Source: Rheinheimera pacifica (GTDB lineage: Bacteria > Pseudomonadota > Gammaproteobacteria > Enterobacterales > Alteromonadaceae). Taken from it: DNA of 64,000 nucleotides. Made by a program: the position numbers and the translations under genes. This document shows positions 1 through 64,000 of the stretch, piece after piece. Position 1 is the stretch's first letter. Each line of letters begins with the position of its first letter. The stretch is from contig NZ_FNXF01000002.1 of assembly GCF_900108485.1 (NCBI RefSeq), positions 1-64,000 on the forward strand, read 5' to 3'. Below the pieces are notes generated by a model. That model had not been told where the DNA came from and ran no database searches. It was given only the letters and a program-made list of their open reading frames with translations.

Positions 1-34
1 TTGTTTGGCGATAGATCTGATCACTGAACGCCAT
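1..34 (-). CDS. N-terminal start of an unidentified gene running off the left edge
   Basis: On the minus strand an ATG at 34 is preceded by an AAGGA Shine-Dalgarno about six bases upstream and opens a frame (reads MAFSDQIYRQ) that stays open to the window edge. A second in-frame ATG lies at 55 without a good ribosome site. Only eleven codons are visible, so no product can be named. The gene would be divergent from the DUF5655 gene. Confidence 0.35.
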   Translation of the reverse strand, partial: MAFSDQIYRQT

Positions 35-160
35 GAATGTTCCTTCTGATTTCATCTTTTTGTTTTAACTAGCAATTTTGTGGGGATACCTCAGGGTCGT
101 AGCTAATTAGCTCCACAAGCTAAACTCAAACTCCCCTAATGCCTTTTATCAGAGGTAGGA

Positions 161-574
161 ATGCCCAGGGAAATATGGCAATGCCCGAAATGTGCACGCG
201 AGTTTAGCCGAAAAAATCAGCGCCATGCTTGTGGCACCGGCAATAGTGCTGATGTGCTGCGTGACAGGCCGCAAGCGGTTATTGAGGTTTATCGGGCGAT
301 AGAAAGCTTTATTAATAAGCTTGGCAAAGTAGAAACAGTCGCCCGCGACCGCTATGTACTGTTTCGCAGCCGCCGCATCTTTGTCGACCTGTCGGTCATG
401 CAAAACGCAGTGCGGGTAGCAATACATCTTAGCCGCCGAATCGACAACCCGATTTTTATTAAAATTGTTGCTAACGGCAAACAAGTTACTCATGTCGCTA
501 AAATTACCAATCTGGTTGAGTTTAAACACATTGAACCGCTGATTAAAGAGGCCTGGCAGTTTTCACTCGCTTGA
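161..574 (+). CDS. DUF5655 domain-containing protein
   Basis: A 137-residue soluble protein. The first 25 residues carry a zinc-ribbon-like start (W-x-CPKC then an H-x-C pair), and the body matches what I recall of the DUF5655 family, a small domain of unknown biochemical role. The length fits the stand-alone form. The start is ATG with a GAGGTAGG ribosome site just upstream. The gene stands alone, divergent from the partial gene at the left edge and 54 bases before the toxin-antitoxin pair. The zinc-binding reading is inferred from two cysteines plus a His/Cys pair, so metal binding is plausible but not certain. No function is assigned. Confidence 0.7.
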   Translation: MPREIWQCPKCAREFSRKNQRHACGTGNSADVLRDRPQAVIEVYRAIESFINKLGKVETVARDRYVLFRSRRIFVDLSVMQNAVRVAIHLSRRIDNPIFIKIVANGKQVTHVAKITNLVEFKHIEPLIKEAWQFSLA

Positions 575-628
575 CGGCACCTCTTAACAGGTGCTATTAA
601 TGGCTACTGTTAACAGCAGGAGCTGATG

Positions 629-898
629 ATGCAAACCAAATTCTCTGAAGACGTAGTGCCGTTATCGGATTTAAAAATAAACCCCGGTAAAGTGGTAACG
701 CAAACCAATAGCACCCACCGGCCAGTGCTGCTTACCAGCCGTGGCCGCGGCGTTGCCGTGGTGCAGGCACTGGAAGATTACGAAAACACCGCTGAAGAAC
801 TGCGCTTTGTTAAAGCCATTGCCACTGGCCTGGCGGATATTCGTGATGGCAATACCGTAACTGCCGAACAGGCTAAACAACTGCTGGGAATTGATTGA
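629..898 (+). CDS. Phd/YefM family antitoxin
   Basis: An 89-residue antitoxin of the Phd/YefM fold. The N-terminal half (VVPLSDLKINPGKVV ... RPVLLTSRGRGVAVVQ) is the DNA-binding dimer core that would autorepress the operon, and the C-terminal tail would wrap and neutralise the toxin. An AGGAG ribosome site sits six bases before the ATG at 629. The ATG at 626 is also possible but only three bases away. The stop codon is directly followed by the GTG start of the toxin gene, so the two form one transcript with coupled translation, as usual for type II modules. Confidence 0.88.
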   Translation: MQTKFSEDVVPLSDLKINPGKVVTQTNSTHRPVLLTSRGRGVAVVQALEDYENTAEELRFVKAIATGLADIRDGNTVTAEQAKQLLGID

Positions 899-1189
899 GT
901 GAGGTTAGAGCTTGCTCAGTCCGCGCTGTCTGACTTGTTGGCAATAAAAGCCTGGTACCTCGAACAAGGCGTGCCGCATATTGGTCAGCGTTTTGTTACA
1001 GACATTATGGCAGCTGCCCAGCGCCTGACAAATCAGCCTGATTCCGGCCGGATGGTGCCGGAGTTTAATCAGGCCAATATCCGTGAAATTATCCTGCCGC
1101 CGTTTCGTGTGGTATACCTGCGCGAAGCAGATTGTATCAGCCTGATCCGCGTCTGGCGTAGTGAGCGTCAATTGCAACTACCCGAATGA
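899..1189 (+). CDS. RelE/ParE family toxin
   Basis: A 96-residue RelE/ParE-superfamily toxin. The signature pattern is visible: an N-terminal helix pair with AWYLEQGVPHIGQRF, then the strand block P-x-SGRMVPEF, REIILPPFRVVYLRE and a C-terminal VWRSERQL. The sequence alone does not separate ParE (gyrase poison) from RelE (mRNA interferase), although the short loop and PPFRVVY strand resemble ParE. The start is GTG immediately after the antitoxin stop. Both partners look full length, so the module is probably active. It sits alone between unrelated housekeeping-type genes. Confidence 0.87.
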   Translation: MRLELAQSALSDLLAIKAWYLEQGVPHIGQRFVTDIMAAAQRLTNQPDSGRMVPEFNQANIREIILPPFRVVYLREADCISLIRVWRSERQLQLPE

Positions 1190-1323
1190 TCGAACAGCAT
1201 AAAACGCTGGCTAAAATCCTGCTCCGGTAAGCTTTGCTTTCAGCGCTGTGTCAGGCACAGAGAAAGAGCCCACCGTTAGTTAATTCCAGCTGTCAGGCTG
1301 GTCTATTTGGAAAGGCGACATAT

Positions 1324-2361
1324 ATGTCAGTAAGCAAAGTGTCAGATGAGCTATCGCCGCAGCAACGCATCCGCTGCATCATTCAGGCTATTCGTGCCGA
1401 AGAACAATACTGGCGCGAACGCTACCCCATCCTGCGCTACCAGGACTGGCTTGGGCTGGGTATCTTATTGTTTGCACTAACGGGTATGGTAACTGCCGCT
1501 GGTTTATATTATCTGCAGTTGATCCCAGCCTGGGCCTGTATAATCGTGGCCGCACTGTGTGCATCCCTGTCGCATGAAATTGAACATGATCTAATCCATC
1601 GCCAATATTTTCGTAATACGCCAATCCTCTACCATGGCATGATGCTAGTAACCTGGTTGATGCGCCCTAACACAGTTAGCCCCTGGTACAGGCGCGATAT
1701 GCATCTGTTACATCACAAAGTCTCCGGCACCGCCAATGATATGGAAGAACGCCTGGTAGGCAATGGTATCGCCTATGGCTTGAGCCGTTTTATCGTGATG
1801 TTTGATGGGTTATCGGGTCTGTTTATACGTCGCGCTATTCTGCGCCGCGAAGTAGACAACTTCTCAGTACAAAAGCTGCTGCAAGCGAGCTTTCCGCTGG
1901 CCAGCCTGTATTTTCTTTGTTGGTATGTGTTTTTGTTATTCCACGCCTATGATGCCCTCTTCGGCGGCATTAGCGCAGCACCTTATCCGGACAGCTTAAT
2001 ATGGCTGATGCAAGGCATTGATTTCGCAGTGGTAGTGCTGATCGCCCCTAACGTTCTTCGCTCGTTCTGTTTAAACTTTATCACTTCTCATATGCATTAT
2101 TATGGCAACGTACATAACTTGCTGCAACAAACCCAAATTCTGGATCGCTGGTATTTTCTGCCGCTGCAGCTATTTTGTTTTAACTTTGGCAGTACCCATA
2201 CTATCCATCATTTTGTGGTGAATCAGCCATTCTATTTACGCCAACTGGTGGCCAGAAAAGCCCTTAAGGTGCTGCGCGAACAGGGAGTAAGAAGCAATGA
2301 TCTGTCCACTTTTGTTAGCGGCAATCGCTGGAAGGAAGAGCAAACAGTCAGAGCAAATTGA
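1324..2361 (+). CDS. Membrane fatty acid desaturase family protein
   Basis: A 345-residue integral membrane di-iron enzyme that would introduce a double bond or hydroxyl into an acyl chain at the inner membrane. Three histidine boxes are visible: HEIEH at about 84-88 followed by IH, HLLHH at about 127-131 and HTIHH at about 292-296. Hydrophobic spans lie near residues 43-80, 195-215 and 235-255. The frame is open from 1234, but the ATG at 1324 has a GGAAAGG ribosome site and begins a conserved-looking N-terminus, so I chose it. The exact substrate (fatty acid, alkane or sterol-like) cannot be told from sequence. Confidence 0.85.
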   Translation: MSVSKVSDELSPQQRIRCIIQAIRAEEQYWRERYPILRYQDWLGLGILLFALTGMVTAAGLYYLQLIPAWACIIVAALCASLSHEIEHDLIHRQYFRNTPILYHGMMLVTWLMRPNTVSPWYRRDMHLLHHKVSGTANDMEERLVGNGIAYGLSRFIVMFDGLSGLFIRRAILRREVDNFSVQKLLQASFPLASLYFLCWYVFLLFHAYDALFGGISAAPYPDSLIWLMQGIDFAVVVLIAPNVLRSFCLNFITSHMHYYGNVHNLLQQTQILDRWYFLPLQLFCFNFGSTHTIHHFVVNQPFYLRQLVARKALKVLREQGVRSNDLSTFVSGNRWKEEQTVRAN

Positions 2362-2472
2362 TTGCTTATTTTTGCCCTGATTGCCGCTATTATTGACGAT
2401 ATTGAGCCAGCATTGTTACCTGGATTTATTTTGACCGCCCCCCCATCAAGACTTTGCATCAGAGAGAGTAAA

Positions 2473-2832
2473 ATGAACGATTACGCAGCTTTAATTCAGC
2501 GCCAGCTGGATGCTTACAATAATAAAGACATTGAAGCCTGGTTAAGTACCTATGCCGAAGATGCACAGCAATTTGCTTTACACGGCGAATGTCTGGCTTC
2601 TGGCCATGAGGAGATGCGTAAGCGCATGCTGGTTCGGTTTACAGAGCCCGACCTGCATGCCCGCCTTTTAAGCCGTGCTGTTATGGAAAATATCGTAGTA
2701 GATCACGAAGTGATTACCCGTAATTTTCCCGAAGGCAAAGGCGAAATTGAAATGTTATGTGTTTACGAAGTGAAAAACGGCTTAATTAAAACCGCTTCTT
2801 TCGCTGTTGGCCAGCCAAAATATATGGTTTAG
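2473..2832 (+). CDS. NTF2-like / SnoaL-like small protein
   Basis: A 119-residue protein of the nuclear transport factor 2 superfamily (SnoaL, steroid delta-isomerase type). The N-terminal helix with QLDAYNNKDIEAWLSTYAEDAQ is the hallmark, followed by the curved beta-sheet. Such cone-shaped folds bind small hydrophobic ligands, and catalysis cannot be deduced here. The frame is open from 2362, but the ATG at 2473 follows AGAGAGAG and matches the domain start, so the shorter form is reported. It is downstream of the desaturase by 111 bases and may share its transcript. Confidence 0.75.
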   Translation: MNDYAALIQRQLDAYNNKDIEAWLSTYAEDAQQFALHGECLASGHEEMRKRMLVRFTEPDLHARLLSRAVMENIVVDHEVITRNFPEGKGEIEMLCVYEVKNGLIKTASFAVGQPKYMV

Positions 2833-2904
2833 CAAACTATCAGGGGCTGATTAACATCAGTCTCTTTACAGATTGAATTTTAATCTGCCCCCCGTTAATC
2901 CACT

Positions 2905-3042
2905 TTACAAGCCAAAAATCTGGATTACGCCTATGGCAATCAGATAAATAGCCACAACATAGTTTAGGATCTTCGGCCGGATCAATATCAGAATACCGGC
3001 AATGATGGAGAGCACTGGAATAAGGTCAATATGCAAAGTCAT
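2905..3042 (-). CDS. DUF3096 family small membrane protein
   Basis: A 45-residue protein read directly from the minus strand. It starts MTLHIDLIPVLSIIAGILIL, continues with an RPKILNYVVAIYLIAIG segment and ends IFGL. Two hydrophobic helices separated by a short RPK turn match the DUF3096 family of tiny inner-membrane proteins. The family function is unknown. An AGGA ribosome site lies seven bases before the ATG. It is convergent with the NTF2-like gene and divergent from the SDR operon. Confidence 0.8.
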   Translation of the reverse strand: MTLHIDLIPVLSIIAGILILIRPKILNYVVAIYLIAIGVIQIFGL

Positions 3043-3214
3043 AATCCTGTCCTTTTATGTTTGAGCTGAGTGGTGGGTGAACTAAAGCATTCTGCTGCCT
3101 GACAGGAAATATAGCAATTCATTAGGAAAAGGCGGCTTAGCTAATTAAAGCCTTACGCTGCACTTCAACTCAGCAAGATCCGGGTCGGCAGGCTGGACGC
3201 GACCTTTTAGAATT

Positions 3215-3252
3215 GGCTCTGTTTCAACTAGATACCCATTTCAAACAGAGCC
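3215..3252. promoter_or_regulatory. Inverted repeat before the SDR-AraC/MGMT operon
   Basis: A perfect 10-base inverted repeat (GGCTCTGTTT at 3215-3224 and AAACAGAGCC at 3243-3252, 18-base spacer) ends 12 bases before the SDR start codon. It could be an operator, perhaps for the AraC-type protein encoded in the same operon, or a leader hairpin that limits translation. Regulation is inference. The symmetry itself is seen directly. Confidence 0.45.
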
Positions 3253-3264
3253 AAGAGGTCGAAT

Positions 3265-4029
3265 ATGAATACGCTGAAGAATAAAGTCGTTATTATTACT
3301 GGCGCCAGTGCAGGTATTGGTCGTGCAACCGCACGCCTGTTCGCCAGAGAAGGTGCTTCGTTGGTGCTGGCGGCAAGAAGAGAGCCTGAGCTGCAAGCTT
3401 TGGCTAATCTTATTACTGAAGAAGGAGGCCAGGTGCTGGCGATAGCAGGTGATATTGGCGAAGAGGCATTTGCTAAAACTCTGGTGGAGCAGACTTTAGC
3501 CAAATTTGGCCGCCTGGACGTTGCATTTAATAATGCTGGCATATTAGGTGCCAGAGGGCCAGTTCCCGAGATGTCTTTGCACGATTGGAACCAGGTTATC
3601 GCCACGAATCTGACGAGTGCTTTTCTGGCGGCGAAGTACCAACTTCCCGCTATGTTGGCTGGCGGTGGTGGGTCCCTGATTTTTACCTCTACCTTTGTGG
3701 GCTATACAGCGGGTATGCCAGGAATGTCTGCCTATGCCGCCAGCAAAGCGGGTTTGATTGGCCTTACCCAGGTACTTGCCTGTGAGTATGGCTCGCATAA
3801 CATCCGGGTAAATGCATTATTGCCAGGTGGAACTGATACAGCGGCGGCGCAGGAATTTGCCCCTACGCCTGAAGAAAGGCAGTTTGTCTGCAGCCTGCAC
3901 GCGCTTAAACGTATTGCTAAGCCAGAGGAGATTGCCCAATCCGCGCTTTATCTGGCTTCCGATGCGTCCAGCTTTACTACGGGCTCAGCGATGCTGGTAG
4001 ACGGTGGTGTATCCATAAATCGGGTTTAA
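3265..4029 (+). CDS. SDR family oxidoreductase
   Basis: A 254-residue classical short-chain dehydrogenase/reductase, cytosolic and NAD(P)-dependent. Visible motifs are the cofactor glycine motif TGASAGIG at 12-19, NNAG at 89-92, a catalytic Ser/Thr cluster near 141-143, YAASK with Tyr157 and Lys161, and the C-terminal LVDGG close to the end. Arg38-Arg39 after the second strand favours NADP. The substrate is unknown. The ATG start has an AGAGG ribosome site. It is 11 bases upstream of the AraC/MGMT gene, so the two are probably one operon. Confidence 0.88.
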   Translation: MNTLKNKVVIITGASAGIGRATARLFAREGASLVLAARREPELQALANLITEEGGQVLAIAGDIGEEAFAKTLVEQTLAKFGRLDVAFNNAGILGARGPVPEMSLHDWNQVIATNLTSAFLAAKYQLPAMLAGGGGSLIFTSTFVGYTAGMPGMSAYAASKAGLIGLTQVLACEYGSHNIRVNALLPGGTDTAAAQEFAPTPEERQFVCSLHALKRIAKPEEIAQSALYLASDASSFTTGSAMLVDGGVSINRV

Positions 4030-4040
4030 AAGGCGGTGTC

Positions 4041-4868
4041 ATGTCAGACTACGACCGTATTGAGAAAGCTATGGCCTATATGGTAGACAAGGCAGCTGAG
4101 CAACCCAGTTTGGCAGAGATTGCCGCCCATATATACCTTAGCCCTTATCACTTTCAGCGGCTTTTTTGCCGCTGGGCAGGCACAACTCCAAAGCGCTTTT
4201 TGCAGGTCCTGACATTGGAACGGGGTAAAAAGTTACTGGACGAATCCCGTTCCCTGCTCGACGTATCACATGAGATTGGATTAAGTGGCAGCTCAAGGCT
4301 ACATGATCATTTTGTGCAGATTGAAGCAGTCACTCCGGGCGAGTACAAAAATCGGGGAAAGCAGGTCAATGTAGAATATGGCGTACACTCTACCCCGCTG
4401 GGGCCTATGTTTGTAGCAGTAACCCAGCGCGGTGTTTGCCGGGCAGAGTTCATCGGCTTTAATACTGTGGAAGCGTTACTGGACGACTTGCATAACGTCT
4501 GGCCTTTAAGTTCGATCAAAGAAAGCATCCCGGCTACACGTCATGCCATTGACGCTTTTTTTGGCCAACATGCAGCGTCCAGGCAGGGGCCTCTGTCGCT
4601 GCATGTAGCAGGCACCAATTTTCAGCTCGCGGTATGGCGTGCACTGCTTAAAATACCTCCTGGCGCTGTGGCCAGCTACGTACAGGTCGCTGCAATGCTC
4701 GGGGATCCTAAGGCAGCAAGAGCAGTTGGTAACGCCATTGGGGCGAACCCGATTGCGATGCTGATCCCTTGTCATCGGGTTATACAGCAAAGTGGTGCTC
4801 TGGGTGGTTACCGCTGGGGGCCGACCAAGAAGCTAATGGCACAAACATGGGAAACCATGTTTATCTAG
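4041..4868 (+). CDS. AraC-type regulator fused to O6-methylguanine-DNA methyltransferase (Ada-like)
   Basis: A 275-residue fusion. Residues 1-105 are an AraC/XylS helix-turn-helix pair (PSLAEIAAHIYLSPYHFQRLF ... GLSGSSRLHDHF), and residues 110-270 are a suicidal alkyltransferase domain with the active-site PCHRV, acceptor Cys244, followed by GGYRWG. It would remove methyl groups from O6-guanine and regulate genes. Compared with E. coli Ada it lacks the N-terminal zinc-methyltransferase AdaA domain, so the usual phosphotriester switch is absent. An AGGCGG ribosome site precedes the ATG. Its position 11 bases after the SDR gene suggests co-expression. Confidence 0.88.
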   Translation: MSDYDRIEKAMAYMVDKAAEQPSLAEIAAHIYLSPYHFQRLFCRWAGTTPKRFLQVLTLERGKKLLDESRSLLDVSHEIGLSGSSRLHDHFVQIEAVTPGEYKNRGKQVNVEYGVHSTPLGPMFVAVTQRGVCRAEFIGFNTVEALLDDLHNVWPLSSIKESIPATRHAIDAFFGQHAASRQGPLSLHVAGTNFQLAVWRALLKIPPGAVASYVQVAAMLGDPKAARAVGNAIGANPIAMLIPCHRVIQQSGALGGYRWGPTKKLMAQTWETMFI

Positions 4869-4988
4869 GCAGACCTTCTAATGGTATCTTCTTTGTCTCA
4901 GATCCAATTTAATTAAGCCAACAAATGAGCACCGCCGCTGTGCAAAACATCGGGCAAGCAGGAGCCAACAATACTATGAAATTTGACA

Positions 4989-5495
4989 ATGACTGGCATT
5001 ACCTTTAACGCAACAATCACCATCCGCGGTATTAATCCGTACGTACTGGTGAGCGGCGAGCTGGCTAAGCAGCTAAAAGAGCAGTGGCGCAAACCACTGC
5101 CGGTACTGGTGCAGGTAAACGGCCAGCCCGAGCCACCGTGGCGGATTAATATGATGCCGGTTGGTGACGGCAGTTTCTATTTATATCTGCATGCCGATGT
5201 ACTCAACGCATCCGGCACCGGGGTTGGTGACGTGGTGCAGGTAGCGCTGCAATTTGATGCCGGTTACGTACCCGGGCCTGTTGATCCGATGCCAGACTGG
5301 TTTCGCATAGCGTTAGAACAGAACTCAGCAGCCAGCCAGCGCTGGAACAGCCTTGTGCCAAGCCTGCAAAAAGAAATTTTACGCTATCTGGCCCGGCTAA
5401 AGTCCGCTGAGGCACAGGCGCGCAATACCGAACTGGCGATATATGTGCTGGCTGGCGGTAAGGCGCGCTTTCTGGCGCGCTCCTGGAACGAATAG
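4989..5495 (+). CDS. DUF1905 and YdeI/OmpD-associated domain protein
   Basis: A 168-residue protein. The first 90 residues form a DUF1905 beta-barrel-like domain (GINPYVLVSGELAKQL ... GVGDVVQVAL), and the last 60 form the YdeI/OmpD-associated helical domain (P-D-W-F-R-I-A-L ... W-N-S-L-V-P-S-L-Q-K-E-I-L-R-Y-L). The family is often called bacteriocin-protection-like, without a proven mechanism. A TTG at 4983 is in frame, but the ATG at 4989 is the more natural start. The upstream ribosome site is weak. It is convergent with the ArsR/SRPBCC operon. Confidence 0.8.
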   Translation: MTGITFNATITIRGINPYVLVSGELAKQLKEQWRKPLPVLVQVNGQPEPPWRINMMPVGDGSFYLYLHADVLNASGTGVGDVVQVALQFDAGYVPGPVDPMPDWFRIALEQNSAASQRWNSLVPSLQKEILRYLARLKSAEAQARNTELAIYVLAGGKARFLARSWNE

Positions 5496-5526
5496 ACCGG
5501 CGCTGGGGTAGCGCCAAAGCTGACAT

Positions 5527-5844
5527 TCATTGCTCGGTAAACTGCTTTAATGCCTGTAAGCGCTCGTCCCACTGTGCTTCCAGCGCGGTAATAAATGCCT
5601 TGCTCTGTGCCAGTGTGGCGGCATCCAGCTGCACTTTTACTTCGCGCCCAGTCGGGTGCAACTGTACCACTTTTGCTGACACCAGTGCCTGAATTTGCTT
5701 ACGTGCCCCCTGGCGGCTAATGCCGAGATCTTTAGACAGTTCCCCCAGGCACAGTGCTGCGCCATTCGATAAGCGCTGCACTATCTGCAACCGTACCGGG
5801 TCGCCCAATGCTTTAAATATCTGTGCAATAGCAGCCTGGCTCAC
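5527..5844 (-). CDS. ArsR family winged-helix repressor
   Basis: A 105-residue ArsR-type transcription factor. Residues 1-85 form the winged helix (IFKALGDPVRLQIVQRL, then the recognition helix around LGISRQGARKQIQAL). The C-terminal 20 residues are a short extra helix. No cysteine pair of the metal-sensing type is seen. The gene overlaps the stop of the SRPBCC gene by four bases (ATGA). This repressor plus AHSA1/SRPBCC pairing is common, and the repressor usually controls its own operon. Confidence 0.87.
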   Translation of the reverse strand: MSQAAIAQIFKALGDPVRLQIVQRLSNGAALCLGELSKDLGISRQGARKQIQALVSAKVVQLHPTGREVKVQLDAATLAQSKAFITALEAQWDERLQALKQFTEQ

Positions 5845-6287
5845 TTGCCCTCCTCACTGAAGTATTGTTGTAACCGCGCCAGCATAAAGTCCCAGCCATT
5901 GCTATTTTGTGCCAGACTGTTTGCGGCGATGTCAGACGGTAAATCGGCAAAGCCGGTTTCAGTTAAGCTGACTTTGCAGCGGCCCGGTTTCAGCTCTGTA
6001 ATACGAAACTCGACCAGAGTATGCGGCACAGTGAGTACTTCACCAATGAAATTATTGCCGCCTGGCACCCAACGATAGGCAAAGTAGTTGTAAGGGCTAG
6101 CCGCTTCAATATAAACACTGCTTCTGTGTTTTTCACCAAAGCTGAATACGGCTTGTGCCCCCTGCCGGTATTCGCCTGTTAACGTATCGGGAAACCACTT
6201 TACCACCTGCTCCGGCGTGGCAATGGCGTTGTATATGCGCTCTGCTGTGGCGTTAATAGTAAGGTCACGCTGAATAGTGTTTTGCAT
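5841..6287 (-). CDS. SRPBCC (AHSA1-like) family protein
   Basis: A 148-residue START-like helix-grip protein of the AHSA1/CalC subgroup. The N-terminal INATAERIYNAIATPEQVVKWFPD and the C-terminal GWDFMLARLQQYF are typical. These proteins bind hydrophobic small molecules, and no enzymatic role can be assigned. It is the first gene of a two-gene minus-strand operon with the ArsR repressor, with which it overlaps by four bases. The 285-base region upstream (6288-6572) is shared with the divergent flavoprotein gene and contains an AAACGGTTGCA-containing stretch near 6357-6367 but no site I can name. Confidence 0.82.
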   Translation of the reverse strand: MQNTIQRDLTINATAERIYNAIATPEQVVKWFPDTLTGEYRQGAQAVFSFGEKHRSSVYIEAASPYNYFAYRWVPGGNNFIGEVLTVPHTLVEFRITELKPGRCKVSLTETGFADLPSDIAANSLAQNSNGWDFMLARLQQYFSEEGK

Positions 6288-6572
6288 AAGTTGCTCCGTA
6301 TCTGAGTTTAGCTTTACTACGGCTTAACTAAAGCACAGCATAACCAAACATGCAACCAAACGGTTGCATTTTTTTGATAATACTTTATTTGCCATGTCGA
6401 ATGCGCTGGTAGCCTATTATCGCGCACAGAAGTAGGCACACTTTAACCCGACCCAGCCCTGCCATTTTTGCCCTTTGGCGACAGACAAAGCCAAAATGTG
6501 TTTTACTGTGCCCTATTGTCTAAAAACAACGTCGCCAGATGTTGCTTTTATAGCCGAACCGGGAGGGCATTG

Positions 6573-7850
6573 ATGGCTGAACGTGGGATCACATACTCTA
6601 TTGCTGTAATTGGCAGCGGTATGGCGGGGTTAGCGGCGGCTTATCGGGCACGCTGTGCCGGCCATAATGTTACGGTATTTGAAACCCATAACAACCATGG
6701 TATGGATGCTCACAGCCTTAGCGTAAACAGCGGCCTGGTGGATGTGCCCCTTCGCGTAATGAGCCCCGAAAGCTGGCCCAGCCTGCTTGCGCTGGCCAAA
6801 GAAGTGGGCGTGGGCACTTTTAACGTGCAAACCCATACCTCTTGCAGCTGGACTAACCGCCATACCTGGTTTCGCAGTGGCGAAGTGCCGCTGCTGGGCT
6901 GGCCCTTTATTGGCTCGTGGCGCTATCTGAACCGCAACGCCCTGCGCATAGGGCTGGGTATCTGGCAGCTGCGGCGGTTAACCCGCCAGCTTGAGCACCA
7001 TAGCAAAGATGCCACACTGAAGGATGCCACGCTGGCTGACATTTTGCAGCAACACAACTTTGACCCACTGTTTTGGCGCGGCCTGGTGCTACCCATTCTT
7101 ACCACCATTTGCACCTGCGAGGAAAAACACCTGCTGAAATGGCCGGCAGCGCAGTTATTGTTATTACTGAATGGCATTTTGTACAGCAGCCAGCTTTGCC
7201 GGCTGGAAGGTGGCACGTCAGCACTGGTGCAGGCGTTGGCTAAAGGCCTGCCTTTGCATAGTGGTAGCCCTGTAGTACAGGTTAAAACAGGCGGGCAAGG
7301 AGTAAAGGTTTATAACGAACGTGGCAATGGTGGCGTGTTTGACCGGGTAATTGTTGCCACCCAGGCTAACCAGCTAAGTTTTTTGGATGACGCCCAGTTT
7401 GGCGCTGAGCGCGACATGCTGCAAAACATTGGCTTTGATTCAGGCGAGCTTTGGGTGCATCAGGACAGCCGCTTTATGCCGCTAAAACAACAAGACTGGA
7501 CAGCACTGAACTTTCAGCTGGATAGAACACTAACAAAACCGATGTTTACTGTCTGGGTTAACAGGGTAGAACCTACGCTTAGTGACAGCGCGCCGGTGTT
7601 TCAAACCTGGAACCCGCTGTTTGAACCCAAGCCGGATACCGTACTGGCACGCATACCACTGCAACGCGCAGTGGTTACCCCAGGCACTGCACAGGTGCAT
7701 AGGGCCCTTCAGCAATGGCACTGCCAAAGCGGCCGCCAGGTGTTTTTTTGTGGCTCCTGGGCCTATGAGGGCGTGCCGCTGCTGGAATCGGCTGTGCAAT
7801 CAGCCAATGTCGTGGTAGACATGATTAATCAGCCCGCTGCACCGCATTAG
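6573..7850 (+). CDS. FAD-dependent amine-oxidase-like oxidoreductase
   Basis: A 425-residue flavoprotein. An N-terminal Rossmann dinucleotide-binding motif (AVIGSGMAGLAAAY, about residues 9-22) is followed by an acidic residue, FET, and the C-terminus carries the second FAD contact (FFCGSWAYEGVPLLESAV). The general pattern is that of the NAD(P)-binding Rossmann-like/amine oxidase COG2907 group often found near cyclopropane fatty acid genes, which are absent here. The frame is open from 6468, but the ATG at 6573 has a GGGAGGG ribosome site. The last 26 bases overlap the convergent sorbosone dehydrogenase gene. Confidence 0.82.
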   Translation: MAERGITYSIAVIGSGMAGLAAAYRARCAGHNVTVFETHNNHGMDAHSLSVNSGLVDVPLRVMSPESWPSLLALAKEVGVGTFNVQTHTSCSWTNRHTWFRSGEVPLLGWPFIGSWRYLNRNALRIGLGIWQLRRLTRQLEHHSKDATLKDATLADILQQHNFDPLFWRGLVLPILTTICTCEEKHLLKWPAAQLLLLLNGILYSSQLCRLEGGTSALVQALAKGLPLHSGSPVVQVKTGGQGVKVYNERGNGGVFDRVIVATQANQLSFLDDAQFGAERDMLQNIGFDSGELWVHQDSRFMPLKQQDWTALNFQLDRTLTKPMFTVWVNRVEPTLSDSAPVFQTWNPLFEPKPDTVLARIPLQRAVVTPGTAQVHRALQQWHCQSGRQVFFCGSWAYEGVPLLESAVQSANVVVDMINQPAAPH

Positions 7851-9147
7851 CAAGCACCACGCGCCAGATAGTATTGGACAGATCGTCAGCAACAATTAAT
7901 GCGCCCTTTGGATCTACTGTTACTCCGACAGGTCGGCCACGGGTTTTGCCGTCGGTACCAAGAAAGCCTGTGACAAAATCTACCGGTGGCCCGGCGGGAA
8001 CACCATTACGGAACGGTACGAATACCACTTTATAGCCCACCGGATTTTTACGGTTCCAGCTACCATGCTCACCAATAAATACCCCTTCTGCGAATTCGGT
8101 TCCCATGGCGGCTACAGAGAAATCGAGCCCGAGCGCGGCTACGTGTGAACCCAAGGCATAATCAGGTTTAATTGCCGATGCCACCTTTTGCGGATCTTGC
8201 GGCCGTACACGGTCATCAATATTCTGGCCCCAATAGCTATAGGGCCAGCCATAAAATGCACCTTCTTTAACAGAGGTCAGATAGTCCGGCACCAGGTTTG
8301 GCCCCATCTCGTCACGCTCATTCACCACTGCCCATAATTGGCCGCTTTCTGGCTGTATCGTCAGCGCAGTTGGGTTGCGTAAACCCGTTGCGTAGGGCCG
8401 GTGCGCTCCGGTTTCAGCGTCAATCTGCCAGATCATTGCGCGCTCTGCTTCAGCTTCCATGCCCCGCTCAGTAATATTGCTGTTAGAGCCAATACCGACG
8501 TAAAGAAAACGCCCATCGGCACTCGCAGCCAGTGCTTTAGTCCAGTGGTGGTTGATCAGTGATGGCAGATCGGTAACCTTGACCGGCGGCGCTGTGGCTT
8601 CTGTCTGCCCCTCCTGATAATCGAAGCGCACCAGCGCATCCTGATTCGCCACATACAGCTTGTTATCAACCAGCGCCAGCCCGTATGGAGCGTTAAGGTT
8701 GTCAGCGAACACGGTGCGGAACTCATAACGTCCGTCGCCATCGGCATCGCGTAATAAGGTCAAGCGATCCCCGCTTTCAACGCTGGTTGTGCCTTTTGAT
8801 TTAATGTAACCGGCTATCACATCTTTGGGTTTTAGCGCCGATGCATTGCCCCCTTTACCTTCGGCGATCAGGATATCGCCATTTGGCAGCAGCAACATCT
8901 GCCGCGGCACCTTTAAATCTGTAGCTATAGCCGAAATAGTGTACCCCTCCGGCACCATTGGCAGCAGATCGCCCCATGGCGCCGGTTCGGCGATTGTCAT
9001 ATCGGGCAAGAGCCCATACTGCGGCGCGGGCAGTGTCGGGTTTGGGCCATATTGCGCAGGATCCGGATCTTCGCCACTACAGGCAGCCAATAGCCCGGCA
9101 ACAGCAACCGCGACAAATAAGCGCTTATATAACAGCAGGTAAATCAT
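7825..9147 (-). CDS. PQQ-type sorbosone dehydrogenase family lipoprotein
   Basis: A 440-residue periplasmic protein with a lipoprotein signal (hydrophobic stretch then LLAAC, lipid-anchored Cys near residue 23). The remainder is the six-bladed propeller of the soluble glucose/sorbosone dehydrogenase family (EGYTISAIATDLKVPRQM, LPNGDILIAEGKGG, HGSWNRKNPVGYKVVFVPF, DDLSNTIWRV). Members use PQQ to oxidise sugars or aldoses, and the substrate is unknown here. The start overlaps the upstream DUF2231 stop by ATGA and has a strong GGGAGGTG ribosome site. A second propeller of related type lies at 58280-59422. Confidence 0.85.
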   Translation of the reverse strand: MIYLLLYKRLFVAVAVAGLLAACSGEDPDPAQYGPNPTLPAPQYGLLPDMTIAEPAPWGDLLPMVPEGYTISAIATDLKVPRQMLLLPNGDILIAEGKGGNASALKPKDVIAGYIKSKGTTSVESGDRLTLLRDADGDGRYEFRTVFADNLNAPYGLALVDNKLYVANQDALVRFDYQEGQTEATAPPVKVTDLPSLINHHWTKALAASADGRFLYVGIGSNSNITERGMEAEAERAMIWQIDAETGAHRPYATGLRNPTALTIQPESGQLWAVVNERDEMGPNLVPDYLTSVKEGAFYGWPYSYWGQNIDDRVRPQDPQKVASAIKPDYALGSHVAALGLDFSVAAMGTEFAEGVFIGEHGSWNRKNPVGYKVVFVPFRNGVPAGPPVDFVTGFLGTDGKTRGRPVGVTVDPKGALIVADDLSNTIWRVVLANAVQRAD

Positions 9148-9572
9148 CTTACACCTCCCACGCCGAACCTGACGAAGCCAAGCCAGGTGGTAGTGCCAGC
9201 GAGCAAAACGCCAATTACTGACAAAATCAGCCCCACAGGCATAATAGCCCAGGCATCTCTGGCGTGGATTAAAGCATTAAAAAAACCCAGCACCCACAAA
9301 GCCAACAGCAGCCCGGTATACAGCAAAAGCGGCCTGCTATGCTCAGCCGCACGGATCAGATTAATAATGGCCCACAGCAGTGCCAAGCCGCCAAAGAGCA
9401 GCCCAGCTGCAATTAGCCAGGAGGCAAAATTGCTCCATTGGATCTGATAGCTGGATGCATACGCAAGATCACTGAGCAAACCGATGAAAAATAATACTAA
9501 AGTGCCCGCAAGCAGCACCCCATGCATAGGATGAAGCCTGGGTTGATGTATTCGATCATCGCTGACAATCAC
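9144..9572 (-). CDS. DUF2231 family membrane protein
   Basis: A 142-residue inner membrane protein with four hydrophobic helices (about residues 15-38, 48-72, 82-102, 108-130). The N-terminal HPMHGVLLAGTLVLFFIGLLSD matches DUF2231, a family usually found near redox or cytochrome-type proteins. The start is GTG with an AGGAGGAAATT leader, an excellent ribosome site. It is translationally coupled to the sorbosone dehydrogenase gene, suggesting a membrane partner for electron flow. That role is inference. Confidence 0.82.
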   Translation of the reverse strand: MIVSDDRIHQPRLHPMHGVLLAGTLVLFFIGLLSDLAYASSYQIQWSNFASWLIAAGLLFGGLALLWAIINLIRAAEHSRPLLLYTGLLLALWVLGFFNALIHARDAWAIMPVGLILSVIGVLLAGTTTWLGFVRFGVGGVR

Positions 9573-9727
9573 AATTTCCTCCTCACTTTGTACTGGCAGG
9601 TAAGTGTAGCACCCTGAGAAGAAAGCGCCGGTTTAACCGCGGAGGCTATTAGTTAAACGCTAACTACCACCACCGGTTAAGTTTGGTGTTATAGTTTCGC
9701 CAGCCCCCATTAGCGCAAGATTTGAGT

Positions 9728-10009
9728 ATGAAGCTGGATAAAGCAAAAAAACGCATTGCAAAGCAGATAAGCAAAGGCTTTGACGGTTACCCGCATATTT
9801 CATTGGCCTATTTTGGTGCCACAGCCGATTGCGCCACTGAAGTGGTGGTGAGTTTTATGTCTGCTGAGGGTGAAGCGCCGCAACAGCAACGCTTTGTTAG
9901 TACTGAAGATGTGCGCGAAGATGAAACTATTCAGTCTGTGCTGGTGAAAATAATAGAGCGCGCTAATGCCAATACCGTAACCGAAGTTGCCGGCGTGGCT
10001 ATTAAATAA
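9728..10009 (+). CDS. Small conserved-looking protein of unknown function
   Basis: A 93-residue soluble protein with a basic N-terminus (KLDKAKKRIAKQISKGF), the phrase YPHISLAYFG and an acidic C-terminal half. I do not recognise a family. The codon use and composition resemble neighbouring genes. A TTG at 9722 is in frame, but the ATG at 9728 is the likelier start. No strong ribosome site is visible. It stands alone between the divergent DUF2231 operon and the diguanylate cyclase. Confidence 0.6.
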   Translation: MKLDKAKKRIAKQISKGFDGYPHISLAYFGATADCATEVVVSFMSAEGEAPQQQRFVSTEDVREDETIQSVLVKIIERANANTVTEVAGVAIK

Positions 10010-10108
10010 TAACGCTAGCTGTCAGGCCACGTAGTTACAATAGAAACACTGGCTAATTGTTACCTATGTGTTTACAATCTCAGTGTTTTTCCGTTAACAA
10101 GCCTTAAT

Positions 10109-11269
10109 ATGCCAGGTCTGGATTTACCCACATTAATCGTTCTGACACTGACAATTAACCTGTTAGTGGCCGGTTATATGGCGTTACTGGCCAAATTACA
10201 GCCGCAGCAAAGCGCATTTTGGCATTGGGCACTGTCATGCCTGATTTTTGTTGTCGCCAGCCTGTTGGCGGCTAGCCGCTTGCATCAGGTGCCACCTATA
10301 TTCAGTGTGTTGCTGGCGCATGCGCTGCTGGCACTGCCGCCTCTACTGGTGGGTACCGGTTTAGTCCGGTTTATCCGCGGCCCTTTAGCAGCGCAGCCGC
10401 TAAAAGCCATTGCCATTTGTGCCACAGTTTATTTGCTGCTATTAAGCGCCAGTTACACGGTTTCACACAGTACTGCCGTACTTAATGCTATTGCCATTAC
10501 CGCCAGTTGTATCTGGTGTATTCGGTTGCTGCAAGCCTTAACAAAGCCGCAATTCGCCAGCCGGTTGCTGCAAAGTGTGCTGGCACTGCACGCTTTAACC
10601 ATGCTGGCAGAAATCTATCTGTATCTTAGCCACTGGCATACAGCGTTACCCCAGCAAGCGGTAACTTTATTACAACTGATTTTACTCAGCCATATTCTGC
10701 TTACCACCGTTGCAGCGGTGCTGCTGCCATTATTGTTTTTTATCGCCCGTGAACAGTTGCTAATGCAACAAGCTGATTTAGACGAGCTAACGCTGCTACC
10801 AAACCGGCGGCATTTTTTGCGCGAATCGTCAGCTTATCTGGCACAAGATGGTGCTAATGCGCAGTTGGCGGTGATGATGCTGGATCTGGATCATTTTAAA
10901 AGCATTAATGACACCTTTGGCCATGCCGTGGGAGATACGGCGTTAAAGCAGGTCGCGCAAATTTTGACACAGGTGCTGCGTAAAACAGATTTAATCGGCC
11001 GTATGGGCGGAGAGGAATTTGCCATAGTGATGCCCAATACTTCAGAGGCAGAAGCCCGCTGTATTGGCCAGCGCCTGCGTCAGCAAGTTGAGCAGCACGC
11101 AGGTATGGTTGATGGTAAACCACTTAACCTGACCATCAGTATTGGTGCAACCTATGTTAAGCAGTTCAGTGGCCTGGATTTCCAAACCTTGCTAAAACAA
11201 GCCGACGAAGCATTGTATGAAGCCAAACGTAGCGGGCGCAATACCGTTACCTTTTACAGCGCCCGCTGA
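10109..11269 (+). CDS. Membrane diguanylate cyclase (GGDEF domain)
   Basis: A 386-residue protein that would make cyclic di-GMP from two GTP. About residues 1-215 form six or seven membrane helices with no recognised sensor name. The GGDEF domain follows, beginning at DELTLLPNRRHF. The active loop is GGEEF at 300-304, with the inhibitory site RKTD at 291-294, exactly five residues before it, so product inhibition should be intact. No EAL domain is present. The upstream ribosome site is poor. It is convergent with the MFS gene, with a gap of only five bases. Confidence 0.9.
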   Translation: MPGLDLPTLIVLTLTINLLVAGYMALLAKLQPQQSAFWHWALSCLIFVVASLLAASRLHQVPPIFSVLLAHALLALPPLLVGTGLVRFIRGPLAAQPLKAIAICATVYLLLLSASYTVSHSTAVLNAIAITASCIWCIRLLQALTKPQFASRLLQSVLALHALTMLAEIYLYLSHWHTALPQQAVTLLQLILLSHILLTTVAAVLLPLLFFIAREQLLMQQADLDELTLLPNRRHFLRESSAYLAQDGANAQLAVMMLDLDHFKSINDTFGHAVGDTALKQVAQILTQVLRKTDLIGRMGGEEFAIVMPNTSEAEARCIGQRLRQQVEQHAGMVDGKPLNLTISIGATYVKQFSGLDFQTLLKQADEALYEAKRSGRNTVTFYSAR

Positions 11270-11274
11270 CAGGC

Positions 11275-12741
11275 TTAATCAGCCGCAGTATCGTCCTGCT
11301 CTTTAACCAGCCATACCGACAGCGCCCCCAGCACCATAGCGGCGCCGGCCAGCATCACGATATATACTGCCTGGTTTTGGAATACCGAGCCTAAGATCCA
11401 ACCAGCAATTAAACCGGAGATAATCTGCGGCGCCGCAATAGTAAAGTTAAAAATACCCATATAAACGCCGGTTTTATTTGCCGGTAAGGCACCGGCCAGT
11501 ATTGCATATGGCATGGCCAGAATAGCCGCCCAGGCAATACCCACGCCCAGCATCGGGATCATCAGGCCAAGTGCGCCTTTGGGTATTTCTACCTGAGTAA
11601 TCAGCAGGTTTACATGGGTCATGGTCGGGTCGGTAAACAGCACAAAGCTTAAATAACCCAGGCCACCGGCCAACAGCGATATTGAATAAACAAACTTGCG
11701 GCCAAACAGGTTAGCCAGTTTGGCCATTACCAATGAAAACAGCACGGCAAACAGCGAGTAACCGGCGTATAAAATACCTACCCAGTCACCGGCAGCGCCT
11801 TTAGCGGCAGCGATATGCGCCGGCACCCCACCCATTTGGGCAATATAAGCGCCGTCATACCACTCAACGCCAACGCCCCAGGTATTTTGCGCAATAGCCG
11901 CCGGGAAATAGGTCCACATAATAAACAGGGCAAACCAGGAGAAAAACTGCACCAGCGCCAGCTGTTTCATAATACGCGGCATGCTTTTCATGGTTTGCCA
12001 GAAATCGGTTAACTTCTCGCCCAGTGAACGCGACTGGCGCACCTGTTCGGCCAAAGTCTGGGCTTCTGAATCCAGCCCTTTATAGGCGTAATATTGTTCA
12101 GGTGCGTATTCTTTGGTGCGAAATACTGTCCACAGCACAGAGCCCAGCAATACCGTAGCACCAATATAAAATGCCCAAATAACCGAAGGGGCCACTTCAC
12201 CGGCTTTAGAAGCATTTTCAAGCCCAACCACATTGGTTAAAACAAAAGGCAAAATAGAGCCAAATACCGCACCAATATTGATCAATAAAGTTTGCACCGA
12301 ATAGCCCAGGTTACGCTGCTCTGCCGGCACCATATCGGACACCAGCGAACGAAACGGCTGAAAGGTAACGTTAAAGGCGGCATCTTTAATGGCAAAGATA
12401 ATAAGGCCAAATAGCATTGGCGGAATAAAAGCCACCATCATTGACGAGTTAGGCAGCAATACCATGGCAGCCGCGGCGACTATGGCACCGCCCAGCATAA
12501 AGGGTAACCGACGGCCGAGTTTATTCCAGGTACGGTCAGACGCGGCACCCACAATAGGTTGCACCAGCAAACCCATAATAGGTGCTGCTAACCAGAATAA
12601 TGACAGCGACGACAGATCAGCGCCTAAGTCTGACAAAATCCGGCTAACGTTACCGTTTTGCAGCGCAAAACCAATTTGCACACCAAGAAAGCCGAAACTG
12701 AGATTCCAGATCTGCCAGAAAGAGAGCTTAGGTTGTTTCAT
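11275..12741 (-). CDS. MFS sugar transporter, SLC45-like (maltodextrin type)
   Basis: A 488-residue inner membrane carrier with twelve predicted helices. The signature loops are AAPIMGLLVQPIVGAASDRTWNKLGRR near residues 50-75 and a second R-K/N-x-F-G-R-K loop in the second half. This matches the SLC45/glycoside-pentoside-hexuronide type that imports maltose or maltodextrins in Alteromonas-like bacteria. It is divergent from a GH13 enzyme, which supports that substrate. A LacI-operator-like palindrome lies in the shared promoter region. The start is ATG with GGGGA upstream. Confidence 0.85.
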   Translation of the reverse strand: MKQPKLSFWQIWNLSFGFLGVQIGFALQNGNVSRILSDLGADLSSLSLFWLAAPIMGLLVQPIVGAASDRTWNKLGRRLPFMLGGAIVAAAAMVLLPNSSMMVAFIPPMLFGLIIFAIKDAAFNVTFQPFRSLVSDMVPAEQRNLGYSVQTLLINIGAVFGSILPFVLTNVVGLENASKAGEVAPSVIWAFYIGATVLLGSVLWTVFRTKEYAPEQYYAYKGLDSEAQTLAEQVRQSRSLGEKLTDFWQTMKSMPRIMKQLALVQFFSWFALFIMWTYFPAAIAQNTWGVGVEWYDGAYIAQMGGVPAHIAAAKGAAGDWVGILYAGYSLFAVLFSLVMAKLANLFGRKFVYSISLLAGGLGYLSFVLFTDPTMTHVNLLITQVEIPKGALGLMIPMLGVGIAWAAILAMPYAILAGALPANKTGVYMGIFNFTIAAPQIISGLIAGWILGSVFQNQAVYIVMLAGAAMVLGALSVWLVKEQDDTAAD

Positions 12742-12827
12742 TACAGGTCCCCGGATATTTTTATTCTATTATGATGCTTCTTATGTTGGCCTAAACTACA
12801 CGATAGCAGCCATTTTACGCAAAACTG

Positions 12828-12841
12828 TGCATACGTATTCA
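12828..12841. promoter_or_regulatory. Candidate LacI-family operator
   Basis: The sequence TGCATACGTATTCA is a nearly perfect palindrome (12 of 14 positions symmetric) with a central CG, the form typical of LacI-family operators. It lies between the divergent MFS transporter (start 12741) and GH13 lipoprotein (start 12961), where a maltose-type repressor would act. The LacI regulator at 23397-24428 is a candidate binder. Only one site was noticed, so the assignment is tentative. Confidence 0.35.
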
Positions 12842-12960
12842 TCTTGTTGTTGCACTGTTTTGGCGTTATTACCAACCATTAATTAGCAAAACTGCACCAT
12901 ATTGCCGCGCTGTGCTAAATACTGGCACGCTGCATAAAATAATACTCTGACGGGGACGCA

Positions 12961-14673
12961 ATGAAAGCTTTTACCTTAAGCGCACTGGCGCTGTCTTTAT
13001 TACTGGCCGGCTGTAAGCCTGCACCAATCAGCAATACAGAGCCCAATACTGCACAAACTGTAACCGCCGTGCAGCAAAGTGAGGCTGCTAAAGACTGGTG
13101 GCAGCATGCGGTGTTTTATCAAATCTGGCCACGCAGTTTTTATGACACCAGTGGCGATGGCCACGGCGACTTTAACGGCATGACAGCCAAACTACCCTAT
13201 TTGCAGGAACTGGGCGTAAATGCGTTATGGCTAACGCCAATGTTTGAGGCACCCTCATACCACGGTTATGACTTTACCGAGTTTTATCAGGTAGAAAGTG
13301 ATTACGGCACTATGGCCGAGTTTGAAGCTTTTATTCAGGCGGCTGATGCCAAAGGCATGAAGGTGATATTGGATCTGGTGATTAACCATATCTCCAGTGA
13401 ACATGACTGGTTTAAACGCTCAGCCGAGGGTGAAGCACCGTACAAAGACTACTTTGTCTGGCGTGATGATATGCCGCCAGCGGGCAGCGGCTGGGGCCAT
13501 GCCTGGAGCGACAATGATAAGCCCGAAGCCGTATGGCATTATAACGACACGCGCAAAGCCTGGTATTACGCCGCCTTTGGCGCCAGCCAGCCTGATTTAA
13601 ACCTGCGCCACCCCGACGTTATTGCCGAAATGGAAAAAATGGCTAAATTCTGGCTGGATAAAGGCGTAGCCGGCTTTCGCCTGGATGCCGTGCGTTTTGC
13701 GATGGAAGGCGGCCCCGATGCCCAGGCCGACACCGATGAAACTATCGCCTACTGGCAGAGTTTTAACCAGTACGTAAAAAGCGTTAACCCACAGGCGTAT
13801 TTAGTCGGCGAAGCCTGGGTAGATATTCCGGTAGCGGCGCGCTATTACGGCGGGGGGAAAGGCCTGGACCAGGGTTTTGATTTTGAAGTCGGCTATAAAA
13901 TTCTTGGCTTACTGCAACCCAACGCCGGTGGCGAAGCGCAGTTTGGCACTATGCACTCAGCACAACAACAAGTAGCAGATGCCTCGGTATTACAGCAAAA
14001 CGTGCAACAACGTACTGAGTCTGAGGCTCCGCTGCACTTTTTTGCGCCGTTTTTGACAAACCACGATCAGGAACGTATTGCCTATCAGTTAAAACAGCAC
14101 GATGCCAAAGCCAAACTGGCAGCCGCTATGCTATTTAGCTCGCCGGGTACACCTTACATTTATTATGGTGAAGAGATTGGCCTAACCCAGGATCGCAGCG
14201 GCCATGACGTATTTAAACGCGCGCCAATGCAATGGGATAACAGCAAACAGGCTGGCTTTACCAAAGCAGACAGCAGCTGGGTAGAACAAATGGACCTGTT
14301 TGGTGAAGGCTTCCCTAACTGGTGGCCGGATTTTCTGGCAAAGCAACTGCAGGCAGAAGATCGCAGCGTAGCGGCACAACAGGCGCAGCCGGATTCTATC
14401 TGGTCACTTTATAAACTTTTAATTGCACAGAAAAAACAACGGCCAGAGCTGGGTACTGACGGTAGCTATGCTGTGACGCAGTTGGCAAATGGTGTGGTGC
14501 AAATTAGCCGTGAGCTAAACGGCAGTAAAAGCCTGTTTATCTTAAACCTGAGTGACAGCGCGCAGGATATCAGCGCTATTAACCGCAGCGGTTTAACCGC
14601 CAGCTGGGCGTTTGACCTTGATGGCAGTCAACTGGCCGGCCATGGTCTGCTACTCCTGCAAAGCGCGCCCTAA
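12961..14673 (+). CDS. GH13 alpha-glucosidase/alpha-amylase lipoprotein
   Basis: A 570-residue glycoside hydrolase family 13 enzyme. A lipoprotein signal (SALALSLLLAGC, Cys18) places it on the envelope. The (beta/alpha)8 barrel motifs are present: DLVINH, GFRLDAVRF with the Asp nucleophile, LVGEAW with the acid/base Glu and FLTNHDQERIA with the transition-state Asp. The QIWPRSFYDTSGDGHGDFNG opening is typical of oligo-1,6-glucosidase and alpha-glucosidase types. It would cut malto-oligosaccharides before import by the divergent MFS carrier. The ATG has GGGGA upstream. A strong terminator follows. Confidence 0.9.
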   Translation: MKAFTLSALALSLLLAGCKPAPISNTEPNTAQTVTAVQQSEAAKDWWQHAVFYQIWPRSFYDTSGDGHGDFNGMTAKLPYLQELGVNALWLTPMFEAPSYHGYDFTEFYQVESDYGTMAEFEAFIQAADAKGMKVILDLVINHISSEHDWFKRSAEGEAPYKDYFVWRDDMPPAGSGWGHAWSDNDKPEAVWHYNDTRKAWYYAAFGASQPDLNLRHPDVIAEMEKMAKFWLDKGVAGFRLDAVRFAMEGGPDAQADTDETIAYWQSFNQYVKSVNPQAYLVGEAWVDIPVAARYYGGGKGLDQGFDFEVGYKILGLLQPNAGGEAQFGTMHSAQQQVADASVLQQNVQQRTESEAPLHFFAPFLTNHDQERIAYQLKQHDAKAKLAAAMLFSSPGTPYIYYGEEIGLTQDRSGHDVFKRAPMQWDNSKQAGFTKADSSWVEQMDLFGEGFPNWWPDFLAKQLQAEDRSVAAQQAQPDSIWSLYKLLIAQKKQRPELGTDGSYAVTQLANGVVQISRELNGSKSLFILNLSDSAQDISAINRSGLTASWAFDLDGSQLAGHGLLLLQSAP

Positions 14674-14686
14674 CACTCCCGCTGTT

Positions 14687-14711
14687 ACCGCCGGCCATAC
14701 CGGCGGTTTTT
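14687..14711. terminator. Rho-independent terminator after the GH13 gene
   Basis: ACCGCCGG and CCGGCGGT form an 8-base-pair GC-rich stem around a 5-base loop, with a run of five T from 14707. It sits between the convergent GH13 gene (ends 14673) and EEP-family gene (ends 14722). The stem is symmetric, but the T run serves the plus strand best. Confidence 0.88.
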
Positions 14712-14721
14712 CTTCAAGCTA

Positions 14722-15573
14722 TTATGGCTTTTGCGGTAAGGTAATTACCGTCGAAATAGGAAAATGATCGGAAATATATACGCCGGCGACGCCTAGTTGA
14801 TAAGTGCGGTAGTCATGGCTTTTTAAGCCGTTACTGATAAAAATATAGTCGATGCGGCTGCTGTCGCCTGCAGTGAAACCGTTGTAGGTACCGACATCTT
14901 CGGCGTTTGCCACAGTTGCGGTATCGGTCAGCGGCAGTAAACGGCTGGAGGTGAGTGCTTTGTAAGCTGCGCTATTGTTCAGCATATTAAAATCGCCCAG
15001 TAAAATAACCGGTTTGTTACCTGCAATAGCCGGAATATGTGTCAGCAAAAATTCTGCACTTTTTTGCCGGGCCAAATCGCTTACATGGCTAAAATGCACA
15101 TTAAATACAAAGAAATCACTGCCGTCTTTTTCAAAATGCCCCCAACTGGCAACCCGGGGAAGCTGAGCCTGCCAGCCGATTGAGCCGGCAACATCGGGTG
15201 TTTCAGACAACCAAAAATTGCCACCATCCAGTTTAGTAATAGTGTTTTTATTATAAAACAACGGCACAAACTCACCGGCAATAACCCCATCGTCTCTGCC
15301 AACACCAATGTAGCTGTAATCAGGCAATTGCTCGTTTAACCAGCTAAGTTGATGGTGCAACACCTCTTGTAAACCCAGCACATCAGGCTGCAGTGTTTTT
15401 AAGTGGGCATATATCAGCTGCTGCCTGTTTGGCCAGGCATTGATTGCATCATCAGGGTTGTCGTAACGAATATTAAAGCTTTCAACAACCAGGCTGGTGG
15501 CGCTTACTTTTACCAGCATGCTGCAACCAGTAAATATACTGAACAACAAAACAAACTTAATGGTTTTTATCAT
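14722..15573 (-). CDS. Endonuclease/exonuclease/phosphatase (EEP) family lipoprotein
   Basis: A 283-residue protein of the EEP superfamily. The catalytic pattern is visible: ESFNIRYDN near the N-terminus, LGLQEV with the metal-binding Glu, NVHFSH, LLGDFNM with Asp and Asn, RIDYIF and the terminal SDHFP. The N-terminus is a signal with a lipobox-like FTGC, so it probably acts in the periplasm. Members cleave phosphodiesters in nucleic acids, phosphatases or sphingolipids, and the substrate is not evident. The frame extends to 15630, but the ATG at 15573 starts directly at the signal peptide. Confidence 0.83.
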   Translation of the reverse strand: MIKTIKFVLLFSIFTGCSMLVKVSATSLVVESFNIRYDNPDDAINAWPNRQQLIYAHLKTLQPDVLGLQEVLHHQLSWLNEQLPDYSYIGVGRDDGVIAGEFVPLFYNKNTITKLDGGNFWLSETPDVAGSIGWQAQLPRVASWGHFEKDGSDFFVFNVHFSHVSDLARQKSAEFLLTHIPAIAGNKPVILLGDFNMLNNSAAYKALTSSRLLPLTDTATVANAEDVGTYNGFTAGDSSRIDYIFISNGLKSHDYRTYQLGVAGVYISDHFPISTVITLPQKP

Positions 15574-15729
15574 AACGACTCTTTTTGTTTTGACAGAGGT
15601 AACGATTGTAGAGAGGCAGTATTGCGCCATTGTGAAAGTAACACAACCATACTAAAAGCGCATAGGCGTAAGCCTTTGTCGGCGCTACACTAAGTTCATC
15701 CCTTAGCGGCTTTTATAGCGGATGCTGTT

Positions 15730-17478
15730 ATGTCTGACCGTTCCCACCTGTTTTCCCTGCGTGCTGGCCATGCCCTGCGTGACGTGCTGGCTGAAGGTTA
15801 TAGCCTGAATAAACTCGGTAAAGACCTGCTGGCCGGTATTACCGTAGGCATTATTGCCATACCGCTGGCGATGGCGCTGGCAATTGCCTCAGGCGTGGCG
15901 CCACAATACGGCTTGTACACCGCTATTATCGCCGGCTTGGTTATTGCGTTAACCGGCGGCTCGCGCTACAGCATTAGCGGCCCCACCGCAGCCTTTGTGG
16001 TTATTTTGTATCCGGTAGCATTAAAGTATGGTTTAAGCGGCTTACTTATTGCCACCGTGCTATCCGGTGTGCTGCTGCTGGTTATGGCTTTTATGCGGCT
16101 GGGGCGGCTAATTGAGTATATTCCCGAATCCGTTACTTTAGGCTTTACCGGCGGCATTGCCGTGGTTATTGCCACCTTGCAAGTTAAAGACTTTTTTGGC
16201 CTGCCAATAGCGGCTATGCCAGAGCACTTTGTCGACAAACTGCTGATACTGGGGCAAATGCTGCCGCAATTATCCTGGCCCAGTTTGCTGGTTGCCGTGG
16301 TTACTCTGGCCGTGATGCTACTGTGGCCCAGGCTAAAAACTATCATACCGGCGCATTTACCGGCGCTGTTTATTGGCACCTTACTGGCATTATTGCTACT
16401 AGGTTTTGGCGCTGAGCTCGACACCATAGGCTCGCGCTTTAGTTACACTACACCCGATGGCGCCAGCGGCAGCGGCATTCCGCCTTACCTGCCTTACTTT
16501 GACTGGCCCTGGCTAAGGCCCGGCCCCGACGGCGAATTGTTAGGCTTTAGCTGGCAACTGGTTAAAGATTTACTGGCAGCCGCTTTTGCTATGGCCATGC
16601 TGGGCGCTATTGAATCCCTGCTCTGCGCTGTAGTGCTGGATGGCATGTCGGGCCGGCGCCACAGCGCCAACAGCGAACTCTTCGGCCAGGGCATTGGCAA
16701 TATTATTACGCCGTTTTTTGGCGGCATTACCGCCACAGCCGCGCTGGCACGTTCATCGGCCAACTTTAAGGCGGGTGCCCAGTCGCCGGTAGCAGCTATG
16801 GTGCATGCACTGGTATTACTGCTGGGGCTGGTGTTGCTGGCGCCGGTGTTATCTTATGTACCCATGGCCGCACTGGCATCACTGCTGATAATAGTAGCCT
16901 GGAATATGAGCGAAGCGCCCAAAGCCGTGCATTTACTGAAAACCGCCCCGCGCAGTGATATCTGGGTATTTATTACCTGTTTTTCCCTTACCGTGCTGTT
17001 TGATATGGTGATTGCCATTACCGCCGGTATTCTGCTGGCGGCCTTGCTGTTTGTTAAAGAAATTGCCGAAATGAGCAAAGTGACCGATATCAGCCATAAC
17101 CGTAAACAGGTTGAGCAACCGATCCCCACCGGCTGGCAGGTGCTGAAGATCAGCGGGCCGCTGTTTTTTGCCGCAGCAGACCGTATTTTTGCCGATATCG
17201 CCCGTTTAAGTGAGCGCAGCCGTGGCCTTGTGCTGTATATGGACGGCGTACCCTTGCTGGATGCAGGTGGCCTGGCGGCGCTAAATAAGCTGATCAGCAA
17301 GTGCCATAAAAGCAAAACCCAGCTGGTGATCGCCGATTTACAGTTTCAGCCACTAAAAACGCTGGCTAAAGCCGGGGTAAAACCCGTGCCGGGCCAGCTT
17401 AGTTTTTACCCGACATTACGCGAAGCGCTGGAAACACTATATCAACAAGCAGCGGCCGCAGAAGATCAAGACGGCTGA
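15730..17478 (+). CDS. SulP family anion transporter with STAS domain
   Basis: A 582-residue inner membrane transporter of the SLC26/SulP family. About residues 25-430 hold the membrane domain (AGITVGIIAIPLAMALAIASGV, the phrase GPTAAFVVILYP) and about 445-560 the cytosolic STAS domain (LYMDGVPLLDAGGLAAL). Members import sulfate, bicarbonate or dicarboxylates, and the substrate cannot be fixed here because no carbonic anhydrase or cysteine genes flank it. It overlaps the convergent PepSY gene by 13 bases. Confidence 0.9.
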   Translation: MSDRSHLFSLRAGHALRDVLAEGYSLNKLGKDLLAGITVGIIAIPLAMALAIASGVAPQYGLYTAIIAGLVIALTGGSRYSISGPTAAFVVILYPVALKYGLSGLLIATVLSGVLLLVMAFMRLGRLIEYIPESVTLGFTGGIAVVIATLQVKDFFGLPIAAMPEHFVDKLLILGQMLPQLSWPSLLVAVVTLAVMLLWPRLKTIIPAHLPALFIGTLLALLLLGFGAELDTIGSRFSYTTPDGASGSGIPPYLPYFDWPWLRPGPDGELLGFSWQLVKDLLAAAFAMAMLGAIESLLCAVVLDGMSGRRHSANSELFGQGIGNIITPFFGGITATAALARSSANFKAGAQSPVAAMVHALVLLLGLVLLAPVLSYVPMAALASLLIIVAWNMSEAPKAVHLLKTAPRSDIWVFITCFSLTVLFDMVIAITAGILLAALLFVKEIAEMSKVTDISHNRKQVEQPIPTGWQVLKISGPLFFAAADRIFADIARLSERSRGLVLYMDGVPLLDAGGLAALNKLISKCHKSKTQLVIADLQFQPLKTLAKAGVKPVPGQLSFYPTLREALETLYQQAAAAEDQDG

Positions 17479-18683
17479 GCCCCCGCCAGCGTACCCAGCA
17501 GCGGGGATAACGGTGGCTTGCTTAGCTCGCGCTGCGAGAATGTCGTGCTGGTCCAGCCAATGCCGCTTAACGCCAGCAGCAGAGCCAGCCAGCCGAACAG
17601 GCCCAGCCAGCGGGCTAAACTTGGCTGTTTATGTTTGGTACGCAGCCACTGCATACGCATACCACCGGCCACCAAAATACACAGGCCGGTACCAAATAGC
17701 GCATAAATCAATTTAACTGTCAGGCCACTAAAATTACCAAAGTGCAGCGGGTCGGCCATATCGGTAAGGTAAGCCAACGCAGCTAAATCGGCGCTGCTCT
17801 GGCTGCCCATCACATTACCCGCGCTATCCAGATAAATACGGTTAGCCCGGTCGCGCAGCAGTAAATCTCCCGCCTGTCCGCTAACCACAATCGGCGCTTT
17901 GGCATTGCTGTTATACAACACTGCGCGGATATCCAGCTGTGGCCTATGCTGCTGGGCGATACTGGTTATTTCGGTTAGCGATAAGGATTGTGTTGGCGCT
18001 GCGGCGCTTAATGTCGCTCTTGGCACCGGCGGATAATATTGCAGCGGTGTTTTTAGCAGCCAGTGCTCGGTAAAGTACCACAGGCCGGTTAACGTCATCA
18101 GCAGTACAAACCACCAGCTCCATAAACCAATAAGCTTGTGCCACGACGCCCAGCTGCTGCGCACTGCCCAGCGCCATTTACCGGGGTTACGTAACCACTG
18201 CCGCCACCAGTTACGATAGACATAAAAGCTGGAGATTAGCGAAATAAGCAGTAAAAAGCTCAGCGAAGTCACAATAACTTTGCCAACGCCCTCAACCGAC
18301 AAATACATATGTAAATTGCGCAAAAAGCGTGACAATCGCCCCCAGTCACCACTGCCGGTAAGGCTGCCACTGGCCGGATCAAAATAAGCAAAGCGAAAGC
18401 CGTCTGGCGTAGCCAGTGACGCTTCGCCCGCCAGGTAAGCCTGCTGATGCACCTGTACGCTGATAAGTTGGCTATCCGGGTAAGCAGCGGCCAGGTTTTG
18501 CTCCAGCTGTGTCCAGTTAACCGGCCCGCTGCGGCTGCTAAGTGCGCGGTATTTGCTGTCGCTCAGGTACTGTATTTCGTAGCTAAGCGTGGCTAATACG
18601 CCTGTAACGCATACCAGCAGCAACAGCGCCCCCAGCACAAAACCTGCCCAGGAATGCAGTGCAAACCATTGCCGGTTAGTCAT
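17466..18683 (-). CDS. PepSY-associated transmembrane protein (PiuB-like)
   Basis: A 405-residue inner membrane protein with four or more helices: near residues 10-32 (WAGFVLGALLLLVCVTGVLA), 140-160, 190-212 and 335-400. PepSY-type periplasmic loops lie between them. This family follows siderophore receptors and is thought to help reduce or transport iron-siderophore complexes. It begins one base after the TonB-dependent receptor stop, so it is the second gene of that operon and probably under the same Fur control. Confidence 0.88.
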   Translation of the reverse strand: MTNRQWFALHSWAGFVLGALLLLVCVTGVLATLSYEIQYLSDSKYRALSSRSGPVNWTQLEQNLAAAYPDSQLISVQVHQQAYLAGEASLATPDGFRFAYFDPASGSLTGSGDWGRLSRFLRNLHMYLSVEGVGKVIVTSLSFLLLISLISSFYVYRNWWRQWLRNPGKWRWAVRSSWASWHKLIGLWSWWFVLLMTLTGLWYFTEHWLLKTPLQYYPPVPRATLSAAAPTQSLSLTEITSIAQQHRPQLDIRAVLYNSNAKAPIVVSGQAGDLLLRDRANRIYLDSAGNVMGSQSSADLAALAYLTDMADPLHFGNFSGLTVKLIYALFGTGLCILVAGGMRMQWLRTKHKQPSLARWLGLFGWLALLLALSGIGWTSTTFSQRELSKPPLSPLLGTLAGAQPS

Positions 18684-18684
18684 A

Positions 18685-20838
18685 TCAGAACTGGTAAGTG
18701 GTAGTCAGATAAACCCGGCGTGGCTCGCCCGGAAAATGTCCGGTACGGTCAATAAAGCCGCTGGTAGCATAGGTTTTATCAAACAGGTTTTTTACGTTTA
18801 GCTGCACCAGCCAGCTTTGCCATTCGGTTTGCCAGCTGATATCAAACACCGTATAGGCTTTTACCGCCTGGCCGCCAATACTTTGTTGCTCACCAACGTA
18901 GTCGACACCGGCAGCAAAAGATGAATGCAGCGCCGACAGTTCATAGCGGCTCCACAACCCTAACTGATGCTGTGGTGCATTGGCAAAGCGGCCGTTAAAC
19001 GCATTGGTAATGCCGTCGTTGTCCTGTACTACCCGGGTATCGTTGTAGGCGTAACTCAGGTTCATTACCCAGTTGTCGGTTAAATCGCCTAACACATCCA
19101 GCTCAAAGCCACGGCTACGCACTTCGCCCAGCGCCAGTAAATCGTCCTGGCCATCGTTAGCCACATCACCACGCGGATCAGCCTGCAGAATATTCTTCCG
19201 GGTAATTTCGTACACGGCGGTATTGAGCCGCACGCTATCGTTTAGCAGCGAAAAACGCACGCCGGCTTCATATAAACGCGAGGTCTCCGGCTCGAACGGC
19301 CCACCCACAGCCTCGGCCTGCGACGCTGCCGCCTGCGGCACAAAGCCGGTAGCAGCAACCAGATAACCACGGGCATAGTCGGTTAGCTGATAAGTGGTAC
19401 CCAGCCGCCACGACGTATCGTTACCGGATACTTTGCTGCCATCACGCTTGTTGGTGTCTTCAAAGTTGTCCCAGCGCACGCCCAACAGCAGGTTCCAGTT
19501 GTCCGACAGCGTTAACTGATCCTGCAGGTAAAGGCCCTTACGCACGGTTTCGGTATCGGTAATGTTGGGTGTTACGGCGGCCAGGTTATAATCCGCCCCG
19601 CTGGTCAGGCCATATACCGGATCACGCAGGCTAAGGCCTGGCACAGTACCGCCGTTTTCAAGCGGCACAGCATTACGGCCGGAGAAATAGGAATCCTGTT
19701 GTAAATAGTCAGCACCCACTAACAGCATATGCTCAATATCGGCGGTGGTTAGCTCAACAATATTGTTCCAGGTCAGGCTGAGCGAGTCATTCTCGCGATT
19801 TTGATCACGAAACTGGCGGCGGCAGTAATCAATAACACCATCGCCGTCGGTGTCATAACTGCAAAACGGTTCATGGTAGTTTTGCAACTCCTGGTTCTGG
19901 TAGCCACGCACGGTAATATCAGTGCTCCACTGGCTACTAACCTGATGCTCTAACCTGGCCTGATACACTTTGGCGGTTAACAGCTGAAAATCCGTGCTTT
20001 CGTTATGGTTCCAGCTGCGGTCTGCCAGAAAGTTACCGGCTGCATCGGTAATTACGCCACGTAAGCGGGCGCCACCGTAGTCTTGCTCTACGTCGGTATA
20101 TTGCAGTGTCAACGTGGTGTCCTGTGTCAGGTCTATGGCGTAACCTAAATCGATGATCTGGTTTTCTACATCAGTGTTTTGCCGAAATGGTTTTTCACTG
20201 TCTTTGTAAATACCAGCCCGGTAGCGCTGGGCCGCGTCATCGGTTAACGGCCCGCTTAGCTCCAGTGAACCACTGTAAAAGCTGTCGTTACCCAGGCCTA
20301 CTTTTAGCTGCCGCTCGGGCAGCGCTGTTGGTTTTTTTGTACTGTAGTTAATCAGGCCGCCGGGGGCCATACTGCCATACAGGGCGCCGGCCGCGCCTTT
20401 AAGCACCTGAATTTCGGCTACGTTAAACAGCTGCGGTACCGCAAAGCCGTTAAACGGATCACCGCGCACACCGTCATATAAAATTTCGTCCTGGCGAAAA
20501 CCGCGCAACGTCACACCCGAGTAGCTAAAAGCACTGACGCCACTCATGCTGCGATATAAATCAGTAATTTGCCGGGCGGCCTGATCGCGGATTAATGCTT
20601 GCGGCAATACCTGAATATTTTGTGGTACTTCATCCAGCGGTGTGTCGGTACGGGTGCCCAGATTAGACGAGTCAACCCGGTACAGTGTTTGGGCCCGGCC
20701 TTTAACTTCAATATGCTCCAGTGCGGTACTGGAAGTATCAGCCGGTGCAGTATCGGCCAAAGTGGTAGCAGAAAATGCCATAGAGCAGAATAAACTGACA
20801 GCAGAAAGACGCAGACTTATAGCAGAGAAAGGCAACAT
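18685..20838 (-). CDS. TonB-dependent siderophore receptor
   Basis: A 717-residue outer membrane receptor. A signal peptide (ends near AFSATTLA) is followed by a plug domain (IEVKGRAQTLYRVDSSNLG, DEVPQNIQVLPQALI, GAAGALYGSMAPGGLINYSTKKP) and a 22-strand barrel that ends with the classic terminal aromatic F. The plug resembles FhuA/FoxA-type siderophore receptors. It imports a ferric siderophore using TonB energy. A Fur-box-like site lies 47-65 bases upstream, and the PepSY gene follows directly. Confidence 0.92.
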   Translation of the reverse strand: MLPFSAISLRLSAVSLFCSMAFSATTLADTAPADTSSTALEHIEVKGRAQTLYRVDSSNLGTRTDTPLDEVPQNIQVLPQALIRDQAARQITDLYRSMSGVSAFSYSGVTLRGFRQDEILYDGVRGDPFNGFAVPQLFNVAEIQVLKGAAGALYGSMAPGGLINYSTKKPTALPERQLKVGLGNDSFYSGSLELSGPLTDDAAQRYRAGIYKDSEKPFRQNTDVENQIIDLGYAIDLTQDTTLTLQYTDVEQDYGGARLRGVITDAAGNFLADRSWNHNESTDFQLLTAKVYQARLEHQVSSQWSTDITVRGYQNQELQNYHEPFCSYDTDGDGVIDYCRRQFRDQNRENDSLSLTWNNIVELTTADIEHMLLVGADYLQQDSYFSGRNAVPLENGGTVPGLSLRDPVYGLTSGADYNLAAVTPNITDTETVRKGLYLQDQLTLSDNWNLLLGVRWDNFEDTNKRDGSKVSGNDTSWRLGTTYQLTDYARGYLVAATGFVPQAAASQAEAVGGPFEPETSRLYEAGVRFSLLNDSVRLNTAVYEITRKNILQADPRGDVANDGQDDLLALGEVRSRGFELDVLGDLTDNWVMNLSYAYNDTRVVQDNDGITNAFNGRFANAPQHQLGLWSRYELSALHSSFAAGVDYVGEQQSIGGQAVKAYTVFDISWQTEWQSWLVQLNVKNLFDKTYATSGFIDRTGHFPGEPRRVYLTTTYQF

Positions 20839-20884
20839 TATATTACGACCTGTATCGCAGGAGGAATTAAACAGGCCGCGAAGT

Positions 20885-20903
20885 GTAAATGATAATAATT
20901 ACT
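20885..20903. promoter_or_regulatory. Fur box upstream of the siderophore receptor
   Basis: GTAAATGATAATAATTACT matches 14 of 19 positions of the Fur consensus (GATAATGATAATCATTATC) when aligned on the central ATGATAAT. It lies in the promoter region of the TonB-dependent receptor operon, consistent with iron repression. Confidence 0.75.
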
Positions 20904-20936
20904 ATTACAATAAAAATGCACTAAAACTGTCAGGCA

Positions 20937-20965
20937 ATCCGCTGCCATTGCCGGCAGCAGCGGAT
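20937..20965. terminator. Hairpin after the MORN-like repeat gene
   Basis: ATCCGCTGC (20937-20945) and GCAGCGGAT (20957-20965) form a perfect 9-base stem just downstream of the minus-strand repeat-protein stop at 20971. There is no long T run, so it may terminate weakly or protect the 3' end. Confidence 0.5.
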
Positions 20966-20970
20966 CTTAA

Positions 20971-23274
20971 TTAGCCTTTATGCTCGGTTTTAATTAACTT
21001 GCCGTGTTGATCAAAATACTGCCAGTCGCCTGACGGGCGGTTGCTGATATAACTACCCTGAGTACGCACCTGACCATTGGGCCAATATTCCAGCCACTCG
21101 CCTTCTTTACGATCGCGCAGATAATCGCCCTGTTGCAGCGGTTTACCATTGGGGTGAAAGTATTCAGCTTTGCCTTCTTTTAAGCCTTTAACATAGCTTT
21201 CTTTTTGCTGAGGCCGGCCATTTAAATGGAACAGCTGATACCGGCCATGAGGTTTGTCGTACTCGTATTCAATTTCGCTTTTCAGCTGGCCGTTGTCGTA
21301 GTATTCCTGCGCCAGGCCATGTTTACGGCTGGCATCGTAATGCACTGCCTGGGCCAGGGTGCCATCTTCATACCAGGCCTGCCATAAACCAAACCACTCG
21401 CCCTTTTGCATGTTGCCGGCCAGCTTAGGTTCGCCGTTGCTGACATAAAACTCCTGATAGTCACCGCTTTTTACGCCCTTGTCCCAATGCTCAACTTTGT
21501 GCAGGATATTTTTGGCCGTATAAAACTCGGCTTTACCGTGCTGCTTGTTGTCCTGCCACTGTGTTTTATATCTGATGGTGCCTTCCGGAATAAAACCGTA
21601 AGTGGGATCGTCAGCCTGATAATAGTATTCAATCCATTCGCCGGTTTTCTGGTTGTTGTAGTAATAACCACTGCTGCGGCGCCGCCCCTGATAATAATCT
21701 ACAAACCGGCCTTCGGCCTTACCGTTGACAAACTCCTGCTCGCGGCTTTTTTCACCCTGCTGATAGCTAATCCAGTTACCATGACGTTTGTTGTCGGCGT
21801 AGGTACCCTCCTGCGTAAGATCACCGTTTGCCGTCCATTGCTGGTATTTACCTACCTGGGCAAACCTGTGCTCTGTTGGTTTTTTCTCGCTGGCATAGTG
21901 TTCCAGCTTTTGCGGTTTGCCGGTGTCGTAAAAGCTCTGATAGCGCCCGGTCAGCTGGCCGTCTTTGCGCTCACCTTCTTCACGTAAGTTGCCATTCATA
22001 TGCCAGCTTTTAAAGGGCCCATTTAACTGGCCGTCGGCATAGGTGTTATGTTCTCGCGGTTCACCTGATGAGTAAAACGTTTTGCTCAGACCATGGCGTT
22101 TACCGGCTTTGTAATACGACTCTTCTACCAGCTTGTCGTCGATAAAACGCTTGTGCACGCCGTCACGTTCGCCCAGCACAAAGTTGGACAGATCAAATGG
22201 CAAGCCATTTTCCTGATAGGTTTCATTGGCACCATGCAGCGGAAACTGGCCATTAGCATTGCGTTCTGTTGTGTGGTAGGTAATGCGTTTCGACAGCTCG
22301 CCATTGCTGTGATAATGCAGTTGTTCACCGGCGAACATGCCGTCAATATAGTGCTGTTTCTGCAGCAGTTGCCCTTGGTCGCTGAACCACTGCTGTTCAC
22401 CATGCTGCTTGCCCTGCTTAAACAGTAAGGCATTCATCAGCTGGCCATTAGGGTAAAAGTCGCGGCATTCACCGTGCTGCGCTCCCTGCTGATAATGACA
22501 CTGGCGCACCAGAGTGCCATCGGTGCTGAATTGCTCGGTTAAGCCATGGCGCTTACCATTAAGGTACTGCACTTTAACCTCCACCACATCGGCGGCATAA
22601 AACTGCAGCCACTGGCCATGCTGCTGGCCCTGAGCATCGTATTCGCCCTGCAGTAATACCGCTCCCTGCTCGTTTTTGCTTTGATATAACCCGGTGAGCT
22701 GGTTGCTGGCGTAAGTCCACTGCTCGGCCACTTCACCGTTAAGATGAAAGGTTTGCCACACGCCGTGGCGCAGGCTGTCCTGATAAGTTTCAACACTGCG
22801 TATTTTGCCGTTATCGTAAAAACGGCTGACGTTGGTTTTTTCGCCACGCTCAAATTGAGTGGTTTCTATCACTTGCTGCTGGCTGTTAAAACGCTGCCAC
22901 AGGCCGCTGGCGACACCGGCATCATAATGCTCTATTTGCTCCACACTGCCATCAGCGGCAAAGTACTGCCATTCACCATGCTGCCGCCCGGCCTGATAGT
23001 GGCCGCTTAAAACACGCTGATTACGTTGATCAAACACCTGCCAGTTGCCTTGCACCAATCCCTGATCGAAAGTGGCCAGTGTATAACCCTGGCTATCGCG
23101 CACTAAGCGGTATTCGCCTTGCAGCGCCAGGCCATTGCTGAGGTTGTAATACACATCAACGCCTTCAACCTTGCGCACATCCAGCATGCGGTCAGCTAAA
23201 GTTTGGCTGGCCATAACCGGCACGGCTAATTGCAGGCAAAACAACAGTAAAAAATGAAGTGAAGATAAACGCAC
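20971..23274 (-). CDS. Large MORN-like (YwqK-type) repeat protein, exported
   Basis: A 767-residue protein with a signal peptide (LHFLLLFCLQLAVPVMA) followed almost entirely by repeats of about 22-24 residues with the pattern G-x-x-x-G-x-W-x-x-Y/F-x-x-x-G-x-L-x-x-x-x-x-Y. HGEWQYF, HGQWLQFY, HGLSKTFY and EGEWLEYW are examples. This is the MORN/YwqK antitoxin-like repeat that folds as an elongated beta-ribbon. About 25 to 30 units are present. Function is unknown; it may be a periplasmic or surface scaffold. The start is GTG with AGGGA upstream. It is a single-gene unit between the iron operon and the LacI gene. Confidence 0.8.
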   Translation of the reverse strand: MRLSSLHFLLLFCLQLAVPVMASQTLADRMLDVRKVEGVDVYYNLSNGLALQGEYRLVRDSQGYTLATFDQGLVQGNWQVFDQRNQRVLSGHYQAGRQHGEWQYFAADGSVEQIEHYDAGVASGLWQRFNSQQQVIETTQFERGEKTNVSRFYDNGKIRSVETYQDSLRHGVWQTFHLNGEVAEQWTYASNQLTGLYQSKNEQGAVLLQGEYDAQGQQHGQWLQFYAADVVEVKVQYLNGKRHGLTEQFSTDGTLVRQCHYQQGAQHGECRDFYPNGQLMNALLFKQGKQHGEQQWFSDQGQLLQKQHYIDGMFAGEQLHYHSNGELSKRITYHTTERNANGQFPLHGANETYQENGLPFDLSNFVLGERDGVHKRFIDDKLVEESYYKAGKRHGLSKTFYSSGEPREHNTYADGQLNGPFKSWHMNGNLREEGERKDGQLTGRYQSFYDTGKPQKLEHYASEKKPTEHRFAQVGKYQQWTANGDLTQEGTYADNKRHGNWISYQQGEKSREQEFVNGKAEGRFVDYYQGRRRSSGYYYNNQKTGEWIEYYYQADDPTYGFIPEGTIRYKTQWQDNKQHGKAEFYTAKNILHKVEHWDKGVKSGDYQEFYVSNGEPKLAGNMQKGEWFGLWQAWYEDGTLAQAVHYDASRKHGLAQEYYDNGQLKSEIEYEYDKPHGRYQLFHLNGRPQQKESYVKGLKEGKAEYFHPNGKPLQQGDYLRDRKEGEWLEYWPNGQVRTQGSYISNRPSGDWQYFDQHGKLIKTEHKG

Positions 23275-23396
23275 TGATACTTGTCCCTGTTTAAACCAAT
23301 ATTCTGGCGCAGGATATTAACACAAAGCAGCAGTGGCGTAAGCAAGGTTATAGGCAGGTAAACAAACCACAGTAGTTGCCGGCTACTGCTGGCTTG

Positions 23397-24428
23397 TCAG
23401 GTACGGTTAAAGCCGCAAGACTGGCGGATAATTAACTTGGGCTCAATCTGGCTGACAGTAATCGGCTGGTTATTAATCAGTTGCAGCAGGTTATTTACCA
23501 GCAGCTCACCAGCCTGGGTCGTGTCTTGCTGAATAGTGCTAAGGGCCGGAGTGGCAAAAGACGCCACGGGAATATCATCAAAACCCATTACGGCAATATC
23601 TTCCGGCACCCTTAAGTTGCGCCGTTTCAGGCAGCGCATAACGCCAATGGCGATAAGATCGCTGGCACAGAAAATGGCGTCAACCTGATGGCGGCCAGCC
23701 AGTAATTGCTCAGTGGCCTTATCGCCGGCGCTTTCGGTGGAAATGGCATCAAAGTGTGGTACTTGCGCAGCACTGATACCGGCTTTATTTAACGCATCAA
23801 TAAAACCCAGATAACGGGCACTGAATTCCGGGCTGCCTTCAGAGGCATTACCGACAAAGGCAAATTTCTTATGCCCGGTAGCCAGCAAATGCTCACCGGC
23901 CAGGCGGCCACCTTCGCGGTTATTACTGCGCAGCGTAAACTCCGGGTGGCCCAGCACTTCAGCGCCCCAACAGACAAAATGGGTTTCCTGTGCCAGTAAT
24001 TTATGCAGTTTTTCTTCGTAATCTTTGTAGTCGCCATAACCGAGCAGAATAATGCCGTCGGCTTTATTGCTATCTTCGTAGTCGGCGTGCCAGTCGTCAC
24101 TTAATTGCTGAAAAGACACCAGTAAGTCCTGGCTGCGTTTGGCGCAGGCGCGGGTAATGCTGCCAAGCATAGATAAAAAGAACGGATTAATCAGCGACTC
24201 GTCGGTGGTGGGGTCTTCAAATAACAGCAAAGCCAGCGTACTGCTGCGTTGCTGGCGCAGGTTACTGGCGTTTTTATCTACTTTGTAATTTAGTTGCCGT
24301 GCAATCGCCTGCACTTTCTCGCGCGTTTCTTTATTAACCTGCGGGCTGTTTCGTAGCGCCCGCGACACCGTGGACTGCGATACTCCAGCCATATAAGCAA
24401 TGTCGAACGAAGTAGCTTTGTCTCTCAT
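23397..24428 (-). CDS. LacI family transcriptional regulator
   Basis: A 343-residue repressor. Residues 5-50 form the LacI helix-turn-helix and hinge (TSFDIAYMAGVSQSTVSRALR), and residues 60-340 the periplasmic-binding-like effector domain (NNREGGRLAGEHLL, VDAIFCASDLIAIGVMR, VMGFDDIPVASF). The effector is a sugar in most relatives. With two GH13 enzymes and an SLC45-like transporter in the window it may control maltodextrin use, though it is not adjacent to them. A TTG at 24431 precedes the chosen ATG. Confidence 0.87.
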   Translation of the reverse strand: MRDKATSFDIAYMAGVSQSTVSRALRNSPQVNKETREKVQAIARQLNYKVDKNASNLRQQRSSTLALLLFEDPTTDESLINPFFLSMLGSITRACAKRSQDLLVSFQQLSDDWHADYEDSNKADGIILLGYGDYKDYEEKLHKLLAQETHFVCWGAEVLGHPEFTLRSNNREGGRLAGEHLLATGHKKFAFVGNASEGSPEFSARYLGFIDALNKAGISAAQVPHFDAISTESAGDKATEQLLAGRHQVDAIFCASDLIAIGVMRCLKRRNLRVPEDIAVMGFDDIPVASFATPALSTIQQDTTQAGELLVNNLLQLINNQPITVSQIEPKLIIRQSCGFNRT

Positions 24429-24744
24429 CAAAACGCTCTGCTATGACAGCGATATTACTACGCTTATCAACACCGGCCGCCCGCCGCAGCAGCTACCGGT
24501 ATCTTAGAATTATTGTGGCCTTATCATAAAGTGAATTGGCAGGGGATTCAATTTACATCTTGCGCCACACCTGCTTTATACCTGAACGGCTGGTTTTAGG
24601 ATCACTTTGCTACAGTCTGGCGAAGCTTAAATTTAGTGAAGCGAATTGTGAAACATTGTTATGCCTGCTTATGTCTTGCCGCACAACTTGCTAAACTAAC
24701 AGCGTAAAAATATCTGTAAACTAACCGCTGAGCTAAGGTGAAGA
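24429..24744. other. Intergenic promoter region between LacI and MipA genes
   Basis: This 316-base non-coding stretch separates two divergent genes. I see no open frame, repeat or RNA-like fold in it. It must hold both promoters. An AAGGTG ribosome site at its right end sets the TTG start of the MipA gene. Confidence 0.5.
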
Positions 24745-25596
24745 TTGCGCTACCTGATCATACTTTTATTGCTGCTAAGCTGGCAGGTGAAAGCCGAGCC
24801 CGCGCCAGTGTGCGCACAAGGCGCTCAGTGCGTGGAAGAACAGCGGCTATACCTGAGCTGGGCGCTGGGCTATGGCCAACGCAGCAACCCTATATATGGT
24901 GGCGAAGAGTTGCCGCTGGTTATCCTGCCAGATATTTACTATTACAGCCGCTACTGGTTTTTTGACAACGGTAAACTTGGCAGCAGCCTGGCATTGTCAG
25001 ACAACTGGCAATTAAGTGTGCTGGGTCAGTTTAATCAGGAAAAAGGCTACTTCCAAAAATGGTTTGGCGGCAACCTGATGCAATTTAATCATACCGCTAT
25101 GGTAGGGCCCAGCTTTGCAGAAGAGCGCAGTGCCCAGGTCGTTTCTGTACGCCAGGTTAGTAAACGGCCCACTGCCTTTGATTTGGGCGTGCAGCTGGAC
25201 TGGTTTAATGAAGATTGGCAGGCCCAAGCGATACTGTGGCAAGACGTTAGCAACACTTATAAAGGCCAGCATGCCAGCATCAGTCTCGGCCACAACTGGC
25301 AGCTAAATAGTGGCCTGTGGCAAGCCAGTGCCAAACTAAACTGGAAAAGCGCCAAACTGATTGATACTTATTATGGCATTGATAATAATGAGCCGTTTTA
25401 TCTGCCACGCTACGATGGCAGGCCAAGTTGGCAGCCTGAGCTGCGTTTAAGTTGGCAAAAGCCCGTGTCTGAACGCGTCTCTGTACTGGCTTTTGTACGC
25501 TACCTACATCTGGATGATGCTATGACACTAAGCCCGCTGGTGCGGTCTGATAATGTAACAACCTGGTTTTTAGGCGTGAGTTACCGGTTTTATTAA
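24745..25596 (+). CDS. MipA/OmpV family outer membrane protein
   Basis: A 283-residue outer membrane beta-barrel. A signal peptide (LIILLLLLSWQVKA) is followed by alternating aromatic-rich strands, with Y-Y-S-R-Y-W-F, LSDNWQLSVLGQFN and a C-terminal phrase GVSYRFY ending in an aromatic residue, the outer membrane sorting signal. In E. coli MipA binds MltA and PBP1B, but many family members belong to envelope-stress operons. The start is TTG with AAGGTG five bases before. Its stop overlaps the next start as TAATG. It is the first gene of a four-gene operon. Confidence 0.87.
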   Translation: MRYLIILLLLLSWQVKAEPAPVCAQGAQCVEEQRLYLSWALGYGQRSNPIYGGEELPLVILPDIYYYSRYWFFDNGKLGSSLALSDNWQLSVLGQFNQEKGYFQKWFGGNLMQFNHTAMVGPSFAEERSAQVVSVRQVSKRPTAFDLGVQLDWFNEDWQAQAILWQDVSNTYKGQHASISLGHNWQLNSGLWQASAKLNWKSAKLIDTYYGIDNNEPFYLPRYDGRPSWQPELRLSWQKPVSERVSVLAFVRYLHLDDAMTLSPLVRSDNVTTWFLGVSYRFY

Positions 25597-25976
25597 TGCA
25601 CGGTTTCTGGTTGTTACTGGCACTGAACGGAGTCACTGCACCACAGGCTGCACCCGCCCCCTGTGCGGCTGCGCTATGCTGGAACGTAAAACCACAAATT
25701 TGTGTGACCGAACAACCCAATCAACCCTGCCAGTCTGACTTGCAGGTGCAGTGGTACAGCGAGCAAAAGCTAAGCCCCTGCCTGTTCCTGGCAGAGCAGC
25801 TTATCCAATGCTGGCAAGACGCCACAACAGGCCAATGGCAGCAGCCGCTGTCGTGGCAACATACCGAGCTTAGCCTGCGTAATAGCAATAATGTTGTATT
25901 GCTGCAAACAGAACTGAAAGTGTTAAGCCGCAAACCAATGCGGCGCCGGATCGCCAGCCCATGGAGTATTTTCTGA
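25596..25976 (+). CDS. DUF3019 family exported protein
   Basis: A 126-residue protein with an N-terminal signal (FWLLLALNGVTAPQAAPA) and five to six cysteines in the mature part (CWNVKPQICVTEQPNQPCQ, SPCLFL, IQCW), which may form disulfides in the periplasm. It matches DUF3019, a family I know from MipA/two-component clusters of Shewanella and Alteromonas relatives. Translation is coupled to mipA (TAATG) and to the response regulator (TGATG). A role as periplasmic signal sensor or modulator is inference. Confidence 0.8.
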   Translation: MHGFWLLLALNGVTAPQAAPAPCAAALCWNVKPQICVTEQPNQPCQSDLQVQWYSEQKLSPCLFLAEQLIQCWQDATTGQWQQPLSWQHTELSLRNSNNVVLLQTELKVLSRKPMRRRIASPWSIF

Positions 25977-26668
25977 TGGCCAAAATATTGTTAGTAGAAG
26001 ACGATGCCCGCCTGGCCTCTCTGGTGCAGAGCTTTCTGACCCAACACGGCTTTACCGTACAGCAACAAAGCCAGGGCGACGCGGTGGCAGAACACTGCCG
26101 CCAGTTTCAGCCCGATCTGATAGTGCTGGACCTGATGCTGCCGGGCCTGGACGGCTTTGGTGTTTGCCGCCAGATCCGTCCCTGGTATAAAGGCCCGGTG
26201 TTAATGTTAACGGCGAAACAAAGTGATATTGATCAGGTGCTGGGGCTGGAGCTGGGTGCAGACGACTATGTGGTAAAACCGGTAGAGCCACGTGTGCTGG
26301 TGGCACGCATAAACGCTTTGCTACGGCGCAGCCAAAGCAACACTAAAACCGAGCAGCAAGAGCTGCAGTTTGGCCGTTTAATGTTAAAACAACGTGCCCG
26401 TGAAGCCTGGTATGACAACGAGCGTGTAGAACTCACCAGCTATGAATTTGATTTACTCTGGATGCTGGCCAAACATGCCGGCCAGACCGTAAAACGCGAA
26501 GCTATTCACCAGCAGATCATTGGCCGTGAATACGACGGCCTGGACCGTACCGTAGATGTACGGATTTCGCATTTACGCCGTAAGCTGGGCGACAACGCCG
26601 AAACACCGTTTCGTATTAAAACCGTCTGGGGTAAAGGCTATTTATTTGTCGCAGACGCCTGGCACTGA
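25976..26668 (+). CDS. OmpR-family response regulator
   Basis: A 230-residue DNA-binding response regulator. Residues 1-115 form the receiver (acidic pair E8-D9-D10, phosphoacceptor Asp52 in LIVLDLMLPG, the conserved Lys in VVKPVEP), and residues 130-230 the winged helix (TSYEFDLLWMLAKHAGQTV, DVRISHLRRKLGD). An earlier in-frame ATG lies at 25961, but GGAG at 25963 sits ideally for the ATG at 25976, which also overlaps the DUF3019 stop. It is expected to be phosphorylated by the kinase two bases downstream and to regulate this operon. Confidence 0.93.
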   Translation: MAKILLVEDDARLASLVQSFLTQHGFTVQQQSQGDAVAEHCRQFQPDLIVLDLMLPGLDGFGVCRQIRPWYKGPVLMLTAKQSDIDQVLGLELGADDYVVKPVEPRVLVARINALLRRSQSNTKTEQQELQFGRLMLKQRAREAWYDNERVELTSYEFDLLWMLAKHAGQTVKREAIHQQIIGREYDGLDRTVDVRISHLRRKLGDNAETPFRIKTVWGKGYLFVADAWH

Positions 26669-26670
26669 GT

Positions 26671-27909
26671 ATGCAAAGGCTATTCTGGCATTTTTACCTG
26701 TTTTTGTTTCTGGTATTGCTTGGTATTGGCTGGGCAGTAGAACAGCTGTGGCAGCAATGGCAACCCGACACCGCACCGCCCTGGCTTAACAGCTACACCC
26801 AGCTATTGCAGCAGCAATTGCAACAGCCCGCCATCCAATGGCAAAGCCATATCAGCCTGCCTTACACTGAACTGAGCCCGGACAGCATCAGCTGGTTACC
26901 CGAAGAACAGCAGTTATTGCAGCAAGGCGACATTGTTACCTTATTTGAAGCCGACAGCGTATATTTTTACTATCAGCAGGCCGGGCAATTATGGCGTTTG
27001 GGCCCGCTGCCATTGATCCAACAAGAAGGCGCCACCTGGTTTACGTTGCTGTTTTTTGTTTTGTTAGCCGTTGCGGTAGCGCTGTGGCTGTGGCCGGTGG
27101 CACGTGATATCCGTACCCTGCAACTCAGCCTGAAGCAGTTTGCCGGTAACAGCGACAGCACAATTGCCGTACCGGCACATTCCTTTATTGCGCCCATTGC
27201 GCAAAGTTTCCGCCAGATGAGCCTGCAAATCCGCGACTTGCTAAACCTGCAGCGTGAAATGACCCATGCCGTATCGCACGAGCTGCGCACGCCTATTGCC
27301 CGGCTGAATTTTGCGCTGGAAATGGCAACCCAGCTACCGGAAGACGAACGCCGGCTAATGTGTGAAGACGTGCGTGAACTACAGCAGTTGGTCGATGAAA
27401 TTCTTGATTATGCCCGGCTGGAAACCGGCCAGCTACCACTGCAGCTGCAACAGATAAACCTGACCGAGCTGATTGCCAACTTAAACGAGAAACTGTCGCC
27501 GATACCTGGCGCCGCGATCAATTTAACTATGCCGCAGCAGGCACTGCTGTTTGGCGATGGCCATTACCTGGAACGGGCACTGCAAAATGTGTTGGTTAAC
27601 GCCAAAAAGTACGCCCGGCAGCGCATTACATTGACACTGCAACAACGGCAAAATTACTGGCATATCGACGTTGAAGATGACGGCCCCGGTATTCCGCAGG
27701 CCATGCGTGAAGAAATACTCAAACCTTTTTTTCGCCTTGAAGCCAGCCGTAATAAGCAAGGTGGCGGCTTTGGCCTGGGGTTGGCCATAGTGCAGCGTAT
27801 TATGCAGTGGCATCAGGGCAGCATCAGCGTAAGTGAATCTGCTACCCTGGGTGGTGCCCGTTTTTGTCTGCGCCTGCCGGTTCGCCAGGCAACACCTTTG
27901 AATGCGTAA
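26671..27909 (+). CDS. Sensor histidine kinase
   Basis: A 412-residue membrane kinase. Two helices (about 5-25 and 122-142) bracket a periplasmic sensor of roughly 95 residues that is rich in glutamine. A HAMP-like segment is followed by the HisKA box AVSHELRTPIARL with His203 and the ATPase core (N box NVLVNAKKYARQ, G1 DVEDDGPGIP, F box FFRLEAS, G2 GGFGLGLAIV). It pairs with the OmpR regulator and would sense an envelope signal, perhaps through MipA or DUF3019. Cationic peptide or envelope stress are guesses. Confidence 0.92.
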   Translation: MQRLFWHFYLFLFLVLLGIGWAVEQLWQQWQPDTAPPWLNSYTQLLQQQLQQPAIQWQSHISLPYTELSPDSISWLPEEQQLLQQGDIVTLFEADSVYFYYQQAGQLWRLGPLPLIQQEGATWFTLLFFVLLAVAVALWLWPVARDIRTLQLSLKQFAGNSDSTIAVPAHSFIAPIAQSFRQMSLQIRDLLNLQREMTHAVSHELRTPIARLNFALEMATQLPEDERRLMCEDVRELQQLVDEILDYARLETGQLPLQLQQINLTELIANLNEKLSPIPGAAINLTMPQQALLFGDGHYLERALQNVLVNAKKYARQRITLTLQQRQNYWHIDVEDDGPGIPQAMREEILKPFFRLEASRNKQGGGFGLGLAIVQRIMQWHQGSISVSESATLGGARFCLRLPVRQATPLNA

Positions 27910-27926
27910 CTTAGGGCTGGGCGTAT

Positions 27927-28601
27927 TTATAAGCCCAGTGTTTTCAGAAAATCATCATCCACTTCTGCCGAGGCACTAACGGTGTTTTCCGGTGTATATT
28001 GCTGGGCATTGGCCAGAATATCGTCTGGGTGTTCCTGCTCGGCTTTGTCAAACTCATGCAGCTGAATAAACTCGGTTTTATCCATCGCCAGTTCCAGATA
28101 AAAGATATTATGCTCTGGCGTACTAAAGGTAACGCGGCGTGCCTGTGGCTGATCAAGCTGGGTATTAATTAAAATTTGCACCTGCTTATTAATCGCCATC
28201 ATTTTCGGCTGGCTCTGGTTGATTGACGTTTGCAGGTCATAGCGTACCGTGTTGGTAAAGTCGCCAACGATCTGGTTCATCAGCTCACCCATGACGTTGC
28301 CTACTTCGTCAGAGGTATGAAACTGTGCCAGCTCGCTTTCCGGCATGCCCATGCTCATTAAATATTTTTTATAAATTTCCATTGCTGCCTGAGCGGTGAA
28401 ATTAATAATCACCAGGCCGGAAAAACCGCCGTCAAACAATACAAAGCAACCCAGATCAGGCCGCAGACAGGTTTTTTGTATTTTTTGTACCATTGGCGAA
28501 TAAGCCACATTACTGTTGCCTGCACCCGATAATACTTTGGTTACCGACTGACACAACGTTAGTAATATTTCATCTGTAGTAATTATTTTGGTTTTTTTCA
28601 T
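27927..28601 (-). CDS. DUF3334 family protein (CheX/CheC-like fold)
   Basis: A 224-residue cytosolic protein. The central part (IINFTAQAAMEIYKKYLMSMGMPE, SDEVGNVMGELMNQIVGDFTN) has the helix pattern of CheX/CheC-type phosphatases, with E-V-x-N-V/M at the expected place. It fits DUF3334, common in marine gammaproteobacteria. A role in dephosphorylating a response regulator is plausible but unproven. It is convergent with the histidine kinase gene, with 17 bases between stops. Confidence 0.75.
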   Translation of the reverse strand: MKKTKIITTDEILLTLCQSVTKVLSGAGNSNVAYSPMVQKIQKTCLRPDLGCFVLFDGGFSGLVIINFTAQAAMEIYKKYLMSMGMPESELAQFHTSDEVGNVMGELMNQIVGDFTNTVRYDLQTSINQSQPKMMAINKQVQILINTQLDQPQARRVTFSTPEHNIFYLELAMDKTEFIQLHEFDKAEQEHPDDILANAQQYTPENTVSASAEVDDDFLKTLGL

Positions 28602-28839
28602 TATCCGGATCCAACAATCTGAGTTTGTTCAGTATAAGCGTAATACCCTGGCTTAGGCTATTCTGTTCCGATAGCTACACTGCGATTCAACTGTTGCAGC
28701 CTGTACATTAGTTTGCTGCGTTAACTACAACTCCCTGAGCTACCAGACATATTTGCTAACCTATTTTTACACTCAGCTATTAGCTGAGGCTAACAAAACC
28801 GCGTATTATAGTGCGCTGCCACATTAAGAGCCTTAACCT

Positions 28840-30033
28840 ATGTCAAATAAACCCGCTGGCTGGATCATTATATTACTGGCAGCTGTTGTCGCCACCACGC
28901 CACTGGCCATTGATATGTACCTGCCTGCCATGCCCATTATGGCGCAACAACTGAATACCTCTATTGGCATGGTGCAGCAATCACTCAGTATTTTCCTGGC
29001 CTTTTTTGGTATCAGCATGCTGATTTGCGGCCCGTTGGCCGATAACTTTGGCCGCCGGCCACTGGCTATTTTTGGTTTAACCGGCTTTGTGCTGGCCAGT
29101 ATTGCGTTAAGTTTAGTCAGCACTATTGAGTGGTTTTTATTCTGGCGTGCTATTCAGGCATTGTGCGGCGCGGCAGCTACAGTAGTGGTGCCGGGTATAG
29201 TACGGCATATTTATCAGGAACATACCGCCAAAGGTATGTCTTATGTGTCGATGATTATGATGCTGGCCCCACTGCTGGCCCCGGCCATTGGCAGCGGCGT
29301 ATTGTGGCTGGCAAATTGGCAGATGATTTTTGTTACACTGGCAGTGTACGGTTTACTGATCCTGTTGCTTAGCTGGCGTTATCTGCCCGAAATTAAACCG
29401 GCCGGAACGCCACAAAAGCTGGCGTTTTTTGCCGGCTATAAAGTGGTGTTTTCGCGGGTTTCTGCCCGGCCGGATATTGCTACTTCGATGTTTGCCTCGT
29501 TTTCATTCTTTTGCTTTTTAACCGCGGTGCCTTTTGTTTATATCAAATTCTTTGGGGTAGACGAGCAACTGTTCAGCCTGTTATTTGGCTTTAATGTGTT
29601 AATGCTGATGCTGGCAAACCTGATAAACAGCCGCCTGGTTACCCGCCTTGGCCCACAACGTATGCTGCGTGCCGGCCTGGCTGTGGCCATTGTCAGCGCC
29701 AGCGCGCTAACCTTGTTTAATTTCTGGCAGTTTGAGCTGGTGTATACGGTATTGTCGATAGCCCCGCTAATGGCCAGCTTAAGCCTGATAGCCACAAACG
29801 CTGATGCGATGATCCTGATGAAATTTCCGGATAACAGCGGCACCGCAACGGCGGTAATAGGTACTTTGCGCTTTGGTATAGGTGCATTGGCAGGGCCGTT
29901 GCTGGCGCTGTTTTATAACGGCACCCCGCTGCCATTTTCATTGCTGATGCTGGCAGGGGTGCTGTGTATTGCGGTAAGTCAGTTATGGCATAAACCTGCT
30001 GAGCTGCCCGCTACAGCAGCCAGCCCAGACTAA
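28840..30033 (+). CDS. Bcr/CflA family multidrug efflux MFS transporter
   Basis: A 397-residue proton-driven exporter with twelve helices. The family signature is present: TPLAIDMYLPAMPIMAQQL in helix 1 and GPLADNFGRRPLAIFGL between helices 2 and 3, with RAIQALCGAAATVV following. Bcr/CflA members export bicyclomycin, sulfonamides, purine nucleosides or peptides, and the substrate is unknown here. The last four bases overlap the stop of a convergent small gene. Confidence 0.88.
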   Translation: MSNKPAGWIIILLAAVVATTPLAIDMYLPAMPIMAQQLNTSIGMVQQSLSIFLAFFGISMLICGPLADNFGRRPLAIFGLTGFVLASIALSLVSTIEWFLFWRAIQALCGAAATVVVPGIVRHIYQEHTAKGMSYVSMIMMLAPLLAPAIGSGVLWLANWQMIFVTLAVYGLLILLLSWRYLPEIKPAGTPQKLAFFAGYKVVFSRVSARPDIATSMFASFSFFCFLTAVPFVYIKFFGVDEQLFSLLFGFNVLMLMLANLINSRLVTRLGPQRMLRAGLAVAIVSASALTLFNFWQFELVYTVLSIAPLMASLSLIATNADAMILMKFPDNSGTATAVIGTLRFGIGALAGPLLALFYNGTPLPFSLLMLAGVLCIAVSQLWHKPAELPATAASPD

Positions 30034-30185
30034 ATTTTGCAGGCACCGCCACTGCATTCATCGTCATCATCACCATATTGTGGCGCCTCAGCACGGCTAA
30101 GTTCGGCTTGTTGCTGGCGCTCTACATTCTGTTCTGCTTCAGCAAAGTCCAGATGGTCTAAATCAAAATCCAGCTCAGACATCAT
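30030..30185 (-). CDS. Small acidic protein with CSGGAC tail
   Basis: A 51-residue protein read from the minus strand: start MMSELDFDLDHLDFAEAEQ, a glutamine/glutamate-rich middle, then GDDDDE and the C-terminal CSGGACKI. A GAGG ribosome site stands seven bases before the ATG. The acidic body and paired terminal cysteines suggest metal or redox binding, but I cannot name a family. It lies 51 bases upstream of nothing co-directional and is convergent with the Bcr/CflA gene. Confidence 0.6.
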   Translation of the reverse strand: MMSELDFDLDHLDFAEAEQNVERQQQAELSRAEAPQYGDDDDECSGGACKI

Positions 30186-30236
30186 TATTACCCTCAGTTA
30201 AATAGCCCTGATAGTGTAGCAAAGGCTACGGCCAGG

Positions 30237-32030
30237 CTAAAGCGGCCAGAAGTATAAAAGTGCCGGTACCGACACGGCGACAACCAGTAATTCAAGTGGT
30301 AAACCCAGTCGCCAGTAATCACCAAACTTAAAGCCACCCGGCCCCAGGATCAGGGTATTATTCTGGTGGCCTATCGGCGTTAAAAAGGCACAAGAGGCAC
30401 CAATGGCAACAGCCATTAAAAAGGTATCTGAGCTGACATCCAGCTGGTTGGCAATGCTTAATGCTATCGGGCACATTACCGCAGCGGTGGCAGCATTATT
30501 CATAAAATCAGACAATGTCATCGTTAGTACCAGCAGCAGAATTAGCGTTATTACCGCACTGCCTTGCGACAAATGTGACAACATTAACTCAGCTAACAAG
30601 GCTGCCGCTCCGGTGCTTAACATCGCTTCAGCTACTGGTATTAACGCCGCCAGCAATACCACTACCGGCCAGTCGATAGCCTGATACACCTTACTTAATG
30701 GCAGCGCTTTAAACAGCATACTGGCCAGCACACCTGCAGCAAACGAGATTGCTGCCGGCACCAAACCAAAGGCCGCACCGGCTACTGCACCTAACATAAT
30801 AATGCTGGTTAACCAGATGCGGCGTTTGTCTGGTACCTGAATAGACCGCTCTGCCAACGGTACACAACCATACTCACTGGCAAAAGCAGACAGCAGCTCG
30901 GCATCGCCCTGCATCAGCAGTACATCGCCGGCAACCAGCTCGGTGCGGCGCAACCGCTTGATTGAGCGATTACCCTGGCGCGATAACGCCAGCAAATTAA
31001 TACCAAACCGGCTACGTAAACTAAGATCTGCCGCTGAGCGGCCAATTAACTGGGCATCGGGCATTACTGCCAGCTCCAGCAGTACTTCTTCTTTGCCAGA
31101 GCCTGAAGTTTTTTCAGCATCTGTGATGTCGACATCGGCTTTAACGTTTTCTTCCAGCGTCAGCCCCAGCTCAGACAATATATTGCCCAGCGATTCCGGC
31201 TCAGCTTCAATAACCAGCACATCGTCTGCTTTTAACATGCGATACCCGGTAGGTGCCGACACGCGGAATTTATTGCGCACCAGGCCTACTACCTGCGCAT
31301 CGGCCTCTTCCAGTAACTGCTCAAGTGCCGCCAGCCGCAGGCCATCGGCTTTGCCTTTAGCGTCTACCCGCACCTCGGTTAAATAGCTGGCGGTATCAAA
31401 ACCCTCAACCCCGCCCTGCTGACGTTTAGGCACCAAACGCCAGCCAACAAGGGTAATAAAGGCCAAGCCAGCAAGTGCCACCAACACCCCCACCGGGCTA
31501 AAGTCGAACATGGCAAAACTGCTGCCCTGACTGCTATCCCGAAAGCCCGAAACAATAAGGTTAGGCGGCGTACCAATTAAGGTTGTCATACCGCCCAGTA
31601 TCGAGCCAAAGGCCACCGGCATCAGCACTTGCCCCGGCGTTAACTTAAGCCGGGTTGCCGCCTGAATAGCCACCGGCATCATCAGCGCCATAGCGCCAAC
31701 GTTATTCATAAATGCCGATAGTAGCGTAACTAAGGTGGTTAACAGGGCGATAGTGGCCATCACACCACTGTTGGCGGGTAGCAATTTGCGGGCTAACAAA
31801 TCAACCGCACCGCTATTTTGCAGCGCATAACTTAACACCAGTACACAGGCAACGGTAATAACTGCCGGATGGCCAAAACCGCTGAAGGCGGTGTCGGTTG
31901 GCACCAGGCCGGCTGCAACTGCCGCCATCAGTGTTGCCAGCGCGACGGTGTCGTGCCGCCAGCGGCCCCAAATAAACAACGCTATAGTGCAAAGCAAAAT
32001 TGCAAATAGCATTCCCTGTTCTAATGTCAT
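30237..32030 (-). CDS. SLC13 family permease with TrkA-C (RCK_C) domains
   Basis: A 597-residue inner membrane carrier of the divalent anion:sodium symporter type. Membrane helices fill about residues 1-200 and 400-597 (LMAAVAAGLVPTDTAFSGFGHPAVI, MNNVGAMALMMPVA, LIGTPPNLIVSG, SDFMNNAATAAVMCPIA). Between them are two TrkA-C domains (about 205-290 and 310-390), which may bind a regulatory ligand. Substrates in the family are sulfate, dicarboxylates or arsenite-like oxyanions. It stands alone with 146 bases to the divergent pyrC. Confidence 0.88.
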   Translation of the reverse strand: MTLEQGMLFAILLCTIALFIWGRWRHDTVALATLMAAVAAGLVPTDTAFSGFGHPAVITVACVLVLSYALQNSGAVDLLARKLLPANSGVMATIALLTTLVTLLSAFMNNVGAMALMMPVAIQAATRLKLTPGQVLMPVAFGSILGGMTTLIGTPPNLIVSGFRDSSQGSSFAMFDFSPVGVLVALAGLAFITLVGWRLVPKRQQGGVEGFDTASYLTEVRVDAKGKADGLRLAALEQLLEEADAQVVGLVRNKFRVSAPTGYRMLKADDVLVIEAEPESLGNILSELGLTLEENVKADVDITDAEKTSGSGKEEVLLELAVMPDAQLIGRSAADLSLRSRFGINLLALSRQGNRSIKRLRRTELVAGDVLLMQGDAELLSAFASEYGCVPLAERSIQVPDKRRIWLTSIIMLGAVAGAAFGLVPAAISFAAGVLASMLFKALPLSKVYQAIDWPVVVLLAALIPVAEAMLSTGAAALLAELMLSHLSQGSAVITLILLLVLTMTLSDFMNNAATAAVMCPIALSIANQLDVSSDTFLMAVAIGASCAFLTPIGHQNNTLILGPGGFKFGDYWRLGLPLELLVVAVSVPALLYFWPL

Positions 32031-32175
32031 TGCGGTTTCCGGTAAGTAAATATCAATGATGGCTAAGCTACGCTGAACGCCAACTTACCACAATACGCAC
32101 TGAAGCAATTTCACCTGGCGAGGTTACTTGATATCATAGCGCCACTTTTTTGCCGCAGCAGTTGCAGGAGCCTCC

Positions 32176-33207
32176 ATGACCACGCTTACCATACAAACCC
32201 CGGATGACTGGCACTTACACTTTCGTGACGGCGATATGCTGCGCGAAACCGTACCGGCCACAGCCCGGCAATTCGCCCGTGCCATTGTGATGCCGAACTT
32301 AGTACCGCCGGTAACCACAGCAGACATGGCAGTAGCCTACCGTAACCGCATTCTGGCTGCCCGCCCGGCTGGCAGTAATTTTCAGCCGCTGGTTACCTTA
32401 TTTTTAACCGATAAAACTACCGCTGCCGATATCAGCGCAGCCAAAGCCGCCGGTGTGGTTGCGGCTAAGTTGTATCCGGCCGGTGCCACCACTAACTCCA
32501 GCGCTGCGGTAAGTGCGCTGGGCAGCCTGTATCCGGTATTTGAAGCCATGGCAGAGCAAGGTATGTTGCTGCTGGTTCATGGCGAAGTTACCGATCACGA
32601 TATTGATATTTTTGACCGCGAAAAAGTATTTATCGACCGCTACCTGCAGCATATTGTTGCGCGCTTACCTGACCTGAAAGTGGTGTTTGAGCATATTACC
32701 ACCGCCGATGCCGCCAGCTTTGTCGCGCAAGCATCAAACAATGTGGCGGCCACTATTACACCGCAGCATTTACTGCTAAACCGCAACGACTTATTAGTTG
32801 GCGGTGTACGGCCGCATAACTATTGCCTGCCGGTATTAAAACGCCGTACTCATCAGGAAGCGCTGCGTGCAGCTGTGGCCAGTGGTTCCAGCAAGTTCTT
32901 TTTAGGTACGGATTCTGCGCCGCATGAAAAACACCGCAAAGAATCCGCCTGCGGTTGTGCCGGCTGTTACAGCGCCCACAGCGCGATAGAGCTGTATGCT
33001 CAGGTATTTGATGATTTAGGTTGCCTGAACAAGCTGGAAGGCTTCGCCAGCCACTACGGTGCTGACTTTTACGGCTTGCCACGTAACAGCGGCACAGTGA
33101 CACTGCAAAAGCAGCAGTGGCAGGTGCCAAACGAGATTACCCTGCCCAACGGCAACCCGATTGTACCGTTTTATGCCGGCGAAACGTTAAACTGGAAATT
33201 GGTGTAA
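32176..33207 (+). CDS. pyrC: Dihydroorotase
   Basis: A 343-residue class II dihydroorotase, which cyclises carbamoyl-aspartate to dihydroorotate in pyrimidine synthesis (cytosol). The zinc site is visible: DWHLHFRD near residue 14, the carboxylated Lys region [15 protein letters not shown], then histidines in LLVHGEV and VFEHITT, and the catalytic Asp in [15 protein letters not shown]. The length fits E. coli PyrC (348). It is a single-gene unit, with an AGGAG ribosome site just upstream of the ATG. Confidence 0.96.
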
Positions 33208-33223
33208 CGCTGATGTTCCGATT

Positions 33224-33400
33224 GACAGGAATCGGTTTGCTCTAAGCCAACCGTTGCAGGCCAGGATGCTGACAAATTCGCTCGGAGCGAATTTGAACAG
33301 CGAAGCTGGTCCGCAGGATAAACTTCATGGATGAAGTTTATAATCGAGCCTACAGGGACGTATTTACGGCGTGTTGGTGTGAGCAAACCGGTTACTGTTC
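33224..33400. repeat. MITE-like or ERIC-like intergenic element with terminal inverted repeats
   Basis: A 177-base element between pyrC and comM. Its ends (33224-33242 and 33381-33400) are inverted repeats with about 16 of 20 matching positions, including a perfect 10-base CGGTTTGCTC core. Two perfect palindromes lie inside: AAATTCGCTC with its complement (33274-33294) and ATAAACTTCAT with its complement (33318-33341). Each end also folds into its own CCGATT- or CCGG-type hairpin. No open frame is present. The symmetry suggests a non-autonomous mobile element or a folded RNA. I saw no second copy in the window. Confidence 0.6.
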
Positions 33401-33421
33401 TCCCCGGTTTGGATGATTAGC

Positions 33422-34924
33422 TCAGTTCTTCAAATAACTTAGCAACCGCTCCAGCGCGCGGTAGCTAAGTGCCTCCATTAAATGGGCGCGGCTTATTTGG
33501 GCTTGCTGCTGTAAATCGGCAATGCTGCGCGCCACTTTGATGATCTTATGGTAAGTACGGGCCGACAGTTTAAAGCGGTGAATGGTGTCTTCCAAAAAGC
33601 GCGCATCGGCTTGTTGCAACGGGCAAAAATCGGCAATTTCACTGCCGCTTAAACGGGCATTAGCTTTACCCTGCCGTGCCAGCTGTAACTGCCTGGCTGC
33701 CAGTACCCGCTCGCGCACACTGGCGCTGCTTTCTTCCTGCGTATGCTGGCTAAGCATGCCTTTGGGCAGTAACGGTACTTCAATTTGCAGCTCTATGCGG
33801 TCAATAAAAGGGCCTGACAGCCGGTTTAAATAACGCATTACCTGCTCGGGTGTGGCCCGGCCATCCTGATGGTGCCCGGTCGGGCTGGGGTTTAATGCCG
33901 CTACCAACTGAAACTGTGCCGGAAATTCTGCTTGCCGTGCAGCGCGGCTAATATGTACCACACCGGTTTCCAGCGGTTCGCGTAACACATCCAACACCTT
34001 GCGCGGGAACTCTGGCAGCTCGTCCAAAAATAAAATTCCGTGGTGCGACAACGATATTTCTCCGGGACGGGGCACAGAACCCCCACCAACCAAGGCCACT
34101 GCAGAACTGGTGTGATGCGGCGATCTAAACGGCCTTTGCTGCCAGTCGGTTAAGTTACGCTTTAACCCGGCAATAGAGTATATGGCGGCAGTAGCCAATG
34201 CTTCCGGCTCTGTAAGCGGCGGCATAATGCCAGGTAAACGCTGCGCCAGCATAGATTTACCGGTACCGGCCGGGCCCAGCATTAACAGGTTATGCTCACC
34301 GGCCGCCGCAATTTCCAGCACCCTTTTGGCATGGGCCTGGCCTTTCACGTCAGCTAAATCCGGCAAATGTTGCTGTTCACGCACTGGTAATGCCGGAATA
34401 GCAGGCAATGGTTGCTGAGCCAATAAAAAGCTGTGCACCTGCAATAAATGTTCAGCACCGTGCACTACTACCTTGGGTACCTGCTGCGCCTGCTGGGCAT
34501 TTAACATCGGCAGCACCACTTCACGGCCGGCATCACGGCAGGCTATGGCTACCGGAATTTCGCCTACTATGCTGCGGATCTCGCCCGACAGCGCCAGCTC
34601 GCCACAAAACTCATAGCCTTGCAGGCTTTTTTCGGCTAACTGGCCGGAAGCGACAATAATACCCAGCGCTATTGGCAAATCGAAACGGCCGCCTTCTTTG
34701 GGCAAATCAGCCGGGGCTAAATTAACGGTGATTTTGCGATCCGGAAAAGCAAAACCGCTGTTTACCATGGCACTGCGCACCCGGTCACGCGATTCTTTTA
34801 CCGAGGTTTCGGGCAGGCCAACCAGCTGAAAAGCAGGCAAACCATTGCTGATATGCACTTCAACGGTAACTAAAGGGGCATCTAAACCATGACGGGCACG
34901 ACTGAAAACAACGGCCAGTGACAT
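33422..34924 (-). CDS. comM: YifB/ComM family Mg-chelatase-like AAA+ ATPase
   Basis: A 500-residue protein with an N-terminal Lon-like fold (LVTVEVHISNGLPAFQLVGLPETSVKESRDRV), a Walker A GPAGTGKSML in the middle, Walker B LFLDELPEF and a C-terminal Mg_chelatase_C helical domain (YHKIIKVARSIADL). ComM is a hexameric helicase that extends heteroduplex during natural transformation in Vibrio and relatives. The length equals the family norm. An AGGAG ribosome site precedes the ATG. It stands alone. Confidence 0.93.
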   Translation of the reverse strand: MSLAVVFSRARHGLDAPLVTVEVHISNGLPAFQLVGLPETSVKESRDRVRSAMVNSGFAFPDRKITVNLAPADLPKEGGRFDLPIALGIIVASGQLAEKSLQGYEFCGELALSGEIRSIVGEIPVAIACRDAGREVVLPMLNAQQAQQVPKVVVHGAEHLLQVHSFLLAQQPLPAIPALPVREQQHLPDLADVKGQAHAKRVLEIAAAGEHNLLMLGPAGTGKSMLAQRLPGIMPPLTEPEALATAAIYSIAGLKRNLTDWQQRPFRSPHHTSSAVALVGGGSVPRPGEISLSHHGILFLDELPEFPRKVLDVLREPLETGVVHISRAARQAEFPAQFQLVAALNPSPTGHHQDGRATPEQVMRYLNRLSGPFIDRIELQIEVPLLPKGMLSQHTQEESSASVRERVLAARQLQLARQGKANARLSGSEIADFCPLQQADARFLEDTIHRFKLSARTYHKIIKVARSIADLQQQAQISRAHLMEALSYRALERLLSYLKN

Positions 34925-35108
34925 CCTGTCTCCTGCGTGGACAAAATAAAAAGATAATTAATATTTAGCATATTGTTAAATATTAGCAAGGTTAAATAAT
35001 CTGCTAAGCCACAGGCTAAATCGGCTACACTGGGTAACACAGCACGGAGCGCTATATTTTCAGCCCAAGCTGTTGGTCAGATTGATAAATTGTCTTAGGG
35101 AGCAAAAG

Positions 35109-37409
35109 ATGAGGCAACTTTGGCTTGGCTGGGTGCTGAAACATCCGTGGTGGGTGTTACTGGGTACTTTGGTGCTGGTATTGCTGATGAGCAGCGGCAT
35201 GAGCAAGTTGTACTTTCGCGGTGACTTCCGGGTATTTTTCGCCGCTGACAACCCGCAATTGCTCATGTTTGAGCAAATGCAGGACGAATTTAATAAGAGC
35301 GATAACATTCTTATTGGTATCGCGCCGGCAGACGGGCAGATCTTCAACACAACCAATCTGACACTGGTTAAGCAAATAACTGACGCCGCCTGGCAGACGC
35401 CTTATTCTATCCGGGTCGACTCGATCAGTAATTTTCAGCATACTGAAGCCGATGCCGATGATTTGCTGGTGGCCGATTTGCTGCTCGATACAGCGCAATT
35501 GGATGAGGCAAAAATAGCTCACATCCGGCGTGTTGCGCTGGCAGAGCCAACACTGGTAAAACGGCTGATTACCGCAGATGGCACCGTTACGGCTATTAAT
35601 ATCACTGTGCAGTTGCCCGAGCTGGATAAAAATAAAGAGGTGTTTGATACCTTTGGTTTTGCCCGCCAATTAACAGACGAATTTAGCCAACGTTATCCGG
35701 ATGTCCGATTCTATCTGGCCGGCGTAATAGCAATGAACCACTCTTTTGCCTATGAAGCCGAGCACGACGCCCGGACGCTGATCCCGGTGATGTTCATCGT
35801 TATCGTAATTATGCTGGCGTTATTACTGCGCTCAGTTGTTGTTGCCCTGGCTACTGTCATTATTATTGTGGTGACTATCACCAGTACCCTTGGTCTGGCA
35901 GGTGCGGCCGGTATTTTTTTAAGTACCGCTACCGTCAATGTACCCACTATTCTGATGACACTGGCGGTGGCCGACTGTGTACATGTTATAGCGTCGGTGC
36001 AGTTTGCGCTAAGCCGGGGCCATGATAAGCAAAGTGCTATTGAATACAGCATGCAGCGCAATTTAATGCCCATTTTTATTACCAGTGCAACGACTGCCAT
36101 TGGTTTTTTAACGCTGAATTTCTCTGAGGTGCCCATTCTGGCAGACTTAGGCAATATGACTGCGGTTGGCGTGATGTTGGCGTGTTTACTCAGTGTCGTC
36201 ACCTTGCCGGCACTGCTGGCAGTGTTACCGGTAAGGCCAGGCAAAGTAAAACCGCAGCACCAGCAGGATACTGCAATGGATAAACTGGCCAGTTTCGTGA
36301 TATTGCGCCAACGCCTGTTATTACCGGCAATGGCACTACTGATGATCGTTTTTGCCGGTTTTATCAGCCTGAACAAAGTGAATGATGAAGCGGTTAAATA
36401 TTTCTCACCCGCGACTGATTTTCGTCAGGCGATGGATTTTCTTGATCAGCATCTGACGGCATCAATGTCGATGGACTTTGTGTTGCACAGCGGCCAAAGC
36501 AGTGGCGTAAACCAGCCGGAATTTATTGCGGCAGTGGAAAACTTCAGTCAGTGGCTGGCAGAGCAGCCAGAAGTGGCGCATGTTAATAGCATCAGTGACG
36601 TGTTTAAACGCCTGAACAAAAATATGCATGCCGACGACCCGGCCTTTTACCGCATACCACAAACCCAGGACGAAGCAGCACAATATCTGCTGATGTATGA
36701 AATGTCGTTGCCCTACGGCCTCGACTTGAATAACCAGCTGAATCTGGATAAAAGTGCCACCCGCCTGACCGCTGCCCTGAGAAATATGGGCAGTAAAGAG
36801 ATTACCAGCTTTGAACAAAAGTCCCTGCAGTATTTTGCCAGTCAGTTTCCGCAGTATCAGGCCAGCGCGGCCAGTACAGCGCTGATGTTTGCCCATATTG
36901 GTGAGCGTAATATGGCGTCGATGCTGCAAACGCTGCCACTGGCACTGGTGCTGATCTCGCTGTTGCTGGTATTTAGTCTGCGTTCCTGGCGCATGGGGCT
37001 AATCAGCCTGCTGCCTAATATTGCCCCCGCGGCTATTGGTTTTGGCATCTGGGGCCTGTATAGCGGTGAAATTAATCTGGGATTATCGGTGGTCGCCGGC
37101 ATAAGTCTGGGTATTATTGTTGACGATACCGTGCATTTTCTGGCCAAGTACCAGCATGCACGCCACGAAGGTAATAATGCTGAAGCTGCTGTGCGCTATG
37201 CTTTCAACAGTGTCGGCCGGGCGCTTTGGATCACCACTGCCGTACTGGTAATTGGTTTTAGCGTGTTGATGTTATCCAGTTTCCGGCTCAACTCGGATAT
37301 GGGGCTGTTAACCGCTATCATTATTTTTACCGCGCTGGTAATCGACTTTTTATTCTTGCCAGCCTTTTTGCTTAAATTTGATACTAAGGAAAGCCAACAT
37401 CATGCGTAA
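35109..37409 (+). CDS. RND family transporter (MMPL/HAE3 type)
   Basis: A 766-residue inner membrane exporter of the RND superfamily, one polypeptide with two repeats. The repeats are about residues 1-400 (TM1, a periplasmic loop with YFRGDFRVFFAADNPQ, then TM2-6) and 400-766. Conserved aspartates in VPTILMTLAVADCVHVI and GIIVDDTVHFLAKYQ relay protons. This type moves lipids or hydrophobic molecules and lacks an AcrA partner. The ATG at 35109 has AGGGAG upstream; the in-frame extension to 35073 is unlikely. The gene overlaps the LolA-like gene by eight bases. Confidence 0.9.
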   Translation: MRQLWLGWVLKHPWWVLLGTLVLVLLMSSGMSKLYFRGDFRVFFAADNPQLLMFEQMQDEFNKSDNILIGIAPADGQIFNTTNLTLVKQITDAAWQTPYSIRVDSISNFQHTEADADDLLVADLLLDTAQLDEAKIAHIRRVALAEPTLVKRLITADGTVTAINITVQLPELDKNKEVFDTFGFARQLTDEFSQRYPDVRFYLAGVIAMNHSFAYEAEHDARTLIPVMFIVIVIMLALLLRSVVVALATVIIIVVTITSTLGLAGAAGIFLSTATVNVPTILMTLAVADCVHVIASVQFALSRGHDKQSAIEYSMQRNLMPIFITSATTAIGFLTLNFSEVPILADLGNMTAVGVMLACLLSVVTLPALLAVLPVRPGKVKPQHQQDTAMDKLASFVILRQRLLLPAMALLMIVFAGFISLNKVNDEAVKYFSPATDFRQAMDFLDQHLTASMSMDFVLHSGQSSGVNQPEFIAAVENFSQWLAEQPEVAHVNSISDVFKRLNKNMHADDPAFYRIPQTQDEAAQYLLMYEMSLPYGLDLNNQLNLDKSATRLTAALRNMGSKEITSFEQKSLQYFASQFPQYQASAASTALMFAHIGERNMASMLQTLPLALVLISLLLVFSLRSWRMGLISLLPNIAPAAIGFGIWGLYSGEINLGLSVVAGISLGIIVDDTVHFLAKYQHARHEGNNAEAAVRYAFNSVGRALWITTAVLVIGFSVLMLSSFRLNSDMGLLTAIIIFTALVIDFLFLPAFLLKFDTKESQHHA

Positions 37410-38196
37410 TATTTTACCCACACCGCTGTTAATACTGGGCCTGACCGGCGCAGTCTGGCTAGCCGGTTTTGCAGTAGCCGACGAAACCAAAGGTCTGGCT
37501 ATTGCCCAGGAGCGCAAAGTGCGCGATGCCGGTTGGGGTGACAGTGAAAGCCGCACCACTATGGTACTGCGTAATGCCAAAGGGGATGAAAGCCAGCGGG
37601 AAATCCGTACTGCCGCACTGGAAGTGCAGGGCGATGGCGATAAAGGGCTGACCATTTTTGACGAGCCGCGTGATGTAAGGGGTACCGCCTTTTTAAACCA
37701 CTCACATCCGACAGCAGAAGATGATCAGTGGTTGTATCTACCCGCCGTAAAACGGGTGAAACGTATCGCCTCGCGCAATAAATCCGGACCTTTTATGGGC
37801 AGTGAATTTGCCTACGAAGATTTAAGCTCGTTTGAAATCGAAAAATACCGTTTTAGCTACCTGCGTGACGAAAGCTGTAATGACCAGCCTTGCTTTGTAC
37901 TGGAGCAAGTGCCTGCTGACGAGTTTTCCGGCTATAGCAAAACAGTGGTTTGGGTAGACCAGCAGCATTACCGTTTACATAAAGCCGAATATTACGACCG
38001 CAAAAATACGCTGCTAAAAACACTGACATTGCACGACTATCAGCTGTATCTGGATAAATACTGGCGACCGCATAAGCTCAGTATGGTGAATCACCAAACC
38101 GGAAAAAGCACCGATCTGTTAATCCATCAGATCAGTTTTAATACTGGCCGCACGGCGGCAGACTTTGACACCAATGCGCTGCAACGGGTGCGCTAG
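37402..38196 (+). CDS. LolA-like outer membrane lipoprotein-sorting family protein
   Basis: A 264-residue periplasmic protein with a signal peptide (about 25 residues) and the LolA-like fold (WLYLPAVKRVKRIASRNKSGPFMGSEFAYEDLSSFE, FSGYSKTVVWVDQQHYRLHKAEYY). In relatives it sits in operon with RND pumps and is thought to carry lipid-like cargo across the periplasm. The start lies eight bases inside the RND gene with GGAAAG upstream. The 18-base gap to the barrel gene completes a three-gene operon. Confidence 0.88.
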   Translation: MRNILPTPLLILGLTGAVWLAGFAVADETKGLAIAQERKVRDAGWGDSESRTTMVLRNAKGDESQREIRTAALEVQGDGDKGLTIFDEPRDVRGTAFLNHSHPTAEDDQWLYLPAVKRVKRIASRNKSGPFMGSEFAYEDLSSFEIEKYRFSYLRDESCNDQPCFVLEQVPADEFSGYSKTVVWVDQQHYRLHKAEYYDRKNTLLKTLTLHDYQLYLDKYWRPHKLSMVNHQTGKSTDLLIHQISFNTGRTAADFDTNALQRVR

Positions 38197-38214
38197 CACA
38201 AGGATACTTTAGCG

Positions 38215-39855
38215 ATGCATCAGCTGATTTCTGCTCTGGTATTCTGTACTGCGCTGGCTCAGGCACAGCCGCAGCAACTGCCTCCGGTACAGCCGGCAGA
38301 TACCTTATGGAAACTGGCAACCGCAGCCCGGCCGGATGAACAGGTGGCGATGGTGCAGGTGGTTTATGCACTGTGGCAGGCTAACCCGCAGGCCTTTCGC
38401 GCTAACAATATCAACGCTCTGCAGCGCGGCGCTGTATTAAAGGTGCCGCAGCGGGCGCAAATGCTGGCTACGCCGGTATCGCAGGCCCGGCAATGGTATT
38501 ATCAGGCCATTGCCGATAAGCCGCTTGGTGTGGTTACGCCAGCACAGTACATCAATGTTGCTGCGGCGCCAGTAGCAGAAAACCGCCACGACGCTATCAA
38601 TACTGCCAGTACTACCGACACAGAACTGCCCACCTCGGCGGCACAGCTTAGTGGCGCAGCAATATTACAGCGCCGGGCAATAGCCACAGCACAACCCGGC
38701 CACAACCCGGAAGTTACACCAAACAGCTGGCAGCAAAATCTTAGCAGTGATTACAGCCTGACTTTGCAGCAACGCTATTACCCACAGCAGGGAGAGCAAG
38801 GCCAGGCCAAAGCACACAGCAGTGTGGCCGTTAGCGCCGAGTGGGTTTGGCAAAGTGATAACCGTGCTCACCAGGTCGCCATTGAGCCTTTTTTGCGGCT
38901 GGATCAGCGTGATAGCAAGCGCAACCTGGCCGATCTGCGCCAGGCTTACTGGCAGTATGCCGGCACAGGCTATGATATTAAAGCCGGTGTTGACATCGTG
39001 TTTTGGGGCGTGACGGAGTCGCAGCATCTGGTAGATGTTATTAACCAGACCGATCTGGTCGCCAGTGTGGATGGCGAAACCAAGTTAGGGCAGCCGATGT
39101 TAAACTGGAACCTGTATGGCGACGCTGGTACTTTTTCGCTGTATCTGCTGCCTTACTTTCGCGAGCGCACCCTGCCTGGCCCTGATGGCCGCCTAAGGCC
39201 GCCGCTACTTATAGATAGCGATAATCCGCTTTATGAGTCAGCACAGGCTGAGCAAAACCTCGACTTCGCCTTACGCTGGAGCCGGCAGTTTGGCGCGCTG
39301 GATTTAGGCCTGAGTTATTTTGAAGGCAATAATCGTGATCCGCAGTTACAGCTAACCTCAGCTGGCAACCTGCAGCCGGTGTATCTGCAGATGCAGCAAC
39401 TGGGGCTGGACAGCCAGTGGCTTAGCGGTAGCTGGGCCTGGAAATTGGAAAGCATTTATCGCAAAACCCGGCAGCAAGACTTTATCGCCAGCACTGCCGG
39501 CTTTGAATATACCCAGGTCGGTGTATTCGGTAGTAGCTGGGATTTGGGCTGGATAGCCGAATACCAGTACGACAGCCGCGACCGGCAGGCGCCAGTACCA
39601 GGGCAGAATGATGTGTTTATCGGTGGCCGTATTGTGGCCAATGATGAGGCAGGCAGCGAAATTCTGCTGGGAATTATGCAGGATTTGCGGAACAGCAACA
39701 GCCGCAGTGGCAAGCTCGAAGCCTCTATGCGTTTGTCGAACAGCCTGCGTTTAAGACTGGATGCCTGGTTCTTTCAAAGCCAGCTGACATCAGACCCACT
39801 GTACTTTATGCGCCGTGACGACTACCTGCAGCTGAGCCTGGATTTTTACTTCTAA
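38215..39855 (+). CDS. FimV N-terminal domain fused to outer membrane beta-barrel
   Basis: A 546-residue exported protein. After the signal peptide (ends near LAQAQP) residues 25-80 match the FimV N-terminal domain (DTLWKLATAARPDEQV ... ALWQANPQAF ... NINALQRGAVLKVP), a peptidoglycan-linked LysM-type region. About residues 170-546 are beta-strand rich (VAVSAEWVWQS, DLRQAYWQYAG, FSLYLLPYFRE, LDLGLSYFEGNNR) and end in YLQLSLDFYF with a terminal aromatic, so they form an outer membrane barrel of DUF1302/porin-like character. It is the third gene with the RND pump and LolA-like carrier. I have not seen this fusion named. Confidence 0.75.
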   Translation: MHQLISALVFCTALAQAQPQQLPPVQPADTLWKLATAARPDEQVAMVQVVYALWQANPQAFRANNINALQRGAVLKVPQRAQMLATPVSQARQWYYQAIADKPLGVVTPAQYINVAAAPVAENRHDAINTASTTDTELPTSAAQLSGAAILQRRAIATAQPGHNPEVTPNSWQQNLSSDYSLTLQQRYYPQQGEQGQAKAHSSVAVSAEWVWQSDNRAHQVAIEPFLRLDQRDSKRNLADLRQAYWQYAGTGYDIKAGVDIVFWGVTESQHLVDVINQTDLVASVDGETKLGQPMLNWNLYGDAGTFSLYLLPYFRERTLPGPDGRLRPPLLIDSDNPLYESAQAEQNLDFALRWSRQFGALDLGLSYFEGNNRDPQLQLTSAGNLQPVYLQMQQLGLDSQWLSGSWAWKLESIYRKTRQQDFIASTAGFEYTQVGVFGSSWDLGWIAEYQYDSRDRQAPVPGQNDVFIGGRIVANDEAGSEILLGIMQDLRNSNSRSGKLEASMRLSNSLRLRLDAWFFQSQLTSDPLYFMRRDDYLQLSLDFYF

Positions 39856-39859
39856 CGCC

Positions 39860-40426
39860 TCAGCTAAGCGGCGTTTCTGCCGGCTCTGCCGCTGGAGTTT
39901 CCAGAATTAACTTCAGGTTTTCCAGGCCTTGTTGTAAATCTGCCGCTATCATCGCTTCAACATCCATAAACAGCAGCATCAGGTTCATTGGGTAAGGCAT
40001 ATGGCCGGCAAAACCCCAGGTCACCCGGGTTTGTTCTGTGCTAACGGCTTCTGTTTGCATATAAGCTGGCGACACCGCAGCAAAAGGCTGATAAAAACGC
40101 AGCTCGTAATCTATCCGCGAGCCTTCCACTATGGCTTTTATTTCCTGCTCGCCGGTGCCGACGTCTGAATTTTCACTATGCCAGCCCGAAACAAAACCCA
40201 CAGTGCCGTCAACACCGCGATCTGTTTTTTGCATATTCGGGTCTTGGGCGGCCCATACACTGAAGTTGTCCTGATTAGTTAAAAAACGAATGTAATCAAA
40301 CACCACCGGCACAGGCTGTTGAATAACCACCTGGGTTTCTACTTTATAATCCTGCTTTACAAATAATGCCGCTACCAGTGGTATTGCCAGCAGCACAACT
40401 ATGGCGAGCAGTAGTTTTTTAATCAT
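39860..40426 (-). CDS. SRPBCC family protein with N-terminal membrane anchor
   Basis: A 188-residue protein. Residues 1-22 are a hydrophobic anchor (LLLAIVVLLAIPLVAALFV), and the rest is a START-like SRPBCC fold (ETQVVIQQPVPVVFDYIRFL, RVTWGFAGHMPYPMNLMLLF). The polyketide-cyclase/dehydrase subgroup is likely. A lipid or hydrophobic ligand is inferred from the fold, and no catalytic residue is claimed. It is convergent with the beta-barrel gene, four bases apart. Confidence 0.8.
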   Translation of the reverse strand: MIKKLLLAIVVLLAIPLVAALFVKQDYKVETQVVIQQPVPVVFDYIRFLTNQDNFSVWAAQDPNMQKTDRGVDGTVGFVSGWHSENSDVGTGEQEIKAIVEGSRIDYELRFYQPFAAVSPAYMQTEAVSTEQTRVTWGFAGHMPYPMNLMLLFMDVEAMIAADLQQGLENLKLILETPAAEPAETPLS

Positions 40427-40631
40427 TATTTGATACCCCTGTAGTTATTTTGTTGTGTTAACGGGGCTAAGTTGCTCCGGGCCGCAATAAACATAGCTGG
40501 CTTTTTGTTAACACTCCAGTGGCGGCTTTGAGCGGTAAATCTGCACAAATTTATTTTATTTCACGCTATCGCATTTGGCTTAAGGCAAAACTGCGGTAGC
40601 ATTACGCCTTTGTGTTCAACATTCAGGCGTT

Positions 40632-43600
40632 ATGACAACCGATACTGCGTTTCCACTTAGCCAGCAACAGCTGGAACACTGGTTTGATGCCGTGACCTTT
40701 CACCGGGCTCAGGCGTATTTGCAGGCCGGTAAAGTGGTCAAGCTGGAATACAACAGCGACTTATCTGAGATCAGTGCTCAGGTGTGGGGCGCCGCCTTTA
40801 CGCCGTACCGGCAATTTATCAGCCTGAAACACAACAGCAGCACCTGGCAGTTGCAAAACCGCTGTACTTGCCCGGTAGGCGCTAACTGCAAGCATGTGCT
40901 GGCCGTATTACTGCGGCTGCAACGCGATTACCAGCAACACAAGCTGCAACTGGAACAACAACCGGTACGCCAGCTTAACCAGTGGTTTGAACAGGTAGAA
41001 CAATCACTTGCCCCGGCGCAGGATGAAAAAGATGTGGTGCTATATCTGTTGTCATACGGCCAGGCCGGGCTGCAACTTAGCCCGCGCCGGGTGCGCGAAA
41101 GCAAAAAAGGCGGTTATACCAAAGGCGTTGCCATTGGCAAATACGATTTAGTGACCCCCGGCATACCGCACTGGATTGATGAACAGGATTACCGCCTGCT
41201 CAGTTACTTCCGTGCCCAAAGCCTGCGCGATTTACCACTACTGGAAGGTGACTGGGGTTATCAGTTGTTGCAACAATTACTGGGTAGTGGCCGCTGCTTT
41301 TTTTCTGAAGCGCGCTACGCGGTGCAGCAAGGGCCGAAACGGGCCCTGGCCTTTACCTGGCAGGATACCGCAGCAGGCCAGCAACTGGGCTGGCAGCTGG
41401 ACGACGATGACCGCGACTTCGAACTGGTATATACCGATCCGCCCTGTTACCTGGACACCAGTTACTACCAGATAGGCGAACTGGACACCGCTCTTAGCAG
41501 TGCGCAGTTAAAGCTGTTAAACAAAATGCCGCCGATACCGCAGCAGGCACTGGCGCCCAGCATCAGCCGCTTGCAGCAGCTGTTTAACCAAACCAGCCTG
41601 CCATTACCCAGCGCTGCCGGGTTAAAGCAAATCAGCAGCACACCACGGCCGGTATTGCAGCTAAAAATGCTGCCACACAAAGCTAAAGGCCGCAGCGAAC
41701 CCACTGCTGTGCTGCAGTTTCAGTATGCCAGCTACCTGTTGCCGCTTAATCTGGCACAAGCACAAACTGAGCTGGTACAGGACAACACCACCGTTTTTAT
41801 AAAACGTCACCGGGCGACAGAAACCAGCGCACTGGAGCAATTGTTACAGCTTGAACTGCTGCAACTGCCGGCATTGCCACCACCTTATAACGAACAAAGT
41901 GCGTTTGGTGTCGGCGAAGGGCCAGACAACCCGCTACTGTGGCAACCCTTGCTGGACGCGCTGCCACAGTTGGAACAACAAGGCTGGCATATCGCCCGCG
42001 ATGATAATTTTAATCTGGATATCTTAAGCGACGCGCCCTACCTGCAGGTGCAGGACAACAGTGTCGGCGGTTTTGCTTTGGCCATACAGGTTGATATCGA
42101 CGGCACCCAGGTGCCGCTGTTGCCGCTGATCAGCCAGTGGTTGCGCCAGCACGGCCTGCCCGACGCCGGTAAACCCATCTGGTTGTCATTGCCGCAAGGT
42201 AAGCTGGCGTTACCGCTGGCGCTGATCCAGCCGTTTATCGACACCATTATTGAACTGCTAAACCCGAATAAGCCGCAGTTCAGCCTGGATTTACCCGCCT
42301 TTAAAGCGGCATTATTACCGCCAGAAACCGCGAAGGACATTCAGTTTTTAAACGCCCAGCGTGTACAGCGCCTGAGCCACCTGTTGCATAATTTTAATGG
42401 TATTACGCCGTGCGACGTGCCGCAGGGCCTGCAAGCATCACTGCGTGATTACCAGTTGCAGGGCTTAAGCTGGCTGAGCTTTTTACGCGAGTTTGGTTTA
42501 GGCGGCATTTTGGCCGACGATATGGGCCTGGGTAAAACACTGCAAACGCTAAGCCTGCTGCTGCTGCAAAAGCAGCGTGGTGAACTGCAACACCCGGCGC
42601 TAATTATCTGCCCTACCAGTGTATTGGGTAACTGGCTGGCTGAAGCTGAGCGGTTTACGCCGCAACTGCGGGTATTGCAAATTCATGGTAATAAACGCCA
42701 ACCTCTGTTTAATGAACTGGCCAATTATGATCTGATCGTAACCAGCTATCCGCTGGTGGTGCGTGATCATAAGTATTATCAGAACCAGCCGCTGAGCGCC
42801 GTTATTCTGGACGAAGCCCAGCATATTAAAAATGCCGGCAGCCTGGCGGCCAAAGCCGTGCGCTTATTAAAAGCCGATTTTAAACTGGCGCTGTCGGGTA
42901 CCCCGCTGGAAAACCACTTAGGCGAGTTAAAATCTATTTTTGATTTTGTGCTGCCCGGCCTGCTGGGTAATGACGCCCACTTTAACCAGGTATATCGCAA
43001 ACCGATTGAAAAACATGGCGATGCCGAGCGCGCCCATGCGTTAAAAGCCCGTATCGCGCCCTTTATGCTGCGCCGTACCAAGGCCCAGGTAGCCAGCGAG
43101 TTGCCGGATAAAACCGAAATAGTGCAGCTGCTGGAATTAGAAAGCGACCAGCGCAACCTGTACGAAAGTATCCGCCTGGTTATGGAAACCAAAGTGCGCG
43201 AATTATTTGTGCAAAAAGGCGTGGCCGCCAGCCAGATCCAGTTTTTAGATGCACTGTTAAAGCTGCGCCAGGCCTGTTGCGACGCGCGGTTGGTGCCGGT
43301 TGAGCATGCCCGTTCGGTGCAAAGCAATGCCAAGTTGCAATGGCTGCGCGACACCCTGCCGGAAATGCTGGAAGAAGGCCGCAATATTTTACTCTTCAGC
43401 CAGTTTGCCAGCATGCTGACGCTGATAGAAGATGAGCTGAACGCTCTGGGCATCAGCTACAGCAAACTCACCGGTCAAACCAAACACCGCCAGCAACAGA
43501 TTGATGCCTTTCAAAGTGGTGAAACCCGGGTATTTTTGATCAGTTTAAAAGCCGGCGGCACCGGCTTAAACCTTACTGCTGCCGATACCGTAATTCACTA

Positions 43601-43835
43601 CGATCCCTGGTGGAACCCGGCTGCAGAAGCTCAGGCTACCGATCGCGCCCACCGCATCGGCCAGAAAAAAGCCGTATTTGTTTATAAGCTTATCGCCAGC
43701 AATACGGTGGAGCAAAAAGTACAACTGCTGCAGCAACACAAACGCCAGCTAGCCGACCAGCTATTTGCCGGCGGCCAGGGCCAGCCATGGCAGGGCAAGG
43801 CCGAAGATTTACTGGCGTTATTCAGTGCTGACTAA
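40632..43835 (+). CDS. SNF2-family DNA helicase with SWIM zinc finger
   Basis: A 1067-residue Swi2/Snf2 ATPase. A SWIM zinc finger sits near residues 78-95 (CTCPVGANCKHVLAVLL). The helicase core occupies roughly 620-1050: Walker A ADDMGLGKT, DEAQ-type motif II in ILDEAQHIKNAG, motif III SGTPLENHLGELKSIFDFV, then ISLKAGGTGLNLTAADTVIHYDPWWNPAAEAQATDRAHRIGQ of motifs V and VI. The ATP-driven protein translocates on dsDNA and probably acts in repair or transcription recycling. Length is usual for the HepA-like SWIM group. Confidence 0.93.
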   Translation: MTTDTAFPLSQQQLEHWFDAVTFHRAQAYLQAGKVVKLEYNSDLSEISAQVWGAAFTPYRQFISLKHNSSTWQLQNRCTCPVGANCKHVLAVLLRLQRDYQQHKLQLEQQPVRQLNQWFEQVEQSLAPAQDEKDVVLYLLSYGQAGLQLSPRRVRESKKGGYTKGVAIGKYDLVTPGIPHWIDEQDYRLLSYFRAQSLRDLPLLEGDWGYQLLQQLLGSGRCFFSEARYAVQQGPKRALAFTWQDTAAGQQLGWQLDDDDRDFELVYTDPPCYLDTSYYQIGELDTALSSAQLKLLNKMPPIPQQALAPSISRLQQLFNQTSLPLPSAAGLKQISSTPRPVLQLKMLPHKAKGRSEPTAVLQFQYASYLLPLNLAQAQTELVQDNTTVFIKRHRATETSALEQLLQLELLQLPALPPPYNEQSAFGVGEGPDNPLLWQPLLDALPQLEQQGWHIARDDNFNLDILSDAPYLQVQDNSVGGFALAIQVDIDGTQVPLLPLISQWLRQHGLPDAGKPIWLSLPQGKLALPLALIQPFIDTIIELLNPNKPQFSLDLPAFKAALLPPETAKDIQFLNAQRVQRLSHLLHNFNGITPCDVPQGLQASLRDYQLQGLSWLSFLREFGLGGILADDMGLGKTLQTLSLLLLQKQRGELQHPALIICPTSVLGNWLAEAERFTPQLRVLQIHGNKRQPLFNELANYDLIVTSYPLVVRDHKYYQNQPLSAVILDEAQHIKNAGSLAAKAVRLLKADFKLALSGTPLENHLGELKSIFDFVLPGLLGNDAHFNQVYRKPIEKHGDAERAHALKARIAPFMLRRTKAQVASELPDKTEIVQLLELESDQRNLYESIRLVMETKVRELFVQKGVAASQIQFLDALLKLRQACCDARLVPVEHARSVQSNAKLQWLRDTLPEMLEEGRNILLFSQFASMLTLIEDELNALGISYSKLTGQTKHRQQQIDAFQSGETRVFLISLKAGGTGLNLTAADTVIHYDPWWNPAAEAQATDRAHRIGQKKAVFVYKLIASNTVEQKVQLLQQHKRQLADQLFAGGQGQPWQGKAEDLLALFSAD

Positions 43836-43846
43836 GCACACACTAC

Positions 43847-45271
43847 TTAGTCGGCGTACCACATTCTGGCCTGGCGCGCCGGAATGCTGAAGTTGTAGCT
43901 GCCACCATTGATATAAACCAGATTGCCGCCGCTTAGCACATCGCGGTAATTGCGATACCAGTAAAAACGGCCATTGGTGTTAATGTTAAAGCTCTGGTTG
44001 CTGCTGCATTTATTAATGCCCACCACCCCTTCCTGGCCTCGGCGGAACAAAATGGCGCAATCATTCCAGGCCAGCATTTCCATGCCCTGCCCCTGCATAC
44101 GGTTATGGAAATTCAGCATTTTGCCAATATGATCAGCTTTATAGGCATTGACCCAGCGGTTGTTATCAGTGCCGGTGCTGTCGCTGAATATCAGCGGTTT
44201 ACCGCCATCACGGCCCATAATGTAGGCATAAGCCAGATACTCGTCGGTAGCATCCATAATCAGATAGCGAAAGCCGTCATTGGTAGGAATATCATGCGTA
44301 ATAGTAAAGGTTACCGCCCGGCTGTTTTGCAGCGCCTGACCGTTAGATAACGGGTTAACCAGCTGGCTTAAGCTGCCGCCAAAACCAAAGGCGCTGCGAA
44401 TCGCGCTAAACAGCGGAAAATCGTAGGCTTTATGGTCGGTATAGGTCAGGTAAGGCGATAAAAAGCTGTCGTACTCATTATTACCGGCGCCACCACTGGT
44501 AATAATTTCACCAAATACGTACATGCCGCTTTTAATGCTGTTGGTGAAAATTTCATTAATATGCCAGATAGTCATATGCTTGGCCGCATCAACCCGAAAG
44601 CCTTTTACGCCCAAGTCTTTCAGTGCCGTTAAGTAGTTACGCTGTTGCTGCACCACCCAGCTGTTGGGGTTTAAATCCGGCAAACCGGCATCACCCGCGC
44701 CGCCACACAGCCGCCAGTTTTGTACCTGCCATACATCGTTATAGTTGCTGATACAGTTGGCCGGGTTAAAGTCGCTGGCGCCAAACAAGCCCTGGGTTAA
44801 ATTGCCAAATAAGCGCTGGTTATTCCAGTAACTGCTGTTACTGCCATAGCTATTTACTGCCGCCTGGCCGGGGAAATCGGTCGCGCCGTTCCGCTCATTT
44901 GCCATATGGTTTAATACTATATCGGCGTACACATCAACTTTACGCGCCGGGTTGGCATCGTTCAGGGCATTAATCATATTTACAAACGACTGTTTGTTGC
45001 CTTTGCAATGATCAATTACGCGGATATCCTGCGGCTGATAACGCTGCCACCAGGCACAGTTACCCGCGTTCGATTTTAGCGGCGGTGCCACCAATACCGC
45101 TTTGTAACCCAGATTTTTAATTTCAGTCGCTTTGGCGGCAACTTCGTCATAGTGCCAGTCAAACGCATGTAAAATCGCATCGGCAACAGCAGCTGACGAA
45201 AATACGCCTGAACTAACAACTAATGTCAGCCACAATAGCTGACGCTTTAACATGGTACTGATTACTTGCAT
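43847..45271 (-). CDS. Secreted GH13 alpha-amylase
   Basis: A 474-residue alpha-amylase. The signal peptide (LLWLTLVVSSGVFSSAAVADA) directs export. The family 13 motifs are DIVLNH, GFRVDAAKHM with the nucleophile Asp, GEIITSG with the acid/base Glu and TITHDIPTND with the third Asp. The LGYKAVLVAPPLKSN opening and C-terminal WYRNYRDVLSGGNL resemble Alteromonas and Aeromonas-type amylases. It would digest starch or glycogen to maltodextrins. The start at 45271 has an AAGGATAG ribosome site; the ATG at 45253 has none. No partner genes flank it. Confidence 0.9.
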   Translation of the reverse strand: MQVISTMLKRQLLWLTLVVSSGVFSSAAVADAILHAFDWHYDEVAAKATEIKNLGYKAVLVAPPLKSNAGNCAWWQRYQPQDIRVIDHCKGNKQSFVNMINALNDANPARKVDVYADIVLNHMANERNGATDFPGQAAVNSYGSNSSYWNNQRLFGNLTQGLFGASDFNPANCISNYNDVWQVQNWRLCGGAGDAGLPDLNPNSWVVQQQRNYLTALKDLGVKGFRVDAAKHMTIWHINEIFTNSIKSGMYVFGEIITSGGAGNNEYDSFLSPYLTYTDHKAYDFPLFSAIRSAFGFGGSLSQLVNPLSNGQALQNSRAVTFTITHDIPTNDGFRYLIMDATDEYLAYAYIMGRDGGKPLIFSDSTGTDNNRWVNAYKADHIGKMLNFHNRMQGQGMEMLAWNDCAILFRRGQEGVVGINKCSSNQSFNINTNGRFYWYRNYRDVLSGGNLVYINGGSYNFSIPARQARMWYAD

Positions 45272-45525
45272 TGGTCTATCCTTTATTTTTCATTGGTTTA
45301 TGCAAGCCATCCGTGAATGGGCAGCAGTGTGGTTAAGCTCACACCACTAAGTGTTATTGACAACAAGCTCCGTTAACACACCGCGAGCCTACGCCTTTAA
45401 CTGCAAAATTTATTGCCTATATACGCCAATTTTACAACTTAGCTACATTGGGAACAAAGTATCTCATTGACCCGCTGCCATGCCGGATTTAGGCTTAACA
45501 ACACCTGACCTAACAGCGAATAACA

Positions 45526-46026
45526 ATGAAAAACCTGACCGAACATTTAAGCCAGTACGCTTTGTACCACCGCGATGAGCGCAATATTCTTACCCACTAC
45601 GCCGGCATACCGCTAATAGTGGTGGCGGTATTTGCCTTGCTGTACTGGCCGTTATTTACGCTGGCAGGCATGGTTATTACACCGGCATTATTGTTGTTTA
45701 TTGGCAGTATGGCGTTTTACCTGCGGCTGGACCTGCGCTTTGGCCTGGTTATGTTTGTTTTTAGCGGTATTAGCCTGCTGCTGGCAGGCAAATTAGCCGC
45801 CTTACCCTTCGGGCTTTGGCTTAGCAGTTCAATCGCCCTCTTTGTTGTCGGTTGGGTGCTGCAGTTTATTGGCCATTATTACGAAGGCAAAAAACCGGCC
45901 TTTGTCGATGACTTAACAGGCTTACTGATTGGCCCGTTATTTATTATGGCCGAACTGGGTTTTAAACTTGGCCTGCGCAAACCGCTGCAGCACCGCATCG
46001 AGCAAATTGCCGGTAAAACGCATTAA
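45526..46026 (+). CDS. Mpo1-like (DUF962) membrane protein
   Basis: A 166-residue inner membrane protein with three to four helices. The DUF962/YGL010w signature YALYHRDERNILTHYAGIPLIVVAVFALL opens the protein, and the later WVLQFIGHYYEGKKPAFVDDLTGLLIGPLFI carries the second conserved His/Glu-Lys block. Yeast Mpo1 is an iron-dependent 2-hydroxy fatty acid dioxygenase, so a lipid alpha-oxidation role is possible. The activity of bacterial members is not well known. It is flanked by unrelated genes. Confidence 0.88.
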   Translation: MKNLTEHLSQYALYHRDERNILTHYAGIPLIVVAVFALLYWPLFTLAGMVITPALLLFIGSMAFYLRLDLRFGLVMFVFSGISLLLAGKLAALPFGLWLSSSIALFVVGWVLQFIGHYYEGKKPAFVDDLTGLLIGPLFIMAELGFKLGLRKPLQHRIEQIAGKTH

Positions 46027-46142
46027 GTCAGTTGCTGTTCAGCGCGGCTGATTAAGCTGAGCGGCGAAAATAAATGATCGTAGCAGGGCGAGCTCTGCGA
46101 TAGCAGCTACAACGCTGTTCTCACTGAAGTAAGTGGTAGTGA

Positions 46143-46883
46143 ATGAAGTTTTTATCCTGTTGTACCGGCAGCTTTTTGCTGCTGTTTTCTGTATTTGCTT
46201 TAGCTGCACCCACCAATTTTGACCAGGCCAAACGTTTAGCCCAGCGCATTCATGCCCCTGAAGCGAAAAGCTTTTATTGCGATTGCGATATCCGCTGGCA
46301 AGGCGGTAAAGGTATTCCCGATTTAGCCGGTTGTGGTTACCAGGTGCGTAAAAACGGCCCGCGCGCTAACCGGATAGAGTGGGAACACGTTATGCCGGCG
46401 CATCACTTTGGCCACCAGCGCCAGTGCTGGCAAGACGGCGGGCGCAAAAACTGCGTAAAAACCGACAGCGTATTTCGCGCTATGGAAGCCGATTTATACA
46501 ACCTGGTACCAGCCATTGGCGAGGTAAACGGCGATCGCAGCAACTTCCGCTTTGGGGTACTGCCATCTACCCCGGCACAATACGGCGCCTGCCCTGTTAA
46601 GGTAGATTTTAAACAACAGGTATTCGAGCCCGCCCCGCCGGTGCGTGGTGATATAGCCCGTATCTACTTTTATATGGCCGACAAATATAACCTAAACCTG
46701 TCCCGCGCCCAGCAACAGTTGTTTATTGCCTGGCACAGGCAAGACCCGGTAACGCCGCAAGAGGTTGAGTTAAACCAGCGCATTCAACAGCATATGGGCC
46801 ACGACAACCCCTTTGTCAGCGGCAAGCGCGAGTGGAATTTGGGCTATAAGCCAACGGGCTATGGCTTGAAAGTCAGCCGGTAA
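46143..46883 (+). CDS. endA: Endonuclease I (periplasmic/secreted DNase)
   Basis: A 246-residue nuclease with a signal peptide ([11 protein letters not shown]). The beta-beta-alpha-metal core is visible: [15 protein letters not shown] with the general-base His, [19 protein letters not shown] with the metal-binding Asn and a cluster of eight cysteines that probably form disulfides. This Dns/EndA type cuts dsDNA and RNA in the periplasm or outside. Its 3' 210 bases are duplicated as a decayed copy at 47611-47832. Confidence 0.93.
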
Positions 46884-47062
46884 AGTGACGGGTAACTTTT
46901 ACCAGTCGCAAGCAATAGTTACCTTGACGGTACGACAGCGCTGACAGCAGACAAATTGTAACCATATAATATATATCATGTTTTATAGAAATTCGGCGCT
47001 GGCACCTTCTTTGCTTTATCTACATGGATGCAAAAAACCACTTACCCATAAGGAAAGTTAAA

Positions 47063-47557
47063 ATGAGCGAAGTTATTACAGGTTTATTTAAAAGTTCTTC
47101 GGCTGCCAGCAACGCTATTTTTCGTTTAGAAAGTGCCGGTGTTACCCACAATGATATTTCAGTTATTGCTAATGGCACTCACTCTAAAGAAAATTTTGCC
47201 GTAGATGAAGGCACTAAAGCCAGTGAAGGCGGAGTAATCGGTGCAGCGTCAACCGGTATTGTAGCGGCAGTTGTCGCTGGCATGACCGCGGTCGGCGCAG
47301 TAGCAACCGGCGGTGCAGGCCTTGTTGTAGCAGGCCCCTTAGTTGCCGCGCTTGCCGCCGGTGGTGCAGGTGCCGCTGTTGGCGGTTCACTGGGTGCAAT
47401 CATCGGTGCTTTTATTCCTGAACATGAAATAAAGTACTATGAAGATGCCATTAAAGAAGGCTCTGTTCTGGTAGGTGTAAAATATACCAGCCAAAACAAA
47501 GACCGAATCAAAGACATTTTGGAACAGGCCGGTGCAGAAAAGGTTGCCACAGCCTAA
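47063..47557 (+). CDS. Glycine-zipper stress-type protein of the YflT/general stress group
   Basis: A 164-residue protein. The first 35 residues (VITGLFKSSSAASNAIFRL) and the last 45 (KYYEDAIKEGSVLVGVKY) have the alpha-beta pattern of general-stress/YflT-like proteins, and the middle 75 residues are Gly/Ala-rich membrane-like helices (AASTGIVAAVVAGMTAVGAV). An AAGGAAAG ribosome site supports the ATG at 47063 rather than 47024. It has its own terminator at 47565-47599 and lies between two copies of the endA 3' end. It may be an acquired or duplicated-around gene. Confidence 0.75.
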   Translation: MSEVITGLFKSSSAASNAIFRLESAGVTHNDISVIANGTHSKENFAVDEGTKASEGGVIGAASTGIVAAVVAGMTAVGAVATGGAGLVVAGPLVAALAAGGAGAAVGGSLGAIIGAFIPEHEIKYYEDAIKEGSVLVGVKYTSQNKDRIKDILEQAGAEKVATA

Positions 47558-47564
47558 TTAAACA

Positions 47565-47599
47565 ACAACGAAAAGAGACTTTAGTTCTCTTTTCGTTGT
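47565..47599. terminator. Hairpin terminator after the stress-type gene
   Basis: ACAACGAAAAGAGA (47565-47578) and TCTCTTTTCGTTGT (47586-47599) form a perfect 14-base stem around a 7-base loop. The T-rich right arm begins eight bases after the stop codon. This is a strong terminator, usable on both strands. Confidence 0.82.
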
Positions 47600-47610
47600 C
47601 CTCTCCTGAT

Positions 47611-47832
47611 ATATTTTTATATGCCCACAAATACAACCCCAACCTGTCCCGCCCCAAGCAACAACCGTATATCGCCTGACATAAACAAGACCCGGTAACC
47701 CCACAAGGGACTAAGCTAAACCAATGCACCCAGCAACATATAGGTCACGACAATCCCTTTGTCAGCGGCAAGCATGAGTGGAATTTAGGCTATAAGCCAA
47801 CGGGTTATGGTTTAAAAGTAAGCCAATGCTAG
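47611..47832 (+). pseudogene. Decayed copy of the endA 3' end
   Basis: This 222-base stretch repeats the last 210 bases of endA (from about 46671). It holds the same order of phrases: ACAAATA..., CTGTCCCGC, AGACCCGGTAAC, then a nearly identical final part CTTTGTCAGCGGCAAGC and CTATAAGCCAACGGG. There is a one-base deletion near the start, a TGG to TGA change and several substitutions, so no protein is made. It lacks the catalytic region. It marks an old duplication or recombination around the stress-type gene. Confidence 0.85.
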
Positions 47833-47942
47833 AGATACACCATATTGACAGCACCCTGCACCCCATATAAGTTTGCCATCCACCAACACACTACCCTGTC
47901 GCTTGTATGCGCCTTGCAACGATTTAGAAAATGGACTCCTGT

Positions 47943-48548
47943 ATGCGCTACTGGCAAATCTTCGTTTTGCCCCTTGTTACTATCCTCGCCGCTTGCAGCG
48001 ATAATAATGCCCGTATGCACCTACAACTTTGCAGTGCAGAGTATCGCTATAACACCGAGGGTGCTGACGCGGCGATCGCCGCCATGCGTGAAGTCGGCAA
48101 CGACCGCGAGTATGTTGTAGGCAACAATGTTGCGCGGTTTTTAATTCTGCGCGGTGCTAAAACCCAAAACACTAATGACTTTGATAAAGCCAATGCCATA
48201 CTGGACGCGATGGAGCCGCTGCCTGATGATCCAGAGCAAGTTACCGCCCGCTACATTAGTGTGCTTCGCTTTTTGGCCACCGCCAACGGCAGCAACAATA
48301 ATGGTGCCCGCGAGGAGCTGACGCAGTATTGCAGCGAATCAGCTGAGCCGGAAGCTGAGTGCCTGCACGGCAATATAATGGAGATCTTTCAGATACTAGG
48401 CACCAGCAATGGCACAACGAATAAGTCATCTGAGGATTTGGCGAACCTCTTTAACCAGACCTATCGCGCTGAGTTTAATGATCCTAGCCTGGACGTGCAG
48501 CTGGATTATTCCCGCTCAGTAGTCACCAGTTGCGGCAGCCATGAGTAA
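47943..48548 (+). CDS. Lipoprotein of unknown function
   Basis: A 201-residue protein with a lipobox (LPLVTILAACS, Cys18), so it is probably membrane anchored. The mature part has helical repeats (EGADAAIAAMREVGNDREYVVG, FDKANAILDAMEPLPDDPEQV) that look like tetratricopeptide-type hairpins, and six or so cysteines spread through it. No family is recognised. An ATG at 47931 is in frame, but the one at 47943 begins the signal directly. It follows the endA remnant and precedes a GNAT remnant. Confidence 0.62.
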   Translation: MRYWQIFVLPLVTILAACSDNNARMHLQLCSAEYRYNTEGADAAIAAMREVGNDREYVVGNNVARFLILRGAKTQNTNDFDKANAILDAMEPLPDDPEQVTARYISVLRFLATANGSNNNGAREELTQYCSESAEPEAECLHGNIMEIFQILGTSNGTTNKSSEDLANLFNQTYRAEFNDPSLDVQLDYSRSVVTSCGSHE

Positions 48549-48601
48549 TGGCCTTTTGTGGCTACGTTAGCGGCCGGTCTGTTTTCGATCAATAAGCAAC
48601 T

Positions 48602-48739
48602 AAGCCATTGGCCTCCACCTGCACTACCATTGGGCTATTGGCTGCCAAAGGCAAAGAGCCATTTTACCGTCACTACGGTTTTATTGAGCGCGATGGTGTG
48701 GAGCTTGGTAAAGGTATGTGCCGTTTTGTACGCGAATAA
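48602..48739 (+). pseudogene. GNAT acetyltransferase C-terminal remnant
   Basis: The frame ending at the TAA at 48737 encodes LLAAKGKEPFYRHYGFIERD, followed by GVELGKGMCRFVRE. This is the end of a GNAT N-acetyltransferase (the FYRHYGF motif contacts acetyl-CoA and GMCRF ends the fold). Upstream the frame meets a stop codon near 48599 and no start or N-terminal half is found, so only about 35-45 residues survive. It is a truncated gene in a degenerate region. Confidence 0.75.
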
Positions 48740-48765
48740 CACAAGAGACAGCCTGCTTTACATTT

Positions 48766-48810
48766 AAATGCCCCCCGTTAACTCCTTGCGAAGAGTAAAG
48801 AGGGGCATTT
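48766..48810. terminator. Hairpin between the GNAT remnant and chemoreceptor gene
   Basis: AAATGCCCC (48766-48774) pairs perfectly with GGGGCATTT (48802-48810), and an inner ACTC/GAGT pair (48781 and 48792 regions) extends the fold. It is 28 bases downstream of the minus-strand chemoreceptor stop and would terminate that gene or the plus-strand remnant. Confidence 0.6.
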
Positions 48811-48837
48811 ATCCTGACACAGCGTTTTTATTAAACC

Positions 48838-50730
48838 CTACAATTTAAAGCGGCCTACTTCCTGTTGCAGTGATGCGGCAAGGTTTGCCAGTTCCTGCGC
48901 TTGCGCTTTGGCAGCCTGCGCTTCAGTTGATAAACTTTCTGATACCGTGCGGATAGATTCCGTGTTGCGGTTAATTTCGCTGGTAACCGAGGTTTGCTCT
49001 TCGGCTGCGGTGGCTATTTGAATAGCCATACCTGAAATCTCGTGAATGGCCTGGCTGATTTTTACCAGGCTCTCGCTGGCTGAGTGGGCGTCACTTACGC
49101 TGGTTTCTGCCATTTGGTGGCTTTGCGTCATCGACTTCACCGCTTTAGCAGCAGTTTGTTGCAAAGTTTCAATCATGGTTTGAATTTCTTGCGTTGATGA
49201 GTGCGTGCGCTGCGACAGCACCCGCACTTCATCGGCTACCACGGCAAAGCCCCGGCCTTGATCACCGGCGCGTGCGGCTTCAATAGCGGCGTTTAACGCC
49301 AGTAAGTTGGTTTGCTCGGCAATACCACTGATGGTGGATAAAATGCTGCTGATTTTTTGCGAGTGGGCGTTTAATTCACCAATAATGGTACCGGCTGTTT
49401 CTACTTCATGGGCCAGATCGCGAATAGAAGTCTGGCTTTTTGTTACTTGCTGTTTGCCGTGCTCAGACAAGCCGACGGCATCTTGTGCCGTTTGCGCCGT
49501 GTGATCGGCATTGCTGGCAATCTCCTCAGTCGCGGCAGCCATTTCAGTAACAGCAGTGGCCACCATGGTGACTTCATCTTGCTGTACTTCAATACGTTGG
49601 CTGGTTTGCATGGCAGAGTTACTGCTGCTTTTGGCCTGAACTTCCAGTTGGCCGGCAATATCGTGCATACGTGAAATCATGCCGTGTAAACGCGAAACAA
49701 AACGGTTAAAACCAGAGGCGAGTATGCCAATTTCATCGTGCTGGCTGGCTGTTTTAATGCTTACGGTAAGGTCCCCCTCACCTTCGGCAATATTGTTAAG
49801 TGCCTGGGCCACGCGCTCTAAATCGCGGAACTGCAGTTTAAAAATGGCGATAAGAATAATGCCGAACAATATCATTAAAGCACCGCCGGCGAATGACATA
49901 ATCCAGGCCAGGCCGGTAGATTGCGCCATAATCTCCTGCTTACCCATAACAAAAATTAAGGCCCAATCGGTGTGTGGAATAGCAGTGGTGTAAACCAATT
50001 TGGTGGCACCATCCAACTTGTGCTCTGTCAGCGTTGCGGTGCCCATAGTTTGGGCTAACCACGGCAGCGTAAAGCTGCGGTCTATGTCGGTAATTTGTTT
50101 TTCATTCAGTGCTTTGTCGGGGTGGCTGATAATCAGGCCAGTTTTTTGCACCATAATGCCGTAGCCATCGCCAGGTACTTTCAGCTTTAAAACGGCATCG
50201 GTTAACTGTTCAATAGTTAGGTTGGCAGCAACCACACCATGCAGCCGGCCGGAAACCATTACCGGTTCGGCGATGGTAACAACTTGTTTTTTTAACGATG
50301 AACTAATGTAAGGCGCGGTAATAGCAATAGTGCCTGCAGCTTTTGCATCCAGATACCAGGGCCGGGTGCGCGGGTCAAGGTTGGCGTTATCCAATGCTGC
50401 GTCCTGATACATCATTACCCCTGCTTCGCTACCAAAAAAGGTAGAGCCAAACCGGGCGGCATTTTGAGTTTGCAGTAAATGCAGCCGCACATTTACTTCC
50501 GGGTCTGCTTCAATGATGGATTTCAAACTGCTGATGTTACTTTTTTTGTCCTCCATCCACTGCCCTACACCACCGGCAAAGGTAATGGCCAGTTGGTCTA
50601 TTTTTTCCTGGGTGTCGATCAAAGCATGATGGCGGATAAAGTAGGTAGTAAGGCCAACCAGTGTAATCACGGTAACTAAAACGGCGGTCAGGCTGCTAAA
50701 TAACAGCCGCATTTTTAGCGTAGAGTGCAT
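48838..50730 (-). CDS. Methyl-accepting chemotaxis protein (dCache type)
   Basis: A 630-residue chemoreceptor. TM1 (about 6-28) and TM2 (about 275-300) bracket a periplasmic dual-Cache sensor ([33 protein letters not shown]). The HAMP domain follows ([22 protein letters not shown]), then the signalling hairpin with the conserved tip [20 protein letters not shown]. It would bind an unknown ligand, possibly an amino or organic acid, and signal to CheA. The upstream frame runs to 50760, but AAGGAAA supports the ATG at 50730. Confidence 0.92.
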
Positions 50731-50830
50731 GAAGATTTCCTTGTGCTGTAGCTCTGACAAACATTAGGGCAGAATGAGTACTGCAAGTATAGATTAATTT
50801 AAAAAACAACGAGCTGGGCAAAGGCTCAGG

Positions 50831-51619
50831 CTAATTTGCTTTTACATACTGCATAATATTAATAAAGGTGTCAGTCCAGTAGGTATCGCGGTTGGCGGCC
50901 AGGTAAGCCAGCAGCTCGGCGTGAGCGTCTGCCGACACACTTAAGTGATCGCCACCTATGCCATGGAAAGTAAAATTCACCATAGTGCCGTACTGCGCAG
51001 CCTGTTTCACCAGCGCGATTAGCTCGGCGCCGCTGCTGCCCACCGGTGCTATCACCTCTACGGCGTGCACATTTAACTGCGCCATATCGGCAACAATAGA
51101 CCCTGTTTTGGCCTTTATCGCGACAAAATCGCTGTATATCATCGGTAAATAAGGCTGGCCACCAGCTAACTCATCACCGCAGGGCGCGGTAAAGGTGCGT
51201 TCGGTTTTGCCGTCAATGGCAAATAACATGCTGTTAGCTAAACGAATTTGTTGCACCAGTTGCACGGCGCTGAGGGTATCTAAGTTATTTTCTGCTGCAA
51301 CCCACTCGCGGCCGGGCTTGTCCGCAGAACATTGATGAAACAGCGTATGGTTACCCAGTTCATGGCCCTGTGCCGCTGCCGCGCGCCACTCGCTTAAACG
51401 CGCAGTTAACAGTGGGCTGGACAACTGCAGGTAAAAACTGGCTTTCAGGCCCTGTGCATTTAGTGCAGGAAGTGCCACATCCAGCTGTGAGGCCAGCGTA
51501 TCATCATACGCCAGGCTTACAGCCGCTTTAGCGCCATTTGGCCAGCTAAAAGGCTTTGCTGCCACACCAGCCGCGCCTGTCAGCCATACACACACCAGCA
51601 CCAGATATATTTTTTGCAT
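50831..51619 (-). CDS. Polysaccharide deacetylase family protein, exported
   Basis: A 262-residue exported protein (signal ends near GVAAK). The NodB-homology domain shows the metal-site opening AVSLAYDDTLASQLD with the paired Asp, then GHELGNHTLFHQ with the two histidines of motif 2. It would deacetylate a carbohydrate in the periplasm, and the substrate is unknown. The later EVIAPVGSSGAELIAL and FTFHGIGGDHLSV carry the C-terminal part. The start has GGGGGC upstream. It follows the chemoreceptor by 100 bases on the same strand. Confidence 0.83.
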   Translation of the reverse strand: MQKIYLVLVCVWLTGAAGVAAKPFSWPNGAKAAVSLAYDDTLASQLDVALPALNAQGLKASFYLQLSSPLLTARLSEWRAAAAQGHELGNHTLFHQCSADKPGREWVAAENNLDTLSAVQLVQQIRLANSMLFAIDGKTERTFTAPCGDELAGGQPYLPMIYSDFVAIKAKTGSIVADMAQLNVHAVEVIAPVGSSGAELIALVKQAAQYGTMVNFTFHGIGGDHLSVSADAHAELLAYLAANRDTYWTDTFINIMQYVKAN

Positions 51620-51775
51620 ACTGCCCCCGATCCAGTAGCGACTATAAATAAGCATACCGTATTGTCGGCTGCTACACTATTTCGCCACCCACAGTAAGAT
51701 GCTGTAAATTGGCTAAAACAACGCTATGCTAAAGCCCGTGCCCGTAACGGGCTTTATAATTTCTGAGGATACGCT

Positions 51776-52174
51776 ATGACAACTGCTTTATATGCCGCAA
51801 TACTCGGCCTGTTCTTTCTGGTGCTGAGTGTTAACGTGGTGGCGAAGCGCCGCCGTTTTCAGATAGGTATAGGCAGCAAAGGTGAACTGTGCCTGGAGCG
51901 CGCTATCCGGGTACATGCTAATTTTGCTGAGTATGTACCCTTTGCTCTGTTGTTGATGTTTCTGGCCGAGTACAGCGGTTTAGCTCCGCTGTATCTGCAT
52001 CTACTGGGTATTACGCTGCTATTGGCCCGGTTAAGCCACGCCTGGGGCGTGCGTCAGATAAAAGAACCGTTTAAATTTCGTGTGTTTGGCATGCTAGTGA
52101 CATTCGGCGTTATTGCTTTGTCTGCGCTGGCTATTATTGTGCTGTATTTTGTCCGTTTCTACATAGCCAGATAA
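51776..52174 (+). CDS. MAPEG family membrane protein
   Basis: A 132-residue inner membrane protein with four helices. The MAPEG pattern NVVAKRRRFQIGIGSKGELCLERAIRVHANFAEYVPFALLLM is clear, with the conserved glutathione-site RAxRVHxNFxE. Eukaryotic members act on glutathione or leukotrienes; bacterial members are small detoxification-like enzymes of uncertain substrate. A GAGG ribosome site lies a few bases before the ATG. It stands alone. Confidence 0.9.
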   Translation: MTTALYAAILGLFFLVLSVNVVAKRRRFQIGIGSKGELCLERAIRVHANFAEYVPFALLLMFLAEYSGLAPLYLHLLGITLLLARLSHAWGVRQIKEPFKFRVFGMLVTFGVIALSALAIIVLYFVRFYIAR

Positions 52175-52257
52175 TTGGCAGCGGTGCAGCAATTATTTTC
52201 AGGTCAGAGCCCCTTTCAGCTATTTCTATGCGCCGTTAACTAAGGTATAACGGCGCA

Positions 52258-53109
52258 ATGAAAATACCAAAACGTATTCAGCCGCTGGTCGATGAAGGCC
52301 TGGTGGATGAAGTTATCCGGCCGCTGATGAGTGGCAAAGAAGCCTCTGTGTATATCGTCCGCTGTGGCGAAGATATCCGCTGCGCTAAAGTGTATAAAGA
52401 AGCCGACAAACGCAGCTTTAAGCAAGCGGTGTTATATCAGGAAGGCCGTAAAGTACGCAGCACCCGCCGTGCCCGTGCAATGGAAAAAGGCTCTAAGTTT
52501 GGCCGTCAGCAACAAGAAGAAAGCTGGCAGAATGCCGAAGTAGATGCCCTGTTTAAACTGGCTAAAGCCGGTGTACGTGTGCCGCAGCCCTATGGCTGTT
52601 ACGACGGCGTATTGCTAATGGAGCTGGTGTGCGACGATGAAGGCATGGTAGCGCCACGTTTAGCCGATGTGGCGATGGATGCCGACTTAGCCATCGCCGA
52701 CCACGCCACCATGTTGCACTACATTGTCATTATGCTGTGCGAAGGCCTGGTGCACGGCGATTTATCCGAATTTAACGTGCTGGTGGATGACCACGGCCCG
52801 GTAGTAATTGACCTGCCGCAAGCCGTTGATGCCGCCGCCAATAACAATGCCAAATGGATGTTCTGCCGCGATGTAAACAATATGCGCGACTATTACGGCC
52901 AATATGCCCCGGCACTACTTAGCACCCAATACGCCGAAGAAATCTGGGCGCTGTATGAAGCCGGTGAACTACACCCCGCAGTAGAACTAAGCGGCGAGTT
53001 TATTGCCGACACCAGCGAAACCGATGTCGACGCGGTACTGGAGCAAATAAAAGCCGCCTTTGCCGAAGCTGAAGAGCGCAAAGCCCGGGCGCTTGAGCAA
53101 GACGATTAA
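52258..53109 (+). CDS. RIO1-family serine protein kinase
   Basis: A 283-residue atypical protein kinase of the RIO family. An ATP loop SGKEASVYIVR with the lysine CAKVYK, the catalytic LVHGDLSEFNVLV and the metal-binding VVIDLPQAVD are all present. RIO1 in archaea and eukaryotes acts in ribosome maturation, and bacterial copies are less known but widely seen in marine gammaproteobacteria. The C-terminal 30 residues are acidic and helical. The neighbour at 53201 is of unknown function and may share a transcript. Confidence 0.92.
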   Translation: MKIPKRIQPLVDEGLVDEVIRPLMSGKEASVYIVRCGEDIRCAKVYKEADKRSFKQAVLYQEGRKVRSTRRARAMEKGSKFGRQQQEESWQNAEVDALFKLAKAGVRVPQPYGCYDGVLLMELVCDDEGMVAPRLADVAMDADLAIADHATMLHYIVIMLCEGLVHGDLSEFNVLVDDHGPVVIDLPQAVDAAANNNAKWMFCRDVNNMRDYYGQYAPALLSTQYAEEIWALYEAGELHPAVELSGEFIADTSETDVDAVLEQIKAAFAEAEERKARALEQDD

Positions 53110-53200
53110 CACACCCGCCTGAACCCGGGCCAACAAAGCTGTTGCCTGCCACTGTATTTATGTTTAGCTTAACTAACCCATTTAAGCGCAGGATACACTT

Positions 53201-54007
53201 TTGCAGCAGGCCCGTTTTCTTACCGACCAGCGTTTAATTAACACTACAGACTACCTTAGCGCTGCAGAGCACTACCGTGGCCTGTTGCTATGCCCGTTGT
53301 GTAGTGAAAAAGCCTGGTTTATTAAAGCGGTTAACAGCGACAGCCTAAACCGTGCGGCCTGCTTTGGCGCGCACCACCAAGACGGTTGCGAAGCGGCCAC
53401 CTTGCGCCTGAACGCAGAGAATGACGTAAACCCGGGCCAGAAAGCAGATACCGTACGTGAACCCAGCGCACGATATGCTCCGGCCGGTTTATGGCAAAGC
53501 ATTAAAGCGCCGCAACTGGGTGGCAGCGACGGCTATGATGTTAACAGCGCGCTGCGTCAGTTATTAAGCCATTTATGCCGCAATGCGGATTTTGCTGCGC
53601 AGGGTCAGAAAGTACAACTACTGGCCGCCTCCGGCCGTGAGCTGATTGCCGGTAAACTGGCCGATTATGTAGTGCATGTGAATGATATCAGCGATAAGCA
53701 TTTAGAGGCGCTGTATATTTTTTGGGGCCGGATCAACAACGTTAACGAGCGCGAATTTGACAACCCGGATGATGACGAGCTGTGGCTGAATATTGGTGAC
53801 TACCGCAAAGAACCGAGTGTGTTTATCGACGCCGATCTGCGCCGCAGCCTGGTTAAACGCTTTAACCTGGCCGACCTGGATGCGCTAAGCGGCGCCGATT
53901 TTATTCTGCTGGGCCATGCCGGTAAATCGGCACATGGTAAATTCACCCTGCATTTTGCTATGAGCAAATATATTGCTTTTCGCCACTATAGCATCAGCTC
54001 AACCTAG
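53201..54007 (+). CDS. Cysteine/histidine-rich protein of unknown function
   Basis: A 268-residue protein. Early residues contain CPLCSEKAWFI, then AACFGAHHQDGCEAA, a likely treble-clef or zinc-ribbon site like the N-terminal region of competence protein CoiA and of nuclease-associated families. The rest has a strand-rich domain (LIAGKLADYVVHVNDI, DDELWLNIGDYRKEPSVFI) without a known signature. The start is TTG with AGGA eight bases upstream. It follows the RIO kinase gene by 91 bases. I do not name a family. Confidence 0.6.
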   Translation: MQQARFLTDQRLINTTDYLSAAEHYRGLLLCPLCSEKAWFIKAVNSDSLNRAACFGAHHQDGCEAATLRLNAENDVNPGQKADTVREPSARYAPAGLWQSIKAPQLGGSDGYDVNSALRQLLSHLCRNADFAAQGQKVQLLAASGRELIAGKLADYVVHVNDISDKHLEALYIFWGRINNVNEREFDNPDDDELWLNIGDYRKEPSVFIDADLRRSLVKRFNLADLDALSGADFILLGHAGKSAHGKFTLHFAMSKYIAFRHYSISST

Positions 54008-54130
54008 CCGATTTATAAACCTTAACGGCTACTGACAACTTCTGTCAGTACGGTGGCGTTAAGATTAAACCCGGCTGAGGTCCTTTCCCATGAAAGAGCC
54101 GCCCACCTAAACCTGACAGAAGGACCAGAC

Positions 54131-54535
54131 ATGAAACAAACTTATACCGGCAGTTGCCACTGCGGCGCAGTGCGTTTTGAAGCGGATATTGATTTAACAG
54201 CCGGCAGCGGCAAATGTAATTGCTCTTTATGTACCAAGATGCGCAACTGGAATGCTGTAATTAAACCAGCCGATTTTCGCCTGATAAGCGGTGAGGACGC
54301 GCTGAGCGATTATCAGTTTGGCGGCAAGTCCTGCCATCATCTGTTTTGTCGTCACTGTGGTATTCATCCGTTTAGCAAAGGCTATGTCGAAGAAATCGGC
54401 GGTGACTTCGTTTCAATACAGCTGGCTACTTTGGACACTGCTACGCCTGAAGAACTTATCCGCGCGGAGGTGCGTTATGCCAATGGCCGCGACAACCTGT
54501 GGTGGCAACCACCGGCCGAAACCCGGCATTTGTAA
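54131..54535 (+). CDS. GFA family (CENP-V/formaldehyde-activating type) protein
   Basis: A 134-residue zinc protein of the GFA/CENP-V superfamily. The cysteine clusters are complete: GSCHCGAVRFEAD, GKCNCSLCTKMRN and HHLFCRHCGIHPFSK. In family members these residues bind zinc and the S-hydroxymethyl-glutathione adduct. The frame opens earlier at 54053, but AAGGACC and the ATG at 54131 fix the start. It is monocistronic and followed by a 12-base-pair hairpin. Confidence 0.9.
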   Translation: MKQTYTGSCHCGAVRFEADIDLTAGSGKCNCSLCTKMRNWNAVIKPADFRLISGEDALSDYQFGGKSCHHLFCRHCGIHPFSKGYVEEIGGDFVSIQLATLDTATPEELIRAEVRYANGRDNLWWQPPAETRHL

Positions 54536-54555
54536 AACCACCGCCCTCAGCACTT

Positions 54556-54588
54556 AGTCATTTTCGCTACAATGTGGCGAAAATGACT
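54556..54588. terminator. Perfect 12-base-pair hairpin after the GFA gene
   Basis: AGTCATTTTCGC (54556-54567) and GCGAAAATGACT (54577-54588) are perfect complements around a 9-base loop. It lies 21 bases after the GFA stop. The T-rich arm gives weak terminator character for either strand. Confidence 0.6.
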
Positions 54589-54694
54589 GTTTACAGCCGA
54601 ACCGAAATAAAATAACTCTATATATTTCAATAAATTAAAATTGGCAAAGCTTTTGCAAAACCTATGGCAACCTAACTATAAAAAGGACATCACC

Positions 54695-55357
54695 ATGAAA
54701 TTATCTCAAATTGTTGCCACTGTAAGTTTAGTTATCGCATCAGGTTGTCTGGTTAATGCTTATGCCGCAGAGCATGGCAGTATTGATAAAGTACTGGGCT
54801 CAGCTTCAGTGGGCAGCAACCAGCACTATGACGACATTTCCCTGGTAAATGGCAGTGTAAAAATGGCCAGTAACAGCAGTGCCAAAACCGTTTCTACGGT
54901 AAACGGCAGCATAGCGCTACGTGACAACGTAAAGTTGCACAGCGCCAGCACCGTAAACGGCAGTATAGAAAGTGGCAGCGGCTTACAGGTAGCAGATGAA
55001 CTAAGCACCGTTAACGGTAAAATTTTGCCCGGTAGTAATGCGGTAATTGGTGGCAATGTTACCACTGTGAATGGCGATATTGTGCTGGACAACAGCCAGG
55101 CAGGCCGCGATGTAACAACAGTAAATGGTGATATTAAACTAACTGGCAAGACGGTAGTAAAAGGTGATGTGGTATACAAACCGCGTGGTAAGAAAAAAGC
55201 CTTTTTTGGCTGGAATAATAGCAATAAGCCAACCCTGTATATCGGCGCTGATGCTGTGGTAGAGGGTAATATTATTCTGCAGCAAGAGGTAGAACTGCAA
55301 ATCGAAAACCCGGCTATGCAGGCTAAAGTGGTACAACAGATTAACGACGGCCGTTAA
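54695..55357 (+). CDS. Exported protein with VNG repeats (DUF4097-like beta-solenoid)
   Basis: A 220-residue protein with a signal peptide (ends near AYA). Six VNG-containing units begin at residues 51, 69, 87, 106, 125 and 143, spaced 18-19 residues apart (LVNGSVKMA, TVNGSIALR, TVNGSIESG, TVNGKILPG, TVNGDIVLD, TVNGDIKLT). This is the signature of a right-handed beta-solenoid of DUF4097-like or bactofilin-like character. The C-terminal 70 residues are polar, with a strand-rich GDVVYKP and LYIGADAVVEGNI block. The start has an AAAAGGAC ribosome site. Function is unknown; an envelope structural role is plausible. The divergent-to-convergent neighbour is a LytTR regulator. Confidence 0.72.
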   Translation: MKLSQIVATVSLVIASGCLVNAYAAEHGSIDKVLGSASVGSNQHYDDISLVNGSVKMASNSSAKTVSTVNGSIALRDNVKLHSASTVNGSIESGSGLQVADELSTVNGKILPGSNAVIGGNVTTVNGDIVLDNSQAGRDVTTVNGDIKLTGKTVVKGDVVYKPRGKKKAFFGWNNSNKPTLYIGADAVVEGNIILQQEVELQIENPAMQAKVVQQINDGR

Positions 55358-55384
55358 TAGTAATACCTGCAGCCAGATCTGATG

Positions 55385-56266
55385 TCAGTCTGGCTGCAAT
55401 GCTGCTCTGAACGCCTCTTTATAACGGCGTGACAACGCCAGTTGCTGGCCGCTTTTTAGCAAAATATCACCATCACCGCTGCTGTCATAACTAATACTGT
55501 CTATCGCATTGTGGTTGATTGCCAAACTACGGTGAATACGGCTAAAGCCTTTGCTGCTAAGTTGAGCCAGTGTATTACTTAACGTAGCACGCAACGGATA
55601 AATACGGCCTTTACTATGCAAATTAACGTAATTACCGCTCGCTTCCAGCCATTCAATATCATCTACCCGGATTAAAAACTCTTTATCCAGCTTTTTTACC
55701 AGAAAATGCTCAGGTGCTTTTAGCGACTGTGTGGCACCACTGTCTTCAGCATTATCTAACTGATGCGCCTCGCCTTTGATCCGGCTGTAAACAAACTGCG
55801 CCAGCTGGTATCCCAGTAAAAAGAACAGATAGCCCCAGGCATCTTTACGGTACTCATAGAAAAACTCGCGCAGCAGTGGGCCAAAGTTGTAATTCCAGCC
55901 GTGCCAGTAGTAAATCAGCTCGCGCAGGCCTACCATAATGGCCACATGGCAGACAGAAAACACCAGGCTGCCGAACAAATGCAGCAGTAACTGGCGGCGT
56001 ATACCTGTTAGTTGCAGCGGGTGGCGGCTAAACCACCAGAAAAATAGCGGGCACAGCAATAAGGTGCTTACAGCACTGCTGTATTCCCACACTATGGGCT
56101 CCCACAACTGCAGCGTATTGTTGCTGCTTCTGTTGTGTTCCATCCAGACAGAGCTGGCGTTAATAGCGGCATTAATAAAAAAATATGCTGCCAGTAGCAG
56201 ATAGCTGAATAATTGCGGATGCCTGTCAAACCGCGCAAACAGACTTTTTGTTTTACCGTTCGTCAC
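55385..56266 (-). CDS. LytTR DNA-binding protein with N-terminal membrane domain
   Basis: A 293-residue transcription factor. The N-terminal 160 residues hold four hydrophobic helices, with no receiver domain. The C-terminal 95 residues are LytTR (FLVKKLDKEFLIRVDDIEWLEASGNYVNLHSKGRIYPLRATLSNTLAQL, GFSRIHRSLAINHNAI). It probably senses a membrane signal directly and binds DNA. The start is GTG with an AGGTGG ribosome site. It is divergent from the acyltransferase gene, a likely target. Confidence 0.87.
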   Translation of the reverse strand: MTNGKTKSLFARFDRHPQLFSYLLLAAYFFINAAINASSVWMEHNRSSNNTLQLWEPIVWEYSSAVSTLLLCPLFFWWFSRHPLQLTGIRRQLLLHLFGSLVFSVCHVAIMVGLRELIYYWHGWNYNFGPLLREFFYEYRKDAWGYLFFLLGYQLAQFVYSRIKGEAHQLDNAEDSGATQSLKAPEHFLVKKLDKEFLIRVDDIEWLEASGNYVNLHSKGRIYPLRATLSNTLAQLSSKGFSRIHRSLAINHNAIDSISYDSSGDGDILLKSGQQLALSRRYKEAFRAALQPD

Positions 56267-56371
56267 ACTGTGCCACCTGTTATCCCCAAACGCCGCCGGT
56301 GAGTCATTCTGCGGTTTCTCATGCTAGTGCAGCAACGCACTATAGCGCAACAGTAATAACGGAGCACACTC

Positions 56372-57589
56372 ATGACAACCACACCTTATCAGCGCCACTA
56401 CGACCTGGACTGGCTGCGCACGCTGGCCTTTGGCCTGCTGATCTTGTATCACATTGGCATGTACTATGTTGCCGACTGGGGCTGGCATATTAAAAGTGAC
56501 GTGACCAGTGAAGCGCTGCAAAACCTGATGATCTTAACCAACCAATGGCGTATGTCGCTGTTGTTTTTTATCAGTGCTATGGCGCTGGCCTTGGCGCAGC
56601 AACGCAGCAGCCGGTTAGGCCTGTTTGGCCTGCGCAGTAACCGCTTACTTATTCCGCTTTTATGCGGCATGTTTATTGTGGTAGTGCCGCAGGTATATTT
56701 TGAAGCGCTATCGCAGCAGTTGATTGAACCGGGTTATCTGAGCTTTTGGTGGCAGTATATTAACCCCAATACAGAGTTATTAAGAGATCATCACAGCCCT
56801 ATTGGCCTGCTAACCTGGAACCATCTGTGGTTTTTGCCGTATTTATGGTGCTACAGCGCACTGGTGCTGTTGTTCGCCGGCCCGTTAAACCGGCTTGCTC
56901 AGGCCAACTGGTTGCAGGCGCTACCCGGACGCTATGCATTTTTACTTATCGTGCCCAGCATGATGGTAGTCTGGCTGACATTACGTGCGCATTTTCCATC
57001 TACCCATGCGCTGCTTGATGACTGGTATAACCATGGTAAATATATGCTGGCGTTTGTTGGCGGTTACCTGTTTGCACAGCAAGGGAACTGGTGGCAACAG
57101 GTTATCCGTTGCCGGCGTTACTTTCTGCTGGCCGCTTTGCTGTGCTACTGCCTGATTATTGCTGATCGTAACGGTGTATTTGGCAGCCTACCGGACAATG
57201 AAATTAGCTTTGTGCTGCGGCTGGTTTTCTCTGTCGTACTTTCGCTTAATCACTGGTGCTGGATCCTGGCATTAGTCGGTTACGCAGGCCGCTACCTGAA
57301 CCGGCCAACCAGTAAGCTGGATAAAGACGGCAGCCTGCTGCACTACAGTAATAACGCTATCTTGCCCTGGTATATGCTGCACCAGACGCTGATTATTGTA
57401 TTTGCTGTATGGCTAAAACCTTTAGCACTGCCGGTGGGGATTGAAGCCATAGCGTTGATCGTGTTGACTTGCCTGGGCTGCTGGGCCGGTTACGAGCTAA
57501 TCAAGCGCTTCTGGCTTAGCCGCTGGCTGTTTGGTTTAAAGGTGAAGCTGCCAGCCAGTAGCGGCCGAAAAAGTACAGTGATGCAATAA
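56372..57589 (+). CDS. Acyltransferase family 3 membrane protein
   Basis: A 405-residue inner membrane protein with about ten helices. The family opening RHYDLDWLRTLAFGLLILYHIGMY holds the conserved Asp-Trp-Leu-Arg and the His in the first helix. This resembles OpgC/OafB-type transferases that acylate periplasmic glucans, O-antigen or peptidoglycan. The acceptor is unknown. GGAG precedes the ATG. It is divergent from the LytTR regulator, which may control it, and is 62 bases from a phosphatase gene. Confidence 0.85.
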   Translation: MTTTPYQRHYDLDWLRTLAFGLLILYHIGMYYVADWGWHIKSDVTSEALQNLMILTNQWRMSLLFFISAMALALAQQRSSRLGLFGLRSNRLLIPLLCGMFIVVVPQVYFEALSQQLIEPGYLSFWWQYINPNTELLRDHHSPIGLLTWNHLWFLPYLWCYSALVLLFAGPLNRLAQANWLQALPGRYAFLLIVPSMMVVWLTLRAHFPSTHALLDDWYNHGKYMLAFVGGYLFAQQGNWWQQVIRCRRYFLLAALLCYCLIIADRNGVFGSLPDNEISFVLRLVFSVVLSLNHWCWILALVGYAGRYLNRPTSKLDKDGSLLHYSNNAILPWYMLHQTLIIVFAVWLKPLALPVGIEAIALIVLTCLGCWAGYELIKRFWLSRWLFGLKVKLPASSGRKSTVMQ

Positions 57590-57651
57590 AGCAGTAAACC
57601 TGTAGAGCTAAACCTGCGTATAACTGCCAAATATCGCGGATAAACTACTTA

Positions 57652-58203
57652 ATGAAAGCCCTTATCTTGCTGTTATTTATACTAATACCCACCACCGCCC
57701 AGGCAGATGACACCGCCTGGGCAGCCTGGCGTGAGGGTAAAGCATTGTTGCTAATGCGCCATGCCTTAGCCCCCGGCACCGGTGACCCCGCCGGTTTTGT
57801 ACTAGACGATTGCAGTACCCAGCGTAACCTGAATAGCGAAGGACAGCAGCAGGCACTACGCTGGGGTAAATTATTGCGCCAGCAATACCGCGGCAATATA
57901 CAGCTTTACAGCAGCCAATGGTGCCGCTGTTTAGATACTGCCCGGCTGATGGCACTATCTACCCCACAACCGCTGCCGCTGCTTAATTCCTTTTTTGCCG
58001 GCCGCGGTGATGGCGATAAACAAACTCAGGCGTTAATGCAGTACTTTTCCCAAGCTCAGTTACGCCAGCCCACAGTACTGGTAACCCATCAGGTAAATTT
58101 CACCGCCCTAACCGGTATTTTCCCCCGCTCGGGTGAAGCGGTTATTGTAGCTTTGCCGCTAAGACAACCGGCAACAGTATTAGCGCAGCTAAACATACCT
58201 TGA
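57652..58203 (+). CDS. Histidine phosphatase superfamily protein, exported
   Basis: A 183-residue phosphatase-fold protein with a signal peptide (LILLLFILIPTTAQA). The catalytic motif is LLMRHALAPG (RHA in place of the usual RHG), with a second Arg in YSSQWCRCLDTARLM and the His of VTHQVNFTALTG. The Gly-to-Ala change is common in this superfamily and should not kill catalysis. The periplasmic substrate is unknown. It may be co-transcribed with the acyltransferase. A strong hairpin follows. Confidence 0.83.
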   Translation: MKALILLLFILIPTTAQADDTAWAAWREGKALLLMRHALAPGTGDPAGFVLDDCSTQRNLNSEGQQQALRWGKLLRQQYRGNIQLYSSQWCRCLDTARLMALSTPQPLPLLNSFFAGRGDGDKQTQALMQYFSQAQLRQPTVLVTHQVNFTALTGIFPRSGEAVIVALPLRQPATVLAQLNIP

Positions 58204-58221
58204 TACAAGCAGAAATTAGCT

Positions 58222-58246
58222 ATTCGCTCTGAGTGTCAGAGCGAAT
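58222..58246. terminator. Perfect 11-base-pair hairpin between convergent genes
   Basis: ATTCGCTCTGA (58222-58232) and TCAGAGCGAAT (58236-58246) are perfect complements around a GTG loop. It sits 19 bases after the phosphatase stop and 33 bases before the stop of the PQQ dehydrogenase gene. No T run follows, so termination may depend on Rho, or the hairpin may serve as a 3' end stabiliser. Confidence 0.6.
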
Positions 58247-58279
58247 GCTGGCTAACGTTATTAGTATTTAGAATTGTGA

Positions 58280-59422
58280 CTAACGAGCAACAGGCGTTAA
58301 CTTCAGCAGGCGCCCCTTGCTATCCCCGCGTTCATCCTCGAGTACCCAGATAGCTCCATCCGGGCTCTCGGTAACCTTGCGAATACGCGCGCCCATGTTA
58401 TAACGCGCTACCTCGGTGGCACTCTCGCCATCGAACTTAATGCGCACTATGCCCTGAGAGGAGAGGCCAGCCGCTAAGGCATCGCCCCGCCAGCCGGCAA
58501 AAAGGTTGCCACGGTACACTATAATATCGGCCGGTGAAATCACCGGTGTCCAGCTGATTGCCGGTGCAGTGAACTCAGGCCGAGTGTCGTGGTTGGGGAT
58601 GTCCCGGCCATCGTAATGTATGCCATCAGATACTTCCGGGTAGCCATAATTGGCGCCCCGTTTAATTAAATTAAGTTCGTCACCGCCAGCTGGGCCCATC
58701 TCAAGGACCCATAATTTGCCAGTCAGATCGAACGTCATCCCCAGCGGGTTGCGATGACCCAGCGACCAGATCTGTGAGTAAATTGCTTCGTTGCCGACAA
58801 AGGGATCTTCATCACTGTAATTAACAAAGGGGTTGTCTTTGGGCTCCGAACCATCGTCATGTAAGCGCAGTATCTTGCCCATAGATGATTGCATATCCTG
58901 GGCAGGCGTGAACTTTTGCCGGTCACCCGAGGAAATCCACAGATAGCCGCTGTTATCAAACAGCAGGCGGTGGCCATAGTGGCCATAGCCCAGCACTTTG
59001 GGGTACTGTCGCCAGATCACCTGCAGGTTTTTCAGCTGAGGACTGCTTCCGCCCTCAACCATAGTGCCGCGGGCCACAGCTGCACCGCGCACTCCGCCCT
59101 CACCTGACTCAGCGTAGCTGATGTAGATAAGTTTGTTATTGGCGAAGTCAGGATGCAACGCCACATCCCCCAAGCCACCCTGGCCGCCATAATCCACGTT
59201 CGGTAACCCACCAACTGGTTGAGATTTCTCTCCCTGCTGCGTAACAATGGTCAGTCGCCCTTTCTTTTCAGTGACCAGTATGCGCCCATCTGGCAGAAAG
59301 GCCATCGACCATGGCTCGTCAAACCGGGTGATTTCCTCAGTCTGAAACGGCAGCTTATCCTGCGCCGATGCCAAGAACGTGATAACTAACCCTAGAAGAA
59401 GCGCATACAGCTGCCGAGTCAT
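58280..59422 (-). CDS. PQQ-dependent sugar dehydrogenase (Asd/YliI type)
   Basis: A 380-residue periplasmic six-bladed propeller. A signal peptide (LYALLLGLVITFLASA) is followed by the aldose sugar dehydrogenase pattern: WSMAFLPDGRILVTEKKGRL, DYGGQGGLGDVALHPDF, YGHYGHRLLFD, SLGHRNPLGMTFDL, GPAGGDELNLI and the ending AIWVLEDE. Members oxidise aldoses using PQQ and pass electrons to the chain. GGAG lies seven bases before the ATG. It is a second propeller next to that at 7825-9147, with no PQQ synthesis genes in view. Confidence 0.92.
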   Translation of the reverse strand: MTRQLYALLLGLVITFLASAQDKLPFQTEEITRFDEPWSMAFLPDGRILVTEKKGRLTIVTQQGEKSQPVGGLPNVDYGGQGGLGDVALHPDFANNKLIYISYAESGEGGVRGAAVARGTMVEGGSSPQLKNLQVIWRQYPKVLGYGHYGHRLLFDNSGYLWISSGDRQKFTPAQDMQSSMGKILRLHDDGSEPKDNPFVNYSDEDPFVGNEAIYSQIWSLGHRNPLGMTFDLTGKLWVLEMGPAGGDELNLIKRGANYGYPEVSDGIHYDGRDIPNHDTRPEFTAPAISWTPVISPADIIVYRGNLFAGWRGDALAAGLSSQGIVRIKFDGESATEVARYNMGARIRKVTESPDGAIWVLEDERGDSKGRLLKLTPVAR

Positions 59423-59492
59423 AACATATCTCCAGCCTGTGATGAATAAGTCAGCCGTTAGTATAGCAAAGCCCTTGCAACCTGCTTTTGGC

Positions 59493-59806
59493 CTACGCCA
59501 TGATAGTTAGTGTCAGCCATTTGCTTCTGATGAAGTTAAGAGGGCAGAGACCGCCGCACTGCCCTACACCCTGTATACCCAGACCGCTATCGAGTGGCGT
59601 ATTTAGTTTTAGTAAAACCCGTTGCTGGCGCGGCTGCAGACCGATGCTTTTTAGCTCTTGCTGGCTACGCGCGGCATTGTCTAATCTGCTGTGTTGATCT
59701 GGCGCATCCAGATAGCAGGCTTGTTGTAGCTGCCGCTGGCATTAAGCCGCTGTTGCAGTTGCTGCAAATAGCGCAGTGTTTGTGCACTCAGCGGCGGGTA
59801 GCTCAT
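59493..59806 (-). pseudogene. Frameshifted fourth reading frame of the condensin operon
   Basis: The ATG at 59806 shares one base with the stop of the kleisin-like gene (TGATG), so it should be translated with it. In this frame the protein reads MSYPPLSAQTLRYLQQLQQR and stops at 59681 after 41 residues. A second frame, open from about 59741 to a stop at 59493, continues with similar composition (LQQACYLDAPDQHSRLDNAA, later RSQQELKSIGLQPRQQR). One single-base frameshift near 59741 would join them into a protein of about 100 residues. I do not recognise it. It could be a decayed small subunit or a sequencing error. Confidence 0.4.
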
Positions 59807-61047
59807 CAGGCCGCCTGCAGGCTCAGGCTGATATCGCGGATAAGCAGCAGGCTGTTAACGGCGCTGGCTGGCACTTCGTCGCGCTTAATGGCAAACATAT
59901 GCTTTTCATCTACCGGCAGCGCCTGATACTCGGCAATGATCTGATACAGCCAGATTTCGCTGTCCCAGTTTAGCTGGTGCTCGGCCAGATAATCCAGCGC
60001 ACTTAAAGGTCCGGCTTTATCAATCACCCGCAGGTAGAAGTTTTCCACGTCAGTTTTCAGCGCTTGCTGGCGGGCGGCAATTTCTTCATCTTCCATTACT
60101 GCGGCAAAACTGGCGCTTTGCTGATCCGGCAGGTTTATAACGGCGGTTCTGGGTAACGCCCGCACCAGTTCGGCCAGGATCTGGCGTTCGCTGGCTTTAT
60201 CCAGCGCAATAGCCGCTTGTGGCTGTATTGCTGCAGCCTGATTAAATAACACCGGCACGTCAGAGCGGTTAGGATAATCGGCTGGCTGATACTTCGGGTG
60301 CTGGCGCAAAAATGCCGCCATATTGGTGATCAGCATGGAACGCGACTGCTGCTGGCGAAAACGCGCTAACAGCTCGACTAAGCGTTTTTGCACTTCCAAC
60401 AGGCTGCTGTGGTGCGAGCTAAGCTGGTTTTGCAGCTGGCTGACCAGTAATTTGCGCAGGTGGTTATTGCCTTCTGACAGCTCAATTAACTCGTTAAAAT
60501 CCAGTAACACCAGGCCATCGAGCAAACGGCGTAATTGCTTTTGCGCCCGCTCGTTCTCGCGGATTTTATCATCCAGGCTGGCAACAAAACCAAAATCGCT
60601 GTTCAGCCGGTGCCATAAGCTGTCTATCGCCTCTTCAAACTGGCCGCTTAAGTCGTGTACATGCTCGGTTAACCGTTGCAGTTGCAGCTCGGCCACACTG
60701 TAATCGCCTTTGTACTGTGCATCGCGGTACGCCTGCACCCGGTTACGAATTTGCTCCAGCTTTTCTGCCACATCGGCATTAATCTGGCGGCGGTTTTCGT
60801 CGGCCACCATACTGGCAATCAGCTCGCTAACCAGTGGCCTTAGCGCCAGCGGTTGCTGCTCATCCGGCCGCCACAAAATACGCGCCGCAATCAGCTTTTT
60901 TAGCGCAGTTTCGCTAAAGGCGGCTTCATCGATAAAACCGTCCAGATAACCCTGCATCAGTGCTTTATGGTGCTTGCCCAGCAGCGCCAGCCGTTCGGCG
61001 CCGACGCTAAACAGGTTAGAGGCAGAACCCGTGTCCAGCGGCGCCAT
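59806..61047 (-). CDS. Kleisin-like subunit of a MukBEF/Mks/Wadjet-type condensin (MukF/MksF/JetA role)
   Basis: A 413-residue soluble helical protein. The N-terminal 110 residues look like a winged-helix region (FIDEAAFSETALKKLIAARIL, LRPLVSELIASMVADENRR) that would bind the SMC head. The middle is a helical bundle (LWHRLNSDFGFVASLDDKI, LLDFNELIELSEGNNHLRK), and the C-terminus (IDKAGPLSALDYLAEHQLNWDSEIWLYQII) resembles the second head-binding end. The start overlaps the previous stop (TAATG, shared base 61047). Such proteins are often misnamed phosphoenolpyruvate carboxylase. It is third in the operon, and the fourth frame follows at once. Confidence 0.65.
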   Translation of the reverse strand: MAPLDTGSASNLFSVGAERLALLGKHHKALMQGYLDGFIDEAAFSETALKKLIAARILWRPDEQQPLALRPLVSELIASMVADENRRQINADVAEKLEQIRNRVQAYRDAQYKGDYSVAELQLQRLTEHVHDLSGQFEEAIDSLWHRLNSDFGFVASLDDKIRENERAQKQLRRLLDGLVLLDFNELIELSEGNNHLRKLLVSQLQNQLSSHHSSLLEVQKRLVELLARFRQQQSRSMLITNMAAFLRQHPKYQPADYPNRSDVPVLFNQAAAIQPQAAIALDKASERQILAELVRALPRTAVINLPDQQSASFAAVMEDEEIAARQQALKTDVENFYLRVIDKAGPLSALDYLAEHQLNWDSEIWLYQIIAEYQALPVDEKHMFAIKRDEVPASAVNSLLLIRDISLSLQAA

Positions 61048-61667
61048 TACAATATCGCCTGCTGGGTTGGGGTGTCATCTACTGGCAGATGCTCTTCATC
61101 ACGGATAAACCGAATAACATCAATTAAATAGTCAATTTTGCCGGTAACAATATAGTACTGCCGGTCGCTGTGCGGTTGCAGCAGGTAGCCGTGCTCTTTT
61201 AAGCGGCGGAAAATCAGTTTTACCTGGTTGTCCAGCGCATCACTCTGGCTGTTAAAAAAGCGGTCGCTGGCCAGTTGGTTTAAGCGTTGGCGCAGGCTTT
61301 GGTTGTCCTCGGTGCGCAGAACAAACTCCTGCAGCTTAATGGTATCGCCTGCCGTTAAGGCGCTGTCGCGGCCCAGGGTTTCCTGCACCAGTTGCAGCCA
61401 TTCCAGCAGTGGCAACAGCGATTGTACGGTTAAGGCAAACTGGCCGCTTAATTGCTCGCGCGCGGCTTTATTCAGTTCGTGATACGCCAGAAAATACACG
61501 CTGTTATCTTCATTGCTAACTAAACGACGGTTTAGCGGGCGCAGATAGTGGTTAATATCCTGCTGCGTTTGTTCCAGGCTTAAATGGCGGAATGCATCTT
61601 CGTCGCTAACCTGGCAGATAAAATCACCGGCCAGCAGCCGTTCCAGTAAAGGACCATGTTGTAACAT
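61047..61667 (-). CDS. MukE/MksE/JetB-like condensin subunit (DUF4194-like)
   Basis: A 206-residue soluble protein with two winged-helix-type regions: GPLLERLLAGDFICQVSDEDAFRHL at the N-terminus and LDNQVKLIFRRLKEHGYL with DRQYYIVTGKIDYLIDVIRFI at the C-terminus. The middle is helical. Size (MukE 234, MksE about 220), position between the SMC and the kleisin and the DUF4194-like pattern point to the E subunit that binds the kleisin and DNA. A perfect AGGAGG ribosome site lies inside the end of the SMC gene, and the start overlaps its stop as TAATG. Confidence 0.68.
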   Translation of the reverse strand: MLQHGPLLERLLAGDFICQVSDEDAFRHLSLEQTQQDINHYLRPLNRRLVSNEDNSVYFLAYHELNKAAREQLSGQFALTVQSLLPLLEWLQLVQETLGRDSALTAGDTIKLQEFVLRTEDNQSLRQRLNQLASDRFFNSQSDALDNQVKLIFRRLKEHGYLLQPHSDRQYYIVTGKIDYLIDVIRFIRDEEHLPVDDTPTQQAIL

Positions 61668-64000
61668 TAGCTGGCCTCCTGTTGCCGCTGTGCCAGCCGC
61701 TCAGCTAACCGGCTGGTTTTAGGTTGAATACGTTTTAACTGGCGTTTGCTCGGATCTTGCTGGCTGGGTTCGATCAGATAGCGGTGTTTAAACAGCATCA
61801 GCACGTCAGACTCAGGGTTAGGAAAGGCACCGACAATAATAATGTTATTGGCGCTGCAGGCCGCAAACAGTTTTTCTACGTTGTGATAGGCCAGGGTGCC
61901 AATTTCATCTATCGGCCAGTGAATCGCCACTTTGGCCTCGCCACGCAATAAGCGGGTAAAGGCCAGCAGGTACTTACATAAAATAAGATAAGCCATACCG
62001 TGGCTGGATGACTCCAGCAACTGGCGGTCATTTTTAATCACCAGCTCAGAGCCGCCTTCGCTCAAATGCAGCTCAAGCCGCAGTAAGGATTCAATAGTAT
62101 ATTGCTCATCAGCGCGCAGCAGTTCTACCACATCGGCCAGCGCATTGAGGTACTGCTCGGAAGGCAATGCTTTGCCCGAGGCGCCCCAGTCGTCGTACAG
62201 TTTGGCAAAGTGTTTCAGCGGCTGCCAAAAGCCCAGCTCGTCAATGGTAGATAAAATACGCACTTCGGATTTGCTGATGCCTTCGAGCACCAGATCGTCG
62301 GCCACCGCTTCGCTTAAACGGCGGCTTTGCAGGGCAATACGGCGGTTAATGTCGCTGAATACGGTAAAAAACTTTTTCAGATCGCCGCCAATGTTTTCGC
62401 CCATTTCCAGCAACTGCTGTTGCTGATCCTGTAAGATCCGCAGTAAGTCGGCCAGAATAGGCAATTGCTGGCGTTTACCGGCGTAATCGGGCAGTTTGCG
62501 TTTTTCGTGCTCCAGCCGGTCAAGAAACTCACTACCGGCATCTTTACTCAGCGTGGTCTCAAACTGTTCCAGTTGTAATTTTAACTGCTGATCCAGCTTG
62601 CTGCGCTGCTCCAGCGCTTCATTGCTGCGGGCTAAACGCTCCACTAAATCGGCTGATGCGGCAAGCGCGGCCGGTGTGACCTCTGCCAGATGCAGCTCTG
62701 CCAGTTTTAACAGCAACGGTTTTAACTGGCTTAGCCAGACATCGGCCTGCTGCATTTTTTCCTGCCACTGGCGTTTTTGTTCGTCCAGCCGTTTCTGGCT
62801 GGCAGCAAAATCGGCTTTTAACTGGCCAAGCAGTTGGCTGAGCTCACGTTGCTGTTGTTTTAATTCAGTTTCTTTGCTCAGTAACTGTGGCCGCAGCTGC
62901 TGCCAGTCCAGTTGCATAAAGCGTTGCCACTGCGTCAGTTCGTCCTGGCGGCTTTCGGTGGCTTTAATATCGGTTTTCAGTTGCTCCTGGCGCTGCTTCA
63001 GCTCGACCAGCCGTTTCGGATCTATGCCCTTGGCCGATAACTCTTCGTTAAATGCTTGCTGCAACTCACTAAGCTGTTGTTTATTGTCGTCGCGCTTGCG
63101 CTCCAGCTGGCGTTCCAGCTCGTCCAGTTGTTCATCAAATACCTGCAGTTCGGCCTGCCAGTCGGCTTTCAGCTCAATTTTTTGTGTTTGATGATCGGCT
63201 TTAAGCGCCTGTAAATCCTGTTGTTGCTGCTGTTGCAGCTTTTCCAGTTGTTGCTGCTGCTCTGCCAGTTCGGCACGCGCACTGGCCTGGCGTTGTTTAA
63301 CCAGCTCGCGCTGCGCAGCTTCCAGCCGGTTACGGGCGTCGCGGGCGTAGTCAATATTCTGCTCAGCCTGGGTATATTGCCACTGCGCCTGCTCCAGTTG
63401 AGCCTGCACCAGCTCGGCTTGCTGATGGCTGTCTTTCAGCGTTTTTTCGGCGGCAGCCTTAGCAGCCGTTGCCTGCTCCAGTTGTTGCTCTGCACTGTGT
63501 ATGCGGTGGCGGATGGCGGCTTCATCCTGAGCGTAGTCGGGCGTGTCTATTGCCGCCAGCTCCAGTTGCAGGCCATAGAGGCTGTCGCCCAGTTCTGCCA
63601 AATGCGGCTGTAAGTCCTGCCGTTCTAATAAACGCTCGTCCAGCACCTTACCTAATTTTTGCTCCCAGCCGCTGTAATGCAGGCGCAGATAATGGCGTAA
63701 ACTGCCCTGCTCCGGCGTAAGCTGGCGGTGTAGTTGCTGCAGTTGTTGTTCAGCCAGATGCCGCGCTTTACTGGCGTGTTCCAGTTGCTTATCGGCCTGT
63801 TCGCGCTGTTGCCGGGCTTGCTGATATTGCTGCTGCAGTTGCTGTACCTGCCGCGCCTGCTGCTGGGCCTGCTGCTGGGTTTGCTCCAGCCGCAGCTCAG
63901 CACTGCGCAATTCATCATGTTCGGTGTCGGTTAACGCCGAATGGCTCAGCTGGCTTTGCAGTACCGCAATACCGTTACTGCACTGGGTTAATTGTTCGGC
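61667..64000 (-). CDS. SMC-like ATPase, C-terminal part (MukB/MksB/JetC type), 5' end outside window
   Basis: The frame is open from the right window edge to 61667, so only the last 777 residues of a larger ATPase are seen. A start codon near 63910 is an internal codon, not the true start. From the edge to about residue 480 the sequence is a long glutamine-rich coiled coil (QQQARQVQQLQQQYQQARQQ and similar). Then come a head part with the ABC signature-like SSSHGMAYLILCKYLLAFT near 61979-62016 and Walker B WPIDEIGTLAYHN near 61890-61921. It would form the ring that extrudes or entraps DNA. It heads the visible operon. Confidence 0.85.
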   Translation of the reverse strand, partial: AEQLTQCSNGIAVLQSQLSHSALTDTEHDELRSAELRLEQTQQQAQQQARQVQQLQQQYQQARQQREQADKQLEHASKARHLAEQQLQQLHRQLTPEQGSLRHYLRLHYSGWEQKLGKVLDERLLERQDLQPHLAELGDSLYGLQLELAAIDTPDYAQDEAAIRHRIHSAEQQLEQATAAKAAAEKTLKDSHQQAELVQAQLEQAQWQYTQAEQNIDYARDARNRLEAAQRELVKQRQASARAELAEQQQQLEKLQQQQQQDLQALKADHQTQKIELKADWQAELQVFDEQLDELERQLERKRDDNKQQLSELQQAFNEELSAKGIDPKRLVELKQRQEQLKTDIKATESRQDELTQWQRFMQLDWQQLRPQLLSKETELKQQQRELSQLLGQLKADFAASQKRLDEQKRQWQEKMQQADVWLSQLKPLLLKLAELHLAEVTPAALAASADLVERLARSNEALEQRSKLDQQLKLQLEQFETTLSKDAGSEFLDRLEHEKRKLPDYAGKRQQLPILADLLRILQDQQQQLLEMGENIGGDLKKFFTVFSDINRRIALQSRRLSEAVADDLVLEGISKSEVRILSTIDELGFWQPLKHFAKLYDDWGASGKALPSEQYLNALADVVELLRADEQYTIESLLRLELHLSEGGSELVIKNDRQLLESSSHGMAYLILCKYLLAFTRLLRGEAKVAIHWPIDEIGTLAYHNVEKLFAACSANNIIIVGAFPNPESDVLMLFKHRYLIEPSQQDPSKRQLKRIQPKTSRLAERLAQRQQEAS

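Follow-up and report, generated by a model that had tools for sequence, protein, structure and literature searches.

A Wadjet-like SMC-E-F operon with a decayed nuclease gene, probably a second chromosomal condensin, in Rheinheimera pacifica

The DNA analyzed here, referred to as the window, comprises 64,000 nucleotides of Rheinheimera pacifica (positions 1-64000 of a 445-kb contig in a genome of 4.46 Mb) and contains an operon that probably encodes the SMC-KITE-kleisin core of a Wadjet/MukBEF-like (Mks) complex serving as a second chromosomal condensin. A fourth gene behind this core, here called D and coding for a TOPRIM nuclease-like protein in relatives, is reduced to a remnant. The system is of a known kind, MksBEFG/Wadjet; what it adds is the gene order SMC-E-F-D in a DUF3584/DUF7281 branch, together with a recent and repeated loss of D that leaves remnants and does not affect the core.

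A sequence-only reading of the window had described three genes on the minus strand, for an SMC ATPase, a MukE-like and a kleisin-like protein, and all three open reading frames are present (Table 1). The complete SMC gene of 1221 codons occupies contig positions 61667-65332, its 5' part lying past the window edge. The one-base TAATG overlaps noted at 61667 and 61047, the SMC-E and E-F junctions, are read directly in the window, and the same junction type (TAATG or TGATG) recurs between E and F in 33 of 33 related loci and between SMC and E in 32 of 33, a contig end cutting the SMC gene in three of these loci. One-base overlaps are ordinary operon packing, and the fixed stoichiometry predicted from them is not a consequence. 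The order SMC-E-F, never F-E-B, was found in all 33 related loci as well as in 40 of 40 further loci of the family (73/73), ruling out an assembly artefact or a chance gene order. As had been claimed, it is the reverse of MukFEB/MksFEB, with mksFEBG being the order reported for Pseudomonas (PMC10123090).

Table 1. Positions of the operon genes and of the D remnant in the window
Feature	Position	Strand	Extent or basis
SMC ATPase gene, 3' part	61667..64000	-	777 of 1221 aa in the window
E, KITE-type subunit, MksE family	61047..61667	-	206 aa
F, kleisin-like subunit	59806..61047	-	413 aa; position, conservation, modelled layout
D remnant, TOPRIM nuclease-like gene	59578..59806	-	blastn against intact D genes

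The SMC identity is borne out by a match to PF12128 (1e-138 for the part in the window; 823 bits, nearly end to end, for the complete protein) and by a Walker A motif, placing the protein among the coiled-coil ATPases of the MukB-like families (a pattern count for Walker B was ambiguous and is disregarded); the PADLOC JetC models are described as DUF3584, and a sequence search of the PDB with SMC gave no match. E is a KITE-type subunit that matches the MksE family PF21980 with 31.9 bits, above the curated cut-off of 27, and PADLOC JetB1 partially (3.5e-5), so that the MukE-like assignment holds. For F the kleisin-like assignment is favoured by the gene's position, by a model in which a helical N-terminal domain is followed by a long helical stretch, an unstructured linker and a C-terminal domain, and by Foldseek, whose four best rows are all MukF/MukBEF entries, at sub-threshold E-values of 0.019-0.037. 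In Pfam, PADLOC and NCBIfam, F matched no family convincingly, and the F profile gave a single chance match in the PDB (E 0.18). The predicted kleisin fold is only suggestive. The PADLOC Jet profiles hardly detect the lineage, with weak partial matches for SMC and E and none for F, in keeping with the earlier suggestion of a distinct branch. Sequence matches of the D profile in the PDB were weak, with designed repeat proteins on top, SPO11 at 0.037 and MksG at 0.076; the folds of D proteins from relatives were therefore compared instead, and match MksG and JetD.

The sequence-only reading had seen no JetD/MksG nuclease downstream of the core, which is right for an intact gene but overlooks a decayed D. 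The remnant begins at 59806, where its start overlaps the stop codon of F (TGATG), and extends to 59578; in blastn comparisons, nucleotides 1-78 of D correspond to 59729-59806 (97% identity over 78 nt to L005) and nucleotides 217-377 to 59578-59738 (90% over 161 nt to L004); 148 bp are missing between the kept pieces and everything after about nucleotide 377 of 870 is gone. A match to the D profile at 59565-59747 contains a stop. The window contains no nuclease gene in intact form, and the proposed check beyond 64 kb, made by eye in the list of open reading frames as far as 75 kb, revealed none past the SMC gene either. JetD_C has no match in the R. pacifica genome; neither has the DUF7281 profile, a search that gave no positive-control match and whose profile misses diverged D. 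Adjoining the remnant, at 58280-59422 on the minus strand, is a glucose/sorbosone dehydrogenase family gene (PF07995), and PF07995-like genes also lie 3' of the operon in some relatives at varying distances. Just after D, the operon borders a variable 3' site (L008, L009, L023, L029, L035), which the D breakpoints face and where AbiD, HsdR, TIR-Roc-LRR or nucleotidyltransferase-type genes often lie.

Across the genus, F occurs in 28 of 31 genomes, one copy each, with about 1.5 kb of sequence 3' of F available at each locus, enough to show D. D is intact in 20 of the 28 and broken or absent in eight (the window, L149, L152, L153, L155, L163, L173 and L174); a JetD_C search matched exactly the 20 genomes with intact D and none of the eight D-less ones. 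Five loci, the window and four others, hold detectable remains of D and retain different pieces: both ends are kept at L153 and L155, while L163 has at most 7 D residues left and L173 and L174 nothing recognisable. Close relatives, with F proteins 97-98% identical to that of the window, differ in this respect: R. hassiensis (L004) has an intact D, whereas in R. pacifica BIGb0367 (L006) and R. oceanensis (L022) the gene is broken, as it is in the window. The genus genome set and the named loci overlap in species and are neither independent nor to be summed.

Of the 147 family genomes, 71 encode F, D being an open frame in 18 and a remnant in two; all 20 D matches adjoin F, and the D profile found none away from F in the 147 genomes. 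Sorted by identity of F to the window protein, D accompanies 6 of 10 loci at 84% or above, 7 of 16 at 46-59%, 3 of 43 at 32-37% (clade C) and 2 of 2 more distant ones; no D remnants were found in the D-less loci among 40 distant ones. At class level F occurs in 7 of 369 genomes, all four outside the family having a DUF7281 gene adjoining F, and DUF7281 without an F match in eight further genomes. Among 72,556 plasmid records the system found no match. A JetD/MksG-type TOPRIM protein belongs to the operon of relatives, and the proposal of a branch without JetD/MksG finds no support, given these relatives and the remains in the window. On a tree of E and F from 28 genomes, D switches state on at least 5 occasions, well-supported branches forcing 3 of them; on a FastTree phylogeny of SMC, E and F from 71 loci, which carries long-branch warnings and omits three loci with cut SMC genes, at least 12 times, 10 of them forced. 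Such counts are blind to gain versus loss, which the remnants and outgroups distinguish: since D adjoins F in the outgroup genomes, and given the pattern in the family, the four-gene form looks ancestral and the loss of D recurrent.

Several individual loci deserve mention. L098 and L099 are close relatives within the nearly D-less clade C, yet F is followed by a DUF7281 gene in only one of them; L098 may have kept or regained D. L175 (G543:C1:23834-25066), from a genus member, has an intact D and a far diverged core on a very long branch, possibly acquired by transfer. Another genus member encodes, away from the operon, a second JetD_C protein (L220; G146:C1:134412-134930; 1.3e-46, 432-aa frame) that probably belongs to a canonical Wadjet system, and a distant gammaproteobacterium (L119, L120) has a second, broken DUF7281 gene (G412:C1:1604478-1604884) besides an intact operon copy.

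The operon was also found in 11 of 5426 Escherichia coli genomes, always on the chromosome, in the order SMC-E-F-D at all five loci viewed. In 2022H047 the E gene is split; in EC12, IS911 separates SMC from E and D is short; in RM14723 it is D that is split; two of the five are intact as annotated. Being rare and damaged in core genes as well, these copies look like plain accessory defence that decays in any gene. They (L194, L196-L199) lie beside yghD/gspM in a defence-like island. In Rheinheimera and its kin, damage is seen in D only.

To compare the constraint on core and D, we used simple Nei-Gojobori estimates. In 18 hand-chosen close pairs dN/dS of SMC, E and F was 0.008-0.078, and in the seven of those pairs in which both members have D that of D was 0.115-0.308. 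For E and F in pairs with dS below 0.6, the median was 0.042 where both carry D (n = 7), 0.027 where one is D-less (n = 12) and 0.026 where both are (n = 6), two D-bearing pairs with L171 being outliers at 0.158 and 0.196. Low values in genus pairs partly reflect the time before the loss of D. In a group that is D-less throughout (L073, L074, L076, L077; three pairs, with frames read from one stop to the next and most pairs of clade C left out as saturated), dN/dS was 0.045-0.069 for SMC, 0.007-0.027 for E and 0.084-0.111 for F, against 0.093 and 0.209 for two D pairs in the same analysis. The core is under strong purifying selection with or without D. It is also physically complete: E and F are kept in 28 of 28 genus genomes, and SMC has its full length at each of the 30 loci with enough contig and an open frame at each of the 40 family loci. 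All seven lesions across SMC, E and D fall in D (p about 4e-6, assuming independent lesions spread by length; F, being the query, was left out). Over 26 D-bearing loci the median identity was 0.87 for F, but in D it was 0.45 for the N-terminal third, 0.63 for the middle one and 0.59 for the C-terminal one: D, its N-terminal part most, changes fast and the core does not. Between L004 and L034, F is 0.87 identical, the N-terminal part of D 0.39 and its C-terminal part 0.86; the N-terminal domain of D has very different forms on near-identical cores (L004-L036), as if exchanged by recombination.

ScpA was detected in 13 of 13 genus genomes (this genome and 12 congeners) and MukB (PF04310) in none, by a search that finds E. 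coli MukB; because ScpA is present and MukB absent, SMC-E-F is most likely a second condensin. In this genome the core lacks an intact nuclease, D being a remnant, and ScpA points to another condensin beside it. In the mechanism we propose, F would bridge the SMC heads and bind E, and ATP would drive the extrusion of DNA loops by the complex. Where D is present, extrusion on small circular DNA would activate it to cut, in line with the Wadjet model; without D, as in the window, the loop extruder would continue on the chromosome, by analogy with MksBEF in Pseudomonas aeruginosa. Purifying selection is only an indirect sign of a role in chromosome organisation or segregation. Against the condensin reading speak the kleisin fold, which is only suggestive, the two D-bearing outlier pairs, and the rare E. 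coli operon with its damaged core genes; moreover, F is missing from three of 31 genus genomes, in which the system is therefore dispensable.

It is conceivable, though unlikely, that the D-less core still acts in defence, blocking, silencing or mis-segregating small circular DNA uncut, or borrowing a nuclease encoded elsewhere. The D-bearing relatives do resemble Wadjet, and among eight proteins scanned beside D in six relatives are AbiD, HsdR, two TIR-Roc-LRR proteins and a nucleotidyltransferase pair, all defence- or toxin-like, the others being one aconitase and one protein without a match. However, a borrowed nuclease would have to come from another family in order to escape the JetD_C search, which was empty in all eight D-less genus genomes; no D lies away from F in the family; and Wadjet is described as needing all four subunits (PMC10586767).

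A decaying defence module, in which D was lost first and the core is to follow, would account for recent-looking D remnants, for the genus genomes without F and for the E. coli copies, which decay in core and D alike. This explanation has a slim chance and is already weakened by the intact core of every D-less locus seen, by the low dN/dS in the group sharing the absence of D and, given independent lesions, by the confinement of lesions to D. The earlier suggestion that the branch never had a nuclease draws on the lack of an intact gene up to 75 kb and on the nearly D-less clade C, but it retains hardly any probability: for the window it is refuted by the remnant, and remains in four other genus genomes, D adjoining F in every F-bearing class-level genome outside the family, in the five viewed E. 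coli loci and in one phage all contradict it. A second chromosomal condensin remains our preferred reading.

Among known systems, MksBEFG/JetABCD (Wadjet type I, e.g. of Corynebacterium glutamicum; PMC10123090) is the closest, as the D-bearing relatives likewise combine SMC, KITE, kleisin-like and TOPRIM nuclease-like subunits in one operon, with an E of the MksE family and a D folded like MksG and JetD. Unlike that F-E-B-G system, none of the 73 loci shows the order kleisin-KITE-SMC-nuclease, all being SMC-E-F(-D); D, with about 289 aa, carries DUF7281 and is broken in the window; and the Jet profiles match only weakly and in part. P. aeruginosa MksBEF, a three-subunit MukBEF-like condensin without a nuclease beside Smc-ScpAB (PMC7485682, PMC10586767), is alike in composition but differs in gene order, and nuclease loss is recent and repeated here. 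E. coli MukBEF, placed in the same Mks/Wadjet group, lacks MksG/JetD and acts on the chromosome (PMC7617805); neither this genome nor its 12 congeners have a PF04310 match, and the present core has another gene order and would be a second condensin. Several Wadjet-group members are reported without MksG (PMC7617805). A JetC3 profile, applied to 369 genomes with type III Wadjet gene order in view, gave weak coiled-coil matches in 167. In the open PMC literature searched, supplements aside, no report of recurrent nuclease loss within a genus was found and no paper on DUF7281, and Data S1 of PMC7617805, on Wadjet-group operons, may include this branch.

Nuclease loss is the proposed route by which plasmid-killing Wadjet and chromosome-organising MukBEF/MksBEF interconvert (PMC10586767). 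Here the step can be compared between close relatives, R. hassiensis with R. pacifica and R. oceanensis, and the separate losses offer a natural experiment on the path from defence system to chromosome-folding machine, in which the two roles of one core could be separated experimentally, in a branch hardly visible to the PADLOC profiles used and present in E. coli as well. More tentatively, we see a real possibility that the core folds the chromosome as a housekeeping function even with D, which would be a fast-changing plug-in that makes a condensin a plasmid killer and that each sister species keeps or drops independently. If so, conversion of Wadjet to condensin would be a recurring step, cheap for the core, rather than a rare ancient event.

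Outside bacterial genomes, one of 50,697 phage records, the 209-kb Dolichospermum cyanophage Dfl-JY45, encodes all four genes, overlapping (L195 2684-9039, corresponding to PP438435.1 86907-93262). Its SMC matches PF12128 with 653 bits, and an MksE protein, an F 31% identical and a DUF7281 protein accompany it, which by gene content makes this a phage with a putative Wadjet-like complex of its own.
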